A stretch of DNA of 64,000 nucleotides from Ignavibacteria bacterium (GTDB lineage Bacteria > Bacteroidota > Ignavibacteria > Ignavibacteriales > SURF-24), in contig JAAXKQ010000019.1 in assembly GCA_025612245.1 (NCBI GenBank), positions 1 to 64,000 of the forward strand. The letters are read 5' to 3'. Every line of letters starts with the position of its first letter. Position 1 is the first letter of the stretch. Below are positions 1-64,000 of the stretch, piece after piece. A model generated the notes under the pieces. It was not told the DNA's origin, did no database searches, and was given only the letters and a program-made list of their open reading frames with translations. The translations under genes were made by a program, and so were the position numbers.

Positions 1-38
1 AAGTAAGTCTGTAGACTTAAAAAAATACTCCATCTATA

Positions 39-74
39 AAGAAAAGGGCTGCCTAAGATGGCAGCCCTTTTCTT
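39..74. terminator. Strong hairpin, probable bidirectional terminator
   Basis: A perfect 15-bp stem (39-53 with 60-74) encloses a 6-nt loop. One flank of the stem is AAGAAAAGG and the other CCTTTTCTT, so a T-rich strand follows the GC core in either direction. It lies just beyond the stop of the last minus-strand gene of the phage cassette (98-337) and therefore probably ends that transcription unit. Confidence 0.85.
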
Positions 75-97
75 GACAAGATTAAGAAGAGGAATTC

Positions 98-337
98 TTA
101 AATTTCCTTTCCTACAAACTCATCCTCCTTAATTGTTCTTTCCAGGTATTCTCTATAATAAAGCATAATGCCGTTATTGGAATCCTTTGAAATTGCATAA
201 ACCAGCGCGTTAATTTTGTGTGTCAGAAGCTCCAAGCGGCGGAGCAGTTTTAAGATTCCTCTTCTTAGTGCGGTAAAAACGCCCAATACGACGGCAATAA
301 TCAATGATGCCGCTACAGAGATCAGTACGTTATACAT
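98..337 (-). CDS. Small single-span membrane protein at the end of the phage cassette
   Basis: This 79-residue protein has one hydrophobic segment (about residues 3-24), followed by a basic stretch (RRGILKLLRR) and a charged, probably cytoplasmic, tail. A GAGGT box lies 7 nt before the ATG and supports the start. It is the last gene of the minus-strand virion cassette, after a 194-residue protein and the tail fibre. A short membrane protein at the end of a phage late operon could be a holin-like or lysis accessory protein. There is no family signature to prove this and no endolysin beside it, so the function is unknown. Confidence 0.6.
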   Translation of the reverse strand: MYNVLISVAASLIIAVVLGVFTALRRGILKLLRRLELLTHKINALVYAISKDSNNGIMLYYREYLERTIKEDEFVGKEI

Positions 338-373
338 TATTTACCTCGTTTTTGCGCAATTAAAGCCGGGTTT

Positions 374-958
374 TTAGCAGAATTTTTCCTTGTACTGCAA
401 TAAAATTTCCGTCTCCAGCTCAAGGTTGCCGCTAAAGCAGTATTCCTTATTCTGCAGGATGTCGAAGGCAACGAGTCCGGAATCATTTGAAATTCCGTCT
501 ACGAGAAGTGTAAAAAGCTGTCTTGCCGGTGCATGCAGGCCGTAAAGGCCCTTGATCAGGCCGTCAGTGTAGCTTTCCCTTAATGCAACCATCTGGTCAG
601 TTATCTCACTGCAAAGATCAAACTTTACGAGCAGCCTGAGCCTGAGGTAAATATTCCGGATTTTTGCAGATGAGCGGAACAGAGTGCTGTTCAGGTCAAC
701 CGATTCGCCCCGGTAGTTCAGTACGGCAACGTCGCGCATGCCGTAGAGAAGGATTTCGCCGCTTTGAAGCTGATATTCAGGACTGCCGAATACGACGCGC
801 TTAATGTCTACCTTAAAGCCGTTGGCCAGGGTTATGGCTTCCAGGTTCTGCCTTAGAGCCATGAGAATCAGGTATCGGTAATTTATATCCCCCTGATCGC
901 TCTGCCTGTTTCCTGCAAGGCAAAAGGGAACAAGTCCGTATGTAGAATTGCCAAACAT
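374..958 (-). CDS. Phage-associated protein of unknown function (possible tail-terminator-like)
   Basis: This soluble 194-residue protein lies between the tail fibre and the small membrane protein, 40 bp after the fibre stop. Its N-terminal half (YRYLILMALRQNLEAITLANG, then VKVDIKRVV-like and LYGMRDVAVLNYRG segments) resembles the opening of phage tail-terminator/minor tail proteins, in which a helix computing a span of the reading precedes a beta strand. That likeness is by eye only. No catalytic motif, signal peptide or membrane span is seen. The gene order on the minus strand makes a virion role the simplest inference. Confidence 0.5.
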   Translation of the reverse strand: MFGNSTYGLVPFCLAGNRQSDQGDINYRYLILMALRQNLEAITLANGFKVDIKRVVFGSPEYQLQSGEILLYGMRDVAVLNYRGESVDLNSTLFRSSAKIRNIYLRLRLLVKFDLCSEITDQMVALRESYTDGLIKGLYGLHAPARQLFTLLVDGISNDSGLVAFDILQNKEYCFSGNLELETEILLQYKEKFC

Positions 959-998
959 ATTTTATTCTGCTCGCATTATGCTTATCGTTTTTGCCTGG

Positions 999-2204
999 TT
1001 ATCTGATTTTGTACATTTCCACCACAGAGACCCATCTGACCGTTTTCGCGGTTTCTCCGGTAACCCTCAGAATGAGAGCGCCATTTACAGTATCGGCGGC
1101 AAAATTTGCATCCCATGAGGAAGAAGCTTTATGAATTACGGTTTTCAGGCACGTAAAAAGCTGTACCGATGAGGCTCCCGCGCCGCGGGTAATAAGTCCT
1201 TTTATTTCAAAAAATGCGGCGTCTGCCAGGTTTCCCGAAGTATGGGCGGTAATTCTGGCGCAAAAGCCCGCGGCCAGGTTGTCCTCAAGAACGATTCTAT
1301 CCGAGGGAGGGGAGATAAATATTTCAGATGGAATTCCGTCCTGAGTAAATCCGCAAAGGCTCAGGCGCGAGAGCTGCGCGTCGCCATAATCGGTAATATA
1401 ACCTGAAGCGAAGGCATGTTCACCTTTAAGCCTTGCCGTTGCCCCCAGTCCTTCAGTATGCGAGTAGGGGCCCAGTGCCGAGGTATGAGTCCCCTCGGCA
1501 TGAGAGTAGTTTCCCTGGGAGATAGTCTGGAACCCCTCGGCATGCGAGGAGCTTCCCGGGGCCTGGCAGGACTGGCCCTCGGCGTGGGAGCTTAGGCCGG
1601 AAGCGGAGGTAAAATATCCTTCCGAATGGGAGGACATACCGGAGGAGGTATTAGAGCGGCCTTCAGAATGAGAACCCAGGCCCGAGGCGGTGTTACCGCT
1701 TCCGGAGGCAAAGGAGCAGAAGCCGCTCGCGGTATTATTCGATCCCGAGGCAATAAAGCTGGCTTCACCCGAGGCTACCTGTGTGCTGCTTTCACGGAGG
1801 AACTGGAAGTCGGTTGCATCATCACCGCGCTCGTTTCCGAAAGTATTTCCCGTTATAATTCCATGCCTGCCGTTTACAAGCTCCTCGTAGGCGGCTTTAG
1901 TAAAGGAGAGGATTAACTTATAGATTCTCCCGGGTGCGTTTTTCGTGCTGGCGACTATGCCTTCCTCCCCGCGCCTGAGTTTCAGCAGACTGCCTTCAAG
2001 TGCCGTAACTCTGACAATCTCCCTGTGGGGGTCGTCGGATGGATTTTTATAATCTGTGTAGTTGAACCATACCAGGTTATAGTATCCCTCGGCCTTGGGG
2101 TCCGGCAGCTTTGCCGCCTCGCCATCCATGAGTTCAATGGTTGTACAGAGCTCATCGTAGCCCGATTTGACTTCAACCATGCAGAAATTTCTTACCGGTT
2201 GCAT
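999..2204 (-). CDS. Phage tail fibre / receptor-binding protein with SHAEG repeats
   Basis: This 401-residue protein has three parts. Residues 1-120 resemble the N-terminal module of many tail fibres (REIVRVTALEGSLLKLRRGEEG, then a region ending in AAYEELVNG). Residues about 140-265 form a run of roughly 14-residue repeats with SHAEG, SHSEG or SHTEG cores and A/S-x-G spacers, a left-handed YadA-head-like beta roll common in trimeric fibres. Residues about 290-401 are a globular tip ending in WVSVVEMYKIR. There is no signal peptide, so a virion fibre is favoured over an autotransporter adhesin, and the upstream capsid genes agree. No reverse transcriptase or variable repeat is visible, so there is no sign of diversity generation. 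It follows the interrupted connector gene directly, where tail-tube and tape-measure genes would normally lie. Confidence 0.8.
   Translation of the reverse strand: MQPVRNFCMVEVKSGYDELCTTIELMDGEAAKLPDPKAEGYYNLVWFNYTDYKNPSDDPHREIVRVTALEGSLLKLRRGEEGIVASTKNAPGRIYKLILSFTKAAYEELVNGRHGIITGNTFGNERGDDATDFQFLRESSTQVASGEASFIASGSNNTASGFCSFASGSGNTASGLGSHSEGRSNTSSGMSSHSEGYFTSASGLSSHAEGQSCQAPGSSSHAEGFQTISQGNYSHAEGTHTSALGPYSHTEGLGATARLKGEHAFASGYITDYGDAQLSRLSLCGFTQDGIPSEIFISPPSDRIVLEDNLAAGFCARITAHTSGNLADAAFFEIKGLITRGAGASSVQLFTCLKTVIHKASSSWDANFAADTVNGALILRVTGETAKTVRWVSVVEMYKIR
1400..1775 (-). repeat. Degenerate in-frame repeats coding the SHAEG beta roll
   Basis: Inside the tail-fibre gene, units of about 42 bp recur with conserved blocks coding SHAEG, SHSEG or SHTEG. 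Seven or so clear units run from the GLGSHSEG unit to the PYSHTEG unit, with more diverged ASG units on the N-terminal side. They are protein-level repeats that keep the reading frame, and unit number could change by slippage or recombination. Confidence 0.7.
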
Positions 2205-2373
2205 ATTAAACCATAATATTAAGTAAAGTTTATAACTAATTAAAAAATAAAGCAGATAAAGAAATTTAAGGATAAGAAGTATGCCTGTAATTCGCCTCTA
2301 TTGGCCTAAGGGAAGACATATCCTGTGGAAGCGATCGGGAGCTAACCAGGGCTTCTAATGTTTTAGAGGAAAG

Positions 2374-2949
2374 CTACACCTTTACGTTCATGTACTTCAG
2401 CAAAATTGCCCTGTGTCTTGGAAGCTCATCCAGGACGAACATTCTCACACTGCCGGTGTGGTTTGCTAAAAGTCCCAGGCGTCCTTCCCCGTGAGGGGAA
2501 TTCTGGTAGATAAGTGCGCACATTTCGCAGGCAACCATCTTGAGGTCGGCTGGAATATCCTGATATCCGCAGACGTATGAGACCCGGTAGTTCAAGATAC
2601 CATCTTCAAAAAGGCCGCGGCACCTGTAAAGAAATTTACCCCTGTAGAGCACCACCCGGTTCATTTCCTCAGGCGAGGCAAAGCAGTCTTTGAATTCGGT
2701 GCCATCCCGGATTTTCAAAGACGTCAGTGAAGTAACGTGCCTGTTGCTTAGAATAAGGAGGTGTGATCCGTCGCCTGAGAGGACCTCGCTGACGCTGCAT
2801 TCCTTAAGCTTCGTGTTGCAGTAATCCTCCATCATCTGGCTGGTGGCATCAATAAGGAAGTCAAAGAAAGAATCCCGGGAAATGTCGGCCTTATTCTAGG
2901 CGAGGTATTCTTTCAATTCTGAAAGTGAAATTATCTGGTTACTGTTCAT
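2374..2949 (-). pseudogene. Phage head-tail connector (gp6-like), interrupted by an in-frame TAG
   Basis: The 153-residue open frame at 2374-2835 has the features of HK97 gp6-like head-tail connectors, including the segment ILNYRVSYVCGYQDIPADLK and a helical segment after it. Reading further upstream in the same frame gives a typical connector N terminus (SELKEYLA, then RDSFFDFLIDATSQ) back to an ATG at 2947-2949. That ATG has a GGGAGAG box 8 nt upstream. The only interruption is a TAG at 2896-2898, codon 18 of a 192-codon frame. The internal ATG at 2833-2835 has no Shine-Dalgarno sequence. The gene is therefore probably inactivated by a nonsense mutation, or read through by a suppressor. It sits between the capsid gene and the tail fibre. 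Confidence 0.75.
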
Positions 2950-3010
2950 TAAAGCTCTCCCAAAGAAGACCTGAATCCTGAAAAATATACGTTTCAAATT
3001 AAGATTATTT

Positions 3011-4126
3011 CTATGCAGCAGAGGTTTTGGCTACTGCAAATCCGCCCGGCAGGAGGACGGCGATGCCGACGCGTTCCATAGCCCTGAGCGCCTGTTCAGC
3101 CCGTTCGAACATGCTTTCGCTGTTAATTACGGCGCTGTCGGATATCTTAAAGGCAATTTCGCCCTTGCCTGCAAGTCCGATATTTCTTGCGTTTCCGAAA
3201 GCCAAAAACGGTGTATTTGCCGCCACGGCGGATTTTGCCGGCATGGCATCCACTTTTTCGACCGGGTATCCCATCAGTTCCTCGATGGGACCATTACCGG
3301 GTTTAAGCAGAATGGGGTTGCCTGCAGAATCCTTAATTTTCCTGATTTCTCCAAAAATACTCGGGTGAGCGAACCAGCGAGAGCCCCTCAGTTTTGCCGT
3401 CGACAGGCAGCTCTGCATGTCAACCAGGTCGTCATATCCCAGGCTTGAAATGCTAGCTCCCTTAAGTGTTACAGCGTTTACTCCAGAAGCATGGAGCAGT
3501 CCCGTAAACGGAGCGCCCGAACCCGCAAAGCCCTGTTGATCCTCGGCGAATGCAATACGCTCTCCATAGCGTTCCATGAGAAAGTCGTAAAGCACTATAA
3601 GGCAGTCACTTAGCAGCTCTTCTGTAACGGTTGAAATAGCGGCTACTTTTTTGAGAATCAGGTTAACATCCTCAAACGACGGTTCGCTAGAAGCAATTAC
3701 GCCTTTCTCGTTAATCCAGCTGACAGATATATCGGAGAGGAGTCTTGGAATATGAAGGCTGTCGGATTTAACGCGGCTCATGTCGAAATAAGACCCATAG
3801 CGGCGAAGAACGCCGTAATCATTTACAAAGTGCAGAATATCAGAAGCCACTTCTTCGGGCACCAGGTAGCCGCCGTCGGAAGCCACCCCATCGGATAAGG
3901 CCTGTTGAAGTATCGGCTCATACTGCTTATTGTGCATATAGCATAAAAGCTGCAGGAAGCGCTCTTTCTTGCCGGTTTTTAGCTGTTCCTGCTCTTCCTG
4001 CTGAGGATTAATTTTATACCTGGCGTCAATCTTATCCATTCCAAGCGCCTTTACGGCGGCATCGACAGCCTGAGTCTGCAGAGCGAGGAATTCTTCTTTT
4101 GTGAGCTGAATTACACCGTTTTCCAT
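3011..4126 (-). CDS. Phage major capsid protein, HK97 fold
   Basis: This protein forms the icosahedral shell. After an N-terminal helical scaffold-like segment (about residues 1-80, normally removed by the prohead protease) comes the HK97-type body: VPEEVASDILHFVNDYGVLRRYG, the strand block SWINEKGVIASSEPSFEDVNL, and the conserved middle segment GSGAPFTGLLHASGV. The start at 4126 (MENGVIQLTKEEF) is chosen because GGAGG lies 5 nt upstream; a longer frame to 4177 has no ribosome site. The length, about 371 residues, is normal for the family. It stands directly downstream of the protease and portal genes in the canonical order. Confidence 0.92.
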   Translation of the reverse strand: MENGVIQLTKEEFLALQTQAVDAAVKALGMDKIDARYKINPQQEEQEQLKTGKKERFLQLLCYMHNKQYEPILQQALSDGVASDGGYLVPEEVASDILHFVNDYGVLRRYGSYFDMSRVKSDSLHIPRLLSDISVSWINEKGVIASSEPSFEDVNLILKKVAAISTVTEELLSDCLIVLYDFLMERYGERIAFAEDQQGFAGSGAPFTGLLHASGVNAVTLKGASISSLGYDDLVDMQSCLSTAKLRGSRWFAHPSIFGEIRKIKDSAGNPILLKPGNGPIEELMGYPVEKVDAMPAKSAVAANTPFLAFGNARNIGLAGKGEIAFKISDSAVINSESMFERAEQALRAMERVGIAVLLPGGFAVAKTSAA

Positions 4127-4299
4127 AGAAACCTCCAGCGGGATTGTTTTAGGGGTGAGAAAAAATGAATTATTCATGATGATTTAAATATTCGGGAAAT
4201 ATGTTTCCTGAAATAAAGTAGTTTATAAGGAATTGATTTCCGGCAAAGGGGAAAGTCTGGATTTTTTTTAGAATGGGCCAATAAGAGACGCGCAAAATT

Positions 4300-4875
4300 T
4301 CAGATGCCCTTTAGTCTTTTTGCATATTCAGCTGCAAACAGAGGTATTTCGTGTTTGAGTCTCTCAAAATCGTCCTCGGCTTTTCCGTTAAGGCTCTGGA
4401 TGAGGAGTTCATCTTGAATGAGCCCCTGTCCGACTGCAACCGTTATTGCATCAGCATCCATGGGAACGCTTACGGCGGAAACTTCCAGGAGAATCCAGCT
4501 TGTAATGTGAAGGATTTCCTTACCTCCTTCCTTATCGGTTTTCATTTCCAGGGGCAGAAAGCCGATTGACCAGCTCGTAAGAAAGCCCTCCTGGTAGAGC
4601 CTGAAGATGTCGCCTGCAAGCTGAGTATGGTTAAACTCAAAAGTAGCAAGAATGCCGCCGGATTCGACGCTGAGCTCCACACAGCGGGCGATAATCTTTG
4701 TATCATCGTGAAAGGCGAGTACTACAGGGCTCTTAAAATAATCCTCGAATCTTCCTCCTTCAGGATCAATCCTTCGTCCTCCGCGGTTTATGCCGGCCGT
4801 GACGATATAGCATTGAAGCGTTTTATTCTCAGAAGCCCGCATCTCCGAGACCAGCACCTGTTTCATCTTTTCCAT
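4300..4875 (-). CDS. HK97-family prohead protease (peptidase S78)
   Basis: This serine protease cleaves the delta domain of the capsid protein during prohead maturation and is itself packaged. The 191-residue length fits the family. The likely catalytic His is H56 in VVLAFHDDTK and the likely Ser is S103 in the LTSWSIGF block, followed by the strand EILHITSWILLEVSAVSVP that is typical of S78 enzymes. An AGGAG box lies 6 nt before the ATG at 4875. It sits between portal and capsid genes, the order found in HK97-like phages and gene transfer agents. Confidence 0.92.
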   Translation of the reverse strand: MEKMKQVLVSEMRASENKTLQCYIVTAGINRGGRRIDPEGGRFEDYFKSPVVLAFHDDTKIIARCVELSVESGGILATFEFNHTQLAGDIFRLYQEGFLTSWSIGFLPLEMKTDKEGGKEILHITSWILLEVSAVSVPMDADAITVAVGQGLIQDELLIQSLNGKAEDDFERLKHEIPLFAAEYAKRLKGI

Positions 4876-4916
4876 ATGTTCTCCTTTTTGCGAGTCAATT
4901 GTTTTTGGGAAGCATG

Positions 4917-4985
4917 AAGTAATTAGTAAGTAGTAATTAGTAAGGAGTATGTAGTAAGTAGTATAGAGTATGGAGTAAGGAGGAG
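4917..4985. repeat. AGTA-type low-complexity tandem repeat
   Basis: The stretch between the portal stop and the protease start is built almost wholly from degenerate AGTA, ATTAGTA and AGTATGG units, with an imperfect doublet of AGTAATTAGTAAGT at its left end. It is AT-rich, non-coding and unlike the flanking genes. No protein or spacer structure is seen. Confidence 0.75.
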
Positions 4986-5015
4986 GAAAAAGGAAGAGCT
5001 TTGGAGACCGAAGGA

Positions 5016-6173
5016 TCAGATTCCGTAGCCTTCCTCCTGCCTTATCTCATCTGAACTGAGCCAGCCGTACTTGCGGCCGTTCTCATAATATTTCAGCCTT
5101 AATTCCAAATCGCGCGGCACGACGTCATCATGCATTACAAAAAAAAATTCACCGAATTCTCTTTGCACCAGCTGTGTAAATTTAATTGAAAAATACCTGC
5201 ACAGGGGTTCTATTGCATTGCTGAGGTAAGTGAAATTTGCGGCTTCTGCATTTGCACGGTTTACGTCGGCTACAATTCCCAGTTTGCTTGCAGGCACGCG
5301 GAATGCCCCGAGGATTTCATCGCGCACATTTTTCCTTGAGGCTGAAAAGTCCAGCTCCCTGGCGGAAGTTTTGTGAATGTTAAGCTTCAGTCCGTTATCC
5401 AGCACTGGTACGGAAGACGTCCTGCGCAGGCCGCCATATTTTGCACGGAACTGTTCCTGAAGCTCGCGCGCAAGCTCAAGTCCCAGGTCCTTATCCGTTT
5501 CAAGGGAGACGGGGGGAACAGGCTGGTTAAAGCTTTCCACCTGGAAAGCCAACTCGAGGTTATTAACGTTAATGATGTCTGCTATTGCCAGAATTATGCT
5601 TTGTCCGTAGAAAAGATCTCCCGCCTTCTGGTGCTTAAAATGAATTATGTCTTCCTTTGCAATATCAATTCTTTGTTGACCGGATTTATAGACATAAGAT
5701 TTAATGAGGTCATTTTCTCCGGGAATGATTTTCAGGTATTCGGGCAGAATGGGGTGCAGACGTGAAATTACGTTCATTCTGTTGCGCTCAAGCAGCCAGT
5801 ACATATCACCCGTGGCATCCATATTCTGTACGGTCAGAAGCATAAGTTCATACCAGGAAAGGTCATAGCCCGGATCATAAAAAAGGTGAACGAAAGGATG
5901 GTCGGGCACTTCTTCGGTTACTGTGCGTCCGTTTTTAGCCGAGCGGCGGTAAAGCCTGAAGGCAGTCTTTGCAACATCCTCGCTTCTTAGAGCAATAGCG
6001 GAGAAAACCCAGCTCCTGATTTCATTATAAAGCTGCTGCTTCTGTGAAAACCTGGAAAGCCCCGGGGAAGAGCCCGGTAAATCGATCTCTTTGCTCACCC
6101 GGTAATTAAAGCTGCTGCCAGACTGAAGAAGGAGTTTAAGGAAGCCGTTAAGAAGTCTTGTGTAGAGTTTCAT
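5016..6173 (-). CDS. Phage portal protein, HK97 type
   Basis: The portal forms the dodecameric ring at one capsid vertex through which DNA is packaged and ejected. The 385-residue sequence carries family features: an N-terminal region leading to SWVFSAIALRSEDVA, the block WYELMLLTVQNMDATGDMYW, the strand IIHFKHQKAGDLFYGQSII, and the C-terminal helical region LGIVADVNRANAEAANFTYL, which is a portal hallmark. No Shine-Dalgarno sequence is evident at the ATG. It is the first recognisable gene of the virion cassette. The terminase large subunit, normally directly upstream, is absent: the preceding 324 bp hold no gene, and an HNH protein lies beyond them. Confidence 0.92.
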   Translation of the reverse strand: MKLYTRLLNGFLKLLLQSGSSFNYRVSKEIDLPGSSPGLSRFSQKQQLYNEIRSWVFSAIALRSEDVAKTAFRLYRRSAKNGRTVTEEVPDHPFVHLFYDPGYDLSWYELMLLTVQNMDATGDMYWLLERNRMNVISRLHPILPEYLKIIPGENDLIKSYVYKSGQQRIDIAKEDIIHFKHQKAGDLFYGQSIILAIADIINVNNLELAFQVESFNQPVPPVSLETDKDLGLELARELQEQFRAKYGGLRRTSSVPVLDNGLKLNIHKTSARELDFSASRKNVRDEILGAFRVPASKLGIVADVNRANAEAANFTYLSNAIEPLCRYFSIKFTQLVQREFGEFFFVMHDDVVPRDLELRLKYYENGRKYGWLSSDEIRQEEGYGI

Positions 6174-6497
6174 CTGGATTGTTAATATTGTTTTTACAAT
6201 CGCTGTCTTATGTTAAGAATAAATAAAGCTAATGTCAATAAGTTATAAAGCATTAAGCATAATAAAGAAAAAGGAAATGACGGGGCGCACAAAATTAAAT
6301 TTCTTTCCGTATAAAAATTATTCGGCAATGATGTTTTAGAAATAAGGGTAAATGAATTGGATCCGGATGCTGTTTTTGCGGGCCGGAAAAAGCCCGGTCC
6401 AACAGGAATGGGGTGCTTTCCTAAATTGAAGCTGACTTTTCAGAAATGGATTATGAACAGTTTTTTTTGCCCAGGAGGGGGTTTTTAAGTCAGTCTC
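6174..6497. other. Gene-free stretch upstream of the portal gene
   Basis: No credible coding frame is seen on either strand here, and nothing resembles a terminase fragment. The left half is AT-rich and contains, on the minus strand, a TAATTTTG box (6290-6297) that fits the -7 consensus of Bacteroidota promoters, but no -33 partner stands at the expected distance. A GC-rich 7-bp hairpin (GGGCCGG with CCGGTCC, about 6380-6400) lies in the right half. Confidence 0.5.
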
Positions 6498-6887
6498 CTA
6501 GATTGAGCTTAAAACAAAAGCCAGGATCAGAGCTATTACTTTTTCTGTTTTTTTTGCAATAGGGAAAACCTGATGCTGATATGAAACGTAGCATTTAAGG
6601 ACAAAGCTGTTGCCTTTCTGGCGGTTGTTTTCCCACTGGAGGGCCTGGAGGTTATTGAGTTTATCTGTCCCGCCGCGTTCAACAGGAAAAATATGGTCAA
6701 TTTCCCAGCCTGTGCCCATGTGTGTTGTTTTGCCAAAATTCTTTCTTTCAATCCACGCTCCGCAGGGGTCCTTGCGTACCTGTTCCGGATCTGTTCCCGG
6801 GACAGTTCTGGCTTTCTTCCAGACCGCATCTATAACATCCGGAAGGAAAGCATTGCCTTTTGAATCAGTATTGTATAACCGCATCAT
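6498..6887 (-). CDS. HNH nuclease-domain protein
   Basis: This 129-residue protein has a clear HNH core: WEIDHIFPVERGG with D64 and H65 as the general-base region, then NNLQALQWENNRQKGN supplying the Asn and metal-side residues. A CGAW motif precedes it. The full-length N terminus (RLYNTDSKGNAF) resembles that of a widespread bacterial HNH protein family, so it may be a host gene and not part of the virion unit. The last 35 residues are hydrophobic and basic, unusual for the domain, and may reflect read-through into formerly non-coding DNA. In phages such nucleases assist packaging, so its place upstream of the portal keeps that option open. Confidence 0.75.
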   Translation of the reverse strand: MMRLYNTDSKGNAFLPDVIDAVWKKARTVPGTDPEQVRKDPCGAWIERKNFGKTTHMGTGWEIDHIFPVERGGTDKLNNLQALQWENNRQKGNSFVLKCYVSYQHQVFPIAKKTEKVIALILAFVLSSI

Positions 6888-7115
6888 GTTCAGCCCTTAA
6901 TTTATATTAAATTTAGCCGTGAACATTGCCGGTAAAGGAACACTGCTCTTATAAGTGCGATATGGGGAGTAATATAGGGTAATTAAACTATAATTCAAAT
7001 GATTCTGCGCACAGGGGAATAATACAAGAGCCCCGGGCTTTAAGATGATGAGCCTGAGGCAATTATTAAGGTGGGTTGGTAAATAGTTACAGTACTTATT
7101 CTTTAAGGCACTGTT

Positions 7116-7457
7116 TTACATTCCGGCCACATAGATTATCAGGAGGATTAGGCCAATTACTCCAATAATCGGGTGCACGATTGCAAAGTTTCTGGGCGGG
7201 ATCTGCTTTTTCCCTATATCGATTGAAAGCAGATAAAAGCCTCCCAGAGCCGCAATTATCAGGACTATCATGCTTGCGGTAAGAAGGCTGCTGCCGAGTC
7301 GTGCAGCCCCTATGATGACTAAAATCAAGGCTATTGCGTTAAGAACCCCATGAATTGCAACCGACACTTTGGGAGTGATCTTGTTCTGGAGAATATTAGT
7401 CAGGATATGAAGTCCGAATAAAGCACTGATGATTATGATGACGATAGGTGCAATCAT
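7116..7457 (-). CDS. Small four-helix membrane protein of unknown function
   Basis: This 113-residue protein consists almost wholly of four hydrophobic helices (about residues 2-23, 33-51, 56-77 and 92-111) joined by short polar turns, with a basic loop GKKQIPPRNF before the last helix. A GGGGG box lies 6 nt upstream of the ATG. No enzyme motif is visible. It is divergent from the histidine kinase at 7716 and separated from the HNH gene by about 230 bp, so it appears to be a stand-alone gene. The function is unknown. Confidence 0.65.
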   Translation of the reverse strand: MIAPIVIIIISALFGLHILTNILQNKITPKVSVAIHGVLNAIALILVIIGAARLGSSLLTASMIVLIIAALGGFYLLSIDIGKKQIPPRNFAIVHPIIGVIGLILLIIYVAGM

Positions 7458-7624
7458 TTTAACCCCCGCTTTCAGACGTAATGTTCAAAATGTTAGTTAA
7501 GGCTGTCTTTACTGCATTAAAGCAATTTCCACGTAAATAATCAATATCCTGAAATTTTTTCACTTTTATCCGATAATTGGATAGGGCAGAAAATGAAAAA
7601 GGTGAAACCGATAGTTCAGGGCTC

Positions 7625-7667
7625 CGGACAAATTCGACCGGTCTTGTGTAAAAGTTGAATTTGTCCG
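7625..7667. promoter_or_regulatory. Long inverted repeat in a divergent intergenic region
   Basis: The arms CGGACAAATTCGAC (7625-7638) and GTTGAATTTGTCCG (7654-7667) pair over 14 positions with one G-U, around a 15-nt centre. No T tract follows on either strand, so it is not a typical terminator. It lies between divergent genes and ends 49 bp before the kinase ATG at 7716. This placement suits an operator or a leader-RNA hairpin, but the binding factor is unknown. Confidence 0.5.
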
Positions 7668-7715
7668 TATCTACATTTCTAAAAATTCAGTTGTGGAATA
7701 AATCTTACTCTAAAA

Positions 7716-10523
7716 ATGAAAAACGTTTTCAGGCATGCTTTCCCGTTGGGCCAGGTATTTATTATTCTGGCAGGGGTATTATTTTACTGGGTATTCTTCG
7801 TCGTAATGCACAGGTTACTGGATGTGCATCCGATTCCGCTCGTAATTATTCCCGTTGTAGCCAGCTGCTGGTTCTGGGGTACAAAACGGGGCTTACTTGC
7901 CGGGATGTTCATTGTTTTGAGCAGCATATTTTTCCTGATAATTTTTCATATTCACCGTGATGACACGGCATGGGGAATTCTGACAGTTGCAATGTCATTT
8001 GTGCTTGGAAGTGCAGCCGGATGGGTAAGGGGCCTTTACGACAGGGAGAAGAAATCATCCATAATGCTGGCCGAGGAGCGCAAGGCTCTTTTATTTGAAA
8101 TTGAAGAGCGGAAAAAAGCTGAAGACAGGGCTTTATGGAATGAAAATTTCCTGAAGACGATGAGTAATTCCTCGCCCCTGGGCATTTTGGCAATAAACAG
8201 CAGGACTGACGAAGTGTTTTTCTGCAATAAAAGGTTCTTCGATATCTGGGATGTCGTGGAATATGAGAAGAAAGTTGCCGCCAGGGGGATAAAAAGTTCG
8301 GAATTCCTGAGCATTTGTCAGAGAAATATTAAGGATATAGAGTTTTATCAGGAACATTTCAGTCCTTCGCTGGATTTATACAGCCTTGATACCGCGACGA
8401 TAGAAATCACATTCAAGGATGGGCGTGTTATCAGGCGCTTTACCTCTCCGATCATGGGAAAAAATGACGAATGCCTGGCCCGTCTGTTCACATATGAGGA
8501 CATAACCGAGCACAAGAAAGCAGAATATCTCTTAAGCAGGAGCTATAAGAACGAACACCTGATATATACGGTTTCCAACATGTTTAAGCAAGAGCCTTTT
8601 GAAAAAATTGATGAGGCTTTTGATTCCTCATTGAAAATGATAGGCGAATTCCTGGAAATGGACTTAGGATTTATCTTTATGGATGATCCGGAATCCGGCG
8701 GAGCTGAAAACATATATGAATGGAGAAGCCGCAGCCTTAGCGGTAACTGTGACAGGCTTAATCGGCTGGAGGCTGACATATGGCTTTCCTTTAAGGATAA
8801 ACTATTAAATCTGGAAAAGGCAGTCGTTCCCGACGTTGAGGCTTTTTTTTCCGGCAAGTCAATGGAGAATGAATTTCTTTTGAGAAGGGGAATAAAGTCG
8901 ATAGTAATATTTCCTGTAGTCTTCAACAATGATCTTATCGGATTCTTAGGATTTGGTTCCGGGACTGCAAAGGAGTTTCCGGAAGATGCGGCTTCAATGC
9001 TCAAAATTATCAGCGGGATTTATTCCGGTGCCTTTATGCGCAAACAAAAGACGTATGCCCTTCTTGAAAACGAGGAGAGATTCCGCCTTTTGGTAGAGCA
9101 TTCGGCGGATATGATTTCGGTCATTGATGATAAAGGAATACTCATGTACACCAGTGAAGCCATAGAGAGAATCCTGGGATACAAAGCCTCGGAGAGGACC
9201 GGCATTTCACTTATGGAATATGTTCACCCGGATGATGCGCCGAAAATAACGGGCATTACGAAAACACTCCTGTCAAAAAAAATATCCAGTTCCACTCCGC
9301 AGTATATAAGAATAAAGCACAAGGACGGGGCGTACAAATACCTGGAAAGCATTTTTACGGATCAGCTTGATAACCCTGCTATTAAGGGAATTGTCATTAA
9401 CTCAAGGGATTTTACGCAGCAGCTGGCGCTTCAGGAGGCACTCAGAAACTCGCGCAACTTCCTAAATGCAATTATCGACAACGCCGGCGATCCGCTTTTT
9501 GTCAAGGACAGCAGCTACAGGTATACGCTGGTCAATGAAGCTTACTGCAACCTGACAGGCTTTGCAAGGGAGCAGATGATGGGTAGAACAGATTTTGACT
9601 TCGTTCCTAAAGAGCTGGCGGAACGTTTTTATGAAAAGGATAATGAGGTATTCAGTAAGGGAAGGATAGAGAATTTTGAAGTGGATATTGTAGACAGGGA
9701 TGGACAGAAGCGTTTTGTGGTGGCAAACGAGACGCTTTATAAGGATGAAAAGGGAGAGAAATATATTATTTCCAGCATACGCGACGAAACCAAAAGAAAA
9801 GAGCTGGAGCAGGAGATAAATAACGCGCTCATGAAAGAAAAGGAGCTGAACAGGCTCAAATCCAAATTTGTCTCAATGGTCTCGCATGAGTACAGGACTC
9901 CTCTTACGGCAATACTTTCTTCAGCCGAACTACTGGAGCTGTTTGGGGTGGACATGGAGCAGGAGGAAAAGGCGGAGTATATGGATAACATTAAGAATTC
10001 TGTTGATTACCTTACTTCACTCCTCGATGACGTCCTTCTAATCAACCGTTCCGAAAGCGGGCGCATGGAATATGACCCTGCCGGTTTCGAGCTGATCTCA
10101 TTCTGCAGGGAAATCCTGAAAACCATGATGGACGGAACAAAATGCAGAATTGAACTGCGGTATGGATTTGAAGCCAAGAATGTGTGCATGGATAAGAAGC
10201 TCATAAGGCATATACTAATGAACCTCCTTTCCAACGCCATAAAGTACTCGAGCGAGGGGGCAACAGTCTGCTTCAACATTACTTCCAGTGAAGGCTACGT
10301 CAATTTCGAGGTCGAGGACAGCGGAATAGGAATTCCCTTCGAGGATCAGCCGCATCTTTTTGAGCCTTTCTTCAGAGCGGACAATGTATCCAATATACCG
10401 GGTTCAGGGCTGGGGCTTTCAATTGTAAAAAGCTGTGTCGAGCTGCACAAGGGAAGCATTTCCTTTGAAAGCTATCCCGGCGCAGGCACAAAATTCATGG
10501 TCAGCCTGCCGGATGAAGGCTGA
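7716..10523 (+). CDS. Membrane histidine kinase, 4TM-PAS-GAF-PAS-PAS-HisKA-HATPase
   Basis: This sensor kinase probably phosphorylates the LytTR regulator encoded next to it. Residues 1-105 contain about four membrane helices without a large periplasmic loop, so it likely senses within the membrane or cytosol. A coiled linker leads to a PAS domain (about 140-265), a GAF-like domain (270-435) and two more PAS domains (445-565, 575-700). The HisKA box is SMVSHEYRTPL with H724. The HATPase region has the N box LLSNAIKYS, then DSGIGIP and GSGLGLSIVKS. It has all residues needed for activity. There is no Shine-Dalgarno sequence at the ATG. The regulator starts 183 bp downstream behind its own candidate promoter, so the two may not be strictly cotranscribed. 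Confidence 0.9.
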   Translation: MKNVFRHAFPLGQVFIILAGVLFYWVFFVVMHRLLDVHPIPLVIIPVVASCWFWGTKRGLLAGMFIVLSSIFFLIIFHIHRDDTAWGILTVAMSFVLGSAAGWVRGLYDREKKSSIMLAEERKALLFEIEERKKAEDRALWNENFLKTMSNSSPLGILAINSRTDEVFFCNKRFFDIWDVVEYEKKVAARGIKSSEFLSICQRNIKDIEFYQEHFSPSLDLYSLDTATIEITFKDGRVIRRFTSPIMGKNDECLARLFTYEDITEHKKAEYLLSRSYKNEHLIYTVSNMFKQEPFEKIDEAFDSSLKMIGEFLEMDLGFIFMDDPESGGAENIYEWRSRSLSGNCDRLNRLEADIWLSFKDKLLNLEKAVVPDVEAFFSGKSMENEFLLRRGIKSIVIFPVVFNNDLIGFLGFGSGTAKEFPEDAASMLKIISGIYSGAFMRKQKTYALLENEERFRLLVEHSADMISVIDDKGILMYTSEAIERILGYKASERTGISLMEYVHPDDAPKITGITKTLLSKKISSSTPQYIRIKHKDGAYKYLESIFTDQLDNPAIKGIVINSRDFTQQLALQEALRNSRNFLNAIIDNAGDPLFVKDSSYRYTLVNEAYCNLTGFAREQMMGRTDFDFVPKELAERFYEKDNEVFSKGRIENFEVDIVDRDGQKRFVVANETLYKDEKGEKYIISSIRDETKRKELEQEINNALMKEKELNRLKSKFVSMVSHEYRTPLTAILSSAELLELFGVDMEQEEKAEYMDNIKNSVDYLTSLLDDVLLINRSESGRMEYDPAGFELISFCREILKTMMDGTKCRIELRYGFEAKNVCMDKKLIRHILMNLLSNAIKYSSEGATVCFNITSSEGYVNFEVEDSGIGIPFEDQPHLFEPFFRADNVSNIPGSGLGLSIVKSCVELHKGSISFESYPGAGTKFMVSLPDEG

Positions 10524-10646
10524 AAGGCGTGAACTGTTCATGCGGAAAATGAAAAATTTTCCAAATAAACGTATTTTAGTGAATGCAAGTAAAAAATAAA
10601 TGATAATTCATAATAATAAGATATTAATCTTTTTAAATAATTTGTT

Positions 10647-10654
10647 TATCTTTG
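10647..10654 (+). promoter_or_regulatory. Candidate promoter -7 box (TATCTTTG)
   Basis: TATCTTTG matches the TAnnTTTG -7 element of Bacteroidota housekeeping promoters and lies about 50 bp before the LytTR regulator ATG, in an AT-rich stretch. A clear TTTG -33 element is not found at the usual spacing, so the call rests on one box. Confidence 0.35.
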
Positions 10655-10706
10655 TGCCGGAAATTTATTTATAAAGCTCCGGGCGGGGAGAGGTTTTTTT
10701 TTAGAA

Positions 10707-11471
10707 ATGGGAAAGATTCTGGTCATTGAGGACCATCAGACAGTATGTCAGACTATAAAGAGGCTGCTTGAAAAAGCCGGCTATGAGGTAACTGCTGCTC
10801 AAAATGGGAGCGAGGGAATCCGTCTTGCATTGGAGACACTGCCGGAGGTAATAGTTTGCGATATTATGATGCCTGGAATAAATGGCTATGAGGTCCTGAA
10901 ACATCTGCACTCTATTGAAAAGACGTCATCGATTCCCTTCATTTTTCTGACTGCCAAGGCGGAAATGACGGACCTGAGGCTGGGGATGGATCTTGGGGCG
11001 GACGATTACCTGGTAAAGCCCTTCAAGGCAAATGACCTGCTCAGTGCAATTAAGACAAGGCTTGAAAAAAGAGAGCTTATAATAAGGGGGCAGATGGAAA
11101 AACTTCAGAAGGAGTCGGGTGATTCCAAGCTGAAGAGCAATTCCGTGATTGTTGCAGGCAATCCTCCTGAAATCATAAAAGTCTCTTCAATTGTTTATAT
11201 CAGTGCCAATGACGGATATACATATATACACACAAAAGAGGGTAAAAAGCCGCTTATCAGGAGGCAGTTGAAGGAATGGGAAGAGTTACTCCCCAAAGAG
11301 CAGTTCCTGAGGATACATCACTCCACAATAATTAATCTTGAGTATATGGAACGGGTTGAAAAATGGTTCAACAGTTCACTGAGGATTCACATGCAAAACG
11401 TAGCTGAGCCCCTTGAGGTAAGCAAAAGATTTGCCCCTAAGGTAAAGGAACACCTTAAAATGAAAGGATGA
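10707..11471 (+). CDS. Response regulator with LytTR DNA-binding domain
   Basis: The 254-residue protein has an N-terminal receiver (about 1-120) with phosphoacceptor D52 in VIVCDIMMPG, a switch Thr in FLTAK and Lys in YLVKPFK. A linker helix leads to a LytTR domain (about 150-250) recognised by YISANDGYTYIHTKEG, RRQLKEWEELLP and FLRIHHSTIINLEYM. LytTR regulators bind paired direct repeats as dimers. A pair of 10-bp direct repeats stands just downstream at 11509-11538 and may be its own target. The adjacent upstream kinase is the probable partner. Its receiver is very similar to that of the next gene (11641), pointing to local duplication. Confidence 0.92.
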   Translation: MGKILVIEDHQTVCQTIKRLLEKAGYEVTAAQNGSEGIRLALETLPEVIVCDIMMPGINGYEVLKHLHSIEKTSSIPFIFLTAKAEMTDLRLGMDLGADDYLVKPFKANDLLSAIKTRLEKRELIIRGQMEKLQKESGDSKLKSNSVIVAGNPPEIIKVSSIVYISANDGYTYIHTKEGKKPLIRRQLKEWEELLPKEQFLRIHHSTIINLEYMERVEKWFNSSLRIHMQNVAEPLEVSKRFAPKVKEHLKMKG

Positions 11472-11508
11472 GGCATTCCCTCTATCCTTTCAGTTACCAT
11501 AAGATTCC

Positions 11509-11538
11509 GCCACTTATTTCATATTTTAGCCACTTATT
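11509..11538. promoter_or_regulatory. Paired direct repeats GCCACTTATT, candidate LytTR operator
   Basis: GCCACTTATT occurs at 11509-11518 and again at 11529-11538, 20 bp start to start, so both copies face nearly the same side of the helix. LytTR proteins are known to bind two direct repeats about two helical turns apart. The pair lies between the LytTR gene and the REC-kinase gene that starts at 11641. The repeat does not match the published LytTR consensus closely, so the link is inferred from spacing and location. Confidence 0.35.
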
Positions 11539-11640
11539 GCGTTTTTCTTCCGGTTACTACATTTCAGAATGCAGGATGGGAAAAATCTTCTAACTTCACG
11601 TTATCAATTTTAGTTTCTTTCTGCTTAGTAGAGGAGCAAA

Positions 11641-12708
11641 ATGGCTGACGTTCTTGTAGTAGAAGATAACTTTTCCACCAGGAATAATATTGTAAATCTG
11701 CTTGAAAAAAGCGGCTATACGGTTTTATCTGCCGAAAACGGTCTGGACGCATTAGAGCTCATCAAGTATGAGACTCCCGATCTTGTTATTTCCGATATCA
11801 TGATGCCCCGCATGGATGGGATGGAGCTCTTCAGGAGCGTCAATGCAGAGGATAGGGAAGATTATATCCCATTTATATTCCTTACCGCCAAGACAGAGAT
11901 CTCGGACTACAGGGAAGGAATGCTTGCCGGAGCAGATGACTACATCACAAAACCCTTCAAAGCCAAAGATCTGCTCAGATCAGTAGAGACCCGTCTGAAG
12001 AAAAAGGCCAGACTCGAAAGGAAAATAGAGAAATTTAAGAGCAGCATCACCCGGAATATAAGTCACGAACTTAGAACTCCGCTGGTGCCCATCATCGGCT
12101 ACTCGCAGATGATAAAGGAAAACTACAGACAGCTGGACCCTAAGGAAATCCTGGAAATGAGTGAAAGGATCAACTCTTCGGGAAGCTGGATGCTGAGGCT
12201 CATTGAAAAGTTCCTGCTTCTGGTGGAACTGGAAGAAAACGGAAGCCAGGAGGAGGAGGAAGGCTCTTCTTCGATGAAAGAAGCCGTTGAGACGTGTGTG
12301 GCGCGTATCGGCTCACTGACCGGAAGGAAGAAAGATTTTATGCCTAACATAAAAGATGCCAGTGTTAAAGTCCCCTCTTCGCAGCTGGAAAGAATGATTG
12401 CTGAACTCTTGGAAAATTCCACACGGTTTTCAAACTCAGGCTCGGCAATTGAAATTACTTCCTACTCAGAAGGGGACTACCACATCGTTACCATAACAGA
12501 TTCCGGTAAAGGAATGACACCGGACCAGATTAAATATGCCTCATCTTTTCTGCAGCACAGCAGGGAAGGCATGCACAGAGCCGGACTCGGTCTGGGTCTG
12601 GCAATTGTAAGAAAGATAGCTGAGAGAAACGGCGTAGAGATATGTATTGAAAGCGAACCGGGAATGTTCACTAAGGTAAGACTTAAACTGCCATTGTGGC
12701 TTAAATAA
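11641..12708 (+). CDS. Soluble REC-HisKA-HATPase kinase
   Basis: This 355-residue cytoplasmic protein begins with a receiver domain (about 1-120; D52 in VISDIMMPRM, K in YITKPFK) and continues with HisKA (NISHELRTPL, H142) and a HATPase domain (AELLENSTRFS, then DSGKGM and GLGLGLAIVRK). No membrane segment or PAS domain is present. Such receiver-first kinases act as relay points that are switched by phosphorylation from another kinase. A GAGGAG box 5 nt before the ATG fixes the start. The gene lies between the LytTR regulator and the chemoreceptor, probably in one transcription unit with the latter, 36 bp away. Confidence 0.9.
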   Translation: MADVLVVEDNFSTRNNIVNLLEKSGYTVLSAENGLDALELIKYETPDLVISDIMMPRMDGMELFRSVNAEDREDYIPFIFLTAKTEISDYREGMLAGADDYITKPFKAKDLLRSVETRLKKKARLERKIEKFKSSITRNISHELRTPLVPIIGYSQMIKENYRQLDPKEILEMSERINSSGSWMLRLIEKFLLLVELEENGSQEEEEGSSSMKEAVETCVARIGSLTGRKKDFMPNIKDASVKVPSSQLERMIAELLENSTRFSNSGSAIEITSYSEGDYHIVTITDSGKGMTPDQIKYASSFLQHSREGMHRAGLGLGLAIVRKIAERNGVEICIESEPGMFTKVRLKLPLWLK

Positions 12709-12744
12709 ATACAGCTTTATTACAAATCATACGGAGAAAAGCTT

Positions 12745-14826
12745 ATGAAATGGTTCTACGATCTGAAAACAGGTGTAAAGCTTCAAATATGCTTTATACT
12801 GGTTGCTCTAATTGCCGGTTTTGTTGGGGTTATCGGCATCTCAAGTCTAAGGAGCGCTAATGAAAGTGACGCAATGCTCTATAACTTTAATACTGTGCCC
12901 CTGAAAATATCAGCCGACCTAACAGGAAACTTCCAAAGAATGCGTGCCAACGCCCTGGAATATATTTTAGCCAAGACACCAGAAGAACACGATAAGGCGC
13001 GTAATTCAATAAATGCCAGACTGGGTGATATTGAAAAGAATAAGGCAGACCTGAGCAACCATATTATTGCCGAAGACGTACGCGGTAAAGTAGAACAATT
13101 TAATAAGACTTATAATGAGTTTGGCGCATTATTTAACAGATTCATGGGATTGTGCCAGTCCGGAAATGACACGGAAGCCGAGTCCCTCTGGAAAGGTGAG
13201 CTTGAGACATCCAGGCTCAATGTGCAGAAGGCCATACTGGATCTGGATGACATTTATTCGGTAAGAGGCGAGAAAAGGTCTGAGAAAAATGCGCTTGAGG
13301 CAGATAATTCCGAAAGAGAAATACTAATTTTTATGATTGCAGGAATGCTTGCTGCAGTAGGGCTTGGCATATTCCTGTCGAAACTGATTGGCCGGCCTGT
13401 AAGGGAACTGGCTGAAGCTGCCGACAAGCTGGCGCTGGGTGACGTTCATGTTGAAGTGAAAACGCGGACAAAAGATGAGCTGGGCGAACTGGCCAGGGCG
13501 TTCAAAAAAATGGCGGAAAATATTAAAGAGCAGGCTCTTGTAGCTGAAAAGCTGGCAAATGGCGAGGCCGGTTCAAATCTGGAAATAAAGTCGGATAAAG
13601 ACATTCTGGGTAAAGCCCTCGTAAGGGTGACGAATACCTTAAGGACGCTGCTGAGCGAGACCAGAAAGCTTGCAGAAAATGCTGAAGAAGGGGACCTGGA
13701 AATAATTATGAAAGATAATACAGAGCAGTTCCAGGGCGGATATAAAGATTTGCTAGACGAGTTTAAGAATACCGTGAAGATTATTGTTAAGAATATACGT
13801 GAATATGAAGCCGTAATGGATAAAATAGGTAAGGGTGATCTTACAGCCAGGATGACTGGAGACTACAAGGGTAACTATAAGAATCTTCAGAACAATGCCA
13901 ATGAGGTGGCTGAGTCAATTTATTCAATCATTTCCCAGGTAACAGAAGCCGTACAGGCCACGGCCAGCGCTGCAAGCGAAATCTCCTCTTCAAGTGAGCA
14001 GATGGCAGCAGGGGCCCAGGAGCAGAGCCAGCAGGCAGCAGAAGTAGCCAGTGCAATTGAAGAAATGACAAAGACCGTTTATGAAACGGCTAAGAACGCC
14101 AATGAGGCGGCTGACGTCTCCAGAACCTCAAGTGCCGCGGCTGAAAAGGGGGCAAGGAAAATCGAAGAGACGAAGAAAGGAATTGAGAAGATTGTCTCTT
14201 CGGCAGATGAAACGGCTAAAATCATTGCCACGCTTTCGGGAAGGACTGACCAGATCGGTGAGATCACACAGGTAATTGACGACATAGCAGACCAGACGAA
14301 CCTCTTAGCCTTAAATGCAGCAATTGAGGCTGCCCGTGCAGGCGAGCAGGGGCGTGGCTTTGCAGTTGTAGCAGACGAGGTAAGAAAGCTTGCAGAACGG
14401 ACCACCAAGGCGACAAAAGAAATAGCCGAGACGATCAAGGCCATTCAGATCGAAGCCAGGGATGCAGATCACTCAATGAATGAGGCAAAACAGGCCGTGG
14501 AGGAAGGGATGTCCTTAACAGAAGAGGTTGCACAGGTATTAAGCGGCATTCTAAGCGGTGCCCTGAAGGCAACGGACGTAGTCCTACAGGTTGCAGCAGC
14601 AAGCGAGGAGCAGTCGAGTGCAGCCGAGCAGATCAGTAAGAACATTGAAGGCATATCATCGGTTACACAGCAGAGTGCAGCCGGGACCGAGCAGATTGCA
14701 AGGGCGGCAGAGGACTTAAACCGCCTTACTGTCAACCTGCAGGATCTCATATCCAGGTTTAAGCTTGAGAACAATCAGGGAGGGACTCAGGCAATAAACA
14801 GGACAGCTCTAAGAAGAGCCGGTTAA
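12745..14826 (+). CDS. Methyl-accepting chemotaxis protein
   Basis: This transmembrane chemoreceptor controls a CheA kinase. Residues 12-31 and about 192-212 are membrane helices around a periplasmic four-helix-bundle sensor. The segment after TM2 ([17 protein letters not shown] onward) is a HAMP domain, followed by further HAMP-like helices up to about residue 385. The signalling hairpin tip is [20 protein letters not shown], extended by [18 protein letters not shown], which is diagnostic. The C terminus has no obvious CheR-tethering pentapeptide. The start has a GGAGA box 8 nt upstream. No cheA, cheW or cheR gene is in the window, so it must use a chemosensory array coded elsewhere, or a local non-chemotactic pathway. 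Confidence 0.93.
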
Positions 14827-14847
14827 TTTTACCGGTTAAGCTTTAAC

Positions 14848-14900
14848 GTGGGTCATGTCCCACTTTTATATAAATGGGGCCGGGAGTTATTCCCGGCCCC
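14848..14900 (+). terminator. Two consecutive hairpins after the chemoreceptor gene
   Basis: A short stem (GTGGG 14848-14852 with CCCAC 14859-14863) is followed by TTTTATATAAA. Directly after it comes a strong 10-bp stem (GGGGCCGGGA 14876-14885 with TCCCGGCCCC 14891-14900) with a 5-nt loop. The first has the T tract and the second the stability. Together they probably end the transcript from the chemoreceptor gene. Confidence 0.55.
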
Positions 14901-15101
14901 GAAGAAAAATTTGGAAGCTCATATTTTCACTCCGGACCCAAAAAAGCAATTCTTAAATCAAATAAACATACATAAAAAACAGGAGCATAAGAAGGCAATC
15001 GCAGGAATGTACTCATAACTCAGGAAAATTTGAAATCATCTTTTTTGTGGGCAGGGTAAACATGACTAATCTGCCCTTAAACATAAATAAAATGGAATTT
15101 T

Positions 15102-16952
15102 ATGAAAGTCAGTGTAGAAAGAAAGGTTACAACATGGTACATCCTTGCACTTTGCCTGTGCCTGTTTTTTACGTACCAGACATTCAAGAGCAGGATTGAG
15201 TATTCAGAAAGAGGGCAGTGGGTAAGGCATTCCTGCAATGTACAGGCGGAAATTGAAAGTATAAACGATTTTATACATCAGGTTGAAATACATTCCCAGC
15301 GATACAGGCTTACCGGTAATGACGACCACCTGAAGTCGTACAACGTGGCATTAGACAGCCTGAACAAAAGCATATTCCATTTTTCGGAACTAACCAAAAG
15401 TAACCCCCGGAGGCAGGAGCTCTTAAATGTCCTCTCCAGGCTTAACGGCAATAAGCCGGATAAGGGCGGCAGTTCCATTAAGGCCCGGTACAAGCCTGAA
15501 AGTTCCACGGCCTTAAGGCAGATTGCCGTAACGGGTAACCACACAATTGTTGACAGCATAAAAACCATAATTGACCAGATGGACAGCCTGGAGGACAGGC
15601 GGATGGATGAAAGGCTTCTTTCGCAGCAGCATGCCTCCGACCGTGATATTGAATCCTTAATTATTATGGTGACCTTGTTTCTTCTTGTTTTTGGCATATT
15701 TTACTGGCTCATACTTGAGGACATAAAAAAGAGGAAGAAAGCCGAAAAAAGGCTTTCCGAACATGAAGCCTTCTTGTCTATGATGTTCAATGAATCCAAG
15801 GACGCGCTTTTTTTAATAGATGCAAAGACAAACCTTATTGAAAGCTGCAACAAGGCGGCAGAAAGCCTTTTTGAGGTCAATGGGCAGAAAGAGCTCGGGA
15901 AAGTTCTTGGCCTGCAGTTTAATGAGTTTTTCTCCGAAGGGAGTATTTCGACTGAAAAGATCGTTGATGCGCTCAAGCGTGACGGAGTCTGGCAAAGCGA
16001 GCTCGTCTTCAGGACCTCCTCGGATAGGGAGTTTTGGGGGGCGGTTTCTGTGACCTCGTTTGTCTTTAACGGGAGAAGTCACAGGATGATCCGCATTATT
16101 GACGTTTCTGAAGCAAAGAAGTACGAGCAGGCATTGCAAACCTATGCCGAGGCACTCGAAGAGAATAAAACGAGGCTTTACGCGCTGACCTCTGAGCTTC
16201 TTGTAAAGAACAATGCCCTCAAGAAGTCGGAGACGGCCTTAAAGGAGCTGAATGCAAGGAAGGATAAATTCTTCTCCATACTGGCTCACGATCTGAGGAG
16301 TCCATTTACGGGTTTGCTTGGAATGTCGCAGTACATGGCAGAATGCCATGACCTGATCTTAAAAGATGAGATGAAGGAGCTCTCCGAGGCAGTCTATGCT
16401 TCGGCAAAGAAAGTCTATGGCCTGTTGAATAACCTGCTCGAGTGGTCGAGGCTGCAGATGGGAAAAGTTGAATATATGCCATCCAGGACGAATCTGAGTG
16501 AAATTGCAGATGAGATCGTGGAGCTTCAGATGCCGAATGCCAGGAGTAAAGAGATAAGCCTGAAGAACGAGATCAGTCCCGAGGTATTAGTCTATGCCGA
16601 TCAGAACATGGTTGCGACGATTTTCAGGAATCTCATCTCAAATGCAATAAAGTTTACCGGGTGCGGAGGAAGTGTCAGCCTGAGGGTGGAAAAAAGAGAA
16701 TCCAACGTCGTAGTAAAGATATCCGATACGGGAATCGGAATGAGTGAAGAGATAAAGGCTAATATATTCAGGATAGATACAAAGCACACCACAAAAGGAA
16801 CCGCAGGAGAGGAAGGTACGGGTTTAGGGCTTGTGCTCTGTCAAGAGCTCATTGAGAAAAATATGGGCGAGCTCAGCCTGGAAAGCCAGCCGGGCAAGGG
16901 TACCGAGTTCGCCTTTACGCTTCCTTTATACTGTGAAAAAGCAAGTGCTTAA
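15102..16952 (+). CDS. Membrane histidine kinase with CHASE3-like sensor and PAS domain
   Basis: This 616-residue kinase has TM1 at about 12-28, a mainly helical periplasmic region (29-185) of CHASE3-like length and character, and TM2 at about 187-206. A PAS domain (about 225-350) and a coiled coil (EALEENKTRLYALTSEL) follow. HisKA has the box SILAHDLRSPFTG with H396, and the HATPase domain has LISNAIKFT, DTGIGM and GTGLGLVLCQE. There is no receiver and no regulator gene next to it, so the partner is unknown; the soluble receiver kinase at 11641 is a possible relay partner. It is convergent with the phosphohexomutase gene. Confidence 0.9.
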   Translation: MKVSVERKVTTWYILALCLCLFFTYQTFKSRIEYSERGQWVRHSCNVQAEIESINDFIHQVEIHSQRYRLTGNDDHLKSYNVALDSLNKSIFHFSELTKSNPRRQELLNVLSRLNGNKPDKGGSSIKARYKPESSTALRQIAVTGNHTIVDSIKTIIDQMDSLEDRRMDERLLSQQHASDRDIESLIIMVTLFLLVFGIFYWLILEDIKKRKKAEKRLSEHEAFLSMMFNESKDALFLIDAKTNLIESCNKAAESLFEVNGQKELGKVLGLQFNEFFSEGSISTEKIVDALKRDGVWQSELVFRTSSDREFWGAVSVTSFVFNGRSHRMIRIIDVSEAKKYEQALQTYAEALEENKTRLYALTSELLVKNNALKKSETALKELNARKDKFFSILAHDLRSPFTGLLGMSQYMAECHDLILKDEMKELSEAVYASAKKVYGLLNNLLEWSRLQMGKVEYMPSRTNLSEIADEIVELQMPNARSKEISLKNEISPEVLVYADQNMVATIFRNLISNAIKFTGCGGSVSLRVEKRESNVVVKISDTGIGMSEEIKANIFRIDTKHTTKGTAGEEGTGLGLVLCQELIEKNMGELSLESQPGKGTEFAFTLPLYCEKASA

Positions 16953-16958
16953 AATGTA

Positions 16959-16976
16959 CCGGGCAATGTTGCCTGG
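16959..16976. terminator. Hairpin between convergent genes
   Basis: CCGGGCAA (16959-16966) pairs with TTGCCTGG (16969-16976), with one G-U, around a very short loop. On the minus strand TACATTTTAAG follows, so it may terminate the phosphohexomutase transcript. The T tract is weak on the plus strand. Confidence 0.4.
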
Positions 16977-16984
16977 GAGAAGAA

Positions 16985-18433
16985 TCATCTGTTAAACAGC
17001 AGTCCAATTCCGGCCTTAAGGATTTCTTCAACCTCGGCAGTGCTGTTTGCCTCGGCATAGATCCTTACAAGTGGTTCGGTTTCAGAGGAGCGTAAAAGGA
17101 GCCATCTTGAATTTCCCTCAAGCGTGAATTTGAGGCCGTTTACAATTCCCCTGCTGGAATAGAATTCCTTGGCATTTAGGACCGAAAATCCGGTAATTTT
17201 CTTCGGGGGACGGGAGAAAAGTCCCGGCAGTATACCGGTCCTGTCCTCATTTTCATAGCGGAAGTCAATCCTGTCGTAATAGATGCTGCCGAATTCAAGT
17301 CTTTTCTTTTCAAAATACCGGCTCAAGGTGCCGTAGCCCGATTTAGCGAGCATTTCAGCCATGATCAGGGCCGAGAGGATTCCATCCCGCTCCGGGATAT
17401 GGCCTTTATATCCAAATCCGCCGCTTTCCTCGCAACCGACCGCGATGTCGTTACAAGTCATCTCTTCGCATATATACTTAAAGCCCACCTGTACGTCAAT
17501 TACCTTGCGGTCAACTGTTTCAAAGAGTTTAATTTTATCCGTAACAGAGGAGGTTTTTACCAGGTGGCCTTTAGTTTTCCTCATATTGACGAAGTAATCG
17601 TTAAGAAGAAGGATTGTGTACTGTGCGCTCAGGTACCGCCCATCTTCAAGCAGAACCCCGCATCGGTCGGCGTCTCCGTCATTTGCAATTCCAAAGGAAA
17701 ATCCGGGGTTTTCTTTGAGGTATTTTTTTGTCTCTTCCAGATTTTTTTCAATCGGTTCGGGCAGTCTTCCCAGGAATTCCGGACTGGGAGCGGAGAAAAT
17801 TGTGCCGGCGCTGCAGCCGTTTCTTTTTAAGATTTCTTCAAGATAGGTTTTTCCGGCTCCAGCCATAGAATCCACAAGTATACGAATGCCGGCGTGCCTG
17901 ATGGCTTCAAAATCGATGTAGGCCTCGAGTTGCCGGAAGTAAGTTTCCATGATGTCTGTTTTTACGACATTATCCCGGTTTTTTTTTACCGGCTGCATTC
18001 CAAGGAGCTTTTCGACCTTCAGTGTCTCTTCGGTAAAAAACGGTCCTCCGTAGGAAGCCTTGAATTTTATGCCGTTATATTCAGGCGGGTTGTGGCTTGC
18101 CGTTATCATAACGCCGGCATCAAGATTATTTGCCTTAACGAAAAATGAAAGTGCCGGGGTAGGCACAATCCTGTCGGATAAAAACGCCGTAATTGAGTTG
18201 CCTGAAAGGACTTCGGAGAATGCCGTGGCAAACTCCTCTGAACACCTCCTGCCGTCGAAGCCGACTGCAACCCTTATGCCTTTTCCTTTATTTTCTTGTG
18301 TTTTGAAAGCATGTATTTCAGGGGAAAGATAGTTTGCAAAAGCCTGTGCAACGAGCGCAACCGACTGACAGTTAATTTCTGTATCCAGCAGGGCGCGCCA
18401 GCCGTCGGTGCCGAAAATTATTCCATTATTCAT
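16985..18433 (-). CDS. Phosphoglucomutase/phosphomannomutase
   Basis: This enzyme interconverts hexose 1- and 6-phosphates. All four alpha-D-phosphohexomutase signatures are present: the phosphoserine loop TASHNP with S113, the metal loop NDGDADRCG, the sugar loop GCEESGGFGYKGH, and the phosphate-binding loop RSSETEPLVRIYAE. The start at 18433 (MNNGIIFGTDGWRALLD) is chosen because this is the conserved N terminus; a frame extending to 18568 adds a low-complexity, proline-rich segment unlike the family. GGAGAG lies 12 nt upstream. Length, about 482 residues, is normal. Substrate preference between glucose and mannose phosphate cannot be told. It is divergent from the catabolic operon, whose phosphorylase could supply hexose 1-phosphate. 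Confidence 0.93.
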   Translation of the reverse strand: MNNGIIFGTDGWRALLDTEINCQSVALVAQAFANYLSPEIHAFKTQENKGKGIRVAVGFDGRRCSEEFATAFSEVLSGNSITAFLSDRIVPTPALSFFVKANNLDAGVMITASHNPPEYNGIKFKASYGGPFFTEETLKVEKLLGMQPVKKNRDNVVKTDIMETYFRQLEAYIDFEAIRHAGIRILVDSMAGAGKTYLEEILKRNGCSAGTIFSAPSPEFLGRLPEPIEKNLEETKKYLKENPGFSFGIANDGDADRCGVLLEDGRYLSAQYTILLLNDYFVNMRKTKGHLVKTSSVTDKIKLFETVDRKVIDVQVGFKYICEEMTCNDIAVGCEESGGFGYKGHIPERDGILSALIMAEMLAKSGYGTLSRYFEKKRLEFGSIYYDRIDFRYENEDRTGILPGLFSRPPKKITGFSVLNAKEFYSSRGIVNGLKFTLEGNSRWLLLRSSETEPLVRIYAEANSTAEVEEILKAGIGLLFNR

Positions 18434-18682
18434 GATTGTATATAGCTCTCCAATTGCTTCTCCCGGGGGGGGAGGGGATGTGAAAAGAGCATCAGAAAGT
18501 GCTCCGCACGTTGCTCTCTCAGCCCGGCGTAAGTGAAAAAATGTGCCCAAAAGGTTCCCAAAAACCAAATTCCAGGAATAAAACTTAGCTTATACTGCCT
18601 TAAGCGACAACTACATCATAGTGTAGGTTTTTTTCTATTTCTGTTTAATTATGTTAGCACACAAAAAGAACCATAACATAAA

Positions 18683-20158
18683 ATGCAGCTAATTCAAACA
18701 TTACTTCTGATTACGGTTTTTGTGTCGATGTCGCTTCTGATGTTCATGCGCAAAATGCCGGCATTGATTACTCTTCCGGTCATGGCAGTCCTTGTCGGGC
18801 TGATCGGGGGAATACTGCCTGCGGACATAATTGAATTTGTGATCGGGCAGGGTTCCTTAAAGCTGTACAATGCGTACACCATTACGATGATGGGCAGCAT
18901 GCTGAGCATTGTATTACAGAAAACAGGAGTAGCAGAGAGCATGATCAAAAAGGGAGCCGAACTCTCGGGCGACAGTCCATGGATCATTGCCGTAATGACC
19001 TTACTTTTAATTGTCTTTCTGTTTTCAATACTTGGCGGACTCGGGGCAATAATAATGGTGGCGACCATTGTGCTGCCAATAATGACATCGGTGGGAATCG
19101 GTCCTGTAACCGCTGTAGGAATATTTCTTTTCGGGCTCAGCATCGGGGGCATTATAAACGTGGGAAACTGGGCGGTTTATATCAGCGTCATGGGGCTTCA
19201 GCCGGATGAAATTAAGCGCTTTGCGCTCATAATTTTTGCAATTTCTTTGCTTGTTGCAATCATATACATCACGGTACAGCTTTACAGGGACGGGCAGAAC
19301 ATTAATCTGAGGAAAATATCACTCGTAAGCCTGATGCTGGGGATTATATTTTCAGGGGCGTTTACTCTTTACAATTACTTCCTGGCGCCTTCGGCAAGGA
19401 ATCTTGTCAATCAGTTTTTCATCGGAACCGGTTTTGTCCTCAAATGGGCCATAGCTCTCATTATCGGCCTTTTGTTTACAGCAGTAACTATAAGGCTCAT
19501 CCTGAGGAAAAATGAGCATGAGTCGGATGTCCACTGGACGGCGTACTTTTCACCCGTAATTCCGCTTTTTTTAATACTGCTTTTTAACCTGAACTTCATT
19601 GCCTCTTTTATAGTAGGCATCATTTATGCCTTTATGGCCACATACAAAAAAGGAAGGCTGAACCTCCTGGTGAAGTGCATTTTCGAGGGCGGGGCAGTTG
19701 TTATGCCTGCTGTGATACTGATGTTTGGCATCGGAATGCTGCTTATTGCCATCATGGGGCCAGGAGTGGAATTAAAGCAATATCCCGGCGGCTGGCCGGT
19801 CCTTAATCTCTTAAAGCCTCTTCTTTTGAACATAGTTCCCCATAGCAGCCTGTCATATGTAGCCATATTCAGCCTTTGTGCTCCTTTGGCCTTATACCGT
19901 GGTCCCCTTAATGTATGGGGCATGGGCTATGGCCTGGCCGCCGTATTTCTTGCAAGCGGGCTCAACCCGGGTGCAATAATGGGGCTGTTACTTTCAGTAG
20001 GCCAGATCCAGGGGATCAGCGATCCCACGAACACGCACAACGTGTGGCTGGCAAATGAGATGCAGACGGATGTACAGAAGCTGTTAAAAAATACAATTCC
20101 ATACACCTGGGCAATAGCAGTTCTGGGGCTGGTTTGTGCCTCGTTAATTTATCTATAA
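18683..20158 (+). CDS. Multi-span permease, anion/organic-acid transporter type
   Basis: This 491-residue membrane protein has about 11-12 hydrophobic helices and no signal peptide. Two re-entrant-loop-like segments, GGIINVGNWAVYISVMGL (about 153-170) and GISDPTNTHNVWLANEM (about 450-466), resemble the Ser/Thr/Asn-rich half-helix motifs of ion-transporter-superfamily carriers such as the citrate and gluconate families. The exact family is not certain. It is the first gene of the operon and 32 bp before the HyuA-like gene, so its substrate is probably a carboxylate or amide that the following enzymes process. The 249-bp divergent region upstream should contain its promoter, though no convincing box was found. 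Confidence 0.75.
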   Translation: MQLIQTLLLITVFVSMSLLMFMRKMPALITLPVMAVLVGLIGGILPADIIEFVIGQGSLKLYNAYTITMMGSMLSIVLQKTGVAESMIKKGAELSGDSPWIIAVMTLLLIVFLFSILGGLGAIIMVATIVLPIMTSVGIGPVTAVGIFLFGLSIGGIINVGNWAVYISVMGLQPDEIKRFALIIFAISLLVAIIYITVQLYRDGQNINLRKISLVSLMLGIIFSGAFTLYNYFLAPSARNLVNQFFIGTGFVLKWAIALIIGLLFTAVTIRLILRKNEHESDVHWTAYFSPVIPLFLILLFNLNFIASFIVGIIYAFMATYKKGRLNLLVKCIFEGGAVVMPAVILMFGIGMLLIAIMGPGVELKQYPGGWPVLNLLKPLLLNIVPHSSLSYVAIFSLCAPLALYRGPLNVWGMGYGLAAVFLASGLNPGAIMGLLLSVGQIQGISDPTNTHNVWLANEMQTDVQKLLKNTIPYTWAIAVLGLVCASLIYL

Positions 20159-20190
20159 CCAAGGCTTGAATATCTGGGACCTGAAGTAAA

Positions 20191-22347
20191 ATGACTCGTA
20201 AAATAAAGATTGGAATAGACGTTGGCGGTACATTTACACACGCCGTTGCTGTAGAAATTACCGATTACTCGATTGCAGGAAAAGCCTGTGTGCCCACGAC
20301 GCACTCTGCCAAAGAAGGCGTTGCAAGGGGAGTAATTGAATCTCTTAAGAACCTGATAGAAAGTGCACACATAGATCCTGAAGAAATCATACTGATTGCA
20401 CATTCAACCACGCAGGCTACAAATGCACTCCTTGAAGGGGACGTTGCAGCCGTGGGGATAATAGGAATGGGCAAGGGGCTGGAAGGACTGAGGGCAAAAA
20501 GGGAGACCAGGCTGGATCACATTGAGCTCGCTTCAGGCAAATTTCTCAGGACCAGGCACTGCTTTCTTGAGACTTCCAGGCCGCTTAATGAAAACCTGGT
20601 TCGTGAGGCAATTTCGGCACTGCTTAAAGACGGGGCGGAGGTAATTGTTGCCTCTGAAGCCTTTGGCGTGGATAACCAGGCAAACGAGGATTTTGTGGTA
20701 AATGTTGCACGGGAAATGGGCCTGCTTGCAACGGCCGCAAGCAGGATCTCAAAGCTCTACGGCTTAAAGGTGAGAACCAGGACCGCGGTGCTCAATGCCA
20801 GCATGATGCCCAAAATGCTGGAAACGGCAAACATGACCGAAGAGGCAATCAAGAAGAGCGGCATCAAGGCACCCCTTATGGTCATGCGTTCAGACGGCGG
20901 AATAATGGACATAAATGAAATGCGCAGAAGGCCCATTCTTACCATGCTCAGCGGTCCTGCTGCGGGCGTTGCCGCAGCGCTGATGTATGCAAAAATTTCG
21001 GACGGGATCTTCATTGAAGTCGGTGGAACCTCGACAGACATTTCAGTAATAAAGAACGGCAAGCCGCAGGTAAAGAGCGCACAGATTGGGGGAAACAGGC
21101 TTTACCTGAAGACACTCGACGTAAGGACGCTCGGCATTGCCGGCGGCTCAATTCCAAGGTTGCGTTCGGGAAAAATATTCGACGTTGGTCCCAGAAGCGC
21201 CCACATTGCAGGATTAGATTATGTAGCCTTCAGCTGTGATGAAGATTTCAGTGACATTGAAATTGAAAGCATCAGGCCGAAGGAAAACGACCCGGGCGAC
21301 TATCTTGCCATTGCAAGCAGGCACAACGGGCACAGGAAATACGCCCTTACGCCTACTGAAGCCTCAAATTTCCTGGGGCTTGTAGAAGAAAAAGGGCACG
21401 GGGAGGCGAACCAAAGGGCGGTCAGTGAGGCACTGGAGTCGTTTTCAAAAAAAATCAATGCTTCTTCGGAAGATGTGGCAAGGGATATACTTAAAATTTC
21501 AGCCGAGAAGATTAAGCCCGTTATAAGCCAGCTTAAGAGGGAATACAAGCTGGATGAAGAGATAATCAGTTTTATTGGCGGCGGCGGCGGAGCATCTGCC
21601 ATAGTACCTTTTACCGCCGGGTATCTACAGTACCCGCACAAGATCAGCAGCAACAGCGAGGTCATTTCGGCCATCGGGGCGGCGCTTGGAATGATCATGG
21701 ACTCCGTGGAAAGGTCCTGTATCAACCCTACGGATTCGGACATAATTTCGGTGCGCCAGGAGGCGCTCGAATCGGTAATCGGCATGGGTGCTGCTGCTGA
21801 GAGCGTGGAAATTACGGTTGAGATCGATTCAAAGAACAAGAAAATTATTGCCGTTGCAATGGGAAACAGCGAGCTGAGGACGAGGGATCTGAACATAAAG
21901 GAATTAAGCCACGATGAGCTCTTCGGCATCTGTGCCGCATCGATGAAGGCTGAGAAAGACTCTCTTACCATTGCAGGGCGCACGCCTTACCTGCTGGCCG
22001 TAATTCATAAGGTGACGAAAAAAAGCGGCTTCGGGCTCATAAAAAAAGAATACTGCAGGCTTAGGGTAATTGACAGGGAAGGCACAATAAGGCTTCAGCT
22101 GAGTGACTCTTTTGTTGAATCCGTTCCGGCAGGCGAGCTGAAAACAAAAATAACGCGTGCAATTGAAAGGTTTACGGTTTTCGGCGACGCGGGTGCGCTT
22201 ATGCCAAACATCTTCCTGTTGATATCGGGGCAGATAATAAATCTTTCGGGACTGATCAGTGAGACGCAGGTAATGACGCTGGTGGATCTTGAGCTCTCAA
22301 AGATTCCGGCAAATGATGAAGTAGTCCTGATTGCCTCTTCAAAATGA
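20191..22347 (+). CDS. Hydantoinase/oxoprolinase (HyuA-like) family protein
   Basis: The 718-residue protein begins with the ATP-binding motif [16 protein letters not shown] of the hydantoinase/oxoprolinase N-terminal domain, then [20 protein letters not shown]. The central actin-like domain has [22 protein letters not shown] and VGPRSAH, and a second glycine-rich loop is [13 protein letters not shown]. In characterised members ATP phosphorylates a cyclic amide carbonyl before ring opening, or a ketone before carboxylation. The usual SAGAxPGPACY segment is replaced by [12 protein letters not shown], so this is a divergent subgroup. No HyuB partner lies in the window. It overlaps the next gene by 4 bp (ATGA), showing translational coupling. 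Confidence 0.85.
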
Positions 22348-23216
22348 AAGAACGGGAATTTATGAACCAGATAAAAAAATATGACCTCATTGTTTACGGT
22401 GCCACAATAGCCGGTGTTATTTACGCCCTGAAATCCAGAAAACAGGGCAAGGAAGTGCTTCTTATTAACCGACTGGCGTTTTTGGGAGGAAGCATAACTG
22501 AGGCACTAAACTGCCTTCAGAAGATAAGGCAGCCCGAAGAAGAAGAGAGTATATACAGTGAGGTTATTTCTTCATTAAGAAAAGATAAATACGGATTTCT
22601 TTATTCCAGCGGCGAAAACGGGATAGTAAACCCCGAAGCAGTTAAAATGCTGCTGCTGGATTTGCTTACCCTGCAAGGAGTAGAGATGCTTTTTCACGTC
22701 AATCCTATGTCCTGCAGGGTTAAGGAAGAAGGCCTTGTGGAGCTTGAAGTTGCGGCAAAAGAAGGGATACTTAAGTTTTCAGGCTCCTCACTCCTGGATG
22801 CCTCGGAAAATTCTCTAATCAGCTCAATTTATGGCAATTGGCTTCCGTCGGAGGAAGAAAAAAAAGTAAACCTTTTTGTCACAAAGCCTTCCTCCAGGGA
22901 TTTTCTCGGCTATGAGGGGATTTCGAAATATGAAGAACTATTGGATGGCAGGTACTGGATTTCACTAAAAAATGAGGAAGCCCTGGAGACCGAAGCCATT
23001 CTGGGCGGGTTCTCAGCAATTCTTCATAATTCGGGATCCAGAATTCAGCTCATGCCTGCTGAAAAATTTATTCACTTTGCCGCAAAGGAAAGGAAAAAGC
23101 ATCCTGGGGTTGTAGCTACGGTTGAAGAGGTCTTGGGGCATAGTTTTATGGCGGATGAGGAGCTATTAAAAGCTTTTGAAGTAGAAAATTATTTATGCGG
23201 GTATTATGGAAAATAA
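22344..23216 (+). CDS. Short FAD-dependent oxidoreductase
   Basis: The N terminus [20 protein letters not shown] is the dinucleotide-binding motif of the FAD_oxidored family, in which GGT or GAT commonly replaces the second glycine. [19 protein letters not shown] continues the FAD fold. At 290 residues it is much shorter than the roughly 440 residues of its neighbour at 23901. It keeps an N-terminal Rossmann part and [15 protein letters not shown] (the FAD strand before the second half) but lacks the C-terminal FAD-closing segment. It ends inside the overlap with nanE, with no sign of a frameshifted remainder. It may act as a subunit with the full-length paralogue. The start could also be the ATG at 22362 (MNQIKKYD). 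Confidence 0.75.
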
Positions 23217-23910
23217 GCAGAAAATATTTGAAAGGTTAAAACACGGCCTTGTCGTTTCATGTCAGGCCGAAGGGGATTCCCCATTTAATTCACCAGAAGG
23301 TGTGGCAATGTTTGCAAGGGCTGCCGTGCAGGGCGGAGCCAAAGGGATCAGGTCGGAAGGCTTTGATAAGACAAGGAGAATATTGTCTGAAGTGGATCTT
23401 CCGGTAATTGGACTGAGCAAGTCCTACTTTGAGGACGGGACAGTCAGAATTACGGGGTCAAGTGCAGAAGTGGAAAGGCTCGTTAAAATAGGGAGCCACA
23501 TCATTGCCATTGACGGCACCTTCAGAAAAAGAGAAGGCTTAAGCGGGCCGGAATTTATAAATAAAATCAGGTGTGAATTCGGATGCATCATAATGGCCGA
23601 CATATCCACATACGAAGAAGGGCTGGAGTGTGAGGCTGCGGGTGCAAGCTGTGTATCAACGACGCTTAACGGCTACACGCCGATGACCTTGAGTGATAGT
23701 TCTTTGGGACCGAACTTCAGGCTTCTTGAAGCGCTTTCGGGGAAGGTTTCCATTCCTGTTTTTGCAGAAGGAAGGATAAACACGCCCGAGGCAGCGGCAA
23801 AGATGATACAGTCCGGCGCCTGGAGCGTTGTAACGGGATCTGCAATTACCAGGCCTGCACTGATCACTAAGTGGTACACTGAAGCAATTAAGAAAGTTTT
23901 ATGCCAATGA
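23206..23910 (+). CDS. nanE: N-acylglucosamine/N-acetylmannosamine-6-phosphate 2-epimerase
   Basis: NanE converts N-acetylmannosamine 6-phosphate to N-acetylglucosamine 6-phosphate. The 234-residue TIM barrel shows the family signatures: LVVSCQAEGDSPFNSPE at the start, GGAKGIRSEG, GLSKSYF with the probable catalytic Lys K72, IMADISTYEEG, and the phosphate-binding end IPVFAEGRINTPEAAAKM with VVTGSAITRP. It overlaps the genes on both sides by about 10 bp, so it is part of the operon. No sialate lyase, ManNAc kinase, deacetylase or deaminase gene is near, so it may act on a related phosphosugar made by this operon. Confidence 0.9.
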   Translation: MENKQKIFERLKHGLVVSCQAEGDSPFNSPEGVAMFARAAVQGGAKGIRSEGFDKTRRILSEVDLPVIGLSKSYFEDGTVRITGSSAEVERLVKIGSHIIAIDGTFRKREGLSGPEFINKIRCEFGCIIMADISTYEEGLECEAAGASCVSTTLNGYTPMTLSDSSLGPNFRLLEALSGKVSIPVFAEGRINTPEAAAKMIQSGAWSVVTGSAITRPALITKWYTEAIKKVLCQ

Positions 23911-25229
23911 ACCTCCCAAAAGAAGACTACGACATAGTTGTTGCAGGCGGCGGGATTGCAGGCATAAGTGCTGCAGTTAAAGCCTCCTCTATGGGCGCCC
24001 GGGTGCTGTTAATTGAACAGTACGGCTTCTTTGGCGGCATGTCCACTGCCGGAATGGTTTCTCCCTTTATGAAGTATTCTCTCGGGGAAAGGCCGCTCGT
24101 AAGCGGCGTCTTTTTAGAACTGGAAGAAGAAATGCAAAAGATGAACGGCATGATTGACAACGGATTTTATGCCGCCTCATTCCGCATCGCTTCATTTTCA
24201 CTATTGAAGAAATCCGGCTGCCTCATACTGCCTAACTGTGAAATTTGCGGCCTTGAGCTTGATGGCCGGGAAGTTAAGTCCCTGGAAGTCCTAAGCAATG
24301 GAAAGGCATTCAGAATTACGGGGAAGATATTTATTGACACCACGGGAGACGCACAGATGATTTATCTGGCGGGGCTGCCTTTTGCAAAGGGTGATGAGGA
24401 TACGGGCAGGCTTCAGGCAATGACAATGTTTTTCAGGATGGCAAACATTAACATGCAGGAAGTAACCAGGTATGCAAAAGAGCACAAGGAGAATTTCTTT
24501 GCGTGGATGGATTATAATTTCGACTTCAAAAAGATAATTTCAGTTGCCGGGTACTTCAGCCAGGTAAAGAAGGCAATTCAGGAAGGAAGGCTTTCTTCCG
24601 AGGTCGAATATATTTTCTTTACCACTCTGCCCGAAGAAGGCGAAGCCTCCTTCAACACGACAAACATTTTATCTCTCGACGGTTCGAGTTCATTTGACCT
24701 GACAAAGGCTGAAATCAAGGGACGCCAGCAGGTCTCAGAGATCACAAGGCTCCTGAAGGAGGAAATCCCGGGCTTTGAGGAGGCATTCCTGCTTGAAACT
24801 GCATTCCAGGTTGGCGTCAGGGAAACGCGTCGGGCTGTTGGGGATTATGTATATACGGGGGATGACGTAAGGAAGGGGCGCAAGTTCAAGGACGCAATAG
24901 CAAGGGCCTGCTATGGAATTGACATTCACGGGCAGAAGGATGAAAAAAGCGTGATGGAGCACGTGTCTGAGGGGGAATACTATGAAATCCCTTTAAGGAC
25001 GCTTTTTGTCGCGGGTCCGGACAACCTTTTGTCGGCAGGCAGGTGCATATCCTCGACTCGTGAAGGGCACAGCGCATTAAGAATAATGCCCACGAGTGCT
25101 GCAACGGGTGAAGCCTCGGGTGCGGTTTCGGCGCTGGCGGTAAAAAAAGGCATAAAGCCGCGCGAGGTTCCTTACGATGACCTGAAGAAAGCAATTTCTT
25201 ACAACCTTTCTGTGGAAGAGAGTGACTAG
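23901..25229 (+). CDS. FAD-dependent oxidoreductase (FAD_oxidored family)
   Basis: This 442-residue enzyme begins YDIVVAGGGIAGISAAVKAS, a textbook Rossmann FAD motif, with the family motif YGFFGGMSTAGMVSPFM around the active-site side. FIDTTGDAQMIYLAG and the C-terminal LLSAGRCISSTREGHSALR segment, which closes over FAD, are both present, so it is complete. Family members oxidise hydroxyl or amine groups of small molecules, or bind a further redox cofactor. Its partner may be the half-length paralogue two genes upstream. It overlaps nanE by 10 bp and is 44 bp before the HAD gene. Confidence 0.88.
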   Translation: MPMNLPKEDYDIVVAGGGIAGISAAVKASSMGARVLLIEQYGFFGGMSTAGMVSPFMKYSLGERPLVSGVFLELEEEMQKMNGMIDNGFYAASFRIASFSLLKKSGCLILPNCEICGLELDGREVKSLEVLSNGKAFRITGKIFIDTTGDAQMIYLAGLPFAKGDEDTGRLQAMTMFFRMANINMQEVTRYAKEHKENFFAWMDYNFDFKKIISVAGYFSQVKKAIQEGRLSSEVEYIFFTTLPEEGEASFNTTNILSLDGSSSFDLTKAEIKGRQQVSEITRLLKEEIPGFEEAFLLETAFQVGVRETRRAVGDYVYTGDDVRKGRKFKDAIARACYGIDIHGQKDEKSVMEHVSEGEYYEIPLRTLFVAGPDNLLSAGRCISSTREGHSALRIMPTSAATGEASGAVSALAVKKGIKPREVPYDDLKKAISYNLSVEESD

Positions 25230-25273
25230 AAATAAAAGATTTGAACAAAAGAAACGCAACGGATCAAATTTAA

Positions 25274-26644
25274 ATGAGCAAAAAATTTATAAGTAGAGAC
25301 GATGCAGTTGAAATGATTGACTGCCTTGGGGACGAATTTACCGTAATCAAAAACCCGGATTACATTTTCCCAGCCTATGAAATTTGCCCCATGGCCGGGA
25401 AGGTTCATTCTGTTAAAGGAACAATTCCTGCCTTTGTCATGGATATGGATGGGACGACTACAACAACAGAGCTTCTTTGTCTGCACTCTCTGGAATATAT
25501 GATCCGCCTTTTTACGGGCAGGATGTCCGGGGATGAATGGGCGGGTCTGGACCACGCACTTGATTATCCTCATATAATCGGCAACAGCACGACAAAACAC
25601 GTTGAATACCTGGTGGAAAAGTATGGAAATTCTTTCAGGAAAGATGATATTAAGAATTCATTTATTCATGCGGCGCTCTGGACGCTGATGAACGGGCGGG
25701 ATGAAAAAAGAAAGGAAGAGGTAAGAAATAACGTAAAGATACTCAAGCTCTCACCGATGCTGCAGGACCCTGTTTTTAAGCGCATGGAAATGAACCCCAC
25801 TTCCTTTGAAATCACTCCCGAGATCCTAAAAAATTTTACTGATAATTACGGCAGTGACTTCAGCTGTCCCACCTTTGACAGCCTCGTGAGGGCAGGCATT
25901 GACGTCTATTACAAGCGCTACCACGAGATACTTGAGACCATTAAGAAAGGCGAGGGCAGACGTGTAGCCCTGGATATATTCCATGAGGCGGAAAAGCACC
26001 TGATTGAGTCTATGCCGGGAGTACTGACATTCCTTTCAATTATAAACGGATGGATTGCCGGTGAGGAGATAGTTTACTTTATGCCGCAGCTACTGAAAGA
26101 CTACAAAACAAGAACCGGTATTGAGTTTCCTTGTGACTCGGTTCATGACGTACAAGCCAGTCTTAAACAACTGGCCGGAAATTACAGGAAAAATCCGGCA
26201 AAAAAAGCACTCGTTACCTCGTCCATTTTTTATGAAGCCGACATAGTAATGAAAGAGCTCATGGCAATGCTGCAGTTTCAGGTGATGAATATTGATATGC
26301 CAAAGCTCCTTAAAGAATTTCTTTTGGAGAAGTTTTCCGACTACAACAACGTCTATGACGCATTTATAACGGCAAGCGATTCGAGCGAAATGAGGCTCAA
26401 GCCTCACAGGGACCTTTACAGCACCGCGCTTTATAAGCTCCACGTACCAAAAGAGCAGTTCAACAGGGTTGCGGGCTTTGAAGACAGCGAAAGCGGGACC
26501 ATAGCAATAAGAACGGCGGGAATCGGGCTTTGTGTTGCCCTGCCTTTTGCGCAGACGAAAAAGCACGACCTTTCGGCGGCCTGTTACGTATGCGAAGGCG
26601 GGCTTCCTGAGGTATTGCTGAGGCACAAATTATTTACCGTGTAA
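25274..26644 (+). CDS. HAD-superfamily hydrolase with a very large cap
   Basis: All four haloacid-dehalogenase motifs are visible: motif I VMDMDGTTTTTE with D57 and D59, motif II ALVTSS (about 313-317), motif III Lys K376 in RLKPHRD, and motif IV FEDSESGT with D404. About 250 residues lie between motifs I and II, far more than the usual cap, and are mainly helical. The enzyme is 456 residues long. It is probably a phosphatase or phosphomutase on a phosphosugar produced in this operon; the DxDGT motif and a SxxG motif-IV form suit a beta-phosphoglucomutase-like or phosphatase subgroup. No closer assignment is possible by eye. It is 44 bp behind the oxidoreductase and 26 bp before the GH38-like gene. 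Confidence 0.8.
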   Translation: MSKKFISRDDAVEMIDCLGDEFTVIKNPDYIFPAYEICPMAGKVHSVKGTIPAFVMDMDGTTTTTELLCLHSLEYMIRLFTGRMSGDEWAGLDHALDYPHIIGNSTTKHVEYLVEKYGNSFRKDDIKNSFIHAALWTLMNGRDEKRKEEVRNNVKILKLSPMLQDPVFKRMEMNPTSFEITPEILKNFTDNYGSDFSCPTFDSLVRAGIDVYYKRYHEILETIKKGEGRRVALDIFHEAEKHLIESMPGVLTFLSIINGWIAGEEIVYFMPQLLKDYKTRTGIEFPCDSVHDVQASLKQLAGNYRKNPAKKALVTSSIFYEADIVMKELMAMLQFQVMNIDMPKLLKEFLLEKFSDYNNVYDAFITASDSSEMRLKPHRDLYSTALYKLHVPKEQFNRVAGFEDSESGTIAIRTAGIGLCVALPFAQTKKHDLSAACYVCEGGLPEVLLRHKLFTV

Positions 26645-26670
26645 AAAAAAGAATTAAGGGTAAAAGATAG

Positions 26671-29472
26671 ATGGATAAAAAAGTTTTTCACGTAATATCA
26701 AACACGCACTGGGACCGTGAGTGGCGATATCCCTTCCAGAAAAACCGCCAGATGCTGGTGGATATGATAGATAATGTTCTTGAAATACTGGAGCAGGAAC
26801 CGGAATACAGGGCTTTTCACCTGGACAGCCAGTCAATCGTTTTAAAGGACTACCTTGAGATCCGTCCTGAGAAGAAAGGAACAATAAAAAAATTCGTTGA
26901 AGCAAAAAGACTCCTTGTTGGACCATGGTACATACTTCCGGATGAATTTCAGGTTGGAGGGGAAAACCTCATAAGAAACCTTCTCTTAGGGCACAAGGTT
27001 GCAGGGCAGAACGGCGGGGTTTCAAAGATCGGATATTCGCCGTTTTCATGGGGGCAAATTTCACAGCTCCCGCAGATATATAAGCAGTTTGACATAGATC
27101 TTATTATGTTCTACCGCGGCGTCAACTCCATAGACAGCCCTAAGGCCGAGTTTTTGTGGGAGGGGGCAGACGGGGAAAAGATGGTGACTTCCAGGTTCTC
27201 CACGATGCCAAGGTATAACTTTTACTTTTACATTTACCGTCCGGTAATTCACAACGAGGCTATCCCGGATGTTGAGTACAAGTGGTCCAAAGGGGGTATG
27301 CCTTTTCACTTTGCGGGGAAAGACACCTTTGAAGAAGATTATTCAATTATAGTTCCGCTGGACTCATATTATCCTGAAAATATCAAGCCTTCGGTTGAAA
27401 AAATCATACGGGATCAGGCGAAGGATTTTACGACTGAACACGTGATCTGGATGGAAGGGCATGATTCAAGCGGGCCAAATGCCAAGACAGCAAGAATAAT
27501 AAAGGACATAAAAACTCTTATGCCGGGCCTCGAAGTAAGGCACAGCACGCTGGAAGAATATGCAGATGCCGTGCTTAAAAGTGTGGACAGGCACGGGCTT
27601 AAAACGGTAAAAGGGGAGCGCAGGAGCGCACAGTATGACCTCAGAAGCGGCAACCTTTACGGCTATACCACTTCGGCACGCATGTATCTAAAGCAGAAAA
27701 ATTATGAAACTGAAAAGTGGCTTCAGTACTATGCTGAACCGTTTAACGCCTTTTCGTCGCTCCTTGGAAGAGATATCAGGGACAATTACCTGAATATAGC
27801 CTGGGAATTACTGATACAGAATTCGGCCCACGACTCTATCGGGGGATGCAGCCTTGATGAGATACACGATGACATGATGATGAGGTATAATCATTCCATT
27901 CAGATTTCCCGTGGGGTTTTTGAAAGAGCTCTTAAGTACATCGCAAAGAATATAGACAGCAGCAGTTTTACCAAGACTCCCTTAGAAAGAGACAATATCT
28001 TCCTTACGGCGTTTAACCCCGGCAATTACCGGAGAAGAGAAACAGTGGAAGCATTTATTGACATTCCGAAGGAGTTCGACAAGGGAAGCCTCAGGCTCGT
28101 GGACAGCACGGGAAACGAACTTAAAGCGGTGATTCTGGCAAAAGAAGACTGCCAGCCCGTTTTAGAGCAGCTCATAGACCGTCCGATGTATTTTGAGATG
28201 ACGCGCTACAGGACTCTTCTGGAAATGAAGGACATCCCTCCGTTCGGCCTCAGGCAGTTTAAGGTTATTCCCGAGGCCAGGAAAAAAAAGGCTGAAGCGG
28301 CCCCGCTTAAAAAGACAGGCAAAGCTTTGCTCGAGAACGAATACCTGAAGGTAAAGATAAATGCCGACGGGTCTCTTAACCTCCTGGACAAGGAGAATAA
28401 CGTTACCTATAAGAACCTGGGTTACTTTGTTGATGAAGGTGAAGGCGGGCATGCCTGGACGCATGAATCTGTTGAACCCGTAGTCAGTACACTAAAATCA
28501 AGGGCAGAAATTACAAAAATTGAGGACAACCCCCTTAGAACCAGGTTCAGCATAAAGCATATCATGAGGCTTCCCAAAGACCTCAAAGAAAGACGTTTGG
28601 GGAAGGGAGCCTTCTGTGATATGCCCGTTGGGTTAACAGTTACGCTTGGGAAAAATTCAAAGCACCTTGAGTTCGGTATTGAGCTTGAAAATACCATTGA
28701 AAGCCACCGGCTCAGGATGCTTTTCCCAACCGGGCTGAAGGCAGCAAAGAATTCATTTGGCGAAGGGCAGTTTGACGTCGTAAAGCGCTCAATTGAGCGC
28801 CCGGATACCGGTAAATGGGTCGAACAGCCGATGTACGACTATCCGATGCACCATTTCGTGGATCTGTCGGACGGTCTTAATGGCTGTGCAATAATGACCG
28901 AGGGTCTCAAGGAATACGAGGCTTTTGAAGACAAGGAAAGGACGGTTGCGGTCACGCTTTTGCGTGGCTTTGAGTACATAATTGCTCCAAGCTCCAGGCA
29001 GGATTATGCGTACAAGAAAGGCTCTCAGTGCCCGGGAGTGCACAAGTTCCATATTGCATTCTACCCCCATAAGGGCGGCTGGGCGGAGGGCAGGGTCTTT
29101 GAGCAGGCGCTGACTTTTGCAAATCCGGTATCCCTCGTTCAAAGCGGTGCATCAAAAGGAAGCCTGAAGACAGATCTGTCCTTTATTGAGATCACGCCAA
29201 AAGAGCTCGTCTTCAGCGCGCTTAAAACGCCTGAGGACGGGGAAAAAGATACCTTTATTCTCAGGCTTTACAACCCCACGGAAAGGAAGATTACGGGCAA
29301 GGTCAGTAGCCTCTTTAACTTTAAGAAAGTTGAAGAAGTCACACTGGAGGAGAAGGCAGTCAGGCAGATAGGCACTGAAAACAGAAATTCATTTACCATT
29401 ACGGCCGGGAAAAAGAAAATCGTGACCTTAAGGATCACCTTCGGCCTTAAAAAAGAGGGACTCAATGTTTGA
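26671..29472 (+). CDS. GH38-like alpha-mannosidase family protein with altered active site
   Basis: GH38 enzymes are zinc-dependent retaining alpha-mannosidases. The 933-residue protein has the N-terminal signature SNTHWDREWRYPF (zinc ligands H13 and D15), the helical GH38 middle domain with AHDSIGGCSLDEIHDD (ligand H387), and a C-terminal beta-sandwich. The segment that normally supplies the nucleophile Asp (PDxFG) reads GYSPFSWGQISQLPQIY, placing Phe at position 125. This residue is normally also a zinc ligand, so either the mechanism differs or another residue, perhaps the Asp in WMEGHDSSGP, acts. There is no signal peptide, so it is cytoplasmic. It overlaps the next gene by 8 bp, coupling it to the GH94-like phosphorylase. 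Confidence 0.88.
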   Translation: MDKKVFHVISNTHWDREWRYPFQKNRQMLVDMIDNVLEILEQEPEYRAFHLDSQSIVLKDYLEIRPEKKGTIKKFVEAKRLLVGPWYILPDEFQVGGENLIRNLLLGHKVAGQNGGVSKIGYSPFSWGQISQLPQIYKQFDIDLIMFYRGVNSIDSPKAEFLWEGADGEKMVTSRFSTMPRYNFYFYIYRPVIHNEAIPDVEYKWSKGGMPFHFAGKDTFEEDYSIIVPLDSYYPENIKPSVEKIIRDQAKDFTTEHVIWMEGHDSSGPNAKTARIIKDIKTLMPGLEVRHSTLEEYADAVLKSVDRHGLKTVKGERRSAQYDLRSGNLYGYTTSARMYLKQKNYETEKWLQYYAEPFNAFSSLLGRDIRDNYLNIAWELLIQNSAHDSIGGCSLDEIHDDMMMRYNHSIQISRGVFERALKYIAKNIDSSSFTKTPLERDNIFLTAFNPGNYRRRETVEAFIDIPKEFDKGSLRLVDSTGNELKAVILAKEDCQPVLEQLIDRPMYFEMTRYRTLLEMKDIPPFGLRQFKVIPEARKKKAEAAPLKKTGKALLENEYLKVKINADGSLNLLDKENNVTYKNLGYFVDEGEGGHAWTHESVEPVVSTLKSRAEITKIEDNPLRTRFSIKHIMRLPKDLKERRLGKGAFCDMPVGLTVTLGKNSKHLEFGIELENTIESHRLRMLFPTGLKAAKNSFGEGQFDVVKRSIERPDTGKWVEQPMYDYPMHHFVDLSDGLNGCAIMTEGLKEYEAFEDKERTVAVTLLRGFEYIIAPSSRQDYAYKKGSQCPGVHKFHIAFYPHKGGWAEGRVFEQALTFANPVSLVQSGASKGSLKTDLSFIEITPKELVFSALKTPEDGEKDTFILRLYNPTERKITGKVSSLFNFKKVEEVTLEEKAVRQIGTENRNSFTITAGKKKIVTLRITFGLKKEGLNV

Positions 29473-31867
29473 AAATAAATATGGACACTTTTCTGAAGAT
29501 TTCAGGGAATATATAATTACAGAACCCAGGACTCCGAGGCCCTGGTTTAACTACATCTGGAACGAGCACTACGCAGGGCTCATTTCTCATACAGGCGGGG
29601 GCTTTAGTTTTTTAGACTCCCCGAGGGACAACAGAATAAGCAGGATGAGGTATAACTGCCTTCCGTGGGACAGGCCCGGAAGATACATTATAGTTAAGGA
29701 CGTTGAACTTAATAAATACTGGTCCTTAAGCTGGGCCCCCACAATTGACCTTAAATACGACAAGTATGAATGCCGGCACGGACAGGGATATACAAAAATA
29801 ATAACTGAAATTTTCGGCATCAGGGGAGAACTGACCTATTTTGTGCCCATGGACATAAATGCCGAGATATGGAACGTGAAACTTACCGACTTAACCGGTA
29901 AAGACAGGCATCTTGAAGTTTACTCATTCGTTGAACTCATGATGGGTAACGCACTTAACGACATTATCAACGAGCCGAACGATAAGCATTTTACGGAAAT
30001 TAAGTTCAATAAAGAACACGAAGCAATACTTGCCACCAGGCGTTACTGGGTGCTGAATAAAAAAGTTTCCGTTGCACAGCCTAACATAGACTGGAAGTAC
30101 AACCTTGTTTTTGCGGGTACTCTTCCCGCAGAAGGCTTTGACGGGAGCCTGGACAGTTTTATCGGCCGCTGGCGCTCGGAGGCAAACCCGGAGTCAATTG
30201 AAACCGGCATAATGAAAAACAACGAGATCACAGCAGGCGATCCCGTTGCGGCCCTTAAGTCGAAGCTAATGCTAGGGGCCGGTGCGTCTTCGGAGTTTGC
30301 AGTCATACTAGGTATAGCGCCAAAAGAAGAAGACCCATTTGAGCACCTGAGGCTCTCGGAGCTGAAAAGTACAGGAGTCATCAGTGAGAAATTCGGGCAG
30401 ATGAAGAAACACTGGGACAGGCACCTGGGCCACATTAAAGTAAATACGCCCGATAAGAAATTTGACGCGATGCTTGGAGTATGGACGCAGTATCAGGCGG
30501 CAGTTACCTTCGACATGGCGCGTAACGCAGGTTATTACCATGGGGGACTTCTCTTCGGCACGGGAATGAGGGACCAGTTCCAGGATATTATCGGAATGGT
30601 AATAGCCGATCCAGGACGCGTAAGAAAGCGCCTGCTTAATGCGCTGAGGTTCCAGTTTTCAAATGGTTCTACGCTCCACAACTTCTTTAAGCTTACCAAC
30701 AGCGGCGAAAGAACGAACCACTCCGATACACCGCTCTGGATACCATTCGGGCTGGTGGAATACCTGAACGAAACCGGGGATTTTGAGATCCTCGAAGAAA
30801 AGGTTGATTACTACGACGAAGGATGCGACACGGTTTATATGCACATGGTAAAGGCACTCGACTTTGCTATATCGGCAACTACTGAACGCTCACTTCCAAA
30901 GATTATGAACGGCGACTGGAACGATACGCTCGACCACATTGGCCCACTTGGAAAAGGCGAGACCGTATGGGGAGCTTTCTTTCTGGCATACGTCCTGAGA
31001 AAAACCTTTGAGCTGCTTGAACTGAGGCGGGATACAGTGACTCTCGGGCGCTTTACTGATGCATACAATAGGCTTAAGGCCGCGACAAATGAATTCTGCT
31101 GGGATGGCGAGTGGTATATAAGGGCCTTCAAGGATAATGGCGAACCCGTCGGGACGCACAAGGACAAGCAGGGAAAGATATTCATTAACTCGCAGACGTG
31201 GCCCGTTATTTCCGGTCTGGCTACAAAGGAACGTGCAGACAAGGCGCTCCAGTCGTGCAAAAAGCATCTACTGAAGCCTTACGGCATACAGATCTGCTGG
31301 CCGTCATTTACGGAAATAGCCGATGACATTGGCCTTATCAGCAGGTGTGTTCCGGGGAAAAAGGAAAACGGGGCAATATTTAATCATGCCTCATCCTGGT
31401 TCGTACTGGCTTCAATCTTAAACGGGGACGTTGAAACGGCATACGACGTTTATTCAAAGATGCTGCCCTTGAACTCGGCAAGGAATATAGACAGCTACGA
31501 AGTTGAGCCTTACGTCTTTGCCGAATATGTGACGAGTCCCGACCACCCGACAGAAAACCAGGCCAGCCACTCCTGGCTGACCGGAACAGCCGTATGGATG
31601 CTAAGGATTGGGCTGGACTATATACTTGGTTTCAGGACATCCCTCAGGGGAGTAGAAATTAAGCCGAACATTCCTTCTTCATGGAAGGGGTTCAAGGCTG
31701 AAAGGGTATTCAGGGGGAAAAGGCTACTTCTGGAGGTCAACAATGAAGCTAAAGTCAACTCCTCGGTTAAATCCATTAAGATAAACGGCAAGGTTTCCGA
31801 GGATGCATTTATTGATCCGAATAACTATGAGACAGATGAGATAAAAATTGAGATAGTAATGGGTTAA
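29465..31867 (+). CDS. GH94-family glycoside phosphorylase
   Basis: GH94 enzymes split beta-linked disaccharides with phosphate to give a hexose 1-phosphate. The 800-residue protein has the N-terminal beta-sandwich starting NYIWNEHYAGLISHTGGGFS, and the (alpha/alpha)6 barrel. The general acid is the second Asp of NGDWNDTLD (D487). Other family blocks are GMRDQFQDIIG, KENGAIFNHASSWF, and SHSWLTGTAVWMLR near the end. It lacks a signal peptide. The acceptor specificity cannot be read from sequence; with GH38, NanE and a phosphomutase gene nearby a mannose- or HexNAc-containing product is reasonable. It is the last gene of the operon; a terminator follows at 31903. Confidence 0.9.
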   Translation: MFENKYGHFSEDFREYIITEPRTPRPWFNYIWNEHYAGLISHTGGGFSFLDSPRDNRISRMRYNCLPWDRPGRYIIVKDVELNKYWSLSWAPTIDLKYDKYECRHGQGYTKIITEIFGIRGELTYFVPMDINAEIWNVKLTDLTGKDRHLEVYSFVELMMGNALNDIINEPNDKHFTEIKFNKEHEAILATRRYWVLNKKVSVAQPNIDWKYNLVFAGTLPAEGFDGSLDSFIGRWRSEANPESIETGIMKNNEITAGDPVAALKSKLMLGAGASSEFAVILGIAPKEEDPFEHLRLSELKSTGVISEKFGQMKKHWDRHLGHIKVNTPDKKFDAMLGVWTQYQAAVTFDMARNAGYYHGGLLFGTGMRDQFQDIIGMVIADPGRVRKRLLNALRFQFSNGSTLHNFFKLTNSGERTNHSDTPLWIPFGLVEYLNETGDFEILEEKVDYYDEGCDTVYMHMVKALDFAISATTERSLPKIMNGDWNDTLDHIGPLGKGETVWGAFFLAYVLRKTFELLELRRDTVTLGRFTDAYNRLKAATNEFCWDGEWYIRAFKDNGEPVGTHKDKQGKIFINSQTWPVISGLATKERADKALQSCKKHLLKPYGIQICWPSFTEIADDIGLISRCVPGKKENGAIFNHASSWFVLASILNGDVETAYDVYSKMLPLNSARNIDSYEVEPYVFAEYVTSPDHPTENQASHSWLTGTAVWMLRIGLDYILGFRTSLRGVEIKPNIPSSWKGFKAERVFRGKRLLLEVNNEAKVNSSVKSIKINGKVSEDAFIDPNNYETDEIKIEIVMG

Positions 31868-31902
31868 AACGGTTCCAAAAATGAAAACATGTTCTCAACA
31901 TA

Positions 31903-31953
31903 AAAAGCAGGCCTGAAAGAAACAGTTACTCTTCAGGCCATGGCTTTTCTTTT
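31903..31953 (+). terminator. Rho-independent terminator of the GH38/GH94 operon
   Basis: The stem GGCCTGAAAGA (31910-31920) with TCTTCAGGCC (31930-31939), one bulge, is extended by AAAAGC pairing with GCTTTT, and CTTTTCTTTT follows. It lies 36 bp after the GH94 stop and separates the cytoplasmic enzyme operon from the secreted protein at 31994. Confidence 0.8.
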
Positions 31954-31993
31954 AATTAAATTCATTTATTCAAAAACTTAGAAGGTCGTAAGT

Positions 31994-34870
31994 ATGAAAA
32001 AAACTCTCTTAGTACTGATTCTGAGTTGTTTTTGGGCAACGGGATACCTGGCTTCCAGACCAGCACACGTGCAGGGAAGTTCAGATCAATCCTTACTTTC
32101 AGGACCAATATCCTGGGAACAGTCGGTTGCCAAGGGCAATAAGCCAAGATATTTCGGCGCAAATACCGAAAGGGGAATGGCAGTAGGAAAGGTGAATGGC
32201 AATTACAGGATGTATGTTGTCTCACGTAACGGGGGCAGCAAGATAGTTGTTCACAATGCTTTGACTGGCGACAGCCTTGGAACTCTTATTAATCCCAAAG
32301 CTACATCAGGCACGTTTCCTATAAACTGTGCCGGAGTAACACAGGATGGAATTATTTATGTCTGCAACATGGTAACAGACGCACAGAAGGCAGCTTTCCT
32401 GGTCTACAGGTGGGGAAGTGAAACCGATACGGGCAGAACCGTAATTTCCTACAAGGCAGACGTGGCTGCCTGGAGGCTGGGCGACATGTTCAGTGTTTTC
32501 GGAAAAGGGGCCGACGTAACGATTTTTGCCTGTGTCAAGGACCAGCCCAAGGTCGTTAAGTTTGTTTCTTCCGATTCCGGCAAGACCTTTACCACTTCAA
32601 TAATTACTCTGGCAAATGCAAAGGTCAGTTCCAACCCGAACGTTGCACTGACGCCGGACGGAAGCTTCTTCTTTAAGTCGTATACCACTCCGCTTATTCA
32701 TTACACGGACGATGGCAGCGTAATTGATACAATTCCATCCAGCGTGGTATCTTCTTCAATTACAAACATTAACTATTTTGAGCTTGACGGAAGGAAGTTT
32801 GTTACCGGGTATACTCCTTTTGCCGGCCAGACGGGCGTTTCCGAAAGGCTGCAGATATTTAATGTAACACACCCTAAGAAAACTTTCATTGCCGACCAGA
32901 CGGCATCACTGGGTGCGGTTTCAAATACAAACGGAACAGGAAAGGTCGAGTTTATGACCTATTCAGACAACGGGACGGAAAGTTATCTTTTCTTTATTCT
33001 CGGCTCAAATAACGGCATAGGCGCCTACACGCTGGATCCGCTGTACGTTCCGATGCCTGCAGAAATCAACTGGGAAAAAAATGCCTCACAGAATTCTAAA
33101 CCGGCTTATTTCGGTACAGACTATGAAAGAGGAATGGCATACGGCAGAATCAGCGGCGAAGACAAGCTTTTTGTCGTAAGCCGTACGGGCGGTCCCAAGA
33201 TAGTTGTCCATGACGCCCATACAGGCGACAGCCTTTACGTCATAGCAAAGCCAAAGGACAACGTGGGTTACTTCCCGCTTAATACTGCCGGCGTTTCCGA
33301 GGATGGGCAGCTTTATGCATGCAATATGACGCTTGATGCTTCAACTGCTCCTTTTACCGTATACAGATGGACTGCCACAGATACTGCAAAATCGGTTATC
33401 TCCTTCACTGCTCCTGCTACGGGATGGAGAATGGGTGACGAATTTAACGTCTACGGAAAGGCTTCAGACAATTCTCTCACAATTTTCTGCGGCGTTAAGG
33501 ATAAGGGAAAACTAGTAAAGTTTACCACAGCCGATAACGGCGCAACATTTACTACAAACGTAATAGACCTTGAAGGAGCGGCATTCAGCTCAATGCCTAA
33601 CGTTGCATTGCTGAAAGACGGCTCATTTTACTTCAAAAATTACAGCAAGCCGCTCATCCATTATTCGACAGACGGAAAGATGATAGACACTGTAAAGGCT
33701 GCAAACAGCTCTATTACAAACATCAAGTATTTCGAAATGAATGACAGGAAATACATCGCCGGGTACCTGCCGTTTGCAGGACAGACTGGCAAATCTGAAA
33801 ACGTAAACCTGATTGATGTAACAGAAGCCGGAAAGTCTTTCCTCGCAGCTGCAACTCCGTCGCTTGGTACGGTAAGGAACCTCAACGGCTCGGGCAGCGT
33901 AGAAGTAATGAAGTACACTAAAGACGGCAAGGAAGTAGTTGTTTTCTTTTTAATGGGAACAAATAACGGGCTTGCTGCCTATACGTACAACGACAACATG
34001 AAGCTCAGCGTCCGTGACACATTGTTCTACGGAAATTCGGAAAATGTACTCAAGAACCCATATGGCACGGGCTTTATTGCAGGAACAAACGGCTATGGAG
34101 ACCTGGGCAAGTACGAGCGCTTTGACATGTATAAGGATGATGAAGTCTCGGCGGTAAGATACTACTTCGGATACAAGAATGTTGTAGGCTCACCCGATAC
34201 AATAAGCCTTAATATCAGGACCTCCAAAGACGGCAAGCCGGGAGATATTCTCCGGTCAGTTAAGATAACTTCAGATAAGATTGACACAACGGGTAATGGC
34301 AACCTGATATTCCTCGATTCCACGCTCGTTGTTCCTGAACCGGGAGTAATTTTTGTGGGTGCAGAATGGACTTCAGCTTCAGATGACACACTTGCCTTCA
34401 TTACTGATAAGAACGGGGAAGGCGATAAAAAGTCGCGCGCATGGGAGCTCAATAAGGATAAATTGTGGGGATATTTCGATCAGCCCGGGGACAATACCTG
34501 GGGTCTTGATGCCGATATCTGGATTTCCTTATTCTATAAGAAGGGTCCAAGGATCATTGATGCCGTAGAAAAGGATGCAAAGAAAGTTCCGGCAGATTAC
34601 GCATTGGAACAGAACTATCCTAATCCATTCAACCCGTCAACTACAATCAGGTTCAACCTGAAGACCGGGGCCAGGGTTTCACTGAAAGTTTACAACATAC
34701 TTGGTATGGAAGTTGCAAACCTCGTGAACGGTTCCATGCCGGCAGGGCAGAAGGCAGTAAGCTTTAATGCTTCAAAGCTCTCAAGCGGCATGTACATCTA
34801 TAGCCTCAGGGTAGAAGGAATGGATGGAAGCAAGTTTACTTCGGTAAGAAAAATGATGCTTCTGAAGTAA
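31994..34870 (+). CDS. Secreted DUF4623-like double-domain protein with T9SS sorting domain
   Basis: A signal peptide (about 1-20, LLVLILSCFWATGYLAS) starts this 958-residue protein. Two homologous copies of a roughly 315-residue domain follow: the first from ISWEQSVAKGNKPRYFGANTERGMA (about 36) and the second from INWEKNASQNSKPAYFGTDYERGMA (about 355), sharing IVVHxAxTGDSL and FxTxxIxLxxA blocks. This pattern fits DUF4623-like beta-propeller repeats. A further beta-rich region leads to the C-terminal domain LEQNYPNPFNPSTTIRFNL, ending KMMLLK, which directs export through the type IX system and surface anchoring. The role may be carbohydrate binding outside the cell; no catalytic residues are recognised. 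Confidence 0.8.
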   Translation: MKKTLLVLILSCFWATGYLASRPAHVQGSSDQSLLSGPISWEQSVAKGNKPRYFGANTERGMAVGKVNGNYRMYVVSRNGGSKIVVHNALTGDSLGTLINPKATSGTFPINCAGVTQDGIIYVCNMVTDAQKAAFLVYRWGSETDTGRTVISYKADVAAWRLGDMFSVFGKGADVTIFACVKDQPKVVKFVSSDSGKTFTTSIITLANAKVSSNPNVALTPDGSFFFKSYTTPLIHYTDDGSVIDTIPSSVVSSSITNINYFELDGRKFVTGYTPFAGQTGVSERLQIFNVTHPKKTFIADQTASLGAVSNTNGTGKVEFMTYSDNGTESYLFFILGSNNGIGAYTLDPLYVPMPAEINWEKNASQNSKPAYFGTDYERGMAYGRISGEDKLFVVSRTGGPKIVVHDAHTGDSLYVIAKPKDNVGYFPLNTAGVSEDGQLYACNMTLDASTAPFTVYRWTATDTAKSVISFTAPATGWRMGDEFNVYGKASDNSLTIFCGVKDKGKLVKFTTADNGATFTTNVIDLEGAAFSSMPNVALLKDGSFYFKNYSKPLIHYSTDGKMIDTVKAANSSITNIKYFEMNDRKYIAGYLPFAGQTGKSENVNLIDVTEAGKSFLAAATPSLGTVRNLNGSGSVEVMKYTKDGKEVVVFFLMGTNNGLAAYTYNDNMKLSVRDTLFYGNSENVLKNPYGTGFIAGTNGYGDLGKYERFDMYKDDEVSAVRYYFGYKNVVGSPDTISLNIRTSKDGKPGDILRSVKITSDKIDTTGNGNLIFLDSTLVVPEPGVIFVGAEWTSASDDTLAFITDKNGEGDKKSRAWELNKDKLWGYFDQPGDNTWGLDADIWISLFYKKGPRIIDAVEKDAKKVPADYALEQNYPNPFNPSTTIRFNLKTGARVSLKVYNILGMEVANLVNGSMPAGQKAVSFNASKLSSGMYIYSLRVEGMDGSKFTSVRKMMLLK

Positions 34871-34938
34871 TTAAGTAAATAGTATTTCTCCCCCCAAAAA
34901 AACAGGGGGAAGTAAGCCTCATTTCCCGATACAGTAAG

Positions 34939-34969
34939 AGCCCGCGCATGCAACATGTGTACGCGGGCT
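34939..34969 (+). terminator. GC-rich hairpin after the secreted DUF4623-like gene
   Basis: AGCCCGCG (34939-34946) pairs with CGCGGGCT (34962-34969). A weaker CTCCCCC/AGGGGGA stem lies about 40 bp upstream. Neither has a long T tract directly behind it, so the termination call is moderate. The hairpin covers a possible ATG at 34948, which argues against that as the start of the next gene. Confidence 0.5.
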
Positions 34970-35025
34970 ACTTCCTGTACGGCAAAAAAAAAGTATGTAA
35001 ACTGTTTAATTTAGGCATAAGAATT

Positions 35026-35571
35026 ATGGAAGAAAGGATGAAAAATGCCCCGGTTTTGATTATTGGGGATTCAATTACAGAGGGCTTTAAGGAAAAAGAA
35101 CTTTTACCTGAACTTAATATCCTGAACTATGGCGTTTCAGGGGACAGCACGCCTGAGCTGCTTGAAAGAATATCAAAGTCCTGGTTCGACAAAAATCCAC
35201 GGGCAGCATTTTTATGCATCGGGACTAATGACTTTGCACGCGGGAGAACTGACGGGTATATACTCGGTAACATCCGGGAAATAATCGACAAAATCAGGTC
35301 TTTTTCCCCTCGTGAGCTTAAGCTCGTTGTAATCTCAATTTTTCCCACACGGGATAATGCCCCGCGGCCTAACGAGCGCATAAGGGAATTTAACCGTCAG
35401 CTTTCCATACTGTGCAAAGAAAGTGCGATTAGCTATTTCGACATAAACCGTAATTTTTCCGACCGGGAAGGGAAATTAAAAAGTGAGTTTACCGAAGACG
35501 GCCTGCACCTTACTAAAGCGGCATACAGGCTTTGGGCGGATTTGATTAGTGAGTACGTGGGAAAACTCTAG
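35026..35571 (+). CDS. SGNH/GDSL-family hydrolase
   Basis: All four SGNH blocks are present: IIGDSITEGF with nucleophile S16 (counted from the start used here), NYGVSGDST with the oxyanion Gly, LCIGTNDFA with the Asn, and TEDGLHLTKAAY with the catalytic Asp and His. Family members remove acyl or acetyl groups from lipids and glycans. There is no signal peptide in the chosen frame. The ATG at 35026 (MEERMKNAPVL) is preferred over 34948, which lies within a hairpin; 35038 is also possible. The length, about 181 residues, fits a single-domain esterase. It sits between the secreted protein and the sensor kinase, perhaps as a glycan deacetylase. Confidence 0.85.
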   Translation: MEERMKNAPVLIIGDSITEGFKEKELLPELNILNYGVSGDSTPELLERISKSWFDKNPRAAFLCIGTNDFARGRTDGYILGNIREIIDKIRSFSPRELKLVVISIFPTRDNAPRPNERIREFNRQLSILCKESAISYFDINRNFSDREGKLKSEFTEDGLHLTKAAYRLWADLISEYVGKL

Positions 35572-35624
35572 ATCCTTATAAAACCGGCTCTTAAGCGAAA
35601 AAGTGTTTTACCGGGATATGATTA

Positions 35625-35658
35625 TTGTTCCATATTTATAAAAGATTCTCTATTTTTG
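35625..35658 (+). promoter_or_regulatory. Candidate Bacteroidota-type promoter of the propeller kinase gene
   Basis: TATTTTTG (35651-35658) matches the TAnnTTTG -7 box exactly. TTG at 35625-35627 stands 23 bp upstream, inside the spacing range for -33 elements. The predicted transcript would begin about 17 bp before the kinase ATG at 35681. Confidence 0.45.
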
Positions 35659-35680
35659 ACTTCAAAATTGAGCTTTAAGT

Positions 35681-38600
35681 ATGTTGGCCATAAGATCTAC
35701 CGGAAAAATACGTTACTACATAATAATACTCGTTTTATGCTCTTTCTTCCTTTGCCCCTTCCACCCCTCAGCATACACGCGACAGGCAACCAGTCCCTCA
35801 GGCCTGAAATTCAGCAGGATATCCGTCGACCAGGGGCTTTCGCAGAGCTCTGTCTTTTCGATCTGCCAGGACAAAAAAGGCTTCCTTTGGTTCGGCACGC
35901 TTGAAGGCCTGAATAAATACGATGGCTATAATTTTACGGTCTTCAGGGCCAACCAGCCCGCGGAAAACTCCTTAAGCAGCAGCACAATATTTAAGCTGTA
36001 TGAAGACAGGCAGGGAACGCTCTGGATCGGTACGCTTGGTGGCGGCCTGACCAGGTACAATAAGGACAAGGAGAACTTTACCTCTTACCTGAACAACCCT
36101 GCCGATCCGGCAAGCCTGAGCAATAATAACGTGAGGGCAATCTTTGAGGCAAGCGACGGGAAACTATGGGTCGGAACCAACAACGGGCTAAACATTCTGG
36201 ACAGAAAAACCGGCAGGTTCGAGCATTTCTTCAACAATGCCCAGGACCTTAAAAGCCTCAGCAATAACTATGTCTGGTCAATCTATGAAGACAGCCGCCG
36301 CCAGATCTGGATCGGCACATACGGCGGCCTGAACAGGTATGACCCCAAAACCAGGGGCTTTATAAGGTATACATACCAGGAAGGACAGAAAAACGGACTT
36401 AGCAACAATTATGTCTGGGATATTCTGGAAGACAGTAAGCACAGGCTCTGGCTCGGGACAAACAACGGGCTTAACCTGTTTGACAGAAATACGAACAGGT
36501 TTACCGTATTCAAGAAAAACCCGGCCGACCCGTCTAGCATAAGCCAGAACAATATCTGGAGAATTTTTCAGGACAGTAAGGGCCTCATATGGGTCGGCAC
36601 GCTTGGAGGCGGCCTGAACCGTATAGTCGAAAACTCCCGTGGACAGATCAGCTTTGTTAAATACCAGTATTCAGCCTATGACCCTAAGAGCATCAGCCAC
36701 AACTACGTCTGGTCGATATTTGAGGACAGGTCGGGAGTATTATGGATCGGCACGGATCTCGGTCTTAACATGTACGACAGCAAAAAAGAGAAGTTCCGCT
36801 TATACCAGAACAATCCTTTTATTCAGAACAGCCTTTCCAACAATGAAGTTACTGCCTTCTGCAGCAAAAGCTCTAATAAAAGTTCCTTGGGGCTCTGGAT
36901 CGGTACGCGCAACGGGTTAAACTTCTACGACCCCGTAAAAAACAGCTACCGGCAGTATAAAACAGTGCCCGGAAAAGAAAATTCACTCAGCACAAATTAC
37001 ATCCGATCCCTATATGAGGACAAGCACGGAGTACTCTGGATCGGCACGAGCGGCGGGGGAGTTGATGAATTTGAGGCAAGGACCGGAACATTTAAGCACC
37101 ATAAGGTTTTGCCCGGGCTGAATTCCATTACCGATAACAACGTCACGGCAATTCATGAGGACAGGGAAGGCACTATATGGGTAGGCACGCTTTCAGGTCT
37201 CAATAAATTCAACAGGCAGGAGAATAAATTCATACATTACCTGAACGATCCCAAAAATCCATCCTCAATAAGTCACAACTATGTCTATTCTATATATGAG
37301 GATGAAAAAGGCAGGCTCTGGATCGGAACCCTTGGCGGAGGGCTGAACTGCTTTGACAAGAATACGGGCAGCTTTAAGCGCTTCCAGTTCGAGCGCGGAA
37401 AGGCAAACGTCCTGAGCAATAATTACGTGTGGACCATTATGGAAGACCACATCGATGGCCGGGATGTGCTCTGGATCGGGACAAATGACGGTCTGAACAA
37501 GATGGATCTCGGAAATAACAGCGTAACTGTCTATAAGGAAAAAGACGGGCTTCCGAACAGTGTTATTTACGGGATTCTAAAGGACAACAAGAACGACCTT
37601 TGGCTAAGTACAAACAAGGGGATTTCAAAGTTCGACCTCAAAAGAAAAACCTTCAGGAATTACTCGCCAGGCGACGGCCTCCAGAGCTACCAGTTCAACG
37701 GCGGCGCCTTTTTTAAGAGCAAGCAGGGGGAGATGTTCTTTGGAGGGATCAACGGTTTTAACAGCTTTTACCCGGACAGTGTGGAAGATAACCGTGTCGT
37801 GCCGCCGATCGTAATTACAAATTTCCTAATTTCCAACAAGCCTGTAAAAGCCGGGGAGGATTCCCCCCTGAGCAAGTCGATTACCGAGACAAGCGAGATC
37901 AGGCTTAACTACAGCCAGAGCGTATTTTCATTCGAGTTTGCAGCGCTTCATTATTCAAATCCAACTGAAAACCAGTACGCCTACAAGCTCGAGGGATTTG
38001 ACAAAAACTGGAACTTTGCAAAGACCAGGAGGTTTGTCACCTATACGAACCTGGACCCGGGGATGTATACCTTCAGGGTGATCGGCTCAAACAGTGACGG
38101 AGTCTGGAACACCCGTGGAGCCTCGCTCAGGATCATCATTTCGCCCCCATACTGGAGGACGTGGTGGTTTATTTTTATCTGCTGTCTTGTCGTTTTCGGG
38201 CTCATCTGGCTCGTATTTGCCGTCAGGATGCGCCACCTTTTAGACATTGAGCGCCTGAGGCTTAAGATATCGGCCGACCTGCACGACGACATCGGCACAA
38301 GGCTTACAGAAATCTCAATGCTCAGTGATATTGCTATCGGGATGAATGATAAAGACGGAGTTGCCGAAATAAAGGAAACAGTAAAAAAAGTCGGTTCAAT
38401 TGCCAGAAATTTAATCGATAACATGAGTGACATAATCTGGCTTATTAATCCAAAGAAAGATTCCTTAAGTGAGCTGTTCCTGAAACTGCGCGACAGTTAT
38501 GAGGAAATTTTTTCTTATTCACAGATACTTTTGCATATTAACAATGCCGAATTTCTTGAAGAGATTAAACTTCCCATTGAATACAGGAAGCACCTTTACC

Positions 38601-38854
38601 TCATTTTCAAGGAAGCGCTCAATAATTCCCTGAAATACAGCAAGTGCACTGAGATATCAATCAATACACAGGTCAACGGGAGGATTCTGGACATAACGCT
38701 TTACGATAACGGTACCGGTTTCGACATGAATAAACCAAGCAGCGGAAACGGGCTTGGGAACATGAAATCCCGGGCTGAACAGATAAAAGGGACGCTCAGA
38801 ATTCAGTCGAAGCCAGGTGAGGGAACAATGATTAAATTTGTAGGCTATTATTAA
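35681..38854 (+). CDS. Two-component sensor kinase with double seven-bladed propeller (Reg_prop-Y_Y_Y-HisKA_3)
   Basis: The 1057-residue kinase has a signal anchor (about 10-32), then a periplasmic sensor made of 14 blades, each ending in a version of LWIGTxxGLNxYD, which is two seven-bladed propellers. A Y_Y_Y domain (about 755-820) precedes the single TM (about 829-848). The kinase is of the NarX type: DLHDDIGTRL with phosphoacceptor H868, then a HATPase domain ending GLGNMKSRAEQIKGTL. In Bacteroidota such sensors bind oligosaccharides between propellers and switch polysaccharide utilisation genes. Unlike classical hybrid proteins it has no receiver or AraC domain; these functions are supplied by the regulator gene 31 bp downstream. 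Confidence 0.93.
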   Translation: MLAIRSTGKIRYYIIILVLCSFFLCPFHPSAYTRQATSPSGLKFSRISVDQGLSQSSVFSICQDKKGFLWFGTLEGLNKYDGYNFTVFRANQPAENSLSSSTIFKLYEDRQGTLWIGTLGGGLTRYNKDKENFTSYLNNPADPASLSNNNVRAIFEASDGKLWVGTNNGLNILDRKTGRFEHFFNNAQDLKSLSNNYVWSIYEDSRRQIWIGTYGGLNRYDPKTRGFIRYTYQEGQKNGLSNNYVWDILEDSKHRLWLGTNNGLNLFDRNTNRFTVFKKNPADPSSISQNNIWRIFQDSKGLIWVGTLGGGLNRIVENSRGQISFVKYQYSAYDPKSISHNYVWSIFEDRSGVLWIGTDLGLNMYDSKKEKFRLYQNNPFIQNSLSNNEVTAFCSKSSNKSSLGLWIGTRNGLNFYDPVKNSYRQYKTVPGKENSLSTNYIRSLYEDKHGVLWIGTSGGGVDEFEARTGTFKHHKVLPGLNSITDNNVTAIHEDREGTIWVGTLSGLNKFNRQENKFIHYLNDPKNPSSISHNYVYSIYEDEKGRLWIGTLGGGLNCFDKNTGSFKRFQFERGKANVLSNNYVWTIMEDHIDGRDVLWIGTNDGLNKMDLGNNSVTVYKEKDGLPNSVIYGILKDNKNDLWLSTNKGISKFDLKRKTFRNYSPGDGLQSYQFNGGAFFKSKQGEMFFGGINGFNSFYPDSVEDNRVVPPIVITNFLISNKPVKAGEDSPLSKSITETSEIRLNYSQSVFSFEFAALHYSNPTENQYAYKLEGFDKNWNFAKTRRFVTYTNLDPGMYTFRVIGSNSDGVWNTRGASLRIIISPPYWRTWWFIFICCLVVFGLIWLVFAVRMRHLLDIERLRLKISADLHDDIGTRLTEISMLSDIAIGMNDKDGVAEIKETVKKVGSIARNLIDNMSDIIWLINPKKDSLSELFLKLRDSYEEIFSYSQILLHINNAEFLEEIKLPIEYRKHLYLIFKEALNNSLKYSKCTEISINTQVNGRILDITLYDNGTGFDMNKPSSGNGLGNMKSRAEQIKGTLRIQSKPGEGTMIKFVGYY

Positions 38855-38885
38855 AGCAGGCCATTATTAAACCCGGGTTCAATTT

Positions 38886-39527
38886 ATGAAAAAAGAAATA
38901 AAAGTAGTTATTGTTGAAGATAACGAGATCATCAACAAATCTCTTGTGACACTGATAAGCGGTGCCGAAGGCTTTAGCTGCATCGGTTCTTTTTACGATT
39001 GCGAGACTATGCTTGCAAAGTTTGACGGGCTTAGTCCCGATATTGTCCTCATGGATATTCAGCTTAAAGGGATGTCGGGGATACAGGGGGTAAAAAAGCT
39101 GAGGGAAATAAACCCTGATCTGAGCGTCCTTATGCTTACAATACACGAGGAAAACGACCTCGTCTTTGAAGCTCTCTGTGCGGGTGCAAGCGGGTACATC
39201 ATCAAAAAGACGCATCCTTTAAGGCTTCTTGAATCTATAGAAGAAGCCTACGAAGGAGGCGCCCCGATGAGCTCCAGCATTGCGCGCAAGGTTATTAGCT
39301 TTTTTCAGCCCGGGAAGAAGCTGTCGGCCGATGCAAACCTCCTTACCGACAGGGAGCTCGGGATACTGAAGGAGCTGGCAAAGGGGAAAACCTACTACGC
39401 AATTGCGCTTACGCTTAGTATTAGCAAGGATACGGTAAGGTTCCATATAAAAAAAATATACAACAAACTTCACGTCCACTCACAGGCAGAAGCCGTCTCG
39501 GAAGCAATGAAAAAGGGGATACTGTAG
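38886..39527 (+). CDS. NarL/LuxR-type response regulator
   Basis: The 213-residue protein has a receiver (1-120; phosphoacceptor D57 in IVLMDIQLKG, switch Thr in LMLTIHE and Lys in IIKK) and a LuxR-type helix-turn-helix (about 145-210) recognised by LTDRELGILKELAKGKTYYAIA and ISKDTVRFHIKKIYNKLHVHSQ. It is 31 bp downstream of the propeller sensor kinase, so it is almost certainly its partner. Probable targets are the flanking glycan loci, including the SSS symporter transcript that begins 276 bp downstream. Confidence 0.93.
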   Translation: MKKEIKVVIVEDNEIINKSLVTLISGAEGFSCIGSFYDCETMLAKFDGLSPDIVLMDIQLKGMSGIQGVKKLREINPDLSVLMLTIHEENDLVFEALCAGASGYIIKKTHPLRLLESIEEAYEGGAPMSSSIARKVISFFQPGKKLSADANLLTDRELGILKELAKGKTYYAIALTLSISKDTVRFHIKKIYNKLHVHSQAEAVSEAMKKGIL

Positions 39528-39570
39528 GAGTCCAGCACATTCTCACCTAAAAATATTCGATACTTAAGCG

Positions 39571-39618
39571 GGCAGGAAGGGCACTATTTGTGAAGGGCCT
39601 CTCTTGCCTCTTTTTTTC
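39571..39618 (+). terminator. Imperfect hairpin with T tract after the NarL regulator
   Basis: GGCAGGAAGGG (39571 onward) pairs imperfectly with CCTCTCTTGCC, and CTTTTTTTCTC follows immediately. The position, 44 bp after the regulator stop, and the eight-base pyrimidine tract support termination of the two-component operon. Confidence 0.55.
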
Positions 39619-39631
39619 TCCGTACCTTCCG

Positions 39632-39650
39632 AACAGGTAGCTTACCTGTT
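39632..39650. promoter_or_regulatory. Perfect palindrome AACAGGTA-GCT-TACCTGTT
   Basis: Two 8-bp arms (39632-39639 and 39643-39650) surround a 3-bp centre. The site lies about 40 bp upstream of a candidate promoter and 154 bp before the symporter ATG. It could be a protein-binding operator, or part of a second terminator because TTTATATT follows. The centre is too short for a favourable RNA loop, which tilts the call to an operator. Confidence 0.4.
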
Positions 39651-39686
39651 TTATATTCCATTCACCACAAAGTGTGCAGTTTACCA

Positions 39687-39715
39687 TTTGATGTAGTTGT
39701 TTACATTTACCTTTT
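39687..39715 (+). promoter_or_regulatory. Candidate promoter upstream of the symporter
   Basis: TTTG (39687-39690) and TACCTTTT (39708-39715), with a 17-bp spacer, resemble the -33/-7 pair of Bacteroidota promoters, with one mismatch in the last base of the -7 box. It would start the transcript for the 39.8-57.7 kb locus. Confidence 0.35.
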
Positions 39716-39803
39716 TCTCTAAAATTTGGACCGTAAAAAGAAGGCTCAACTTAAAAAAGAAGTCCTGGGCAGAAATTAAAATTTATCTTAAAAGAAGTAC
39801 TCA

Positions 39804-41636
39804 ATGCAGCTTATTGATTATTCCATCGTTGCACTTTATATGGCGGGCGTCATAGGGCTTGGGTTTTATTTTGAAAGAAAGGCTTCGAAAGGAATCGATT
39901 CTTATTTTCTGGGCGACAGAAATCTTCCCTGGTGGGCGCTCGGGGCTTCCGGTATGGCCAGCAACGTCGACCTTTCGGGAACGATGATCATTGTAGGACT
40001 GCTTTACGCCCTGGGCAGCAAGGGATTTTTCATAGAGTTCAGGGGCGGCATAGTACTGATAATGGCCTTCTTCATGGTTTTTATGGGTAAATGGAACCGC
40101 AGGGCAAAAGTAATGACCGTAGCCGAGTGGATGCAGTTCAGGTTCGGAAAAGGAAAAGAAGGCGACGTGGCAAGAATACTGAGCGCCTCGGCAAACATAG
40201 TCTTTGCAGTCGGTGCCATAAGCTATTTTGCAATTGGCGGGGGAAAATTCTTTGGCGAGTTCTTCGGAATAGATGAAAGCACGGGTACAATAATCCTCAT
40301 TTTAATTACCACAATTTATACCGTGGCAAGCGGGCTTTACGGTGTGGTGTGGACTGACGTGTTTCAGGGCTTTTTGATTCTAGCCGCCGTTGTTGCCATG
40401 TGCTTTATTGCCTATAGTACGGTAAAGCTTCCAAATGAATTCATGGTATCCGTTCCTCTTGGAAAAGGAGGGTTTCAGCAGCTCAAAACCACATTTAATG
40501 ATTGGAGCAGCATATTGCCTCCGATGAAGATGAACCTCCCGGGCGATTACTCGGTCTTTAACCTGCTCGGTCTTACAATTCTTTTATACATGGTAAAAAC
40601 GGCTCTTGAAGGCAGCGGGGGCTCGGGCGGCTACATTACGCAGAGATACTTTGCCGCCAAGAGCGACAGGGAAGCCGGGCTTCTCTCATTATTCTGGATA
40701 TTCCTGCTTTCTTTCAGATGGCCTCTGGTTACGGCTTTTGCCATACTAGGAATTTACCACGGCATTTCAGGCCACATAATTCAAGATCCCGAGCTTGTTG
40801 TACCGGTCGTAATTAAAGAGTACGTTCCTGCTGGCGTAAAAGGCCTCATAATTACCGGTTTTCTTGCCGCGGCAATGTCCACCTTTACGGCAATTATAAA
40901 TGCCGGTGCGGCATACTGGGTAAAGGACATTTTTCAGGCATACCTGAAGCCGGGTGCCTCAGAAAAACAGCTCGTCTTGCACAGCAGGCTGGCTTCAGTA
41001 TTGATAGTAGTCCTTGGAGTAGCATTCAGTTACAATATCAGCAGCATAAACGAAATCTGGGGCTGGCTGAGCCTGGGACTTGGAGCGGGCCTTGCAATCC
41101 CATTGGTGTTCAGGTGGTTCTGGTGGCGTTTTAACGGATATGGGTTTGCCACGGGCACTTTCTTTGGAATGGTTACGGCAATCCTTGTAAAGCTTTTGCT
41201 TCCAGGCGCACCGGAGTACATAAGCTTTATCATTCCTGCCGGCACGTCTTTTATCGGCTGCATCTTAGGAACTCTTATGACAAGACCTACTGAAATGAAA
41301 GTCCTTCAGGAATTTTACAACGTTACGCGGCCATTTGGCTTCTGGGGGCCAGTCTCTGAAAAACTCCCCGAGAAGAAATTAAGAGGCATAAAGCGTGAAA
41401 ACAGAAGGGACATTATTTCCACCTTTATTGCCATACCATGGCAGGTCGCATTTTTTATGATGGGGATGATGCTCATGATGAAAAACTGGGGCAACTTTAT
41501 GCTTCTGCTTGCAGTCTTTGCCGTTCTCTCAGCCGGGCTGTATATGAGCTGGTTTAAGGGGTTGTCGTCAGGAAAGAAAAAGGGAATACCGGAAAAAGGC
41601 ACGGCGGTTCCGGCAGAAAGTCTTCAGGCGGATTAG
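39804..41636 (+). CDS. Sodium/solute symporter (SSS family)
   Basis: The 610-residue permease has about 13-14 membrane helices. Diagnostic SSS features are the N-terminal SYFLGDRNLPWWALGASGMASN segment at helix 1, which contains the broken helix around the sodium site, TVYDVVWTDVFQGFL-like YGVVWTDVFQGFLIL, and the central SGGYITQRYFAAKS. It is longer than the 500-residue average by a C-terminal extension with two more helices and a charged tail. It probably imports a sugar or acidic sugar released by the secreted hydrolases of the locus. It is 8 bp before the TonB receptor gene, hence cotranscribed. Confidence 0.9.
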   Translation: MQLIDYSIVALYMAGVIGLGFYFERKASKGIDSYFLGDRNLPWWALGASGMASNVDLSGTMIIVGLLYALGSKGFFIEFRGGIVLIMAFFMVFMGKWNRRAKVMTVAEWMQFRFGKGKEGDVARILSASANIVFAVGAISYFAIGGGKFFGEFFGIDESTGTIILILITTIYTVASGLYGVVWTDVFQGFLILAAVVAMCFIAYSTVKLPNEFMVSVPLGKGGFQQLKTTFNDWSSILPPMKMNLPGDYSVFNLLGLTILLYMVKTALEGSGGSGGYITQRYFAAKSDREAGLLSLFWIFLLSFRWPLVTAFAILGIYHGISGHIIQDPELVVPVVIKEYVPAGVKGLIITGFLAAAMSTFTAIINAGAAYWVKDIFQAYLKPGASEKQLVLHSRLASVLIVVLGVAFSYNISSINEIWGWLSLGLGAGLAIPLVFRWFWWRFNGYGFATGTFFGMVTAILVKLLLPGAPEYISFIIPAGTSFIGCILGTLMTRPTEMKVLQEFYNVTRPFGFWGPVSEKLPEKKLRGIKRENRRDIISTFIAIPWQVAFFMMGMMLMMKNWGNFMLLLAVFAVLSAGLYMSWFKGLSSGKKKGIPEKGTAVPAESLQAD

Positions 41637-41644
41637 TCTATTTA

Positions 41645-44600
41645 ATGAAAGCGGAAAAAATAAGAATAATTTTTAATAAATCAGTGACGGGGAATAGTGT
41701 GTTCTCATTTGAAAAAATAACAAGAGCATTTTGCCTGCTCTTAATCATCTCGGCAGTCTCCTTTGCACAGGGTGGCAAGGGCAAGATTTCCGGCAGGGTA
41801 GTAGACGACAGGACAAATGAACCCCTTTTAGGCGTCAACGTACGCATTATGGATTCAAAGCTCGGTGCCACTACAGACCAGGAAGGCAGTTTTGCAATCA
41901 TAAACGTCAATCCCGGCAGGTATTCCGTTACAGCCAGCATGATCGGCTATGGAACTTTAAGCCAGTCGGGAGTGGAAGTTTTCATTGACCGCACGACTGA
42001 GCTTACCTTCAGGCTGAAGGACGCCTCGATTCAGACGCAGACGGTGACAATTCTGGCCGAAAGGCAAAAGATCATAAAAGACCAGACCTCAACTTCGGCT
42101 ACAATGGATGACGAGCAGATTAAGGCTACTCCGGTTGAAGGCTTAAGAGGCGTAATTGACCTTTCGGCGAGCTTCCAGAAAAACGCACAGGGCGACTATC
42201 AGGTAAGGGGTTCCGGTACGAATGAGGTCAGCTTTCAGGTTAACGGCGTCGAACAGGGGAATTCAAACACTTCTGTCCCGGGCTGGGGAGGCGGTACAAA
42301 GGCGAACAATTCCTGGAAGTATGACGTCAATCCAATCGGCGTGCAGCAGATGCAGCTCATCTCAGGCGGATTCAGCGCCGAATACGGCAATGCGCAGGCA
42401 GGAGTTGTAAAGGTTGTAATGAAAGAAGGAGCCCCGAAGTTTTCGGGTGAATTCAGGGTTGAGTACAGGCCTGAAGGGCAATACCACTGGGGAAACTATA
42501 TTTACGACAAAAGCAGTCCTGAGTGGCGGACCTGGGGAAACCTGGATTACTGGATGAACGTCCAGAAAGCAAACGCCAACAAATCACCCGAGGCCAACAT
42601 ATTTACCTCGCTCGGCATGAACTCCAGGTATCCCGACCTATATAATAAAGTTTTCAGGACAAAAAATGCCTCGGCATCCGAACTGGCAAGGTGGGATTCT
42701 TTGGCAAACAGGGAGATAATGTGGGCATATGACACCTGGGTAAAACTCCACACTCCGGATGAAAACAACCCACTCGGAATATATGACTACAGGACACACT
42801 ACTACACGCACTACATGCTGGGCTTCGGTGGCCCGATTGGTAAAAATCCGGACCTCCTAAAGTTCTTCTTCTCCGGAGAATACAAGAGCAATCCAACAAG
42901 GATCCCTTCGACGGAAAAAGACCAGGTGGCGCAGAATTATATACTTACAATGACTTCACAGATTCTGAAGAATCATAAGTTCAAGTTTACCGCCGGGTAC
43001 CAGAAATACGTGGGCGGACTTTTCTCGGGTTCGGATGACATCCGGTACGCCGGAATTTCCCCTTCGTATAAATATTTCGCGTCGCGTGACCCTGTAAGGA
43101 CCGAACTTACCACCTCGCAGAGTTTTAACTGGGTCTATACGCTTGACAACAATTCATTTCTTGAAACGCAGATTACGCACCAGTACGAGAAATATGAGCT
43201 GCCATACAGGTATCTGTACACCTGGAACGACGAAAAAGACAGGCTCGACAGTTCAAACGACGCCTCCGGAATTCTTCTGACAAGAGGCGACTGGTGGGAT
43301 ACAGAGTGGTACACCGGATATGAAAACATTGCAACCGACTTTTTCCAGGACAACAGGTCAGAGCAGTTCAGCTTCAGCAGCGACTATTCAAACCAGCTGA
43401 CAAAAAGCAATTACCTCAAGGCGGGCATAAGGCTAAACTACTGGGACCTTGCAAATACGGGCGTAACCTATAACTTTAAGGCAAACGCATTCCTGACGCA
43501 GCAGGGCGTTGCGGAACATTACGTAGCATATCCAATCAATGCCGCCGTATATTTCCAGGACAAAATGGAATACGAGGGGATGGTTGCCAACCTGGGCTTA
43601 AGAGCCGAGATGTACAATTTCCAGGCCAACGTTCCTAAGGATATTTTTGACGTTTTCTATCAGGGGACACAGGGTTCAGGAAACCTTGGAAGCCTTGAGA
43701 CCGAAAGGTCCAAGACGCGCTACATGCTGTTGCCCCGCCTTGGACTGTCATTCCCGATAGGGGAGAATACGGCATTCCGCCTTCAGTACGGGCATTTTGC
43801 ATCCATGCCAATTTTCTCGCAGGCGCTCGGTAATTCAACCTTTTACGGCTGGAATACCAGGGGAAATGCGGATCTTGAGCCGAAGAAGACAATTAACTAT
43901 GAGCTCGGGCTCCAGCAGCTTATTGACGAGGAGAACAGGCTTGACATTGCAATATATTATAACGACAGGGTAAGGCAGATCGGGACACAGAATGTTGCCA
44001 GCTTTACGGGTAACACCAGGAATTCCTCGGGCTTTACAAACGATAACTCGCAGCTGTTTTCGTACGACTCTTATACAAACAACCAGTTCGGCTCTACAAT
44101 AGGGCTGGACATAACGCTTGAAAAGGTAACCACCACAAATTTCAGCTACAGACTCAGCTACAGCCTTTCGCAGACGACTACCGGCACATACGGCGCCCCG
44201 ACGATTTACCCCGAGAGTGCCTCGGGCTCTGAGACAAGGATAAATTCCATGGAAATGCTGGCCTCATGGGACAGGACACACAGCTTCCGCGGGCTGTTCC
44301 AGTACTTCCTGAGGGATGCCGAGGGAATGAAGCTCTGGGGAATTTACCCCTTTGAAAACTCAACCTACAGCCTGACCTATACGGCACAGTCGGGACTGCC
44401 TTTTACCTACGTCACCAGTTCGGACCTGAAGGACGTTGTCAATAACAAGCGCTACCCTCTGGAATCCAGCTTTGACTTTAATTTCAACAAGACGATCAAC
44501 TGGGGAGATACGAAGATTATTTTGGGCATACGCGTGATGAACCTCCTGAACAACCAGTGGCTTACACCGCCGGATCAGAACCAGGACCTTGAAGCCTGGA

Positions 44601-44725
44601 TTCAGTATGCTGTTACTTCCGACAACCCGGATTTTCCACATGATGGAAACTATTTGTTCAGCCCTTACCGTGCCTACAGGAATATTCCAAGGCAGATTTT
44701 CTTTACTCTTGGCGTCGGAATTTAA
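41645..44725 (+). CDS. TonB-dependent receptor with carboxypeptidase-regulatory-like domain
   Basis: This 1026-residue outer-membrane receptor has a signal peptide ending near SAVSFAQ (about residue 40), a CarboxypepD_reg-like domain (about 47-125; GKISGRVVDDRTNEPLLGVNV), a plug (about 130-250; YQVRGSGTNEVSFQVNGVE) and a large beta barrel ending in an aromatic-rich strand, FFTLGVGI. Such receptors import oligosaccharides or act as scaffolds for surface glycan uptake. No SusD-like lipoprotein gene lies beside it, so it is not a standard SusC/D pair. The following secreted gene begins about 30 bp downstream. Confidence 0.9.
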   Translation: MKAEKIRIIFNKSVTGNSVFSFEKITRAFCLLLIISAVSFAQGGKGKISGRVVDDRTNEPLLGVNVRIMDSKLGATTDQEGSFAIINVNPGRYSVTASMIGYGTLSQSGVEVFIDRTTELTFRLKDASIQTQTVTILAERQKIIKDQTSTSATMDDEQIKATPVEGLRGVIDLSASFQKNAQGDYQVRGSGTNEVSFQVNGVEQGNSNTSVPGWGGGTKANNSWKYDVNPIGVQQMQLISGGFSAEYGNAQAGVVKVVMKEGAPKFSGEFRVEYRPEGQYHWGNYIYDKSSPEWRTWGNLDYWMNVQKANANKSPEANIFTSLGMNSRYPDLYNKVFRTKNASASELARWDSLANREIMWAYDTWVKLHTPDENNPLGIYDYRTHYYTHYMLGFGGPIGKNPDLLKFFFSGEYKSNPTRIPSTEKDQVAQNYILTMTSQILKNHKFKFTAGYQKYVGGLFSGSDDIRYAGISPSYKYFASRDPVRTELTTSQSFNWVYTLDNNSFLETQITHQYEKYELPYRYLYTWNDEKDRLDSSNDASGILLTRGDWWDTEWYTGYENIATDFFQDNRSEQFSFSSDYSNQLTKSNYLKAGIRLNYWDLANTGVTYNFKANAFLTQQGVAEHYVAYPINAAVYFQDKMEYEGMVANLGLRAEMYNFQANVPKDIFDVFYQGTQGSGNLGSLETERSKTRYMLLPRLGLSFPIGENTAFRLQYGHFASMPIFSQALGNSTFYGWNTRGNADLEPKKTINYELGLQQLIDEENRLDIAIYYNDRVRQIGTQNVASFTGNTRNSSGFTNDNSQLFSYDSYTNNQFGSTIGLDITLEKVTTTNFSYRLSYSLSQTTTGTYGAPTIYPESASGSETRINSMEMLASWDRTHSFRGLFQYFLRDAEGMKLWGIYPFENSTYSLTYTAQSGLPFTYVTSSDLKDVVNNKRYPLESSFDFNFNKTINWGDTKIILGIRVMNLLNNQWLTPPDQNQDLEAWIQYAVTSDNPDFPHDGNYLFSPYRAYRNIPRQIFFTLGVGI

Positions 44726-44755
44726 GTAAGTATGTCATTAACAAAAATTATAAAT

Positions 44756-46849
44756 ATGAAAAAAAACTTTTTATCACTTAAAATGCTTTTAGCAGCTCTG
44801 CTGCTTATTGCGGCAGACATCAACGCCCAGCAGGATATAGATGCCCCGCTTTTAACCTTTACAAGGGGCAAGCTCTGGCACAGCCTGTTCTTCGGCAAGT
44901 CGGGCCCCGGATCTTTCAATAACTGGGCTCAGACGGGAATAGGCTGGGACTGGCCCGGCTTTGATGTTACGAAAATCCAGGAAGACATTGACGGAAGCGC
45001 CTCTTATATGGCAACCGGAGGAATGTATATCGGCTGCAAGAACAACAAGGACAGCGTACTTGCATGCGAGGACTGGTCCATTTACTCCTCCAGCATCTCC
45101 AGTGAAGTTACCGCAAAGTACAAGGTCATAAAGCACAAGAAGTACAGCGACAACTGGGGCATGCAAAAAAGAAGCAATGGTGGGGAAGAGACAATTGAAA
45201 CCGTTTGGCAGTATAATCCCAATTTCCCGAACCAGTTCGAGCCACAAAGGCAGCTGCCATTAAGGGTAAGGAGAACCGCGCACCAGTGGAACGGCTCTAT
45301 GAGCGATGAGAATTACATCATTTATGAGTACGTGATAAAGAACATTTCAAATGAGCTGAGCCAGTATAAAGAGGAAAGGAAAATTGCCGACACACTTTAC
45401 GGCTTTTATGCTATGTTCAACTATGCGATAAACTGCAACTCAAGGTCGTGGAGGATATTTTACCCCGAACTTTCGCAGGGAGCCAGAAATACCAAATTCA
45501 GGATTGACAATGCACGGAGAATGGTATATGGATGGGCCGGCAGCTACAAGGAGGACCCATACTCGACCGACCTGCCCAGGGAGATAAGCTATGCATTTTC
45601 TGCCTCAAGGGGAGAGAAAATAAAGGATGCAACGGGCAAAGTCAGCCCCTCGGGCGAATGGCTTGCCCCGGGATTTGCAGGCGTAAAGCTCCTTTACAGC
45701 ACGCCTGACAAAATTAACAGGGTGCCTTCAAAAATAAACAAGATCGCCTGGTCGGCAGCTGACAACGGGACAGACCTGGGCGGGCCGCTTACGGGAAAAA
45801 GCGGGCTTCTGGAGTCTTATTACTCGGTGCTGCAGGATCCTGCAAACGCGTACAGCCCCGTAACCTCGAGCTTCGACCCTCTTATGGGCAGCAGAAGGCT
45901 GTGGACGATGATGTCCTTAGGACCGTGGGACATTGCCCCGGGTGATTCAATTGTTATTGCAGTTGCTGAATTGGTAGATGGAATTGACTACAGCAAGTGC
46001 ACGGGTCCCGACATGTATCAGGGCAATGCGATTACCATGGTCGGCCTTGGCAGGACCAATAACTTTGAGCCTACGGCCGACAAGGCTCAGTTTACATATG
46101 ATAACGGCCTGAGGCATCCAAATCCCCCGATGGCACCGTCCTTCAAGGTTAACTTTTTCAAGGGAATTGACAACTTTGTTGCAAACGAGATCACATGGAC
46201 GGATTCATGCGAGAACATTCCGGATCCCGATGACGGAATAAAAGACCTGGCCGGCTACCGGCTTTACCGTTCTGAATACCTGCCCATAGGGCCCTGGAAG
46301 AAGATTGCGGAAATTACGAAGCATGAAGACGGGTATTATTCGGACAGGAACTATGCCTTTGTGGATTCAACCGTTGAAATAGGCACAAGGTACTATTATG
46401 CCCTGACCGCATTTGATAACGGCAGGACATCCTGGAACATCAACCCGGCGGCAGTTTACCCCGGCACCCACTCGACGCAGGTGCCTCCGCTTGAATCCTC
46501 AGTTTATGCCAACAGGCTGCAGTATCCGTTTGTTGCCACGCTAGCGCCTCCTAAAACGTTGGATAACGTGCTCGTTGTACCCAATCCTTTTGTAATTGGC
46601 GAAGGCTCCTCTCAGCCCGGGGATGCGGACCTGATACAGTTTGTAAACATCCCGAATCCCTGTACCATAAGGATTTATTCTGTCAGGGGGGATCTGATAA
46701 AGACAATCAAAGTGGAGGAAGGCCAGGGTGCAATTGCGTCGTGGAACCAGGCAACTGACTTCGGGCAGTTTGTCACCAGCGGAATTTATGTCTACCACAT
46801 TGAGTCGCCGCTTGGCAGTAAGATCGGAAAGCTTGCAATTGTAAGATAA
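44756..46849 (+). CDS. Secreted protein of unknown function with divergent T9SS-like C-terminal domain
   Basis: The start is set at 44756 (MKKNFLSLKMLLAALLL), which gives a clean signal peptide ending INAQQ; an in-frame ATG lies 24 bp upstream. The mature part of about 670 residues is rich in aromatic and beta-strand segments. A fibronectin-III-like module (ITWTDSCENIPDPDDG ... LAGYRLYRSEY) is at about 480-580. The C terminus (VVPNPFVIGEGSSQ, then CTIRIYSVRGDLIKTI, GIYVYHI, KLAIVR) is laid out like a T9SS sorting domain but has VVPNPF in place of NYPNPFNPST. It follows the TonB receptor and precedes a PorV-like protein, so it may form a surface complex with them. No catalytic motif was recognised. 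Confidence 0.7.
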   Translation: MKKNFLSLKMLLAALLLIAADINAQQDIDAPLLTFTRGKLWHSLFFGKSGPGSFNNWAQTGIGWDWPGFDVTKIQEDIDGSASYMATGGMYIGCKNNKDSVLACEDWSIYSSSISSEVTAKYKVIKHKKYSDNWGMQKRSNGGEETIETVWQYNPNFPNQFEPQRQLPLRVRRTAHQWNGSMSDENYIIYEYVIKNISNELSQYKEERKIADTLYGFYAMFNYAINCNSRSWRIFYPELSQGARNTKFRIDNARRMVYGWAGSYKEDPYSTDLPREISYAFSASRGEKIKDATGKVSPSGEWLAPGFAGVKLLYSTPDKINRVPSKINKIAWSAADNGTDLGGPLTGKSGLLESYYSVLQDPANAYSPVTSSFDPLMGSRRLWTMMSLGPWDIAPGDSIVIAVAELVDGIDYSKCTGPDMYQGNAITMVGLGRTNNFEPTADKAQFTYDNGLRHPNPPMAPSFKVNFFKGIDNFVANEITWTDSCENIPDPDDGIKDLAGYRLYRSEYLPIGPWKKIAEITKHEDGYYSDRNYAFVDSTVEIGTRYYYALTAFDNGRTSWNINPAAVYPGTHSTQVPPLESSVYANRLQYPFVATLAPPKTLDNVLVVPNPFVIGEGSSQPGDADLIQFVNIPNPCTIRIYSVRGDLIKTIKVEEGQGAIASWNQATDFGQFVTSGIYVYHIESPLGSKIGKLAIVR

Positions 46850-46887
46850 TGTTACTTTAACAACAAGTTTGGACATTCATAAAACCC

Positions 46888-47823
46888 ATGATGAAAAAAA
46901 CAATATTATTACTTTTAATTTTCTTAAGTGCCCGTGCGTTCCCGCAGGACTTTAAGAAGACGGGAACGGCAGGCTATACTTTCCTGGAAATTCCCGTTAC
47001 GGCAAGGGCTGCTGCGCTTGGCGAGTCATCCATCAGCCTTTCCGACATGAACTCATCGGCAATATTTTCAAACCCCGGATGCCTGGGCATGCAGCACCAG
47101 GTGCATTCAATGTCCGTGAGCTATTCACCGTGGTTTGCCGATATAAAGCACTATGCGGCCAGCTATGCGTATTCCTCTGAGCTGGGCGTAATAGGTCTAA
47201 GCGCCGTGGAGCTCGATTACGGCTCGATGCCGAGAACGGTCAGGCTTTCAGGTCAGAGAGTCTTTGAGCAGGTGGGAACCTTCAGTGCCAACTCCATGGC
47301 TTTAGGGCTTACATATGCAAAAGAGCTTACGGACAAGTTTTCTTTTGGCCTGACGGCCAAGTATGTCAACGAAAAGATTGATGTTTATTCCTCTTCAAAT
47401 GTGCTCATGGATGGCGGGTTTTTATACCTGACGGGGCTATCCTCACTCAGGCTGGGGGCGTCAATAACCAACTTCGGCACAAACTCCAAATTCAAGAACA
47501 GCACATTCAAGATGCCTGCCATGTTCAGGATCGGAGCCGCGGCTGAAGTGTACCAGACTGATAAGAACAGCGTAACACTGCTCGTTGAGGCAGTTCACCC
47601 TACGGATGCCGACGAGAGGGTAAACGTCGGTACGGAGATAAAGCTCATGAATGCCATTACGCTCAGGGGGGGCTATAAATTCTTTTATGATGAGGAAAAA
47701 TTCAGCTACGGAATTGGCCTTGCCCTGCCTGCGGAATATCCTGTGAGCATGGATTTCTCTATGTCTGATTACGGCAGGCTTGGAAACGTTTTAAGATTAA
47801 CTTTACAACTTGGTATGTTATGA
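46888..47823 (+). CDS. PorV/PorQ-family outer-membrane protein
   Basis: After a signal peptide ending ARAFPQ the 311-residue protein has the family opening GYTFLEIPVTARAAALGESSISL with SSAIFSNPGCLG, as in PorV and PorQ-like barrels. A FadL-like 14-strand barrel follows; the C terminus is LRLTLQLGML. PorV works as the shuttle that delivers cargo in the T9SS. This copy lies inside a glycan locus, not a T9SS operon, and is likely to serve the surface proteins coded around it. Its stop overlaps the next start by 4 bp (ATGA). Confidence 0.82.
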   Translation: MMKKTILLLLIFLSARAFPQDFKKTGTAGYTFLEIPVTARAAALGESSISLSDMNSSAIFSNPGCLGMQHQVHSMSVSYSPWFADIKHYAASYAYSSELGVIGLSAVELDYGSMPRTVRLSGQRVFEQVGTFSANSMALGLTYAKELTDKFSFGLTAKYVNEKIDVYSSSNVLMDGGFLYLTGLSSLRLGASITNFGTNSKFKNSTFKMPAMFRIGAAAEVYQTDKNSVTLLVEAVHPTDADERVNVGTEIKLMNAITLRGGYKFFYDEEKFSYGIGLALPAEYPVSMDFSMSDYGRLGNVLRLTLQLGML

Positions 47824-48596
47824 AAACAAAAATTTTACTTCTGATTACTGCAGCAGTCCTTTACGGCTCCACCACCATTACGGCTCAGACGGTCGAATCC
47901 GTCAGCTTTTCGGGCGGATACTCGGGAACATTTTCCAAAAGAAGTGACCTGCAGATAAGCAGCATAAACGGCGCAGGCGGTGAAGTTGAGGTCCGCTTTA
48001 ATGCCTTCAGGCAGTTCCGTGTTTCCATTTCAGGCGGATACAGCGTTTTTTCAATCGACCAGAATATCTACGCCATGTTTTCCGAATGGAACTGGAGATA
48101 CTGGAAAAGGTACTTTGGCGACATCAATGACCCCAATTTTTCAAAATCGACACAGTGGGTGCAGTCAATATTAAAGGACTCCAGCTATAGTGCGGGCTTT
48201 GATCCCGTGCAGAAGATGGACGCATTCCCGGTTTTTCTTACCGGAAGCTATGAATTCAGCCTTACGGATAATATTGCCTTAAGGCCTTATCTTGGTGCAG
48301 GCGTAATATTTTATTCAAAGAGGCTCTATGTTGAAGAGACCTGGAAGAAGACGTTTGCCGCACTTGATGACTACGTGTACGGTTATTCCTACAGGAACAT
48401 GGCCGAAAACGTTACCGGTAACCCGTATGCCGCTTTGGGCGGGTTTGATGCCGTCTACAAAATGGGCGACCTGATCAGCCTGAATCTGGGTGCAAAGTAC
48501 GCATATATATTTCAGACAAAAGGGAAGTTTGGATACGATAATTTCCCGATGAAAGACATGTTTTCGGCAAGGCTTGGAATAACTTTTAACTACTGA
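47820..48596 (+). CDS. Outer-membrane beta-barrel protein
   Basis: A signal peptide (KILLLITAAVLYGSTTITAQ) leads to about 235 residues of alternating aromatic beta strands (SFSGGYSGTFSK, VSISGGYSVFSID, LRPYLGAGVIFYSK), ending FSARLGITFNY with a terminal aromatic residue, as expected for Omp insertion. It fits an OmpA-membrane-domain or OmpW-like eight-strand barrel. The next barrel, 26 bp downstream, may be a paralogue. It is translationally coupled to the PorV-like gene. The function is unknown. Confidence 0.72.
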   Translation: MKTKILLLITAAVLYGSTTITAQTVESVSFSGGYSGTFSKRSDLQISSINGAGGEVEVRFNAFRQFRVSISGGYSVFSIDQNIYAMFSEWNWRYWKRYFGDINDPNFSKSTQWVQSILKDSSYSAGFDPVQKMDAFPVFLTGSYEFSLTDNIALRPYLGAGVIFYSKRLYVEETWKKTFAALDDYVYGYSYRNMAENVTGNPYAALGGFDAVYKMGDLISLNLGAKYAYIFQTKGKFGYDNFPMKDMFSARLGITFNY

Positions 48597-48621
48597 TTTT
48601 ATTAAAAATAACGTTGATGAA

Positions 48622-49359
48622 ATGAAAACAACCAACTTAATTTTTTCTTCAATTCTCGCCAGCTTTCTTTTTCTGAGCCCGCTTGCGGCACAACAAAGTT
48701 CACGCTGGAAGCACGTTGTAATTGGTGCAGAGGGGGCCAGCTATATGCCCATCGGAACGCTCAAGGACAGGTTCAAGTCAACTTTTGGGGAAGCATTTTA
48801 TGCCGGACTTGAGACGAGCGACAAGTGGACATGGCTTGGAAAGGCTGAATACATGAAGTTCGACAAGGTGAATCCCGACAGGCTGAGGCTCGAGCGTACG
48901 GTAAATATCGACGGCCAGGACCAGAAGGTCAGCTTTCCGATGGACAGGCTTAAAATGAAACTAGAGGTTGTGAGCCTTTCGCTGGATACAAAATATAACC
49001 TGCTGCGTACGGGCTTTTTAGAGACCAATCTGGATGCAGGCTTTGGTTTTTACAGGTGGATATTCCACAGGGACGGCCTGGACTCACTTTCAGCGGAAGT
49101 AACGGGTGCAAACGGCACGGGCAAAACCGTCTATTATTCGATGAAAAAGGCCATAGCCATCAGCCAGGAGGATTGGAGCGGTGGCTTTAATGTGGGATTA
49201 GAAGTAACGCTTACGCCTTTTTACCCCGTCTCCTTGTCTTTCAGTGCGGCCTACAAAAACATTGTTGGCGAGCTGTACCCGGCGCTGGAGCTTGAAATGG
49301 AGAATGTAAGCACATTCCAGATGTTTGACTTAAAGGCAGGTCTGAGGATAAAGCTATGA
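48622..49359 (+). CDS. Outer-membrane beta-barrel protein
   Basis: A signal peptide (about 1-24; LIFSSILASFLFLSPLAAQ) precedes about 220 residues of amphipathic strands such as VVIGAEGASYMPIGTLKDRF and NLDAGFGFYRWIF. The end is FQMFDLKAGLRIKL. Size and layout match the barrel coded just upstream, suggesting duplication. Its stop overlaps the GHL10 gene start by 4 bp (ATGA at 49356-49359), so the barrel and the hydrolase are made together. No substrate is evident. Confidence 0.7.
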   Translation: MKTTNLIFSSILASFLFLSPLAAQQSSRWKHVVIGAEGASYMPIGTLKDRFKSTFGEAFYAGLETSDKWTWLGKAEYMKFDKVNPDRLRLERTVNIDGQDQKVSFPMDRLKMKLEVVSLSLDTKYNLLRTGFLETNLDAGFGFYRWIFHRDGLDSLSAEVTGANGTGKTVYYSMKKAIAISQEDWSGGFNVGLEVTLTPFYPVSLSFSAAYKNIVGELYPALELEMENVSTFQMFDLKAGLRIKL

Positions 49360-50492
49360 GTCTGAAAAAAATCCTGGCGTTAACAGCAGCAGTTTTATTT
49401 TTCCTTTATCCCATTGCAATTCCGGCCCAGGAGGGGGCAGCTTACCCTCCGGTTAGAGGCGCCTGGCTTACGAATGTGGATAGCGACGTCTTAAAGTCCA
49501 AAAGCAACATTATAAATGCCATTGACTTTTGCGACAGCATCGGCATAAACACGCTTTTTGTCGTCGTCTGGAATAAAGCCATGACACTATACCCCAGTGC
49601 CGTAATGAAAGAGATGTTTGGCGAGGAAATTGACCCGACGCTGGCCGGGCGTGACCCGTTAAGAGAGCTGATTCAGGAAGCACACAGGAAGAACATCAAA
49701 GTAATTGCCTGGTTTGAATTCGGGCTTTCGAGCTCTTATAGGCTTAACGGCGGGAGAATCCTTAAACTAAAGCCTGAATGGAAAGCTGTTAACAACAAAG
49801 GGGAGCTTGTGGAGAAAAACGGCTTTGAATGGATGAACGGGCTCAACCCCGAGGTGCAGGAATTCCTGCTTTCCATAATTACTGAAGTCGTAAAAAATTA
49901 CGACGTTGACGGCATTCAGGGTGATGACAGGCTGCCTTCGATGCCGGTTGAAGCAGGCTATGACGACTATACCGTTAAGCTTTATAAAAAAGAACACAAC
50001 GGAGCCTTGCCCCCGGAGGATTTCAGGGACAGGAACTGGGTAGACTGGCGTTCAGGCAAGCTGAATGAATTTATGCGAAAGATATATGGAAGCGTCAAGG
50101 AAATAAGGAAAGATGTCATTGTTTCAATGTCGCCTAGCATTTATCCGTGGTCTAAAGAGGAGTACCTGCAGGACTGGCCTTCATGGGTAAAAGAAGGTGT
50201 GGTTGACATGGTTTGCCCCCAGCTCTACCGCTCGGATATCAATGACTATATAAAAGCACTGGATGAGGCCGTAAGTTCACAGATCAGCAAAAAAGACCTC
50301 AGGAAGTTTTACCCCGGAGTACTTTTGAAGCTTGGAAGCTATTATGCCCCGGAGGACTACCTTAAGGCGGTCATTACTGAAAACAGGAAAAGGGGGGTTG
50401 AAGGGGAAGTATTTTTCTTTTTTGAGGGGTTAAGGAAGTACCCTGATCTGTTCAGGAAGTTCTATGGCGAAAGGAGAACTTTGGGCAACTGA
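49356..50492 (+). CDS. GHL10-family glycoside hydrolase-like protein
   Basis: The 378-residue protein has a signal peptide ending IAIPAQ and a TIM barrel of the GHL10 family: VRGAWLTNVDSDVL, GINTLFVVVWNKA, RKNIKVIAWFEFG, NYDVDGIQGDDR with acidic residues at a strand end, and VDMVCPQLYRSDI. In E. coli the GHL10 protein DigH hydrolyses denuded peptidoglycan, and other members are uncharacterised, so a polysaccharide or peptidoglycan glycosidase role is an inference. It lacks a T9SS domain, unlike its paralogue at 52111, and is likely periplasmic. It is coupled to the preceding barrel gene. Confidence 0.85.
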   Translation: MSLKKILALTAAVLFFLYPIAIPAQEGAAYPPVRGAWLTNVDSDVLKSKSNIINAIDFCDSIGINTLFVVVWNKAMTLYPSAVMKEMFGEEIDPTLAGRDPLRELIQEAHRKNIKVIAWFEFGLSSSYRLNGGRILKLKPEWKAVNNKGELVEKNGFEWMNGLNPEVQEFLLSIITEVVKNYDVDGIQGDDRLPSMPVEAGYDDYTVKLYKKEHNGALPPEDFRDRNWVDWRSGKLNEFMRKIYGSVKEIRKDVIVSMSPSIYPWSKEEYLQDWPSWVKEGVVDMVCPQLYRSDINDYIKALDEAVSSQISKKDLRKFYPGVLLKLGSYYAPEDYLKAVITENRKRGVEGEVFFFFEGLRKYPDLFRKFYGERRTLGN

Positions 50493-50573
50493 AGTTACCA
50501 CATAAATTCAAAAAAACAGGCGTGAGTTTTCTAAAAAAATGGCAGTAAACAACCAAATATAACTGGAGTTAAA

Positions 50574-52001
50574 ATGAAAAAAATGCGTACCGTTCTTTTT
50601 GTCGCTCTTCTTTGCTTGCTTTGTGCAGGAAGCCTGAAGGCGCAATGGAATTACACAAGAAAAATTCCTTTCCCGGTCAAGGACAGCTCTATTGTCCAGC
50701 CATTTCTGTGCACGGTTGACGATAATGGCAGGCTATACGTCGTTTCCTCCAGGTCCACAAACCTGAAGGCGCATGACGCAATCTATATGCTGAAGAATCC
50801 GACCGACACCGTGATGACAAAGATGATCGACTATACTGAAAAGGGTGATACAATTAATGTAAAGATGCTTGTTGGAATAACCCACATTAAAAACGACATA
50901 CTGGTTTCAGCAAAAATTAACAACCTTGTTTCCCCGGGCGGGCAGTCGTGCTCATACTACTACCCTGAGGGCGATACGGCAAAAGGGATGCATTATGGGT
51001 ATAATCCGTATCTATCTGGCTGGGGAACTTACGTCCTGGGTGTTGCAGCTACAAAGGACTCAATTGTTTTTGCCGGTACGGATTACACAAAAGGGATACG
51101 CGCCTTTAACTTCTCCAGGCAATCAAAGCTCTCGGCTTATGCCGCCTATATGGCTCCAGACGACCAGAATGCAGAGCCGGGGGGACTTTCAACCGCTGGT
51201 TTTGACGTAATTAGGGATTGTGCCATAATTCCAAACGGCAATTATTTCGATGCCAATACTCCTTTCTATACTTCCAGGAATTCCAAGGCCATCGGGGATC
51301 TTAACGGCGGAATTGCCGTGTGGAACGGGGGTACGCAGTATAATAACGCAACCCTAACGACAAACCATCAGAATTATAAGGCCCTGAGGGTTGTGGACCT
51401 GGATAACTACTTAAGCTTCAACAGCTCAATTCCCTACGGCATTACGTGCGACAACAACGGGATACTCTGGGTTGCAGGCATCGATTCGACCAGAAGATGG
51501 GTAAAGGGCTTCCAGGTTGAAGTAGGAATTGTTTCCGCAAATGCCACACAAACAGACGAATTACCTTCTTCGGGAAGCAAAGTTCAGCCGGATCCAAACG
51601 GCGCTCCCATGACCGGGCCAGCAGACGTAGCCTTTACGCCGGATAACAAGACAGGCTATGTAATTGACTCATGGCAGAGATGCGTCTTTCAGTTTACTTA
51701 TGGCCCTTCGGACGTAAAGACGGGGAACGCTCTTCCATCGGATTTTAAGCTTGAGCAGAACTATCCAAATCCCTTCAACCCGTCTACAAGGATCAACTAT
51801 TCACTTCCGCAGGCAATGAACGTAAAGCTTTCGGTTACAAACAGCCTGGGGCAGGAAGTTGCCACACTGGTAAACGGCTTTGTTACGGCGGGAAAACACA
51901 CTGTTGAATTCAACGCCGGGAATTTGTCAAACGGCATTTATTTCTATACCTTAAGAACTGAAAGGTCAGCCGTTACAAATAAAATGGTATTGCTCAAGTA
52001 A
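50574..52001 (+). CDS. Secreted beta-propeller-like protein with T9SS sorting domain
   Basis: A signal peptide ending SLKAQ is followed by about 370 residues of beta structure with repeating DNNGxLxVAGxDS and DxxGRLYVVS blocks, as in NHL/SBBP-type propellers. The C-terminal domain begins LEQNYPNPFNPSTRINYSL and ends TNKMVLLK, a canonical T9SS type A sorting signal. A GGAG box lies 7 nt before the ATG. No catalytic residues are seen. It could be a surface binding protein. A strong terminator at 52054-52084 follows, so the GHL10 gene after it needs its own promoter or read-through. Confidence 0.78.
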   Translation: MKKMRTVLFVALLCLLCAGSLKAQWNYTRKIPFPVKDSSIVQPFLCTVDDNGRLYVVSSRSTNLKAHDAIYMLKNPTDTVMTKMIDYTEKGDTINVKMLVGITHIKNDILVSAKINNLVSPGGQSCSYYYPEGDTAKGMHYGYNPYLSGWGTYVLGVAATKDSIVFAGTDYTKGIRAFNFSRQSKLSAYAAYMAPDDQNAEPGGLSTAGFDVIRDCAIIPNGNYFDANTPFYTSRNSKAIGDLNGGIAVWNGGTQYNNATLTTNHQNYKALRVVDLDNYLSFNSSIPYGITCDNNGILWVAGIDSTRRWVKGFQVEVGIVSANATQTDELPSSGSKVQPDPNGAPMTGPADVAFTPDNKTGYVIDSWQRCVFQFTYGPSDVKTGNALPSDFKLEQNYPNPFNPSTRINYSLPQAMNVKLSVTNSLGQEVATLVNGFVTAGKHTVEFNAGNLSNGIYFYTLRTERSAVTNKMVLLK

Positions 52002-52053
52002 GCACACTTTGGGCAGCTACACAGTGTTCAGGAAGTAATTAGTCATTTTTGCA

Positions 52054-52084
52054 GGAAGGATGAGTCTAAATCATCCTTCCTTTA
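52054..52084 (+). terminator. Strong intrinsic terminator
   Basis: GGAAGGATGA (52054-52063) and TCATCCTTCC (52071-52080) form a perfect 10-bp stem with a 7-nt loop, and TTTAAT follows. It lies 52 bp after the stop of the propeller-like gene. It covers an ATG at 52060 that would otherwise extend the next gene. Confidence 0.85.
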
Positions 52085-52110
52085 ATATAAATCAATGGAT
52101 CCCGTTTTTT

Positions 52111-54051
52111 ATGATGAAGAAGTTGTTAAGTGTCCTGTTATTTTCTTTTTTTATTTGTATCTCTTACGACCTCAGCGCGCAAATTCAGCCGCAGGAATTA
52201 AGAGGCGTGTGGATTACAAACGTCGACAGCGACGTCCTTACATATGATGACGCTACGATTGCCAGGGCAATGGATTACCTGGCCTCAATTGGAATAAATG
52301 TGGTTTTCCCCGTAATGTGGAATAACGGTTATACTCTTTATCCGAGCGGGGTAATGACGAAACTCTTTAACAGGACAATTTCTCCCAAGTGCGCCGGGCG
52401 GGATCCATTAAACAGGCTCATCATTGAGGCTCACAGGAACGGAATTGAGGTGATACCGTGGATGGAATACGGCTTTGCCAGTTCGTACGCCTCCGGTTCA
52501 ATTAACGATGCAATTATAAAACAATATCCTTCCTGGGCTTCAAGGTTCAGTAACGGAAGCATCTTAACCGACGGAAGCTCTCCAAATACGGGTTTTGTCT
52601 GGATGTCGGGCATTAACCCGGAAGTACAGAATTTTATCATATCACTTTGCACGGAAATGCTGGATAAATACGACATTGACGGCATTCAGGGGGATGACAG
52701 GCTACCGGCACTGCCAGTTGAGGGGGGCTATGATTCAGTGACTGTATCAATTTACAAGGCTGAACATAACGGAGCCAATCCCCCCCTAAATTATGACGAC
52801 AGCGCGTGGAAAAAGTGGCGGGCCGACAAGCTGACGGGATTCCTTGGAAGGCTCAGGGATTCAGTTAAAGCCAGGGACAAAAACCTTATACTCTCTTCGG
52901 CGCCAAGCCCTTATTACTGGGGATACAACGACCACCTGCAGGATTCACCGACGTGGGTAAATAACGGCATGGTTGATAACTTTATTCCGCAGATCTATCC
53001 CAACCCTCCTGCCAGAAGCTTTTCTGAATACCAGTGGATACTGGGAAGAACAATGCAGGACATTTCCCAGGAAAAGAAAAACATTTCCTTCTCGGGCATG
53101 CTGGCAAAGGTGGGCTCTTATGTAATTTCGACCACGGATATTGTAAACTGTGTAAAAGAAAACAGGGCGCGGGGCATAATGGGTGAAACCTATTTCTTTT
53201 ACGAGGGAATTGCAAACCAGAACAGAAAAAACGGCGATACTCTTAAGGCCACTGTATATTCCAGGCCTGCAATGCTTCCCTACAGGAACTCCAGAATCTG
53301 GCGCCCGAAGGCAATTGTTGTTAACGAGGACGATGATTCGCTGACAATTAGAGTGGGGAACTGGAAAAAGGAAGTAAGTTCAGCCATTGGCTATAAACCG
53401 AACGTTTATTTGACAAACGACACCTCGGAGGCGTCGTTTACGTACAAAATTGACGTGCCATACGACGGGTGGTTTGGTGTCTATGCCTACGTGGAGCCGA
53501 ACCAGCTGCTTTCAGACAAGGCTTTGTACAGGGTGTTTTCTTCAGAGGATTCTTCCGAAATTACGGTAAACCAGTCCTCTGGAGCTAATAAGGGGTGGTA
53601 TAAGCTGAAAGACGTTTACCTGAAGAAGGGTCTGCAGAGAGTAGTAAGACTTGAGAACAGCCAAATCTCAGGGGGCAAGTACATACTGGCTGATGCCGTG
53701 ATGATAATCTTAAACAGAAAACTATCCCCGGATCTCATAATTACCTCCGTAAAAGATGAGGAAAAGGGGTTTGATAAAGCCGGACTTAAGAGCTACAGGC
53801 TTGAAAATAACTACCCAAATCCCTTTAATCCTTCCACAACCATACGCTACAGCATTCCTTCGGAGAGCAACGTATCGCTGAAAGTTTTTGACCTGCTTGG
53901 AAGAGAGGTAAAAACACTCGTTTCGGAAAGAATGCCGGCCGGGACGCACCAGCTTGAATTTAATGCCGGCAACATTGCAAGCGGAGTCTATTTCTACCGC
54001 CTGACGGCAGAGGGCTATAGCGAGACAAAAAAAATGATACTTACCAGGTAA
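52111..54051 (+). CDS. GHL10-family hydrolase with golvesin-like and T9SS domains
   Basis: From the ATG at 52111 a signal peptide (MMKKLLSVLLFSFFICIS ... LSAQ) leads to a GHL10 barrel (about 30-380; RGVWITNVDSDVL, GINVVFPVMWNNG, YDIDGIQGDDRLP, MVDNFIPQIYP) that is clearly homologous to the product of 49356. A golvesin-C-like beta-sandwich (about 440-540; GWFGVYAYVEPNQ, GWYKLKDVYLKKG) precedes the T9SS domain LENNYPNPFNPSTTIRYSI, ending KKMILTR. It is therefore a surface-exposed or secreted hydrolase. An upstream ATG at 52060 lies in a terminator hairpin and is rejected. It shares substrate logic with the periplasmic copy. Confidence 0.87.
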   Translation: MMKKLLSVLLFSFFICISYDLSAQIQPQELRGVWITNVDSDVLTYDDATIARAMDYLASIGINVVFPVMWNNGYTLYPSGVMTKLFNRTISPKCAGRDPLNRLIIEAHRNGIEVIPWMEYGFASSYASGSINDAIIKQYPSWASRFSNGSILTDGSSPNTGFVWMSGINPEVQNFIISLCTEMLDKYDIDGIQGDDRLPALPVEGGYDSVTVSIYKAEHNGANPPLNYDDSAWKKWRADKLTGFLGRLRDSVKARDKNLILSSAPSPYYWGYNDHLQDSPTWVNNGMVDNFIPQIYPNPPARSFSEYQWILGRTMQDISQEKKNISFSGMLAKVGSYVISTTDIVNCVKENRARGIMGETYFFYEGIANQNRKNGDTLKATVYSRPAMLPYRNSRIWRPKAIVVNEDDDSLTIRVGNWKKEVSSAIGYKPNVYLTNDTSEASFTYKIDVPYDGWFGVYAYVEPNQLLSDKALYRVFSSEDSSEITVNQSSGANKGWYKLKDVYLKKGLQRVVRLENSQISGGKYILADAVMIILNRKLSPDLIITSVKDEEKGFDKAGLKSYRLENNYPNPFNPSTTIRYSIPSESNVSLKVFDLLGREVKTLVSERMPAGTHQLEFNAGNIASGVYFYRLTAEGYSETKKMILTR

Positions 54052-54094
54052 AGACAATGCCCATTTTTTTACTGCACGAACGGTAACCTTACGG

Positions 54095-56146
54095 ATGAAA
54101 AACCTCGGCATTATTCTTCTTTTAGTTTTAAGTTCACAGGTTTATCCCTACAGAGCCGTGCTTTATGACGGAAGCCGCGCTCAGTCCTGGGAGAGGCTCA
54201 TTGCAAAAACTCTTTCCGGCATTGTGAACCGCGATTCTTCAAGGCTTTACCTCCTGAACGTTTATGAGACATGGAGCTATTCCAAAACGGATGAGGCCTG
54301 GGGTGACATTTACAGGACAAAGGGTAATGTTACTTTTGATACACTGAAATCCATCCCGGCCCTGATTGAAAGGTTCCGCACTTTCATAAAAGGCGGTATC
54401 AGCTATGATGAAAACCAATATTATTCAAACTTCCCTTATCAGAGCCTGCAGTGGCAGGCTGAATATGCGGCGCTTCTTGGAGCTCTGACTGACAGGCTTC
54501 CGGTTACAAAAACGCAGGCTGCTGCCTTTAATATTCATCTGGACGATTCGGTTCTCGTAAGGGATACCTTTGACGGCGACAGGGATACTTACGTGACAGG
54601 AAGGCTTGAGAATTCAGTAAACCCATGGAACAATGCCATACTTACTGACGAGCAGAAGTATCTTTCAATGGTTTCCTGGGGAATTGAAAACCTTCTTCCA
54701 AGGTGTAACCCTTCCAGGCTATACATCCGCGAGATAACGGATTATGCGGTGCAGAAAAAAATGTTTCAGCTCAACCTGGCCGGAACCGACGCCTATAGCG
54801 CCAAATTTGAGACTATGCCGGACAGCAGAGCAGAGCTTCTGGAGAAGGTATTAACTTACATGCATTCCAGGAATCCGAAGAATATTTTTCACATCTACGG
54901 CTGGATGACGCCTGAGCCCATGGTGCAGTGGTTTGCCTTCTTTGGCGCCAGTTTTCATGAGACGCTCCTGTCAAATATGTCCTGGCATTCGGCTTTCCCG
55001 GTAAGGGAAGAAAAATTCACTAGAAGCTCTGTCATAAATCCGGATACGCTGGTGCTTTCAAATAAGTACTACCTGCTTTTTATAGGTACAGAAGGGGATG
55101 CCGGAAACTGGAACTTCGGGTTTCAGTCGGGCGCCTGGCTTTCTGCCGACAGGGGTAAGGTTCCGATAGGATGGGGGTGGAACCTTGAACTACTGAAAGA
55201 GTGCCCTTTTGTTGCGTCTTATTATTCTGAAACGGCGACTGCAAATGACGGTTTTATGAGCGTGACTTCACCGCTTGGCTATGCTTATCCTGATCTTTTC
55301 CCGGATGAGGTATGGCAGAATGCAGCAGATTCGGCAAAATACCTGATGGATAAGTTTAATGTGGATAACATCTATGCGTATAAGCATTATGCCAACGGCG
55401 ACTATAGGTATACTTACCGCGGCAGGCTGCTCGATAACAGCTTTGACTTCCAGAGGCTTGGGCAATTCGAAAAGGATATAAATGCCCAACTGACGTTTAC
55501 TTTTGACCCAAAGCTTTCCAGCCAGACGGCATATACAAACTACAAATGTTTACTCTTTAACCACTCGGATGATGGGACATTCTATGGCGACGTGAGCAAC
55601 CTTGAAGCATCTGCGGGCAGAATAGCCGGAATACTGAAAACAAAATCCAAGCCGGCTTTTATTCTTGCCGGGTACCAGAGATTCAGGCAGGATGACTTCA
55701 GCAACAGAACAGATCCTGAAAAATCGGATATTACAGTAAGCGGGCTTATGAAGCTAATTGGCTACCTGAAGTCTGAACCCTTTATCGGGCAGGACGTAGA
55801 AGTTGTTACGCCCGAGAAGTTTTCTGCGCTTTTAAGAAAGAAGCTTGGAATTTCAGCCGCTGCAAAGGAAGATCTGCCGAGGAAAAACTACGCGCTTTTT
55901 CAGAATTATCCCAACCCTTTTAATCCTTCGACGGTAATCAGCTATGAAATCCCGCGTGACATGCTGGTTCAAATAAGCGTTTATGACCTGCTCGGGCGTG
56001 AAGTGGCAACTTTACTGAGGGATTACATGCCTGCCGGAAGGCATGCGGTGCATTTTGACGGCGGCAAGCTTCCATCGGGCATTTACATATACCGTATGAA
56101 AGCAGGGGATTACACTTTAGCCAGGCGAATGTTGCTCGTAAAGTAA
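54095..56146 (+). CDS. GxGYxYP-family putative glycoside hydrolase with T9SS domain
   Basis: The 683-residue protein has a short signal peptide (IILLLVLSSQVYPY) and the GxGYxYP family layout: AKTLSGIVNRDSSRLYLL at the start and the name-giving segment near 390 as SPLGYAYPDLFP, followed by FNVDNIYAYKHY. The first Gly of the usual motif is Ser here. The C-terminal T9SS domain begins LFQNYPNPFNPSTVISYEI and ends RRMLLVK. The family is a predicted hydrolase found with polysaccharide loci; its activity is not established. It sits between GHL10 and the acyltransferase-like gene, with 43 bp before it. Confidence 0.85.
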   Translation: MKNLGIILLLVLSSQVYPYRAVLYDGSRAQSWERLIAKTLSGIVNRDSSRLYLLNVYETWSYSKTDEAWGDIYRTKGNVTFDTLKSIPALIERFRTFIKGGISYDENQYYSNFPYQSLQWQAEYAALLGALTDRLPVTKTQAAAFNIHLDDSVLVRDTFDGDRDTYVTGRLENSVNPWNNAILTDEQKYLSMVSWGIENLLPRCNPSRLYIREITDYAVQKKMFQLNLAGTDAYSAKFETMPDSRAELLEKVLTYMHSRNPKNIFHIYGWMTPEPMVQWFAFFGASFHETLLSNMSWHSAFPVREEKFTRSSVINPDTLVLSNKYYLLFIGTEGDAGNWNFGFQSGAWLSADRGKVPIGWGWNLELLKECPFVASYYSETATANDGFMSVTSPLGYAYPDLFPDEVWQNAADSAKYLMDKFNVDNIYAYKHYANGDYRYTYRGRLLDNSFDFQRLGQFEKDINAQLTFTFDPKLSSQTAYTNYKCLLFNHSDDGTFYGDVSNLEASAGRIAGILKTKSKPAFILAGYQRFRQDDFSNRTDPEKSDITVSGLMKLIGYLKSEPFIGQDVEVVTPEKFSALLRKKLGISAAAKEDLPRKNYALFQNYPNPFNPSTVISYEIPRDMLVQISVYDLLGREVATLLRDYMPAGRHAVHFDGGKLPSGIYIYRMKAGDYTLARRMLLVK

Positions 56147-56205
56147 TATCCCGGGGAAAATAAAAGGGGCTATTTTTTGACGGAACAGAATTAAGGAAAT
56201 TACAA

Positions 56206-57696
56206 TTGGAAAATTTGCCTTCAGCTGAAACTGAAATTCTTGAAAAAGCCACTGGGAAAAAAAGCGGTGAAAAGACATGTGAGACTAAGCGTGCAGATGC
56301 ACTGGATGCCTTAAGAGGGCTGGCAGTTCTGGCAATGATCCTTTCTGGCAGCATTCCCTTTAGCGGCAATGCCTTGCTGCCGGCGTGGATGTACCATGCA
56401 CAGCTTCCGCCCCCGGAGCACATTTTCAGGCCCGATCTTCCGGGAATTACGTGGGTCGACCTGGTTTTCCCGTTTTTCCTTTTTTCCATGGGAGCTGCAA
56501 TTCCTTTTTCACTGTCAAAAAAGGTCAGTTCGGGTGTGCCTGAGTGGAAGCTTGCACTTCAGTCGCTTCAAAGGGGGCTGCTTCTGGCTATTTTTGCAAT
56601 TTTCATTCAGCACGTAAAACCGTATTCAATTTCTCCAGAGCCGGGGATGTGGGCATGGCTTACGGGAGTAGCGGGATTTGTGCTCCTTTTCCCGATGTTT
56701 CTAAGACTGCCTCGGGAGATGAAGCTTTCTATTAAAATCCTCATACGGCTTTTGGGCTTCGGCGCTGCAGTTCTACTCTTATCCGGACTCAGCTATCCCG
56801 GCGGGAGCGGGTTTTCTTTTACGCGCAGCGATATAATAATACTTGTTCTTGCAAACGTTGCATTCTTCGGCTCTTTGATCTGGCTTTTTACGCAGAATAA
56901 TATTCTGCTTAGGCTGGGACTTCTGGCATTCTATCTTGCCTTAAGGCTTACGCAAAACGTAGAAGGCAGCTGGAACCTGCTCCTCTGGTACGCGACACCT
57001 GCCGGGTGGCTTTATAAGCTCTACTACCTGCAGTACCTGTTTATTGTAGTTCCAGGCACTGTTGCAGGAGATTTGATACTTAGGTGGATGAATTCATCTG
57101 AGGAGAAAAGAAATTTACTGCCCGAGGTAAAAACGAGGTACGTTTTAGGAGTGTTCCTGATTCTGATTTGCATTGTTGTCAATCTTTATGGGCTTTTTGC
57201 GAGGGCACTTTTTGCTACTCTGGTTTCAGACCTGGTGATATGCCTGTCGGGATTCTTGATTTTCAAGAAGTCAAAAGGTGCCACAGGGCTGCTTTACAGG
57301 TCGCTTTTTAACTGGGGGACGTACTGGCTTTTGCTCGGGATATTCTTTGAGGCATTCGAAGGCGGAATAAAGAAAGACAAATCCACGCTTAGCTACTACT
57401 TTGTTACTTCGGGCCTTGCAATATACAGCTATATAGCTCTTTCTGTTCTTATTGATTGCATCAGAAAGAAAAAATATTTCAGTCTCTTGATCAACTGCGG
57501 GCAAAACCCTATGATTGCATACGTTGCAGGAAGTAATTTTGTAATGCCGGTTCTGGCAATAACGGGAGCGGGCGCAGTGCTCAACCTTCTAATGATAAAT
57601 CCATTTTTAGGGTTCATAAAAGGGGTGTTATTTACGCTTCTTGTTGCACTCCTGGCGGGCTTTTTTACCGCAAAGAAATTGTTCTGGAGGACATGA
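56206..57696 (+). CDS. DUF5009/HGSNAT-like membrane acyltransferase, TTG start
   Basis: This 496-residue membrane protein has about 11 helices. The conserved opening RADALDALRGLAVLAMILSG and the loop TWVDLVFPFFLFSMGAAIPFSL match the DUF5009 family, which is related to heparan-alpha-glucosaminide N-acetyltransferase. In HGSNAT an acetyl group is passed from acetyl-CoA across the membrane to a terminal glucosamine. The start is a TTG at 56206 with AAGGA about 9 nt upstream. A hydrophilic N-terminal extension of about 25 residues precedes the first helix. The context of hydrolases suggests acylation of an amino sugar during glycan turnover. It is the last plus-strand gene of the locus. Confidence 0.85.
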   Translation: MENLPSAETEILEKATGKKSGEKTCETKRADALDALRGLAVLAMILSGSIPFSGNALLPAWMYHAQLPPPEHIFRPDLPGITWVDLVFPFFLFSMGAAIPFSLSKKVSSGVPEWKLALQSLQRGLLLAIFAIFIQHVKPYSISPEPGMWAWLTGVAGFVLLFPMFLRLPREMKLSIKILIRLLGFGAAVLLLSGLSYPGGSGFSFTRSDIIILVLANVAFFGSLIWLFTQNNILLRLGLLAFYLALRLTQNVEGSWNLLLWYATPAGWLYKLYYLQYLFIVVPGTVAGDLILRWMNSSEEKRNLLPEVKTRYVLGVFLILICIVVNLYGLFARALFATLVSDLVICLSGFLIFKKSKGATGLLYRSLFNWGTYWLLLGIFFEAFEGGIKKDKSTLSYYFVTSGLAIYSYIALSVLIDCIRKKKYFSLLINCGQNPMIAYVAGSNFVMPVLAITGAGAVLNLLMINPFLGFIKGVLFTLLVALLAGFFTAKKLFWRT

Positions 57697-57745
57697 GCAT
57701 ATTCTTTGGGAGGTAAGAAAATCCTTAAAAATGTTCCGAGGCTTT

Positions 57746-57757
57746 ACCCAATTGGGT
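57746..57757. promoter_or_regulatory. 12-bp perfect palindrome ACCCAATTGGGT
   Basis: The sequence reads the same on both strands and lies in the 124-bp convergent region between the acyltransferase-like gene and the receiver kinase. It is not followed by a T tract. It might be a protein-binding site, but a convergent location gives little support. Confidence 0.25.
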
Positions 57758-57779
57758 CATGCCTCTCTGCTGGTGATAG

Positions 57780-57810
57780 AAAGCAGAATAAAATTATTCT
57801 GCTTTTGTCT
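57780..57810. terminator. Bidirectional terminator between convergent genes
   Basis: AAGCAGAATAA (57781-57791) pairs perfectly with TTATTCTGCTT (57794-57804). TTGTCTT follows on the plus strand and TTTCTATC on the minus strand. It lies 84 bp after the acyltransferase stop and 16 bp beyond the receiver-kinase stop, so it can end both transcripts. Confidence 0.75.
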
Positions 57811-57820
57811 TAACCGGATT

Positions 57821-59281
57821 TTATTTCTCCAGCGTGAAATAAAATGTGGAGCCTTCTCCCAAGACAGATTCCACCCATATTTTACCCCTGTGTCTTTCAA
57901 CGATCTTCTTGCAGATTGCAAGACCTATGCCCGTTCCGGGGTATTCCGACATGTCATGCAGTCTCTGGAATATAACGAATATTCTTTCCTTGTACTGCGG
58001 ATCAATGCCTATTCCATTGTCCGAAACGCTGAAGATCCAGTGGTCCACCTTTTCTTCCAGGCCAATGTGCACGACGGGTCTCCTCTTGCTTCTGAACTTT
58101 ATGGCGTTGCTGATAAGGTTCTGAAAGAGCTGAGTTATTTGTATGGGGTCGGCTTTTACCGTAGGGAGGTGGTCCTTTATTATTTCGGCACCCGATTCTT
58201 TAATGGTTATCTGAAGGTTTTTCTCGGCGGATGCAAGCACCTCATTTAAGTCCACGCTGTTAAAAGGCATCCCTTTTGTCATTACTCTGGAAAATGTCAA
58301 AAGGTCCGTAATTAGCATCTGCATTCTGCGGGCTCCGTCGACGGCAAAATTAATCATTGTATCTGCCTCGGCATCCAATTTCTGGCTGTAGCGCTTGCTT
58401 AAAAGCTGCGTAAAATTGCTTACCATTCTTAAGGGTTCCTGGAGGTCGTGTGAGGCAACGTATGCGAACTGCTCCAGCTCCTTGTTAGAGCGTTCCAGCT
58501 CTCCCATCGTTTTCTTCAGTTCGTCTTCAGCGCGTTTGGCAGGCGTAATATTTGTCATCTTAAAGACGGCGCCGGAGAAGCCTTGCTCGTCACCCGGAAT
58601 TAGATCCGTACTGACAAGATACCAGGAACCGTTGACAAACATCTCCTCATTTTTAATTTCGTTGCTGTCTGGTACCGAGCTGTTGAAATATTTCCGGTCG
58701 AAGCCGCAGAGCGATTCACAGATTTCACAGAGCCTCCGGTTGATTATCTCTTCCTGCTTTTTGCCTATGATCATCTCAAATGCTTTGTTGCACTGATCGA
58801 CCTTAAAGCCGGAATTAAGCAGGCAGACACCGTCATTGATTGCGTCAAAAGTAGCCTGCCACTTCATGGCTGCTTCCTTGAGGCTCGTCTCGGCTTTTCT
58901 TATTCTCAGCATGGCATTGATGGTTGCCGTAAGGACCCTGGGTTCAACCGGATGCGTCAGGTATGCGTCGGCTCCCATTTCAAGTCCCTGTGCCTTTGAA
59001 TCGTTATCCAGGTAAGTAGCCGACAGGTGTATAACAGGAATGACGGAAGTTTCCGGATCGGATTTAATAATCCGGCACACCTCAAAGCCGCTTATGTCGG
59101 GCAGTTTCACGTCCAGCACGATGATATCCGGTTTTTCCTTAGCCCTGAGCAATGCTTCACTGCCCGTGGAGGCTGTAATGATCTTAAAGCCCTCGGCTTC
59201 CAGTGTCCTGGAAGTTGCGTAGAGTCCAACGGGATTATCATCCACTACAAGTGTAACGCATCTGGGAGGTTTATTAGTCAT
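57821..59281 (-). CDS. Receiver-PAS-HisKA-HATPase kinase
   Basis: This soluble 486-residue protein starts with a receiver (1-120; IIVLDVKLPD with the phospho-Asp near 54, then YLTHPVEP, where the usual Lys-Pro is His-Pro). A PAS domain (about 140-245) is followed by a coiled coil and the HisKA box FAYVASHDLQEPLRMV with H278, of the phytochrome-kinase type. The HATPase domain has LISNAIKFRS, DNGIGID and GTGIGLAICKK. The missing switch Lys may weaken the receiver response. Its start overlaps the stop of the upstream hybrid kinase by 8 bp, so it is the last gene of the stressosome operon. Confidence 0.88.
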   Translation of the reverse strand: MTNKPPRCVTLVVDDNPVGLYATSRTLEAEGFKIITASTGSEALLRAKEKPDIIVLDVKLPDISGFEVCRIIKSDPETSVIPVIHLSATYLDNDSKAQGLEMGADAYLTHPVEPRVLTATINAMLRIRKAETSLKEAAMKWQATFDAINDGVCLLNSGFKVDQCNKAFEMIIGKKQEEIINRRLCEICESLCGFDRKYFNSSVPDSNEIKNEEMFVNGSWYLVSTDLIPGDEQGFSGAVFKMTNITPAKRAEDELKKTMGELERSNKELEQFAYVASHDLQEPLRMVSNFTQLLSKRYSQKLDAEADTMINFAVDGARRMQMLITDLLTFSRVMTKGMPFNSVDLNEVLASAEKNLQITIKESGAEIIKDHLPTVKADPIQITQLFQNLISNAIKFRSKRRPVVHIGLEEKVDHWIFSVSDNGIGIDPQYKERIFVIFQRLHDMSEYPGTGIGLAICKKIVERHRGKIWVESVLGEGSTFYFTLEK

Positions 59282-61427
59282 TCTTTAATCCTTTGGAATC
59301 TTTTATAGTATTAAGCAGAATATCTCTTACCTGGCTGGCCATCCTGGCCTTGGAAATGTCTTTTTTCCCCAGCACAGCAGCAGCAGAGCGGTTGAGCCTG
59401 GCAATTTCATCCGGGTCCATATCCTTAGAGGTATTAATGATTACGGGGATATCTTTTGTTCCCGGTTCTGCCTTTAGTTTATCCAGCACTTCAAAGCCGG
59501 TAAAATCGGGCATGATTATGTCCAGAAAAATCATGTCCGGCTTATAAAACTGGGCCTTTTCAAGTCCTGTTTTCCCGTTTTCGGCCTCAATTACTTCAAA
59601 CTTTCCCTGCGGAAGCATTTCCTTTAAGATATAGCGTGCAATTGCCTCGTCGTCAATAATGAGGATCCTGGCCAATTTCCTGTGGCTTTTGAGCGTCTGG
59701 AGCTTCTTTAAGAGCCATGAGCGTTCAATTGGCTTGACGCAATAGTCGTCTGCTCCAAGTGCCAGTCCGCGCTCTTCCTCGTCAATTACTGAAGCCACCA
59801 GAACGGGAATATTCTTAAAACGGCCGCCCGACTTTAGTTCAGTGAGGAACTGCCAGGTATTTTCTCCGGGCAGGAGTATGTCCAGTATTATTACGTCCGG
59901 AATTGTCTTCTCAAGAACTGCTTTTGCCTCCTCAATACTTTTTGCGGTTTTAACATTAAAGCCCGTACCTTTGAGGTATTTTTCGTATATAAGGTGCATT
60001 GCCTCGTTATCTTCAATTATCAGGACGGTAGATTCTTCGGCAGTGATATCCGGGATAATCTGGACTGACTGATCCTCATCGCTGAATGCGAGGCCGATAG
60101 GGAATCGGGCATAGAAGGTTGAACCCGCGCCGGGTGAGCTCTTCAGGTATACGCTTCCGCCAAGGAGTTCGGCTAATTTCTTTGAAAGCGGAAGGCCCAG
60201 CCCGGTACCCTTAACCTTTTTCTGAAGTTCACTTTCAACCTGTGAGAATTCCTCAAATATGAATTCCTGGTCCTTTTGTGCGATACCGATACCAGTATCG
60301 GCCACAGAGAATGTAACGTATCTGCCGTTTTCGCTTGCCTCGACCCTGACCCTAACCTCACCTTTAAGCGTAAATTTAAGGGCATTTGAAATGAAATTCC
60401 TCAGCACCTGCGAAATCTTTGCTTCATCGTTAAAGATCAGGGGGACACTAACTGGTTCTTCAAAGACCAGGTTTACCTCGGGGTTTGTCAACAAAGGCCT
60501 AAGCATTCCGCGGAGCGTCGAGAAAAGGTCGGATACGGCAAACTCCACCGGTTTAACCGTAGTTTTGCCCGATTCCACCTTTGCTATATCCAGCAGGTCA
60601 TTAACCAGATCAGAGAGATCTTCGGCGGATTTTCTGATAAAGCTTACCTGCTTTTCCTGCTCGTCGGTAAGGCTTCCGTCGATGTGTTCCTGAAGGAGCC
60701 TGACGAGTGCAATAATGGAATTCAGGGGAGTCTTGAATTCGTGGCTCATATTTGAAAGGAAACGCGCCTTGGCCTCATTTATTCTCTGCAGGTGCTCTGC
60801 TTTCTCGTCGAGCTCGGCATAGAGTGCCACAACCCCCCGGTTAGTTTCCTCAAGCTCAAGATTAAGCCTTTCCAGTTCCTCCTGCCTTCTTTTTATCTCT
60901 TCTAGTGTCCTTAAGAGTTCCTGGTTTTGCATCTGGATTTCCTCAAGGGGGCTTTGGGGCTCCTTTTTGATGAGTTCGTCCGTTATGCGCCTCATTGCTT
61001 CCGGAGCGATTGGAGCCTTCTGCTGAGGGAGGTATTTGCCGATAGTGACTGTGGTACCTTTTCCGGGAACACTTTTTATGTCGAAGCTGTCCATGAGCCT
61101 GCGCGTGCCCAAAATGCCGAGCCCCATTCCGGATTCCGAGCGGTAGCGCCCTTGGAGAATATCGTCCAGGCGGCTGATGCCTGGTCCTTTGTCGGAAACT
61201 TTAATTTGGAGCATCTGAGGAAGGGGTTTATCCGAGACCGAGAACTCCACGGCGCCGCCTTGGGCGTAATTATAGGCGTTTCTTACGAGCTCCGAAACGG
61301 AGGTCGCAATGGCAGTCTGCTCCCTGTTTTCAAAGCCAAGCAGGGAAGATATATGCCTTGCCCTCTGGCGTGCAAGTACCAGGTCTTCTTCATATTTTAT
61401 TCTCAGTGTAATAATTACTACGCTCAT
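59274..61427 (-). CDS. RsbT-like ATPase fused to HisKA-HATPase and two receivers
   Basis: The 717-residue protein has five parts: an RsbT/anti-sigma-type ATPase domain (1-135; SVSELVRNAYNYA, SDKGPGI, GMGLGILGTRRL), a coiled coil (about 160-215), HisKA with NMSHEFKTPLNS (H229), HATPase (about 335-445; LRNFISNALKFT, DTGIGI, GTGLGLPLSKK), and two receivers (about 465-580, VIILDILLPGE; 590-705, MIFLDIIMPDF). There is no membrane segment. An RsbT-like domain suggests that it is recruited by STAS proteins of the stressosome coded upstream, making it the link from stress sensing to a phosphorelay. 57 bp separate it from the SpoIIE-type gene. Confidence 0.9.
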   Translation of the reverse strand: MSVVIITLRIKYEEDLVLARQRARHISSLLGFENREQTAIATSVSELVRNAYNYAQGGAVEFSVSDKPLPQMLQIKVSDKGPGISRLDDILQGRYRSESGMGLGILGTRRLMDSFDIKSVPGKGTTVTIGKYLPQQKAPIAPEAMRRITDELIKKEPQSPLEEIQMQNQELLRTLEEIKRRQEELERLNLELEETNRGVVALYAELDEKAEHLQRINEAKARFLSNMSHEFKTPLNSIIALVRLLQEHIDGSLTDEQEKQVSFIRKSAEDLSDLVNDLLDIAKVESGKTTVKPVEFAVSDLFSTLRGMLRPLLTNPEVNLVFEEPVSVPLIFNDEAKISQVLRNFISNALKFTLKGEVRVRVEASENGRYVTFSVADTGIGIAQKDQEFIFEEFSQVESELQKKVKGTGLGLPLSKKLAELLGGSVYLKSSPGAGSTFYARFPIGLAFSDEDQSVQIIPDITAEESTVLIIEDNEAMHLIYEKYLKGTGFNVKTAKSIEEAKAVLEKTIPDVIILDILLPGENTWQFLTELKSGGRFKNIPVLVASVIDEEERGLALGADDYCVKPIERSWLLKKLQTLKSHRKLARILIIDDEAIARYILKEMLPQGKFEVIEAENGKTGLEKAQFYKPDMIFLDIIMPDFTGFEVLDKLKAEPGTKDIPVIINTSKDMDPDEIARLNRSAAAVLGKKDISKARMASQVRDILLNTIKDSKGLKND

Positions 61428-61484
61428 ATAGTCATCTTCATAAAGCTGTGATGAATTTAATCTCTGTCTTTTGGGTTCGTCATC

Positions 61485-62489
61485 TCAAAGCATTCTCATT
61501 GCAACTACCGTAAAGTCGTCATTGCCGCGGGAAAAGTCACGGTAGAGTACCCCGCAGATGACAGAGGTTGATTTCATAAAAAGCCCCGGGTACTTATCCA
61601 TATTCCACCTGGCGGACATTCCGTCTGAATGCATCACCAAAAGTGCGCCTTTTGTCCAGGGGTATTCAAAAACCTGCATCCGCCTGGCCTCATGGCCGAC
61701 GATGCCGTTGTGTGAGATCATGCTGCGGCTGCCTAAAGGGGAGATAATGACGCCTGAGATATTTCCCACGCCGCAATATTTCACACTCAGTGCCTTTGTC
61801 TCCAGTTCGCAAATGGCAACAGCAGCTCCGCGCGTATGCCCGAGGCGCAGATGAATGGAGTTTAGAATTTTATCCACTGCTCCTGAAGTCTCCTCAAAAG
61901 CCTTAATTGCTTCGTTCGAGGCGTCGGAAGCCTCAAGCCCGTGGCCAAGTCCGTCAGCAATCATTACTGTAATTCCATTGGCTCCCATTCTCCAGGCCCA
62001 CTTGTCGCCGGAGACCTCCTGCCCTGGCTTTGGCAGGTTAATGCCGCTGATTTCAAATGTCTGCTCCTCTAAGGCAGGTTTATTAAGCCAGATGCGCGAC
62101 AATATAACGGTTCCCAGACCTTCCAGGGAATAGATGTCAAAAAAGTCCGACAGGCGTTTTATGGATCCCAGTCCAGTTCCAGGGCTTCCGGCGGTTGAAA
62201 ATCCGTCGCGCATGGCTTCGGCAATGTTCCTGATGCCGGGTGATTTATCAATAGCCAAAAGTTCCAGGCCTTCCATGTGACCCCTTTTAATCCTGAAGAG
62301 CAGGAATTCGCCCCCGTTTGACGTATGCTTTACGAGGTTTCTGCACAGTTCGGTAACAATTATGCTTATTCTGCCCTTATCGGTTTCATTAAATCCAATA
62401 GCTGTAGCCGCGTATGTCGTAAGGCGCCTTGCTTCGGAGACCGCGCTTTGCTCGGTAATTTTTAACGCGAATATATTTTTCATTTCCAC
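61485..62489 (-). CDS. RsbT-like ATPase plus SpoIIE/PP2C phosphatase (RsbX/RsbU-like)
   Basis: The 334-residue protein has an N-terminal anti-sigma ATPase domain (1-135; VTELCRNLVKHTS, DKSPGIR, GTGLGSIKRL) and a C-terminal SpoIIE-type phosphatase domain (about 145-334; MIADGLGHGLEASDASNEA, a metal-binding Asp-Gly, VMHSDGMSARW and RGNDDFTVVAMR). In Bacillus stressosomes RsbX removes phosphate from RsbR and RsbS to reset the complex. The position directly after RsbT fits that role; the extra ATPase domain is not in Bacillus RsbX. The start overlaps the rsbT stop by 10 bp. Confidence 0.88.
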   Translation of the reverse strand: MEMKNIFALKITEQSAVSEARRLTTYAATAIGFNETDKGRISIIVTELCRNLVKHTSNGGEFLLFRIKRGHMEGLELLAIDKSPGIRNIAEAMRDGFSTAGSPGTGLGSIKRLSDFFDIYSLEGLGTVILSRIWLNKPALEEQTFEISGINLPKPGQEVSGDKWAWRMGANGITVMIADGLGHGLEASDASNEAIKAFEETSGAVDKILNSIHLRLGHTRGAAVAICELETKALSVKYCGVGNISGVIISPLGSRSMISHNGIVGHEARRMQVFEYPWTKGALLVMHSDGMSARWNMDKYPGLFMKSTSVICGVLYRDFSRGNDDFTVVAMRML

Positions 62490-62884
62490 CTGATGATTGT
62501 GACCCTGGTGCCCTCACCAGGTTTTGTATCGATATAAAACTCATTTGCCAGCCTCCTCGCACCCCCGAGTCCAAGTCCCATTCCGCCGCCGGTAGTGTAC
62601 CCGTCCTTAATTGCCTGTTCGACGTCATCAATTCCCGGGCCCTTGTCTTCGAAAGTAAGCCTGAGCCCGATCTTCATTGCGTCAATCACCTGCTCAATAA
62701 GCATGACCCCTCCGCCGCCATAGTCGAAGGTATTTCTTGCCAGTTCACTTGCAGCGGTAATAAGTTTGGTCTGGTCCACCAGGTTCATTCCAATAGTTTT
62801 TGCCCATTCCCGGACGAGCTGGCGGACCATGACGATATCTTCAGATGTACGGATGAGCCTTTTATCACTCCTTTGTACTGTCAT
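62480..62884 (-). CDS. rsbT: Serine/threonine kinase RsbT
   Basis: RsbT phosphorylates the STAS domains of RsbR and RsbS in the stressosome and, when released, activates a downstream partner. The 134-residue length is typical. The GHKL boxes are present: N box AASELARNTFDYGGG, G1 FEDKGPGIDD and G2 GGGMGLGLGGARRL. It begins 20 bp inside the rsbS coding region and ends 10 bp inside the phosphatase gene, so all three are translationally coupled. Its output is likely one of the kinases downstream, since no RsbU or sigma-B gene is in the window. Confidence 0.93.
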   Translation of the reverse strand: MTVQRSDKRLIRTSEDIVMVRQLVREWAKTIGMNLVDQTKLITAASELARNTFDYGGGGVMLIEQVIDAMKIGLRLTFEDKGPGIDDVEQAIKDGYTTGGGMGLGLGGARRLANEFYIDTKPGEGTRVTIIRWK

Positions 62885-63278
62885 TATCGCTCTCCGGCTC
62901 TTGGGCGCTTTCTGAATCTTCCTGGTCCATCATCGATTCCAGGAGCTCAATACCCCTGTCCATATCCAGCGCGGTTTTGACGCCTTTCATATCCAGGCCC
63001 AGTTCAACCATTGTTATTGCAACAGCGGGCCTCATGCCCACTACCACGGTCAATGCGTCCAGCACTTTCGACATGGAAGCAATATTGTTCAGCATTCGCC
63101 CAATAAAGGAGTCGACTATCTCGAGGGAGGAAATGTCTATGAGCACACCTTTGGCCTGTGTCTTTACGATCATTTCAGTCAGGTCATCCTGGAGCGATAA
63201 AGCAAGACGGTCGTGCATGTCAATCTGTATTGTAACGAGAAGGAATTTTCCCATTTTCAGAATAGGGATTCTTTCCAT
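62865..63278 (-). CDS. rsbS: Stressosome scaffold STAS protein RsbS
   Basis: RsbS is the small STAS protein that forms the stressosome core with RsbR and holds RsbT. The 137-residue STAS domain shows IPILKMGKFLLVTIQID at the start, VLIDISSLEIVDSFIG with S57 in the position of the Bacillus RsbS phosphosite, and VVGMRPAVAITMVELGLDM. A Glu/Ser/Asp-rich tail of about 25 residues (QEDSESAQEPESDNDS) extends beyond the Bacillus protein. An AGGAG box lies in the last codons of rsbR, and the rsbR stop and rsbS ATG are adjacent. Confidence 0.92.
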   Translation of the reverse strand: MERIPILKMGKFLLVTIQIDMHDRLALSLQDDLTEMIVKTQAKGVLIDISSLEIVDSFIGRMLNNIASMSKVLDALTVVVGMRPAVAITMVELGLDMKGVKTALDMDRGIELLESMMDQEDSESAQEPESDNDSTKE

Positions 63279-64000
63279 TTATTTCTCCTTTTTTGCGATG
63301 GGCTGGGATTTAACAATATGAAGGCCGTTCATTACGAGTGCAGTCTTCAGTGCCTCGGCCATGGTGGCCTTGGTGATAACGTCAGCAAGGTTAACGCCCA
63401 GGTGCACAATTGTCTGTGCGATCTGCGGCCTGATTCCGCTTATGATGCATTCTGCTCCCATGAGTTTTGCTGCCGCAACGGTCTTCAGAAGATGCTGAGC
63501 TACCAGAGTGTCGACGGTTGGAACGCCCGTAATATCAATTATTGCGACGTAGGAGCCGGTCTCAACGATTCTTGTAAGCAGGCTTTCCATAACCACCTGT
63601 GTCCTTTCGCTGTCGAGCGTGCCGATCAGGGGAAGGGCGAGGATGCCGTTCCACAGCTGTACCACGGGTGTGGAAAGCTCAATCATTTCTCTCTGCTGGC
63701 GCAGAATTATCTCTTCACGGCTTTTAATGTAAACGTCTATTGTGTAGAGACCCAGTTTGTCCAGAATGACGGTAACATTCCATATCTCGCGGCTCAGTGC
63801 ACCAGTATTTTCCTTTATCGTCTCAGTTAAACTGTTAAAAAGGGGCTGCTTTAGAGAGAATATAAAAGTTGCGGTTTCAGAAGGGGAGTAGCCCTGAAGT
63901 GCCCTTGAGCGTGAAGCGGAGTTTAGCATTTCCATGACCCGGGACCACTCCGGAGCATTAAGGTCGTAATTTACGCCCCTGGAAGTGGCTTCTCTGAAAA
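63279..64000 (-). CDS. rsbR: Stressosome sensor RsbR-like protein (5' end beyond the window)
   Basis: The STAS domain at the C terminus (about 63290-63640) has YVAIIDITGVPTVDTLVAQ, containing the Thr positions phosphorylated by RsbT in RsbR proteins, and IISGIRPQIAQTIVHLG. The part before it is helical (ALQGYSPSETATFIFSLKQP), as in RsbRD-type N domains. An internal ATG exists at 63935, but the frame stays open without a stop to the window end (FREATSRGVNYDLNAPEW), so the true start is outside. It is the first visible gene of the operon and abuts rsbS. The signal it senses cannot be told. Confidence 0.85.
   Translation of the reverse strand, partial: FREATSRGVNYDLNAPEWSRVMEMLNSASRSRALQGYSPSETATFIFSLKQPLFNSLTETIKENTGALSREIWNVTVILDKLGLYTIDVYIKSREEIILRQQREMIELSTPVVQLWNGILALPLIGTLDSERTQVVMESLLTRIVETGSYVAIIDITGVPTVDTLVAQHLLKTVAAAKLMGAECIISGIRPQIAQTIVHLGVNLADVITKATMAEALKTALVMNGLHIVKSQPIAKKEK

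Follow-up and report, generated by a model that had tools for sequence, protein, structure and literature searches.

A multi-phylum clade of GH38-fold proteins with phenylalanine at the nucleophile position and a HAD-family partner

In the 64,000-nucleotide stretch of an Ignavibacteria bacterium genome analysed here (assembly GCA_025612245.1, contig JAAXKQ010000019.1, positions 1 to 64,000, hereafter the window), the gene at 26671-29472 encodes a protein that, judged by sequence and fold, is a member of glycoside hydrolase family 38 (GH38) and, judged by alignment, lacks the catalytic aspartate of that family, with phenylalanine (F125) in its place. The initial annotation had described a GH38-like enzyme with Phe at the nucleophile position, and beyond this the analysis shows that the F125 variant is a multi-phylum clade with a HAD-family partner. 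It is tentatively proposed, as a reading somewhat less probable than even, that the F125 protein is a zinc-site enzyme of the GH38 fold that would cleave an alpha-manno-type glycoside by inverting phosphorolysis, after which the HAD protein would act on the sugar phosphate; the catalysis, the phosphate nucleophile, the substrate and the HAD reaction are the parts that we infer. The features discussed are listed in Table 1.

Table 1. Coordinates in the window of the F125 gene, its key codons and the neighbouring genes
Feature	Position	Strand	Remarks
Alpha-D-phosphohexomutase, nearest archaeal GlmM type	16985..18568	-	divergent here
Membrane transporter, 491 aa	18683..20158	+	first gene of the operon
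HyuA-type hydantoinase/oxoprolinase-like protein	20191..22347	+	PDB match N-methylhydantoinase
Second, shorter FAD oxidoreductase-like protein	22344..23216	+	
NanE, N-acetylmannosamine-6-phosphate 2-epimerase	23206..23910	+	NCBIfam PRK01130 254 bits, cut-off 189
FAD-dependent oxidoreductase	23901..25229	+	PF12831; missing in some relatives
HAD-family protein, 456 aa, sugar-phosphate type	25274..26644	+	DxDGT, K and ED motifs intact
GH38-fold protein, F125 variant, 933 aa	26671..29472	+	four GH38 Pfam domains; best fold matches are GH38 structures
H13 and D15 codons	26707..26715	+	aligned with zinc ligands H90 and D92 of dGMII; invariant
YSPFSWGQ segment	27034..27057	+	F125 codon (27043-27045) stands in for the Asp nucleophile
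Codons 174-183	27190..27219	+	clade-specific invariant S174, R175, R181 and N183; after barrel strand 170-174 (model); candidate anion site
GHDSS, codons 263-267	27457..27471	+	D265 aligned with the acid/base Asp
H387-D388 codons	27829..27834	+	aligned with the zinc-ligand pair H471-D472 of dGMII
GH94 glycoside phosphorylase, 800 aa	29465..31867	+	8-nt overlap of its start with the GH38 stop

The open reading frame runs from an ATG start to a TGA end through 933 codons with no internal stop, so the gene is otherwise intact, as had been stated, and the overlap of its stop codon (29470-29472) with the start of the GH94 gene fits the translational coupling to this neighbour. In the product, four Pfam models (38N, mid, 38C and 38C2) exceed their cut-offs, and among proteins of solved structure the nearest in sequence are the GH38 enzymes of E. 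faecalis (3lvt, 5kbp) and SpGH38 (2wyh). The translation confirmed H13, D15, F125 and H387, with residue 123 as the first of the SPFSWG segment that had been read as the replacement of PDxFG. HMMER pairs GYSPFSWGQ with GYFPDTFGN of 3lvt, 5kbp and 2wyh with no gap nearby, and this ungapped pairing places F125 at the position of the nucleophile Asp; a MAFFT alignment made independently, with E. coli MngB and seven further GH38 proteins of the Asp type, gave an identical register. A register shift that would bring another Asp to the nucleophile site was thus excluded by two independent alignments, and the conserved acidic residues of the clade are either shared with the Asp-type proteins or sited elsewhere. 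The PDxFG motif of GH38 reads PFSWG here, with F125 in place of the Asp that is both nucleophile and fourth zinc ligand; this Asp is absent from the F125 protein and from 80/80 relatives and present in the Asp-type proteins compared.

For Drosophila GMII, Asp204 is described as the nucleophile and Asp341 as the acid/base, with His90, Asp92 and His471 coordinating zinc (PMC13204073). By alignment, H13 and D15 of the F125 protein supply the His-x-Asp zinc ligands and H387 the further His, so the zinc-site residues named by the initial annotation are present. The general acid/base Asp is, as placed by alignment with the NG(x)D segment of SpGH38 and MngB, D265. All four residues (H13, D15, D265 and H387) are invariant in an alignment of 55 sequences. 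The predicted model of the 933-aa protein (pLDDT 84.7, pTM 0.85) ranked GH38 structures first in fold comparison, with 2wyh at Z 37.2 over 798 residues and a match spanning residues 1-925; the overall rmsd of this superposition is large, as would follow from a different placement of the domains in the model. The pLDDT falls below 50 at residues 125-128 and 387-391. A signal peptide was not evident, and the protein is most likely cytoplasmic.

To collect relatives, one genome per species was scanned, with PFSWG absent from the search patterns. The scan returned 80 relatives from about ten phyla at 38-71% identity, and the homologue survey proposed earlier gave a uniform answer, since all 80 carry Phe at position 125 in the form PF(S/G)(W/Y)GQ and retain H13, D15 and H387 wherever sequence coverage reaches. 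In a tree of 25 such F-type and 13 Asp-type rows, the F-type proteins are split off by one supported branch (UFBoot 95 / SH-aLRT 90); they come from Ignavibacteriota, Bacteroidota, Balneolota, Calditrichota, Fidelibacterota, Delongbacteria, Chloroflexota, Planctomycetota, Omnitrophota, KSB1 and Bacillota. Within the phylum of the window, the distribution is patchy, the gene being found in 10/296 sampled genomes and in 17/59 close relatives. Decay or a sequencing error as the source of F125 was excluded by the Phe common to all 80 relatives, which form one supported clade, and the earlier judgement that simple decay is unlikely holds; Phe at 125 is a fixed variant of one clade.

Two further variants of the motif were observed. 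The Asp-type sisters L094 and L095 (L095:5583-8372) read CDMFG, with Pro changed to Cys, indicating that the nucleophile Asp persists even with an altered first motif residue. The most divergent F-type protein (L072, Omnitrophota) reads PFSYGQ and has GTDST in place of GHDSS, and its upstream gene encodes an iron-containing alcohol dehydrogenase where the HAD gene would stand.

Residues were regarded as exclusive to the clade when at least 96% conserved in F-type proteins and seen in none of eight Asp-type GH38 proteins, E. coli MngB among them. They include N11, R19, S53, H108, S123, F125, W127, Q129, Y148, S174, R175, R181, N183, S267 and K747, and the clade also has an extra segment near residues 186-230 relative to the same eight proteins. 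In the predicted model, the motifs around 125, 148, 175-183 and 263-267 come after strands of the catalytic barrel, and from this topology many of the exclusive residues (W127, Q129, Y148, S174, R175, R181, N183 and S267) would lie in loops on the active-site face of the barrel. No new conserved Asp or Glu adjoining position 125 was found in the F-type clade, either in the alignment of 55 sequences or in the comparison with the eight Asp-type proteins.

A catalytically dead pseudoenzyme or a regulatory sugar-binding protein might be expected from the dependence of known GH38 enzymes on the Asp nucleophile; this is very unlikely, as Phe is invariant over about ten phyla together with the acid/base Asp, the zinc ligands and numerous residues of the catalytic face, and a protein that only binds is not expected to retain all of them. 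Catalytic machinery is known to differ within one family in GH97, and GH99 uses an epoxide route. Another residue or a zinc-bound water could serve as nucleophile in an inverting or relocated-nucleophile hydrolase, or the 2-OH could act through a GH99-like epoxide; the retained acid/base and zinc ligands and the rebuilt rim of the active site would suit such a change, which is nevertheless improbable given that the clade has no new conserved Asp or Glu beside position 125 and that the HAD partner would go unexplained. Still less probable is a loss of glycoside cleavage, with the His-Asp-His metal site used for other sugar chemistry, such as isomerisation or elimination, on a product in common with the HAD protein. 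The replacement of the fourth metal ligand, the pocket re-lined by clade-specific residues and the further glycosidase or phosphorylase genes near many loci would be compatible with it, but D265, aligned as the general acid, is retained, as are all four GH38 domains, and nothing points to any specific alternative reaction.

The HAD gene is directly upstream of the F-type gene in 67/72 loci with at least 1 kb of upstream sequence. This pairing spans Ignavibacteria, Clostridia, Planctomycetes, Neomarinimicrobiota and Chloroflexi, the rest of the operon being absent in the last four, and the HAD versions of near and far clades belong to one homologous subfamily (hhalign probability 99.2, E 3e-19). 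Among 59 related genomes, the HAD family was present in 17/17 with the F-type gene and in 1/42 without it (Fisher 6e-14, with kinship among the genomes ignored). The protein has the HAD-IA fold with DxD, K and ED motifs, and its model (pLDDT 93) and profile are nearest to CbbY, beta-phosphoglucomutase (beta-PGM), TM_1254 and mannitol-1-phosphate phosphatase, all of which act on sugar phosphates. In the fold search, CbbY, beta-PGM and mannitol-1-phosphatase tie in Z, mutases and phosphatases alike, and the match to the NCBIfam bPGM model is far below its cut-off. Assignment of the HAD protein as a mutase was dropped, as sequence and fold both tie mutase with phosphatase. A paralogue of the HAD partner was observed on another contig of the source genome (L104, 9121-10524) between an MFS/POT-like transporter and an aldose 1-epimerase, and in the same kind of setting in L105 and L106; a UDP-GlcNAc 2-epimerase gene comes next after this locus in L104 and apparently in L106 too. 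These neighbourhoods could be a clue to the substrate of the HAD protein.

An active enzyme with zinc ligands and an acid and with no nucleophile of its own would need one from outside or from the substrate. In inverting phosphorylases, one catalytic residue suffices and phosphate is the nucleophile (PMC8950772). In the proposed mechanism, the enzyme keeps the zinc ligands H13, D15 and H387 and the general acid D265, with the Asp nucleophile exchanged for Phe. The substrate would be an alpha-linked manno-configured sugar, possibly ManNAc; inorganic phosphate, held by new basic residues of the clade such as R175 and R181, would attack C1 in a single displacement while D265 protonates the leaving group. 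The product would be a beta-hexose-1-phosphate, as expected of an inverting phosphorylase, and the neighbouring HAD protein (of beta-PGM, CbbY or sugar-phosphatase type) would convert it. In the operon of the window, the other sugar may be handled by GH94 and the phosphohexomutase, and ManNAc-6-P by NanE.

Phosphorolysis is consistent with the presence of F125 in 80/80 relatives while H13, D15, D265 and H387 are kept, and with the clade-exclusive residues, several of which follow barrel strands on the catalytic side and whose arginines would suit a phosphate site. In addition, a phosphorylase would require a sugar-phosphate partner such as the HAD protein, phosphorylase logic is already represented in the operon by GH94 and the phosphohexomutase, and the sodium symporter that adjoins the HAD-GH38 pair at two loci (L071 and L075) suggests entry of unphosphorylated sugar. 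Against it, the larger side chain of Phe compared with Asp could obstruct the side by which phosphate would approach, the confidence of the model is low exactly at 125-128 and 387-391, where the pocket would be judged, and the HAD partner could equally be a phosphatase. GH38 is also not among the phosphorylase families of a 2022 review, which are GH65, 94, 112, 130, 149, 161 and GT108 (PMC8950772). In the open-access literature searched, no report of a GH38 phosphorylase, a nucleophile-less GH38 protein or the F-type clade was found. That the clade forms a new class of zinc-dependent alpha-manno-type glycoside phosphorylases within GH38, defined by the change from Asp to Phe, an arginine-based phosphate site and a dedicated HAD enzyme in about ten phyla, is suggested with more reserve still.

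In the lineage of the window, the order of the operon is transporter, HyuA-like protein, FAD protein, NanE, FAD protein, phosphohexomutase, HAD, GH38 and GH94, and in most relatives the phosphohexomutase gene lies within the operon, upstream of the HAD gene. Among loci with enough sequence to show them, GH94 was present in 31/39, NanE in 22/29 and the mutase in 28/36, so the neighbourhood is kept in relatives with the F variant and the loss of the operon considered earlier did not occur. The FAD genes are absent from several relatives, and L034 and L051 consist of mutase, HAD, GH38 and GH94 only. A Pfam search of the transporter matched no family, and naming it by this means was dropped. No HyuB partner of the HyuA-like protein is present in the operon; the HyuA-like and transporter genes are both conserved. 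At the left end of the window, phage head genes on the reverse strand (374-6173: portal, head maturation protease, major head protein and head-tail adaptor) indicate a prophage or its remnant. In Priestia megaterium (L112, 289-2868), an Asp-type GH38 gene lies between a FAD-dependent oxidoreductase and a ROK protein, a parallel link between GH38 and FAD oxidoreductase.

In one genome (G026, locus L103, 4608-16012), the operon contains transporter, HyuA, NanE, mutase and GH94 genes without HAD and GH38, indicating that the HAD-GH38 pair is a separable module and that NanE is not specifically tied to the GH38 gene; an aminoglycoside-N-acetyltransferase-like gene and an aldose 1-epimerase follow. 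The pair itself is found with no GH94 gene in Clostridia, Planctomycetes, Chloroflexi and Balneolaceae. Regarding GH38 as a mere part of the GH94 operon is therefore insufficient, and NanE as proof of a ManNAc substrate is weakened; this operon also counts against phosphorolysis. In Balneolaceae, the pair adjoins an N-acylglucosamine 2-epimerase (E 1e-106 to porcine AGE), a sodium symporter and a GHL10 protein; a sialic-acid operon was rejected there, as the suspected NanA neighbour proved to be DUF4434.

Families GH18, GH20 and GH84, in which the substrate acetamido group assists, typically lack an enzyme nucleophile. As the main alternative to phosphorolysis, the F125 protein could be a substrate-assisted hydrolase of alpha-ManNAc glycosides, in which the trans 2-acetamido group would displace the leaving group from the face of the former Asp; only a general acid would be needed, and the acetyl methyl could be in packing contact with F125. 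This would account for both the absent nucleophile and the recurrence beside the gene of two unrelated 2-acetamido-sugar 2-epimerases (NanE and the Balneolaceae enzyme), and amino-sugar acetyltransferase-like genes are present at some loci. The Balneolaceae epimerase, which is one for free ManNAc, stands in place of NanE, and this suits an enzyme that liberates free sugar no less than it suits phosphorolysis. Such assistance is nonetheless rather unlikely: it leaves the near-obligate HAD partner unexplained, NanE also occurs in the operon without a GH38 gene, and mannose O2 and O3 contact the zinc in GH38 (PMC13204073), a contact that a 2-acetamido group would disturb.

Compared with known systems, SpGH38 and E. 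faecalis GH38 share the four-domain fold over nearly the full length (Z 37 and 33, 26-29% identity) and have the same zinc-ligand and acid/base positions. They differ in having PDTFG with the Asp nucleophile where the F-type clade has PF(S/G)(W/Y)G, and in lacking the segment near 186-230 and the exclusive R175, R181 and N183. The best NCBIfam match is E. coli MngB, the mannosylglycerate hydrolase (PRK09819); at 490 bits, far below the cut-off of 1138, the F125 protein is outside this family, and MngB keeps PDSFG and its gene lies in a PTS operon. Genes of GH65 phosphorylases (maltose and kojibiose phosphorylase) pair with beta-phosphoglucomutase genes, where likewise an alpha-glycoside-cleaving enzyme is fixed beside a HAD protein of the beta-PGM group; GH65 differs in its unrelated fold and known products, and the HAD cap domain of the F-type partner is much larger. 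In the GH94 protein of the window, DDIGLISR stands where chitobiose phosphorylase (1v7v) has DDIGFVTR, and cellobiose phosphorylases score almost as well as 1v7v (457 v 444 bits).

By Pfam and NCBIfam, F-type proteins look like ordinary GH38 alpha-mannosidases although they are without the key catalytic residue, and since the F125 protein lacks the catalytic Asp of GH38, the name alpha-mannosidase is unsuitable for it. The operon without HAD and GH38 offers a natural comparison for what the pair contributes. If the F-type proteins are active, a retaining, metal-dependent glycosidase family gave rise to a branch with different chemistry. If the substrate takes the part of the nucleophile, this would be a new type of alpha-ManNAc glycosidase; if phosphate does, the protein would be the first phosphorylase in GH38 as far as was found, with an energy saving for the cell.
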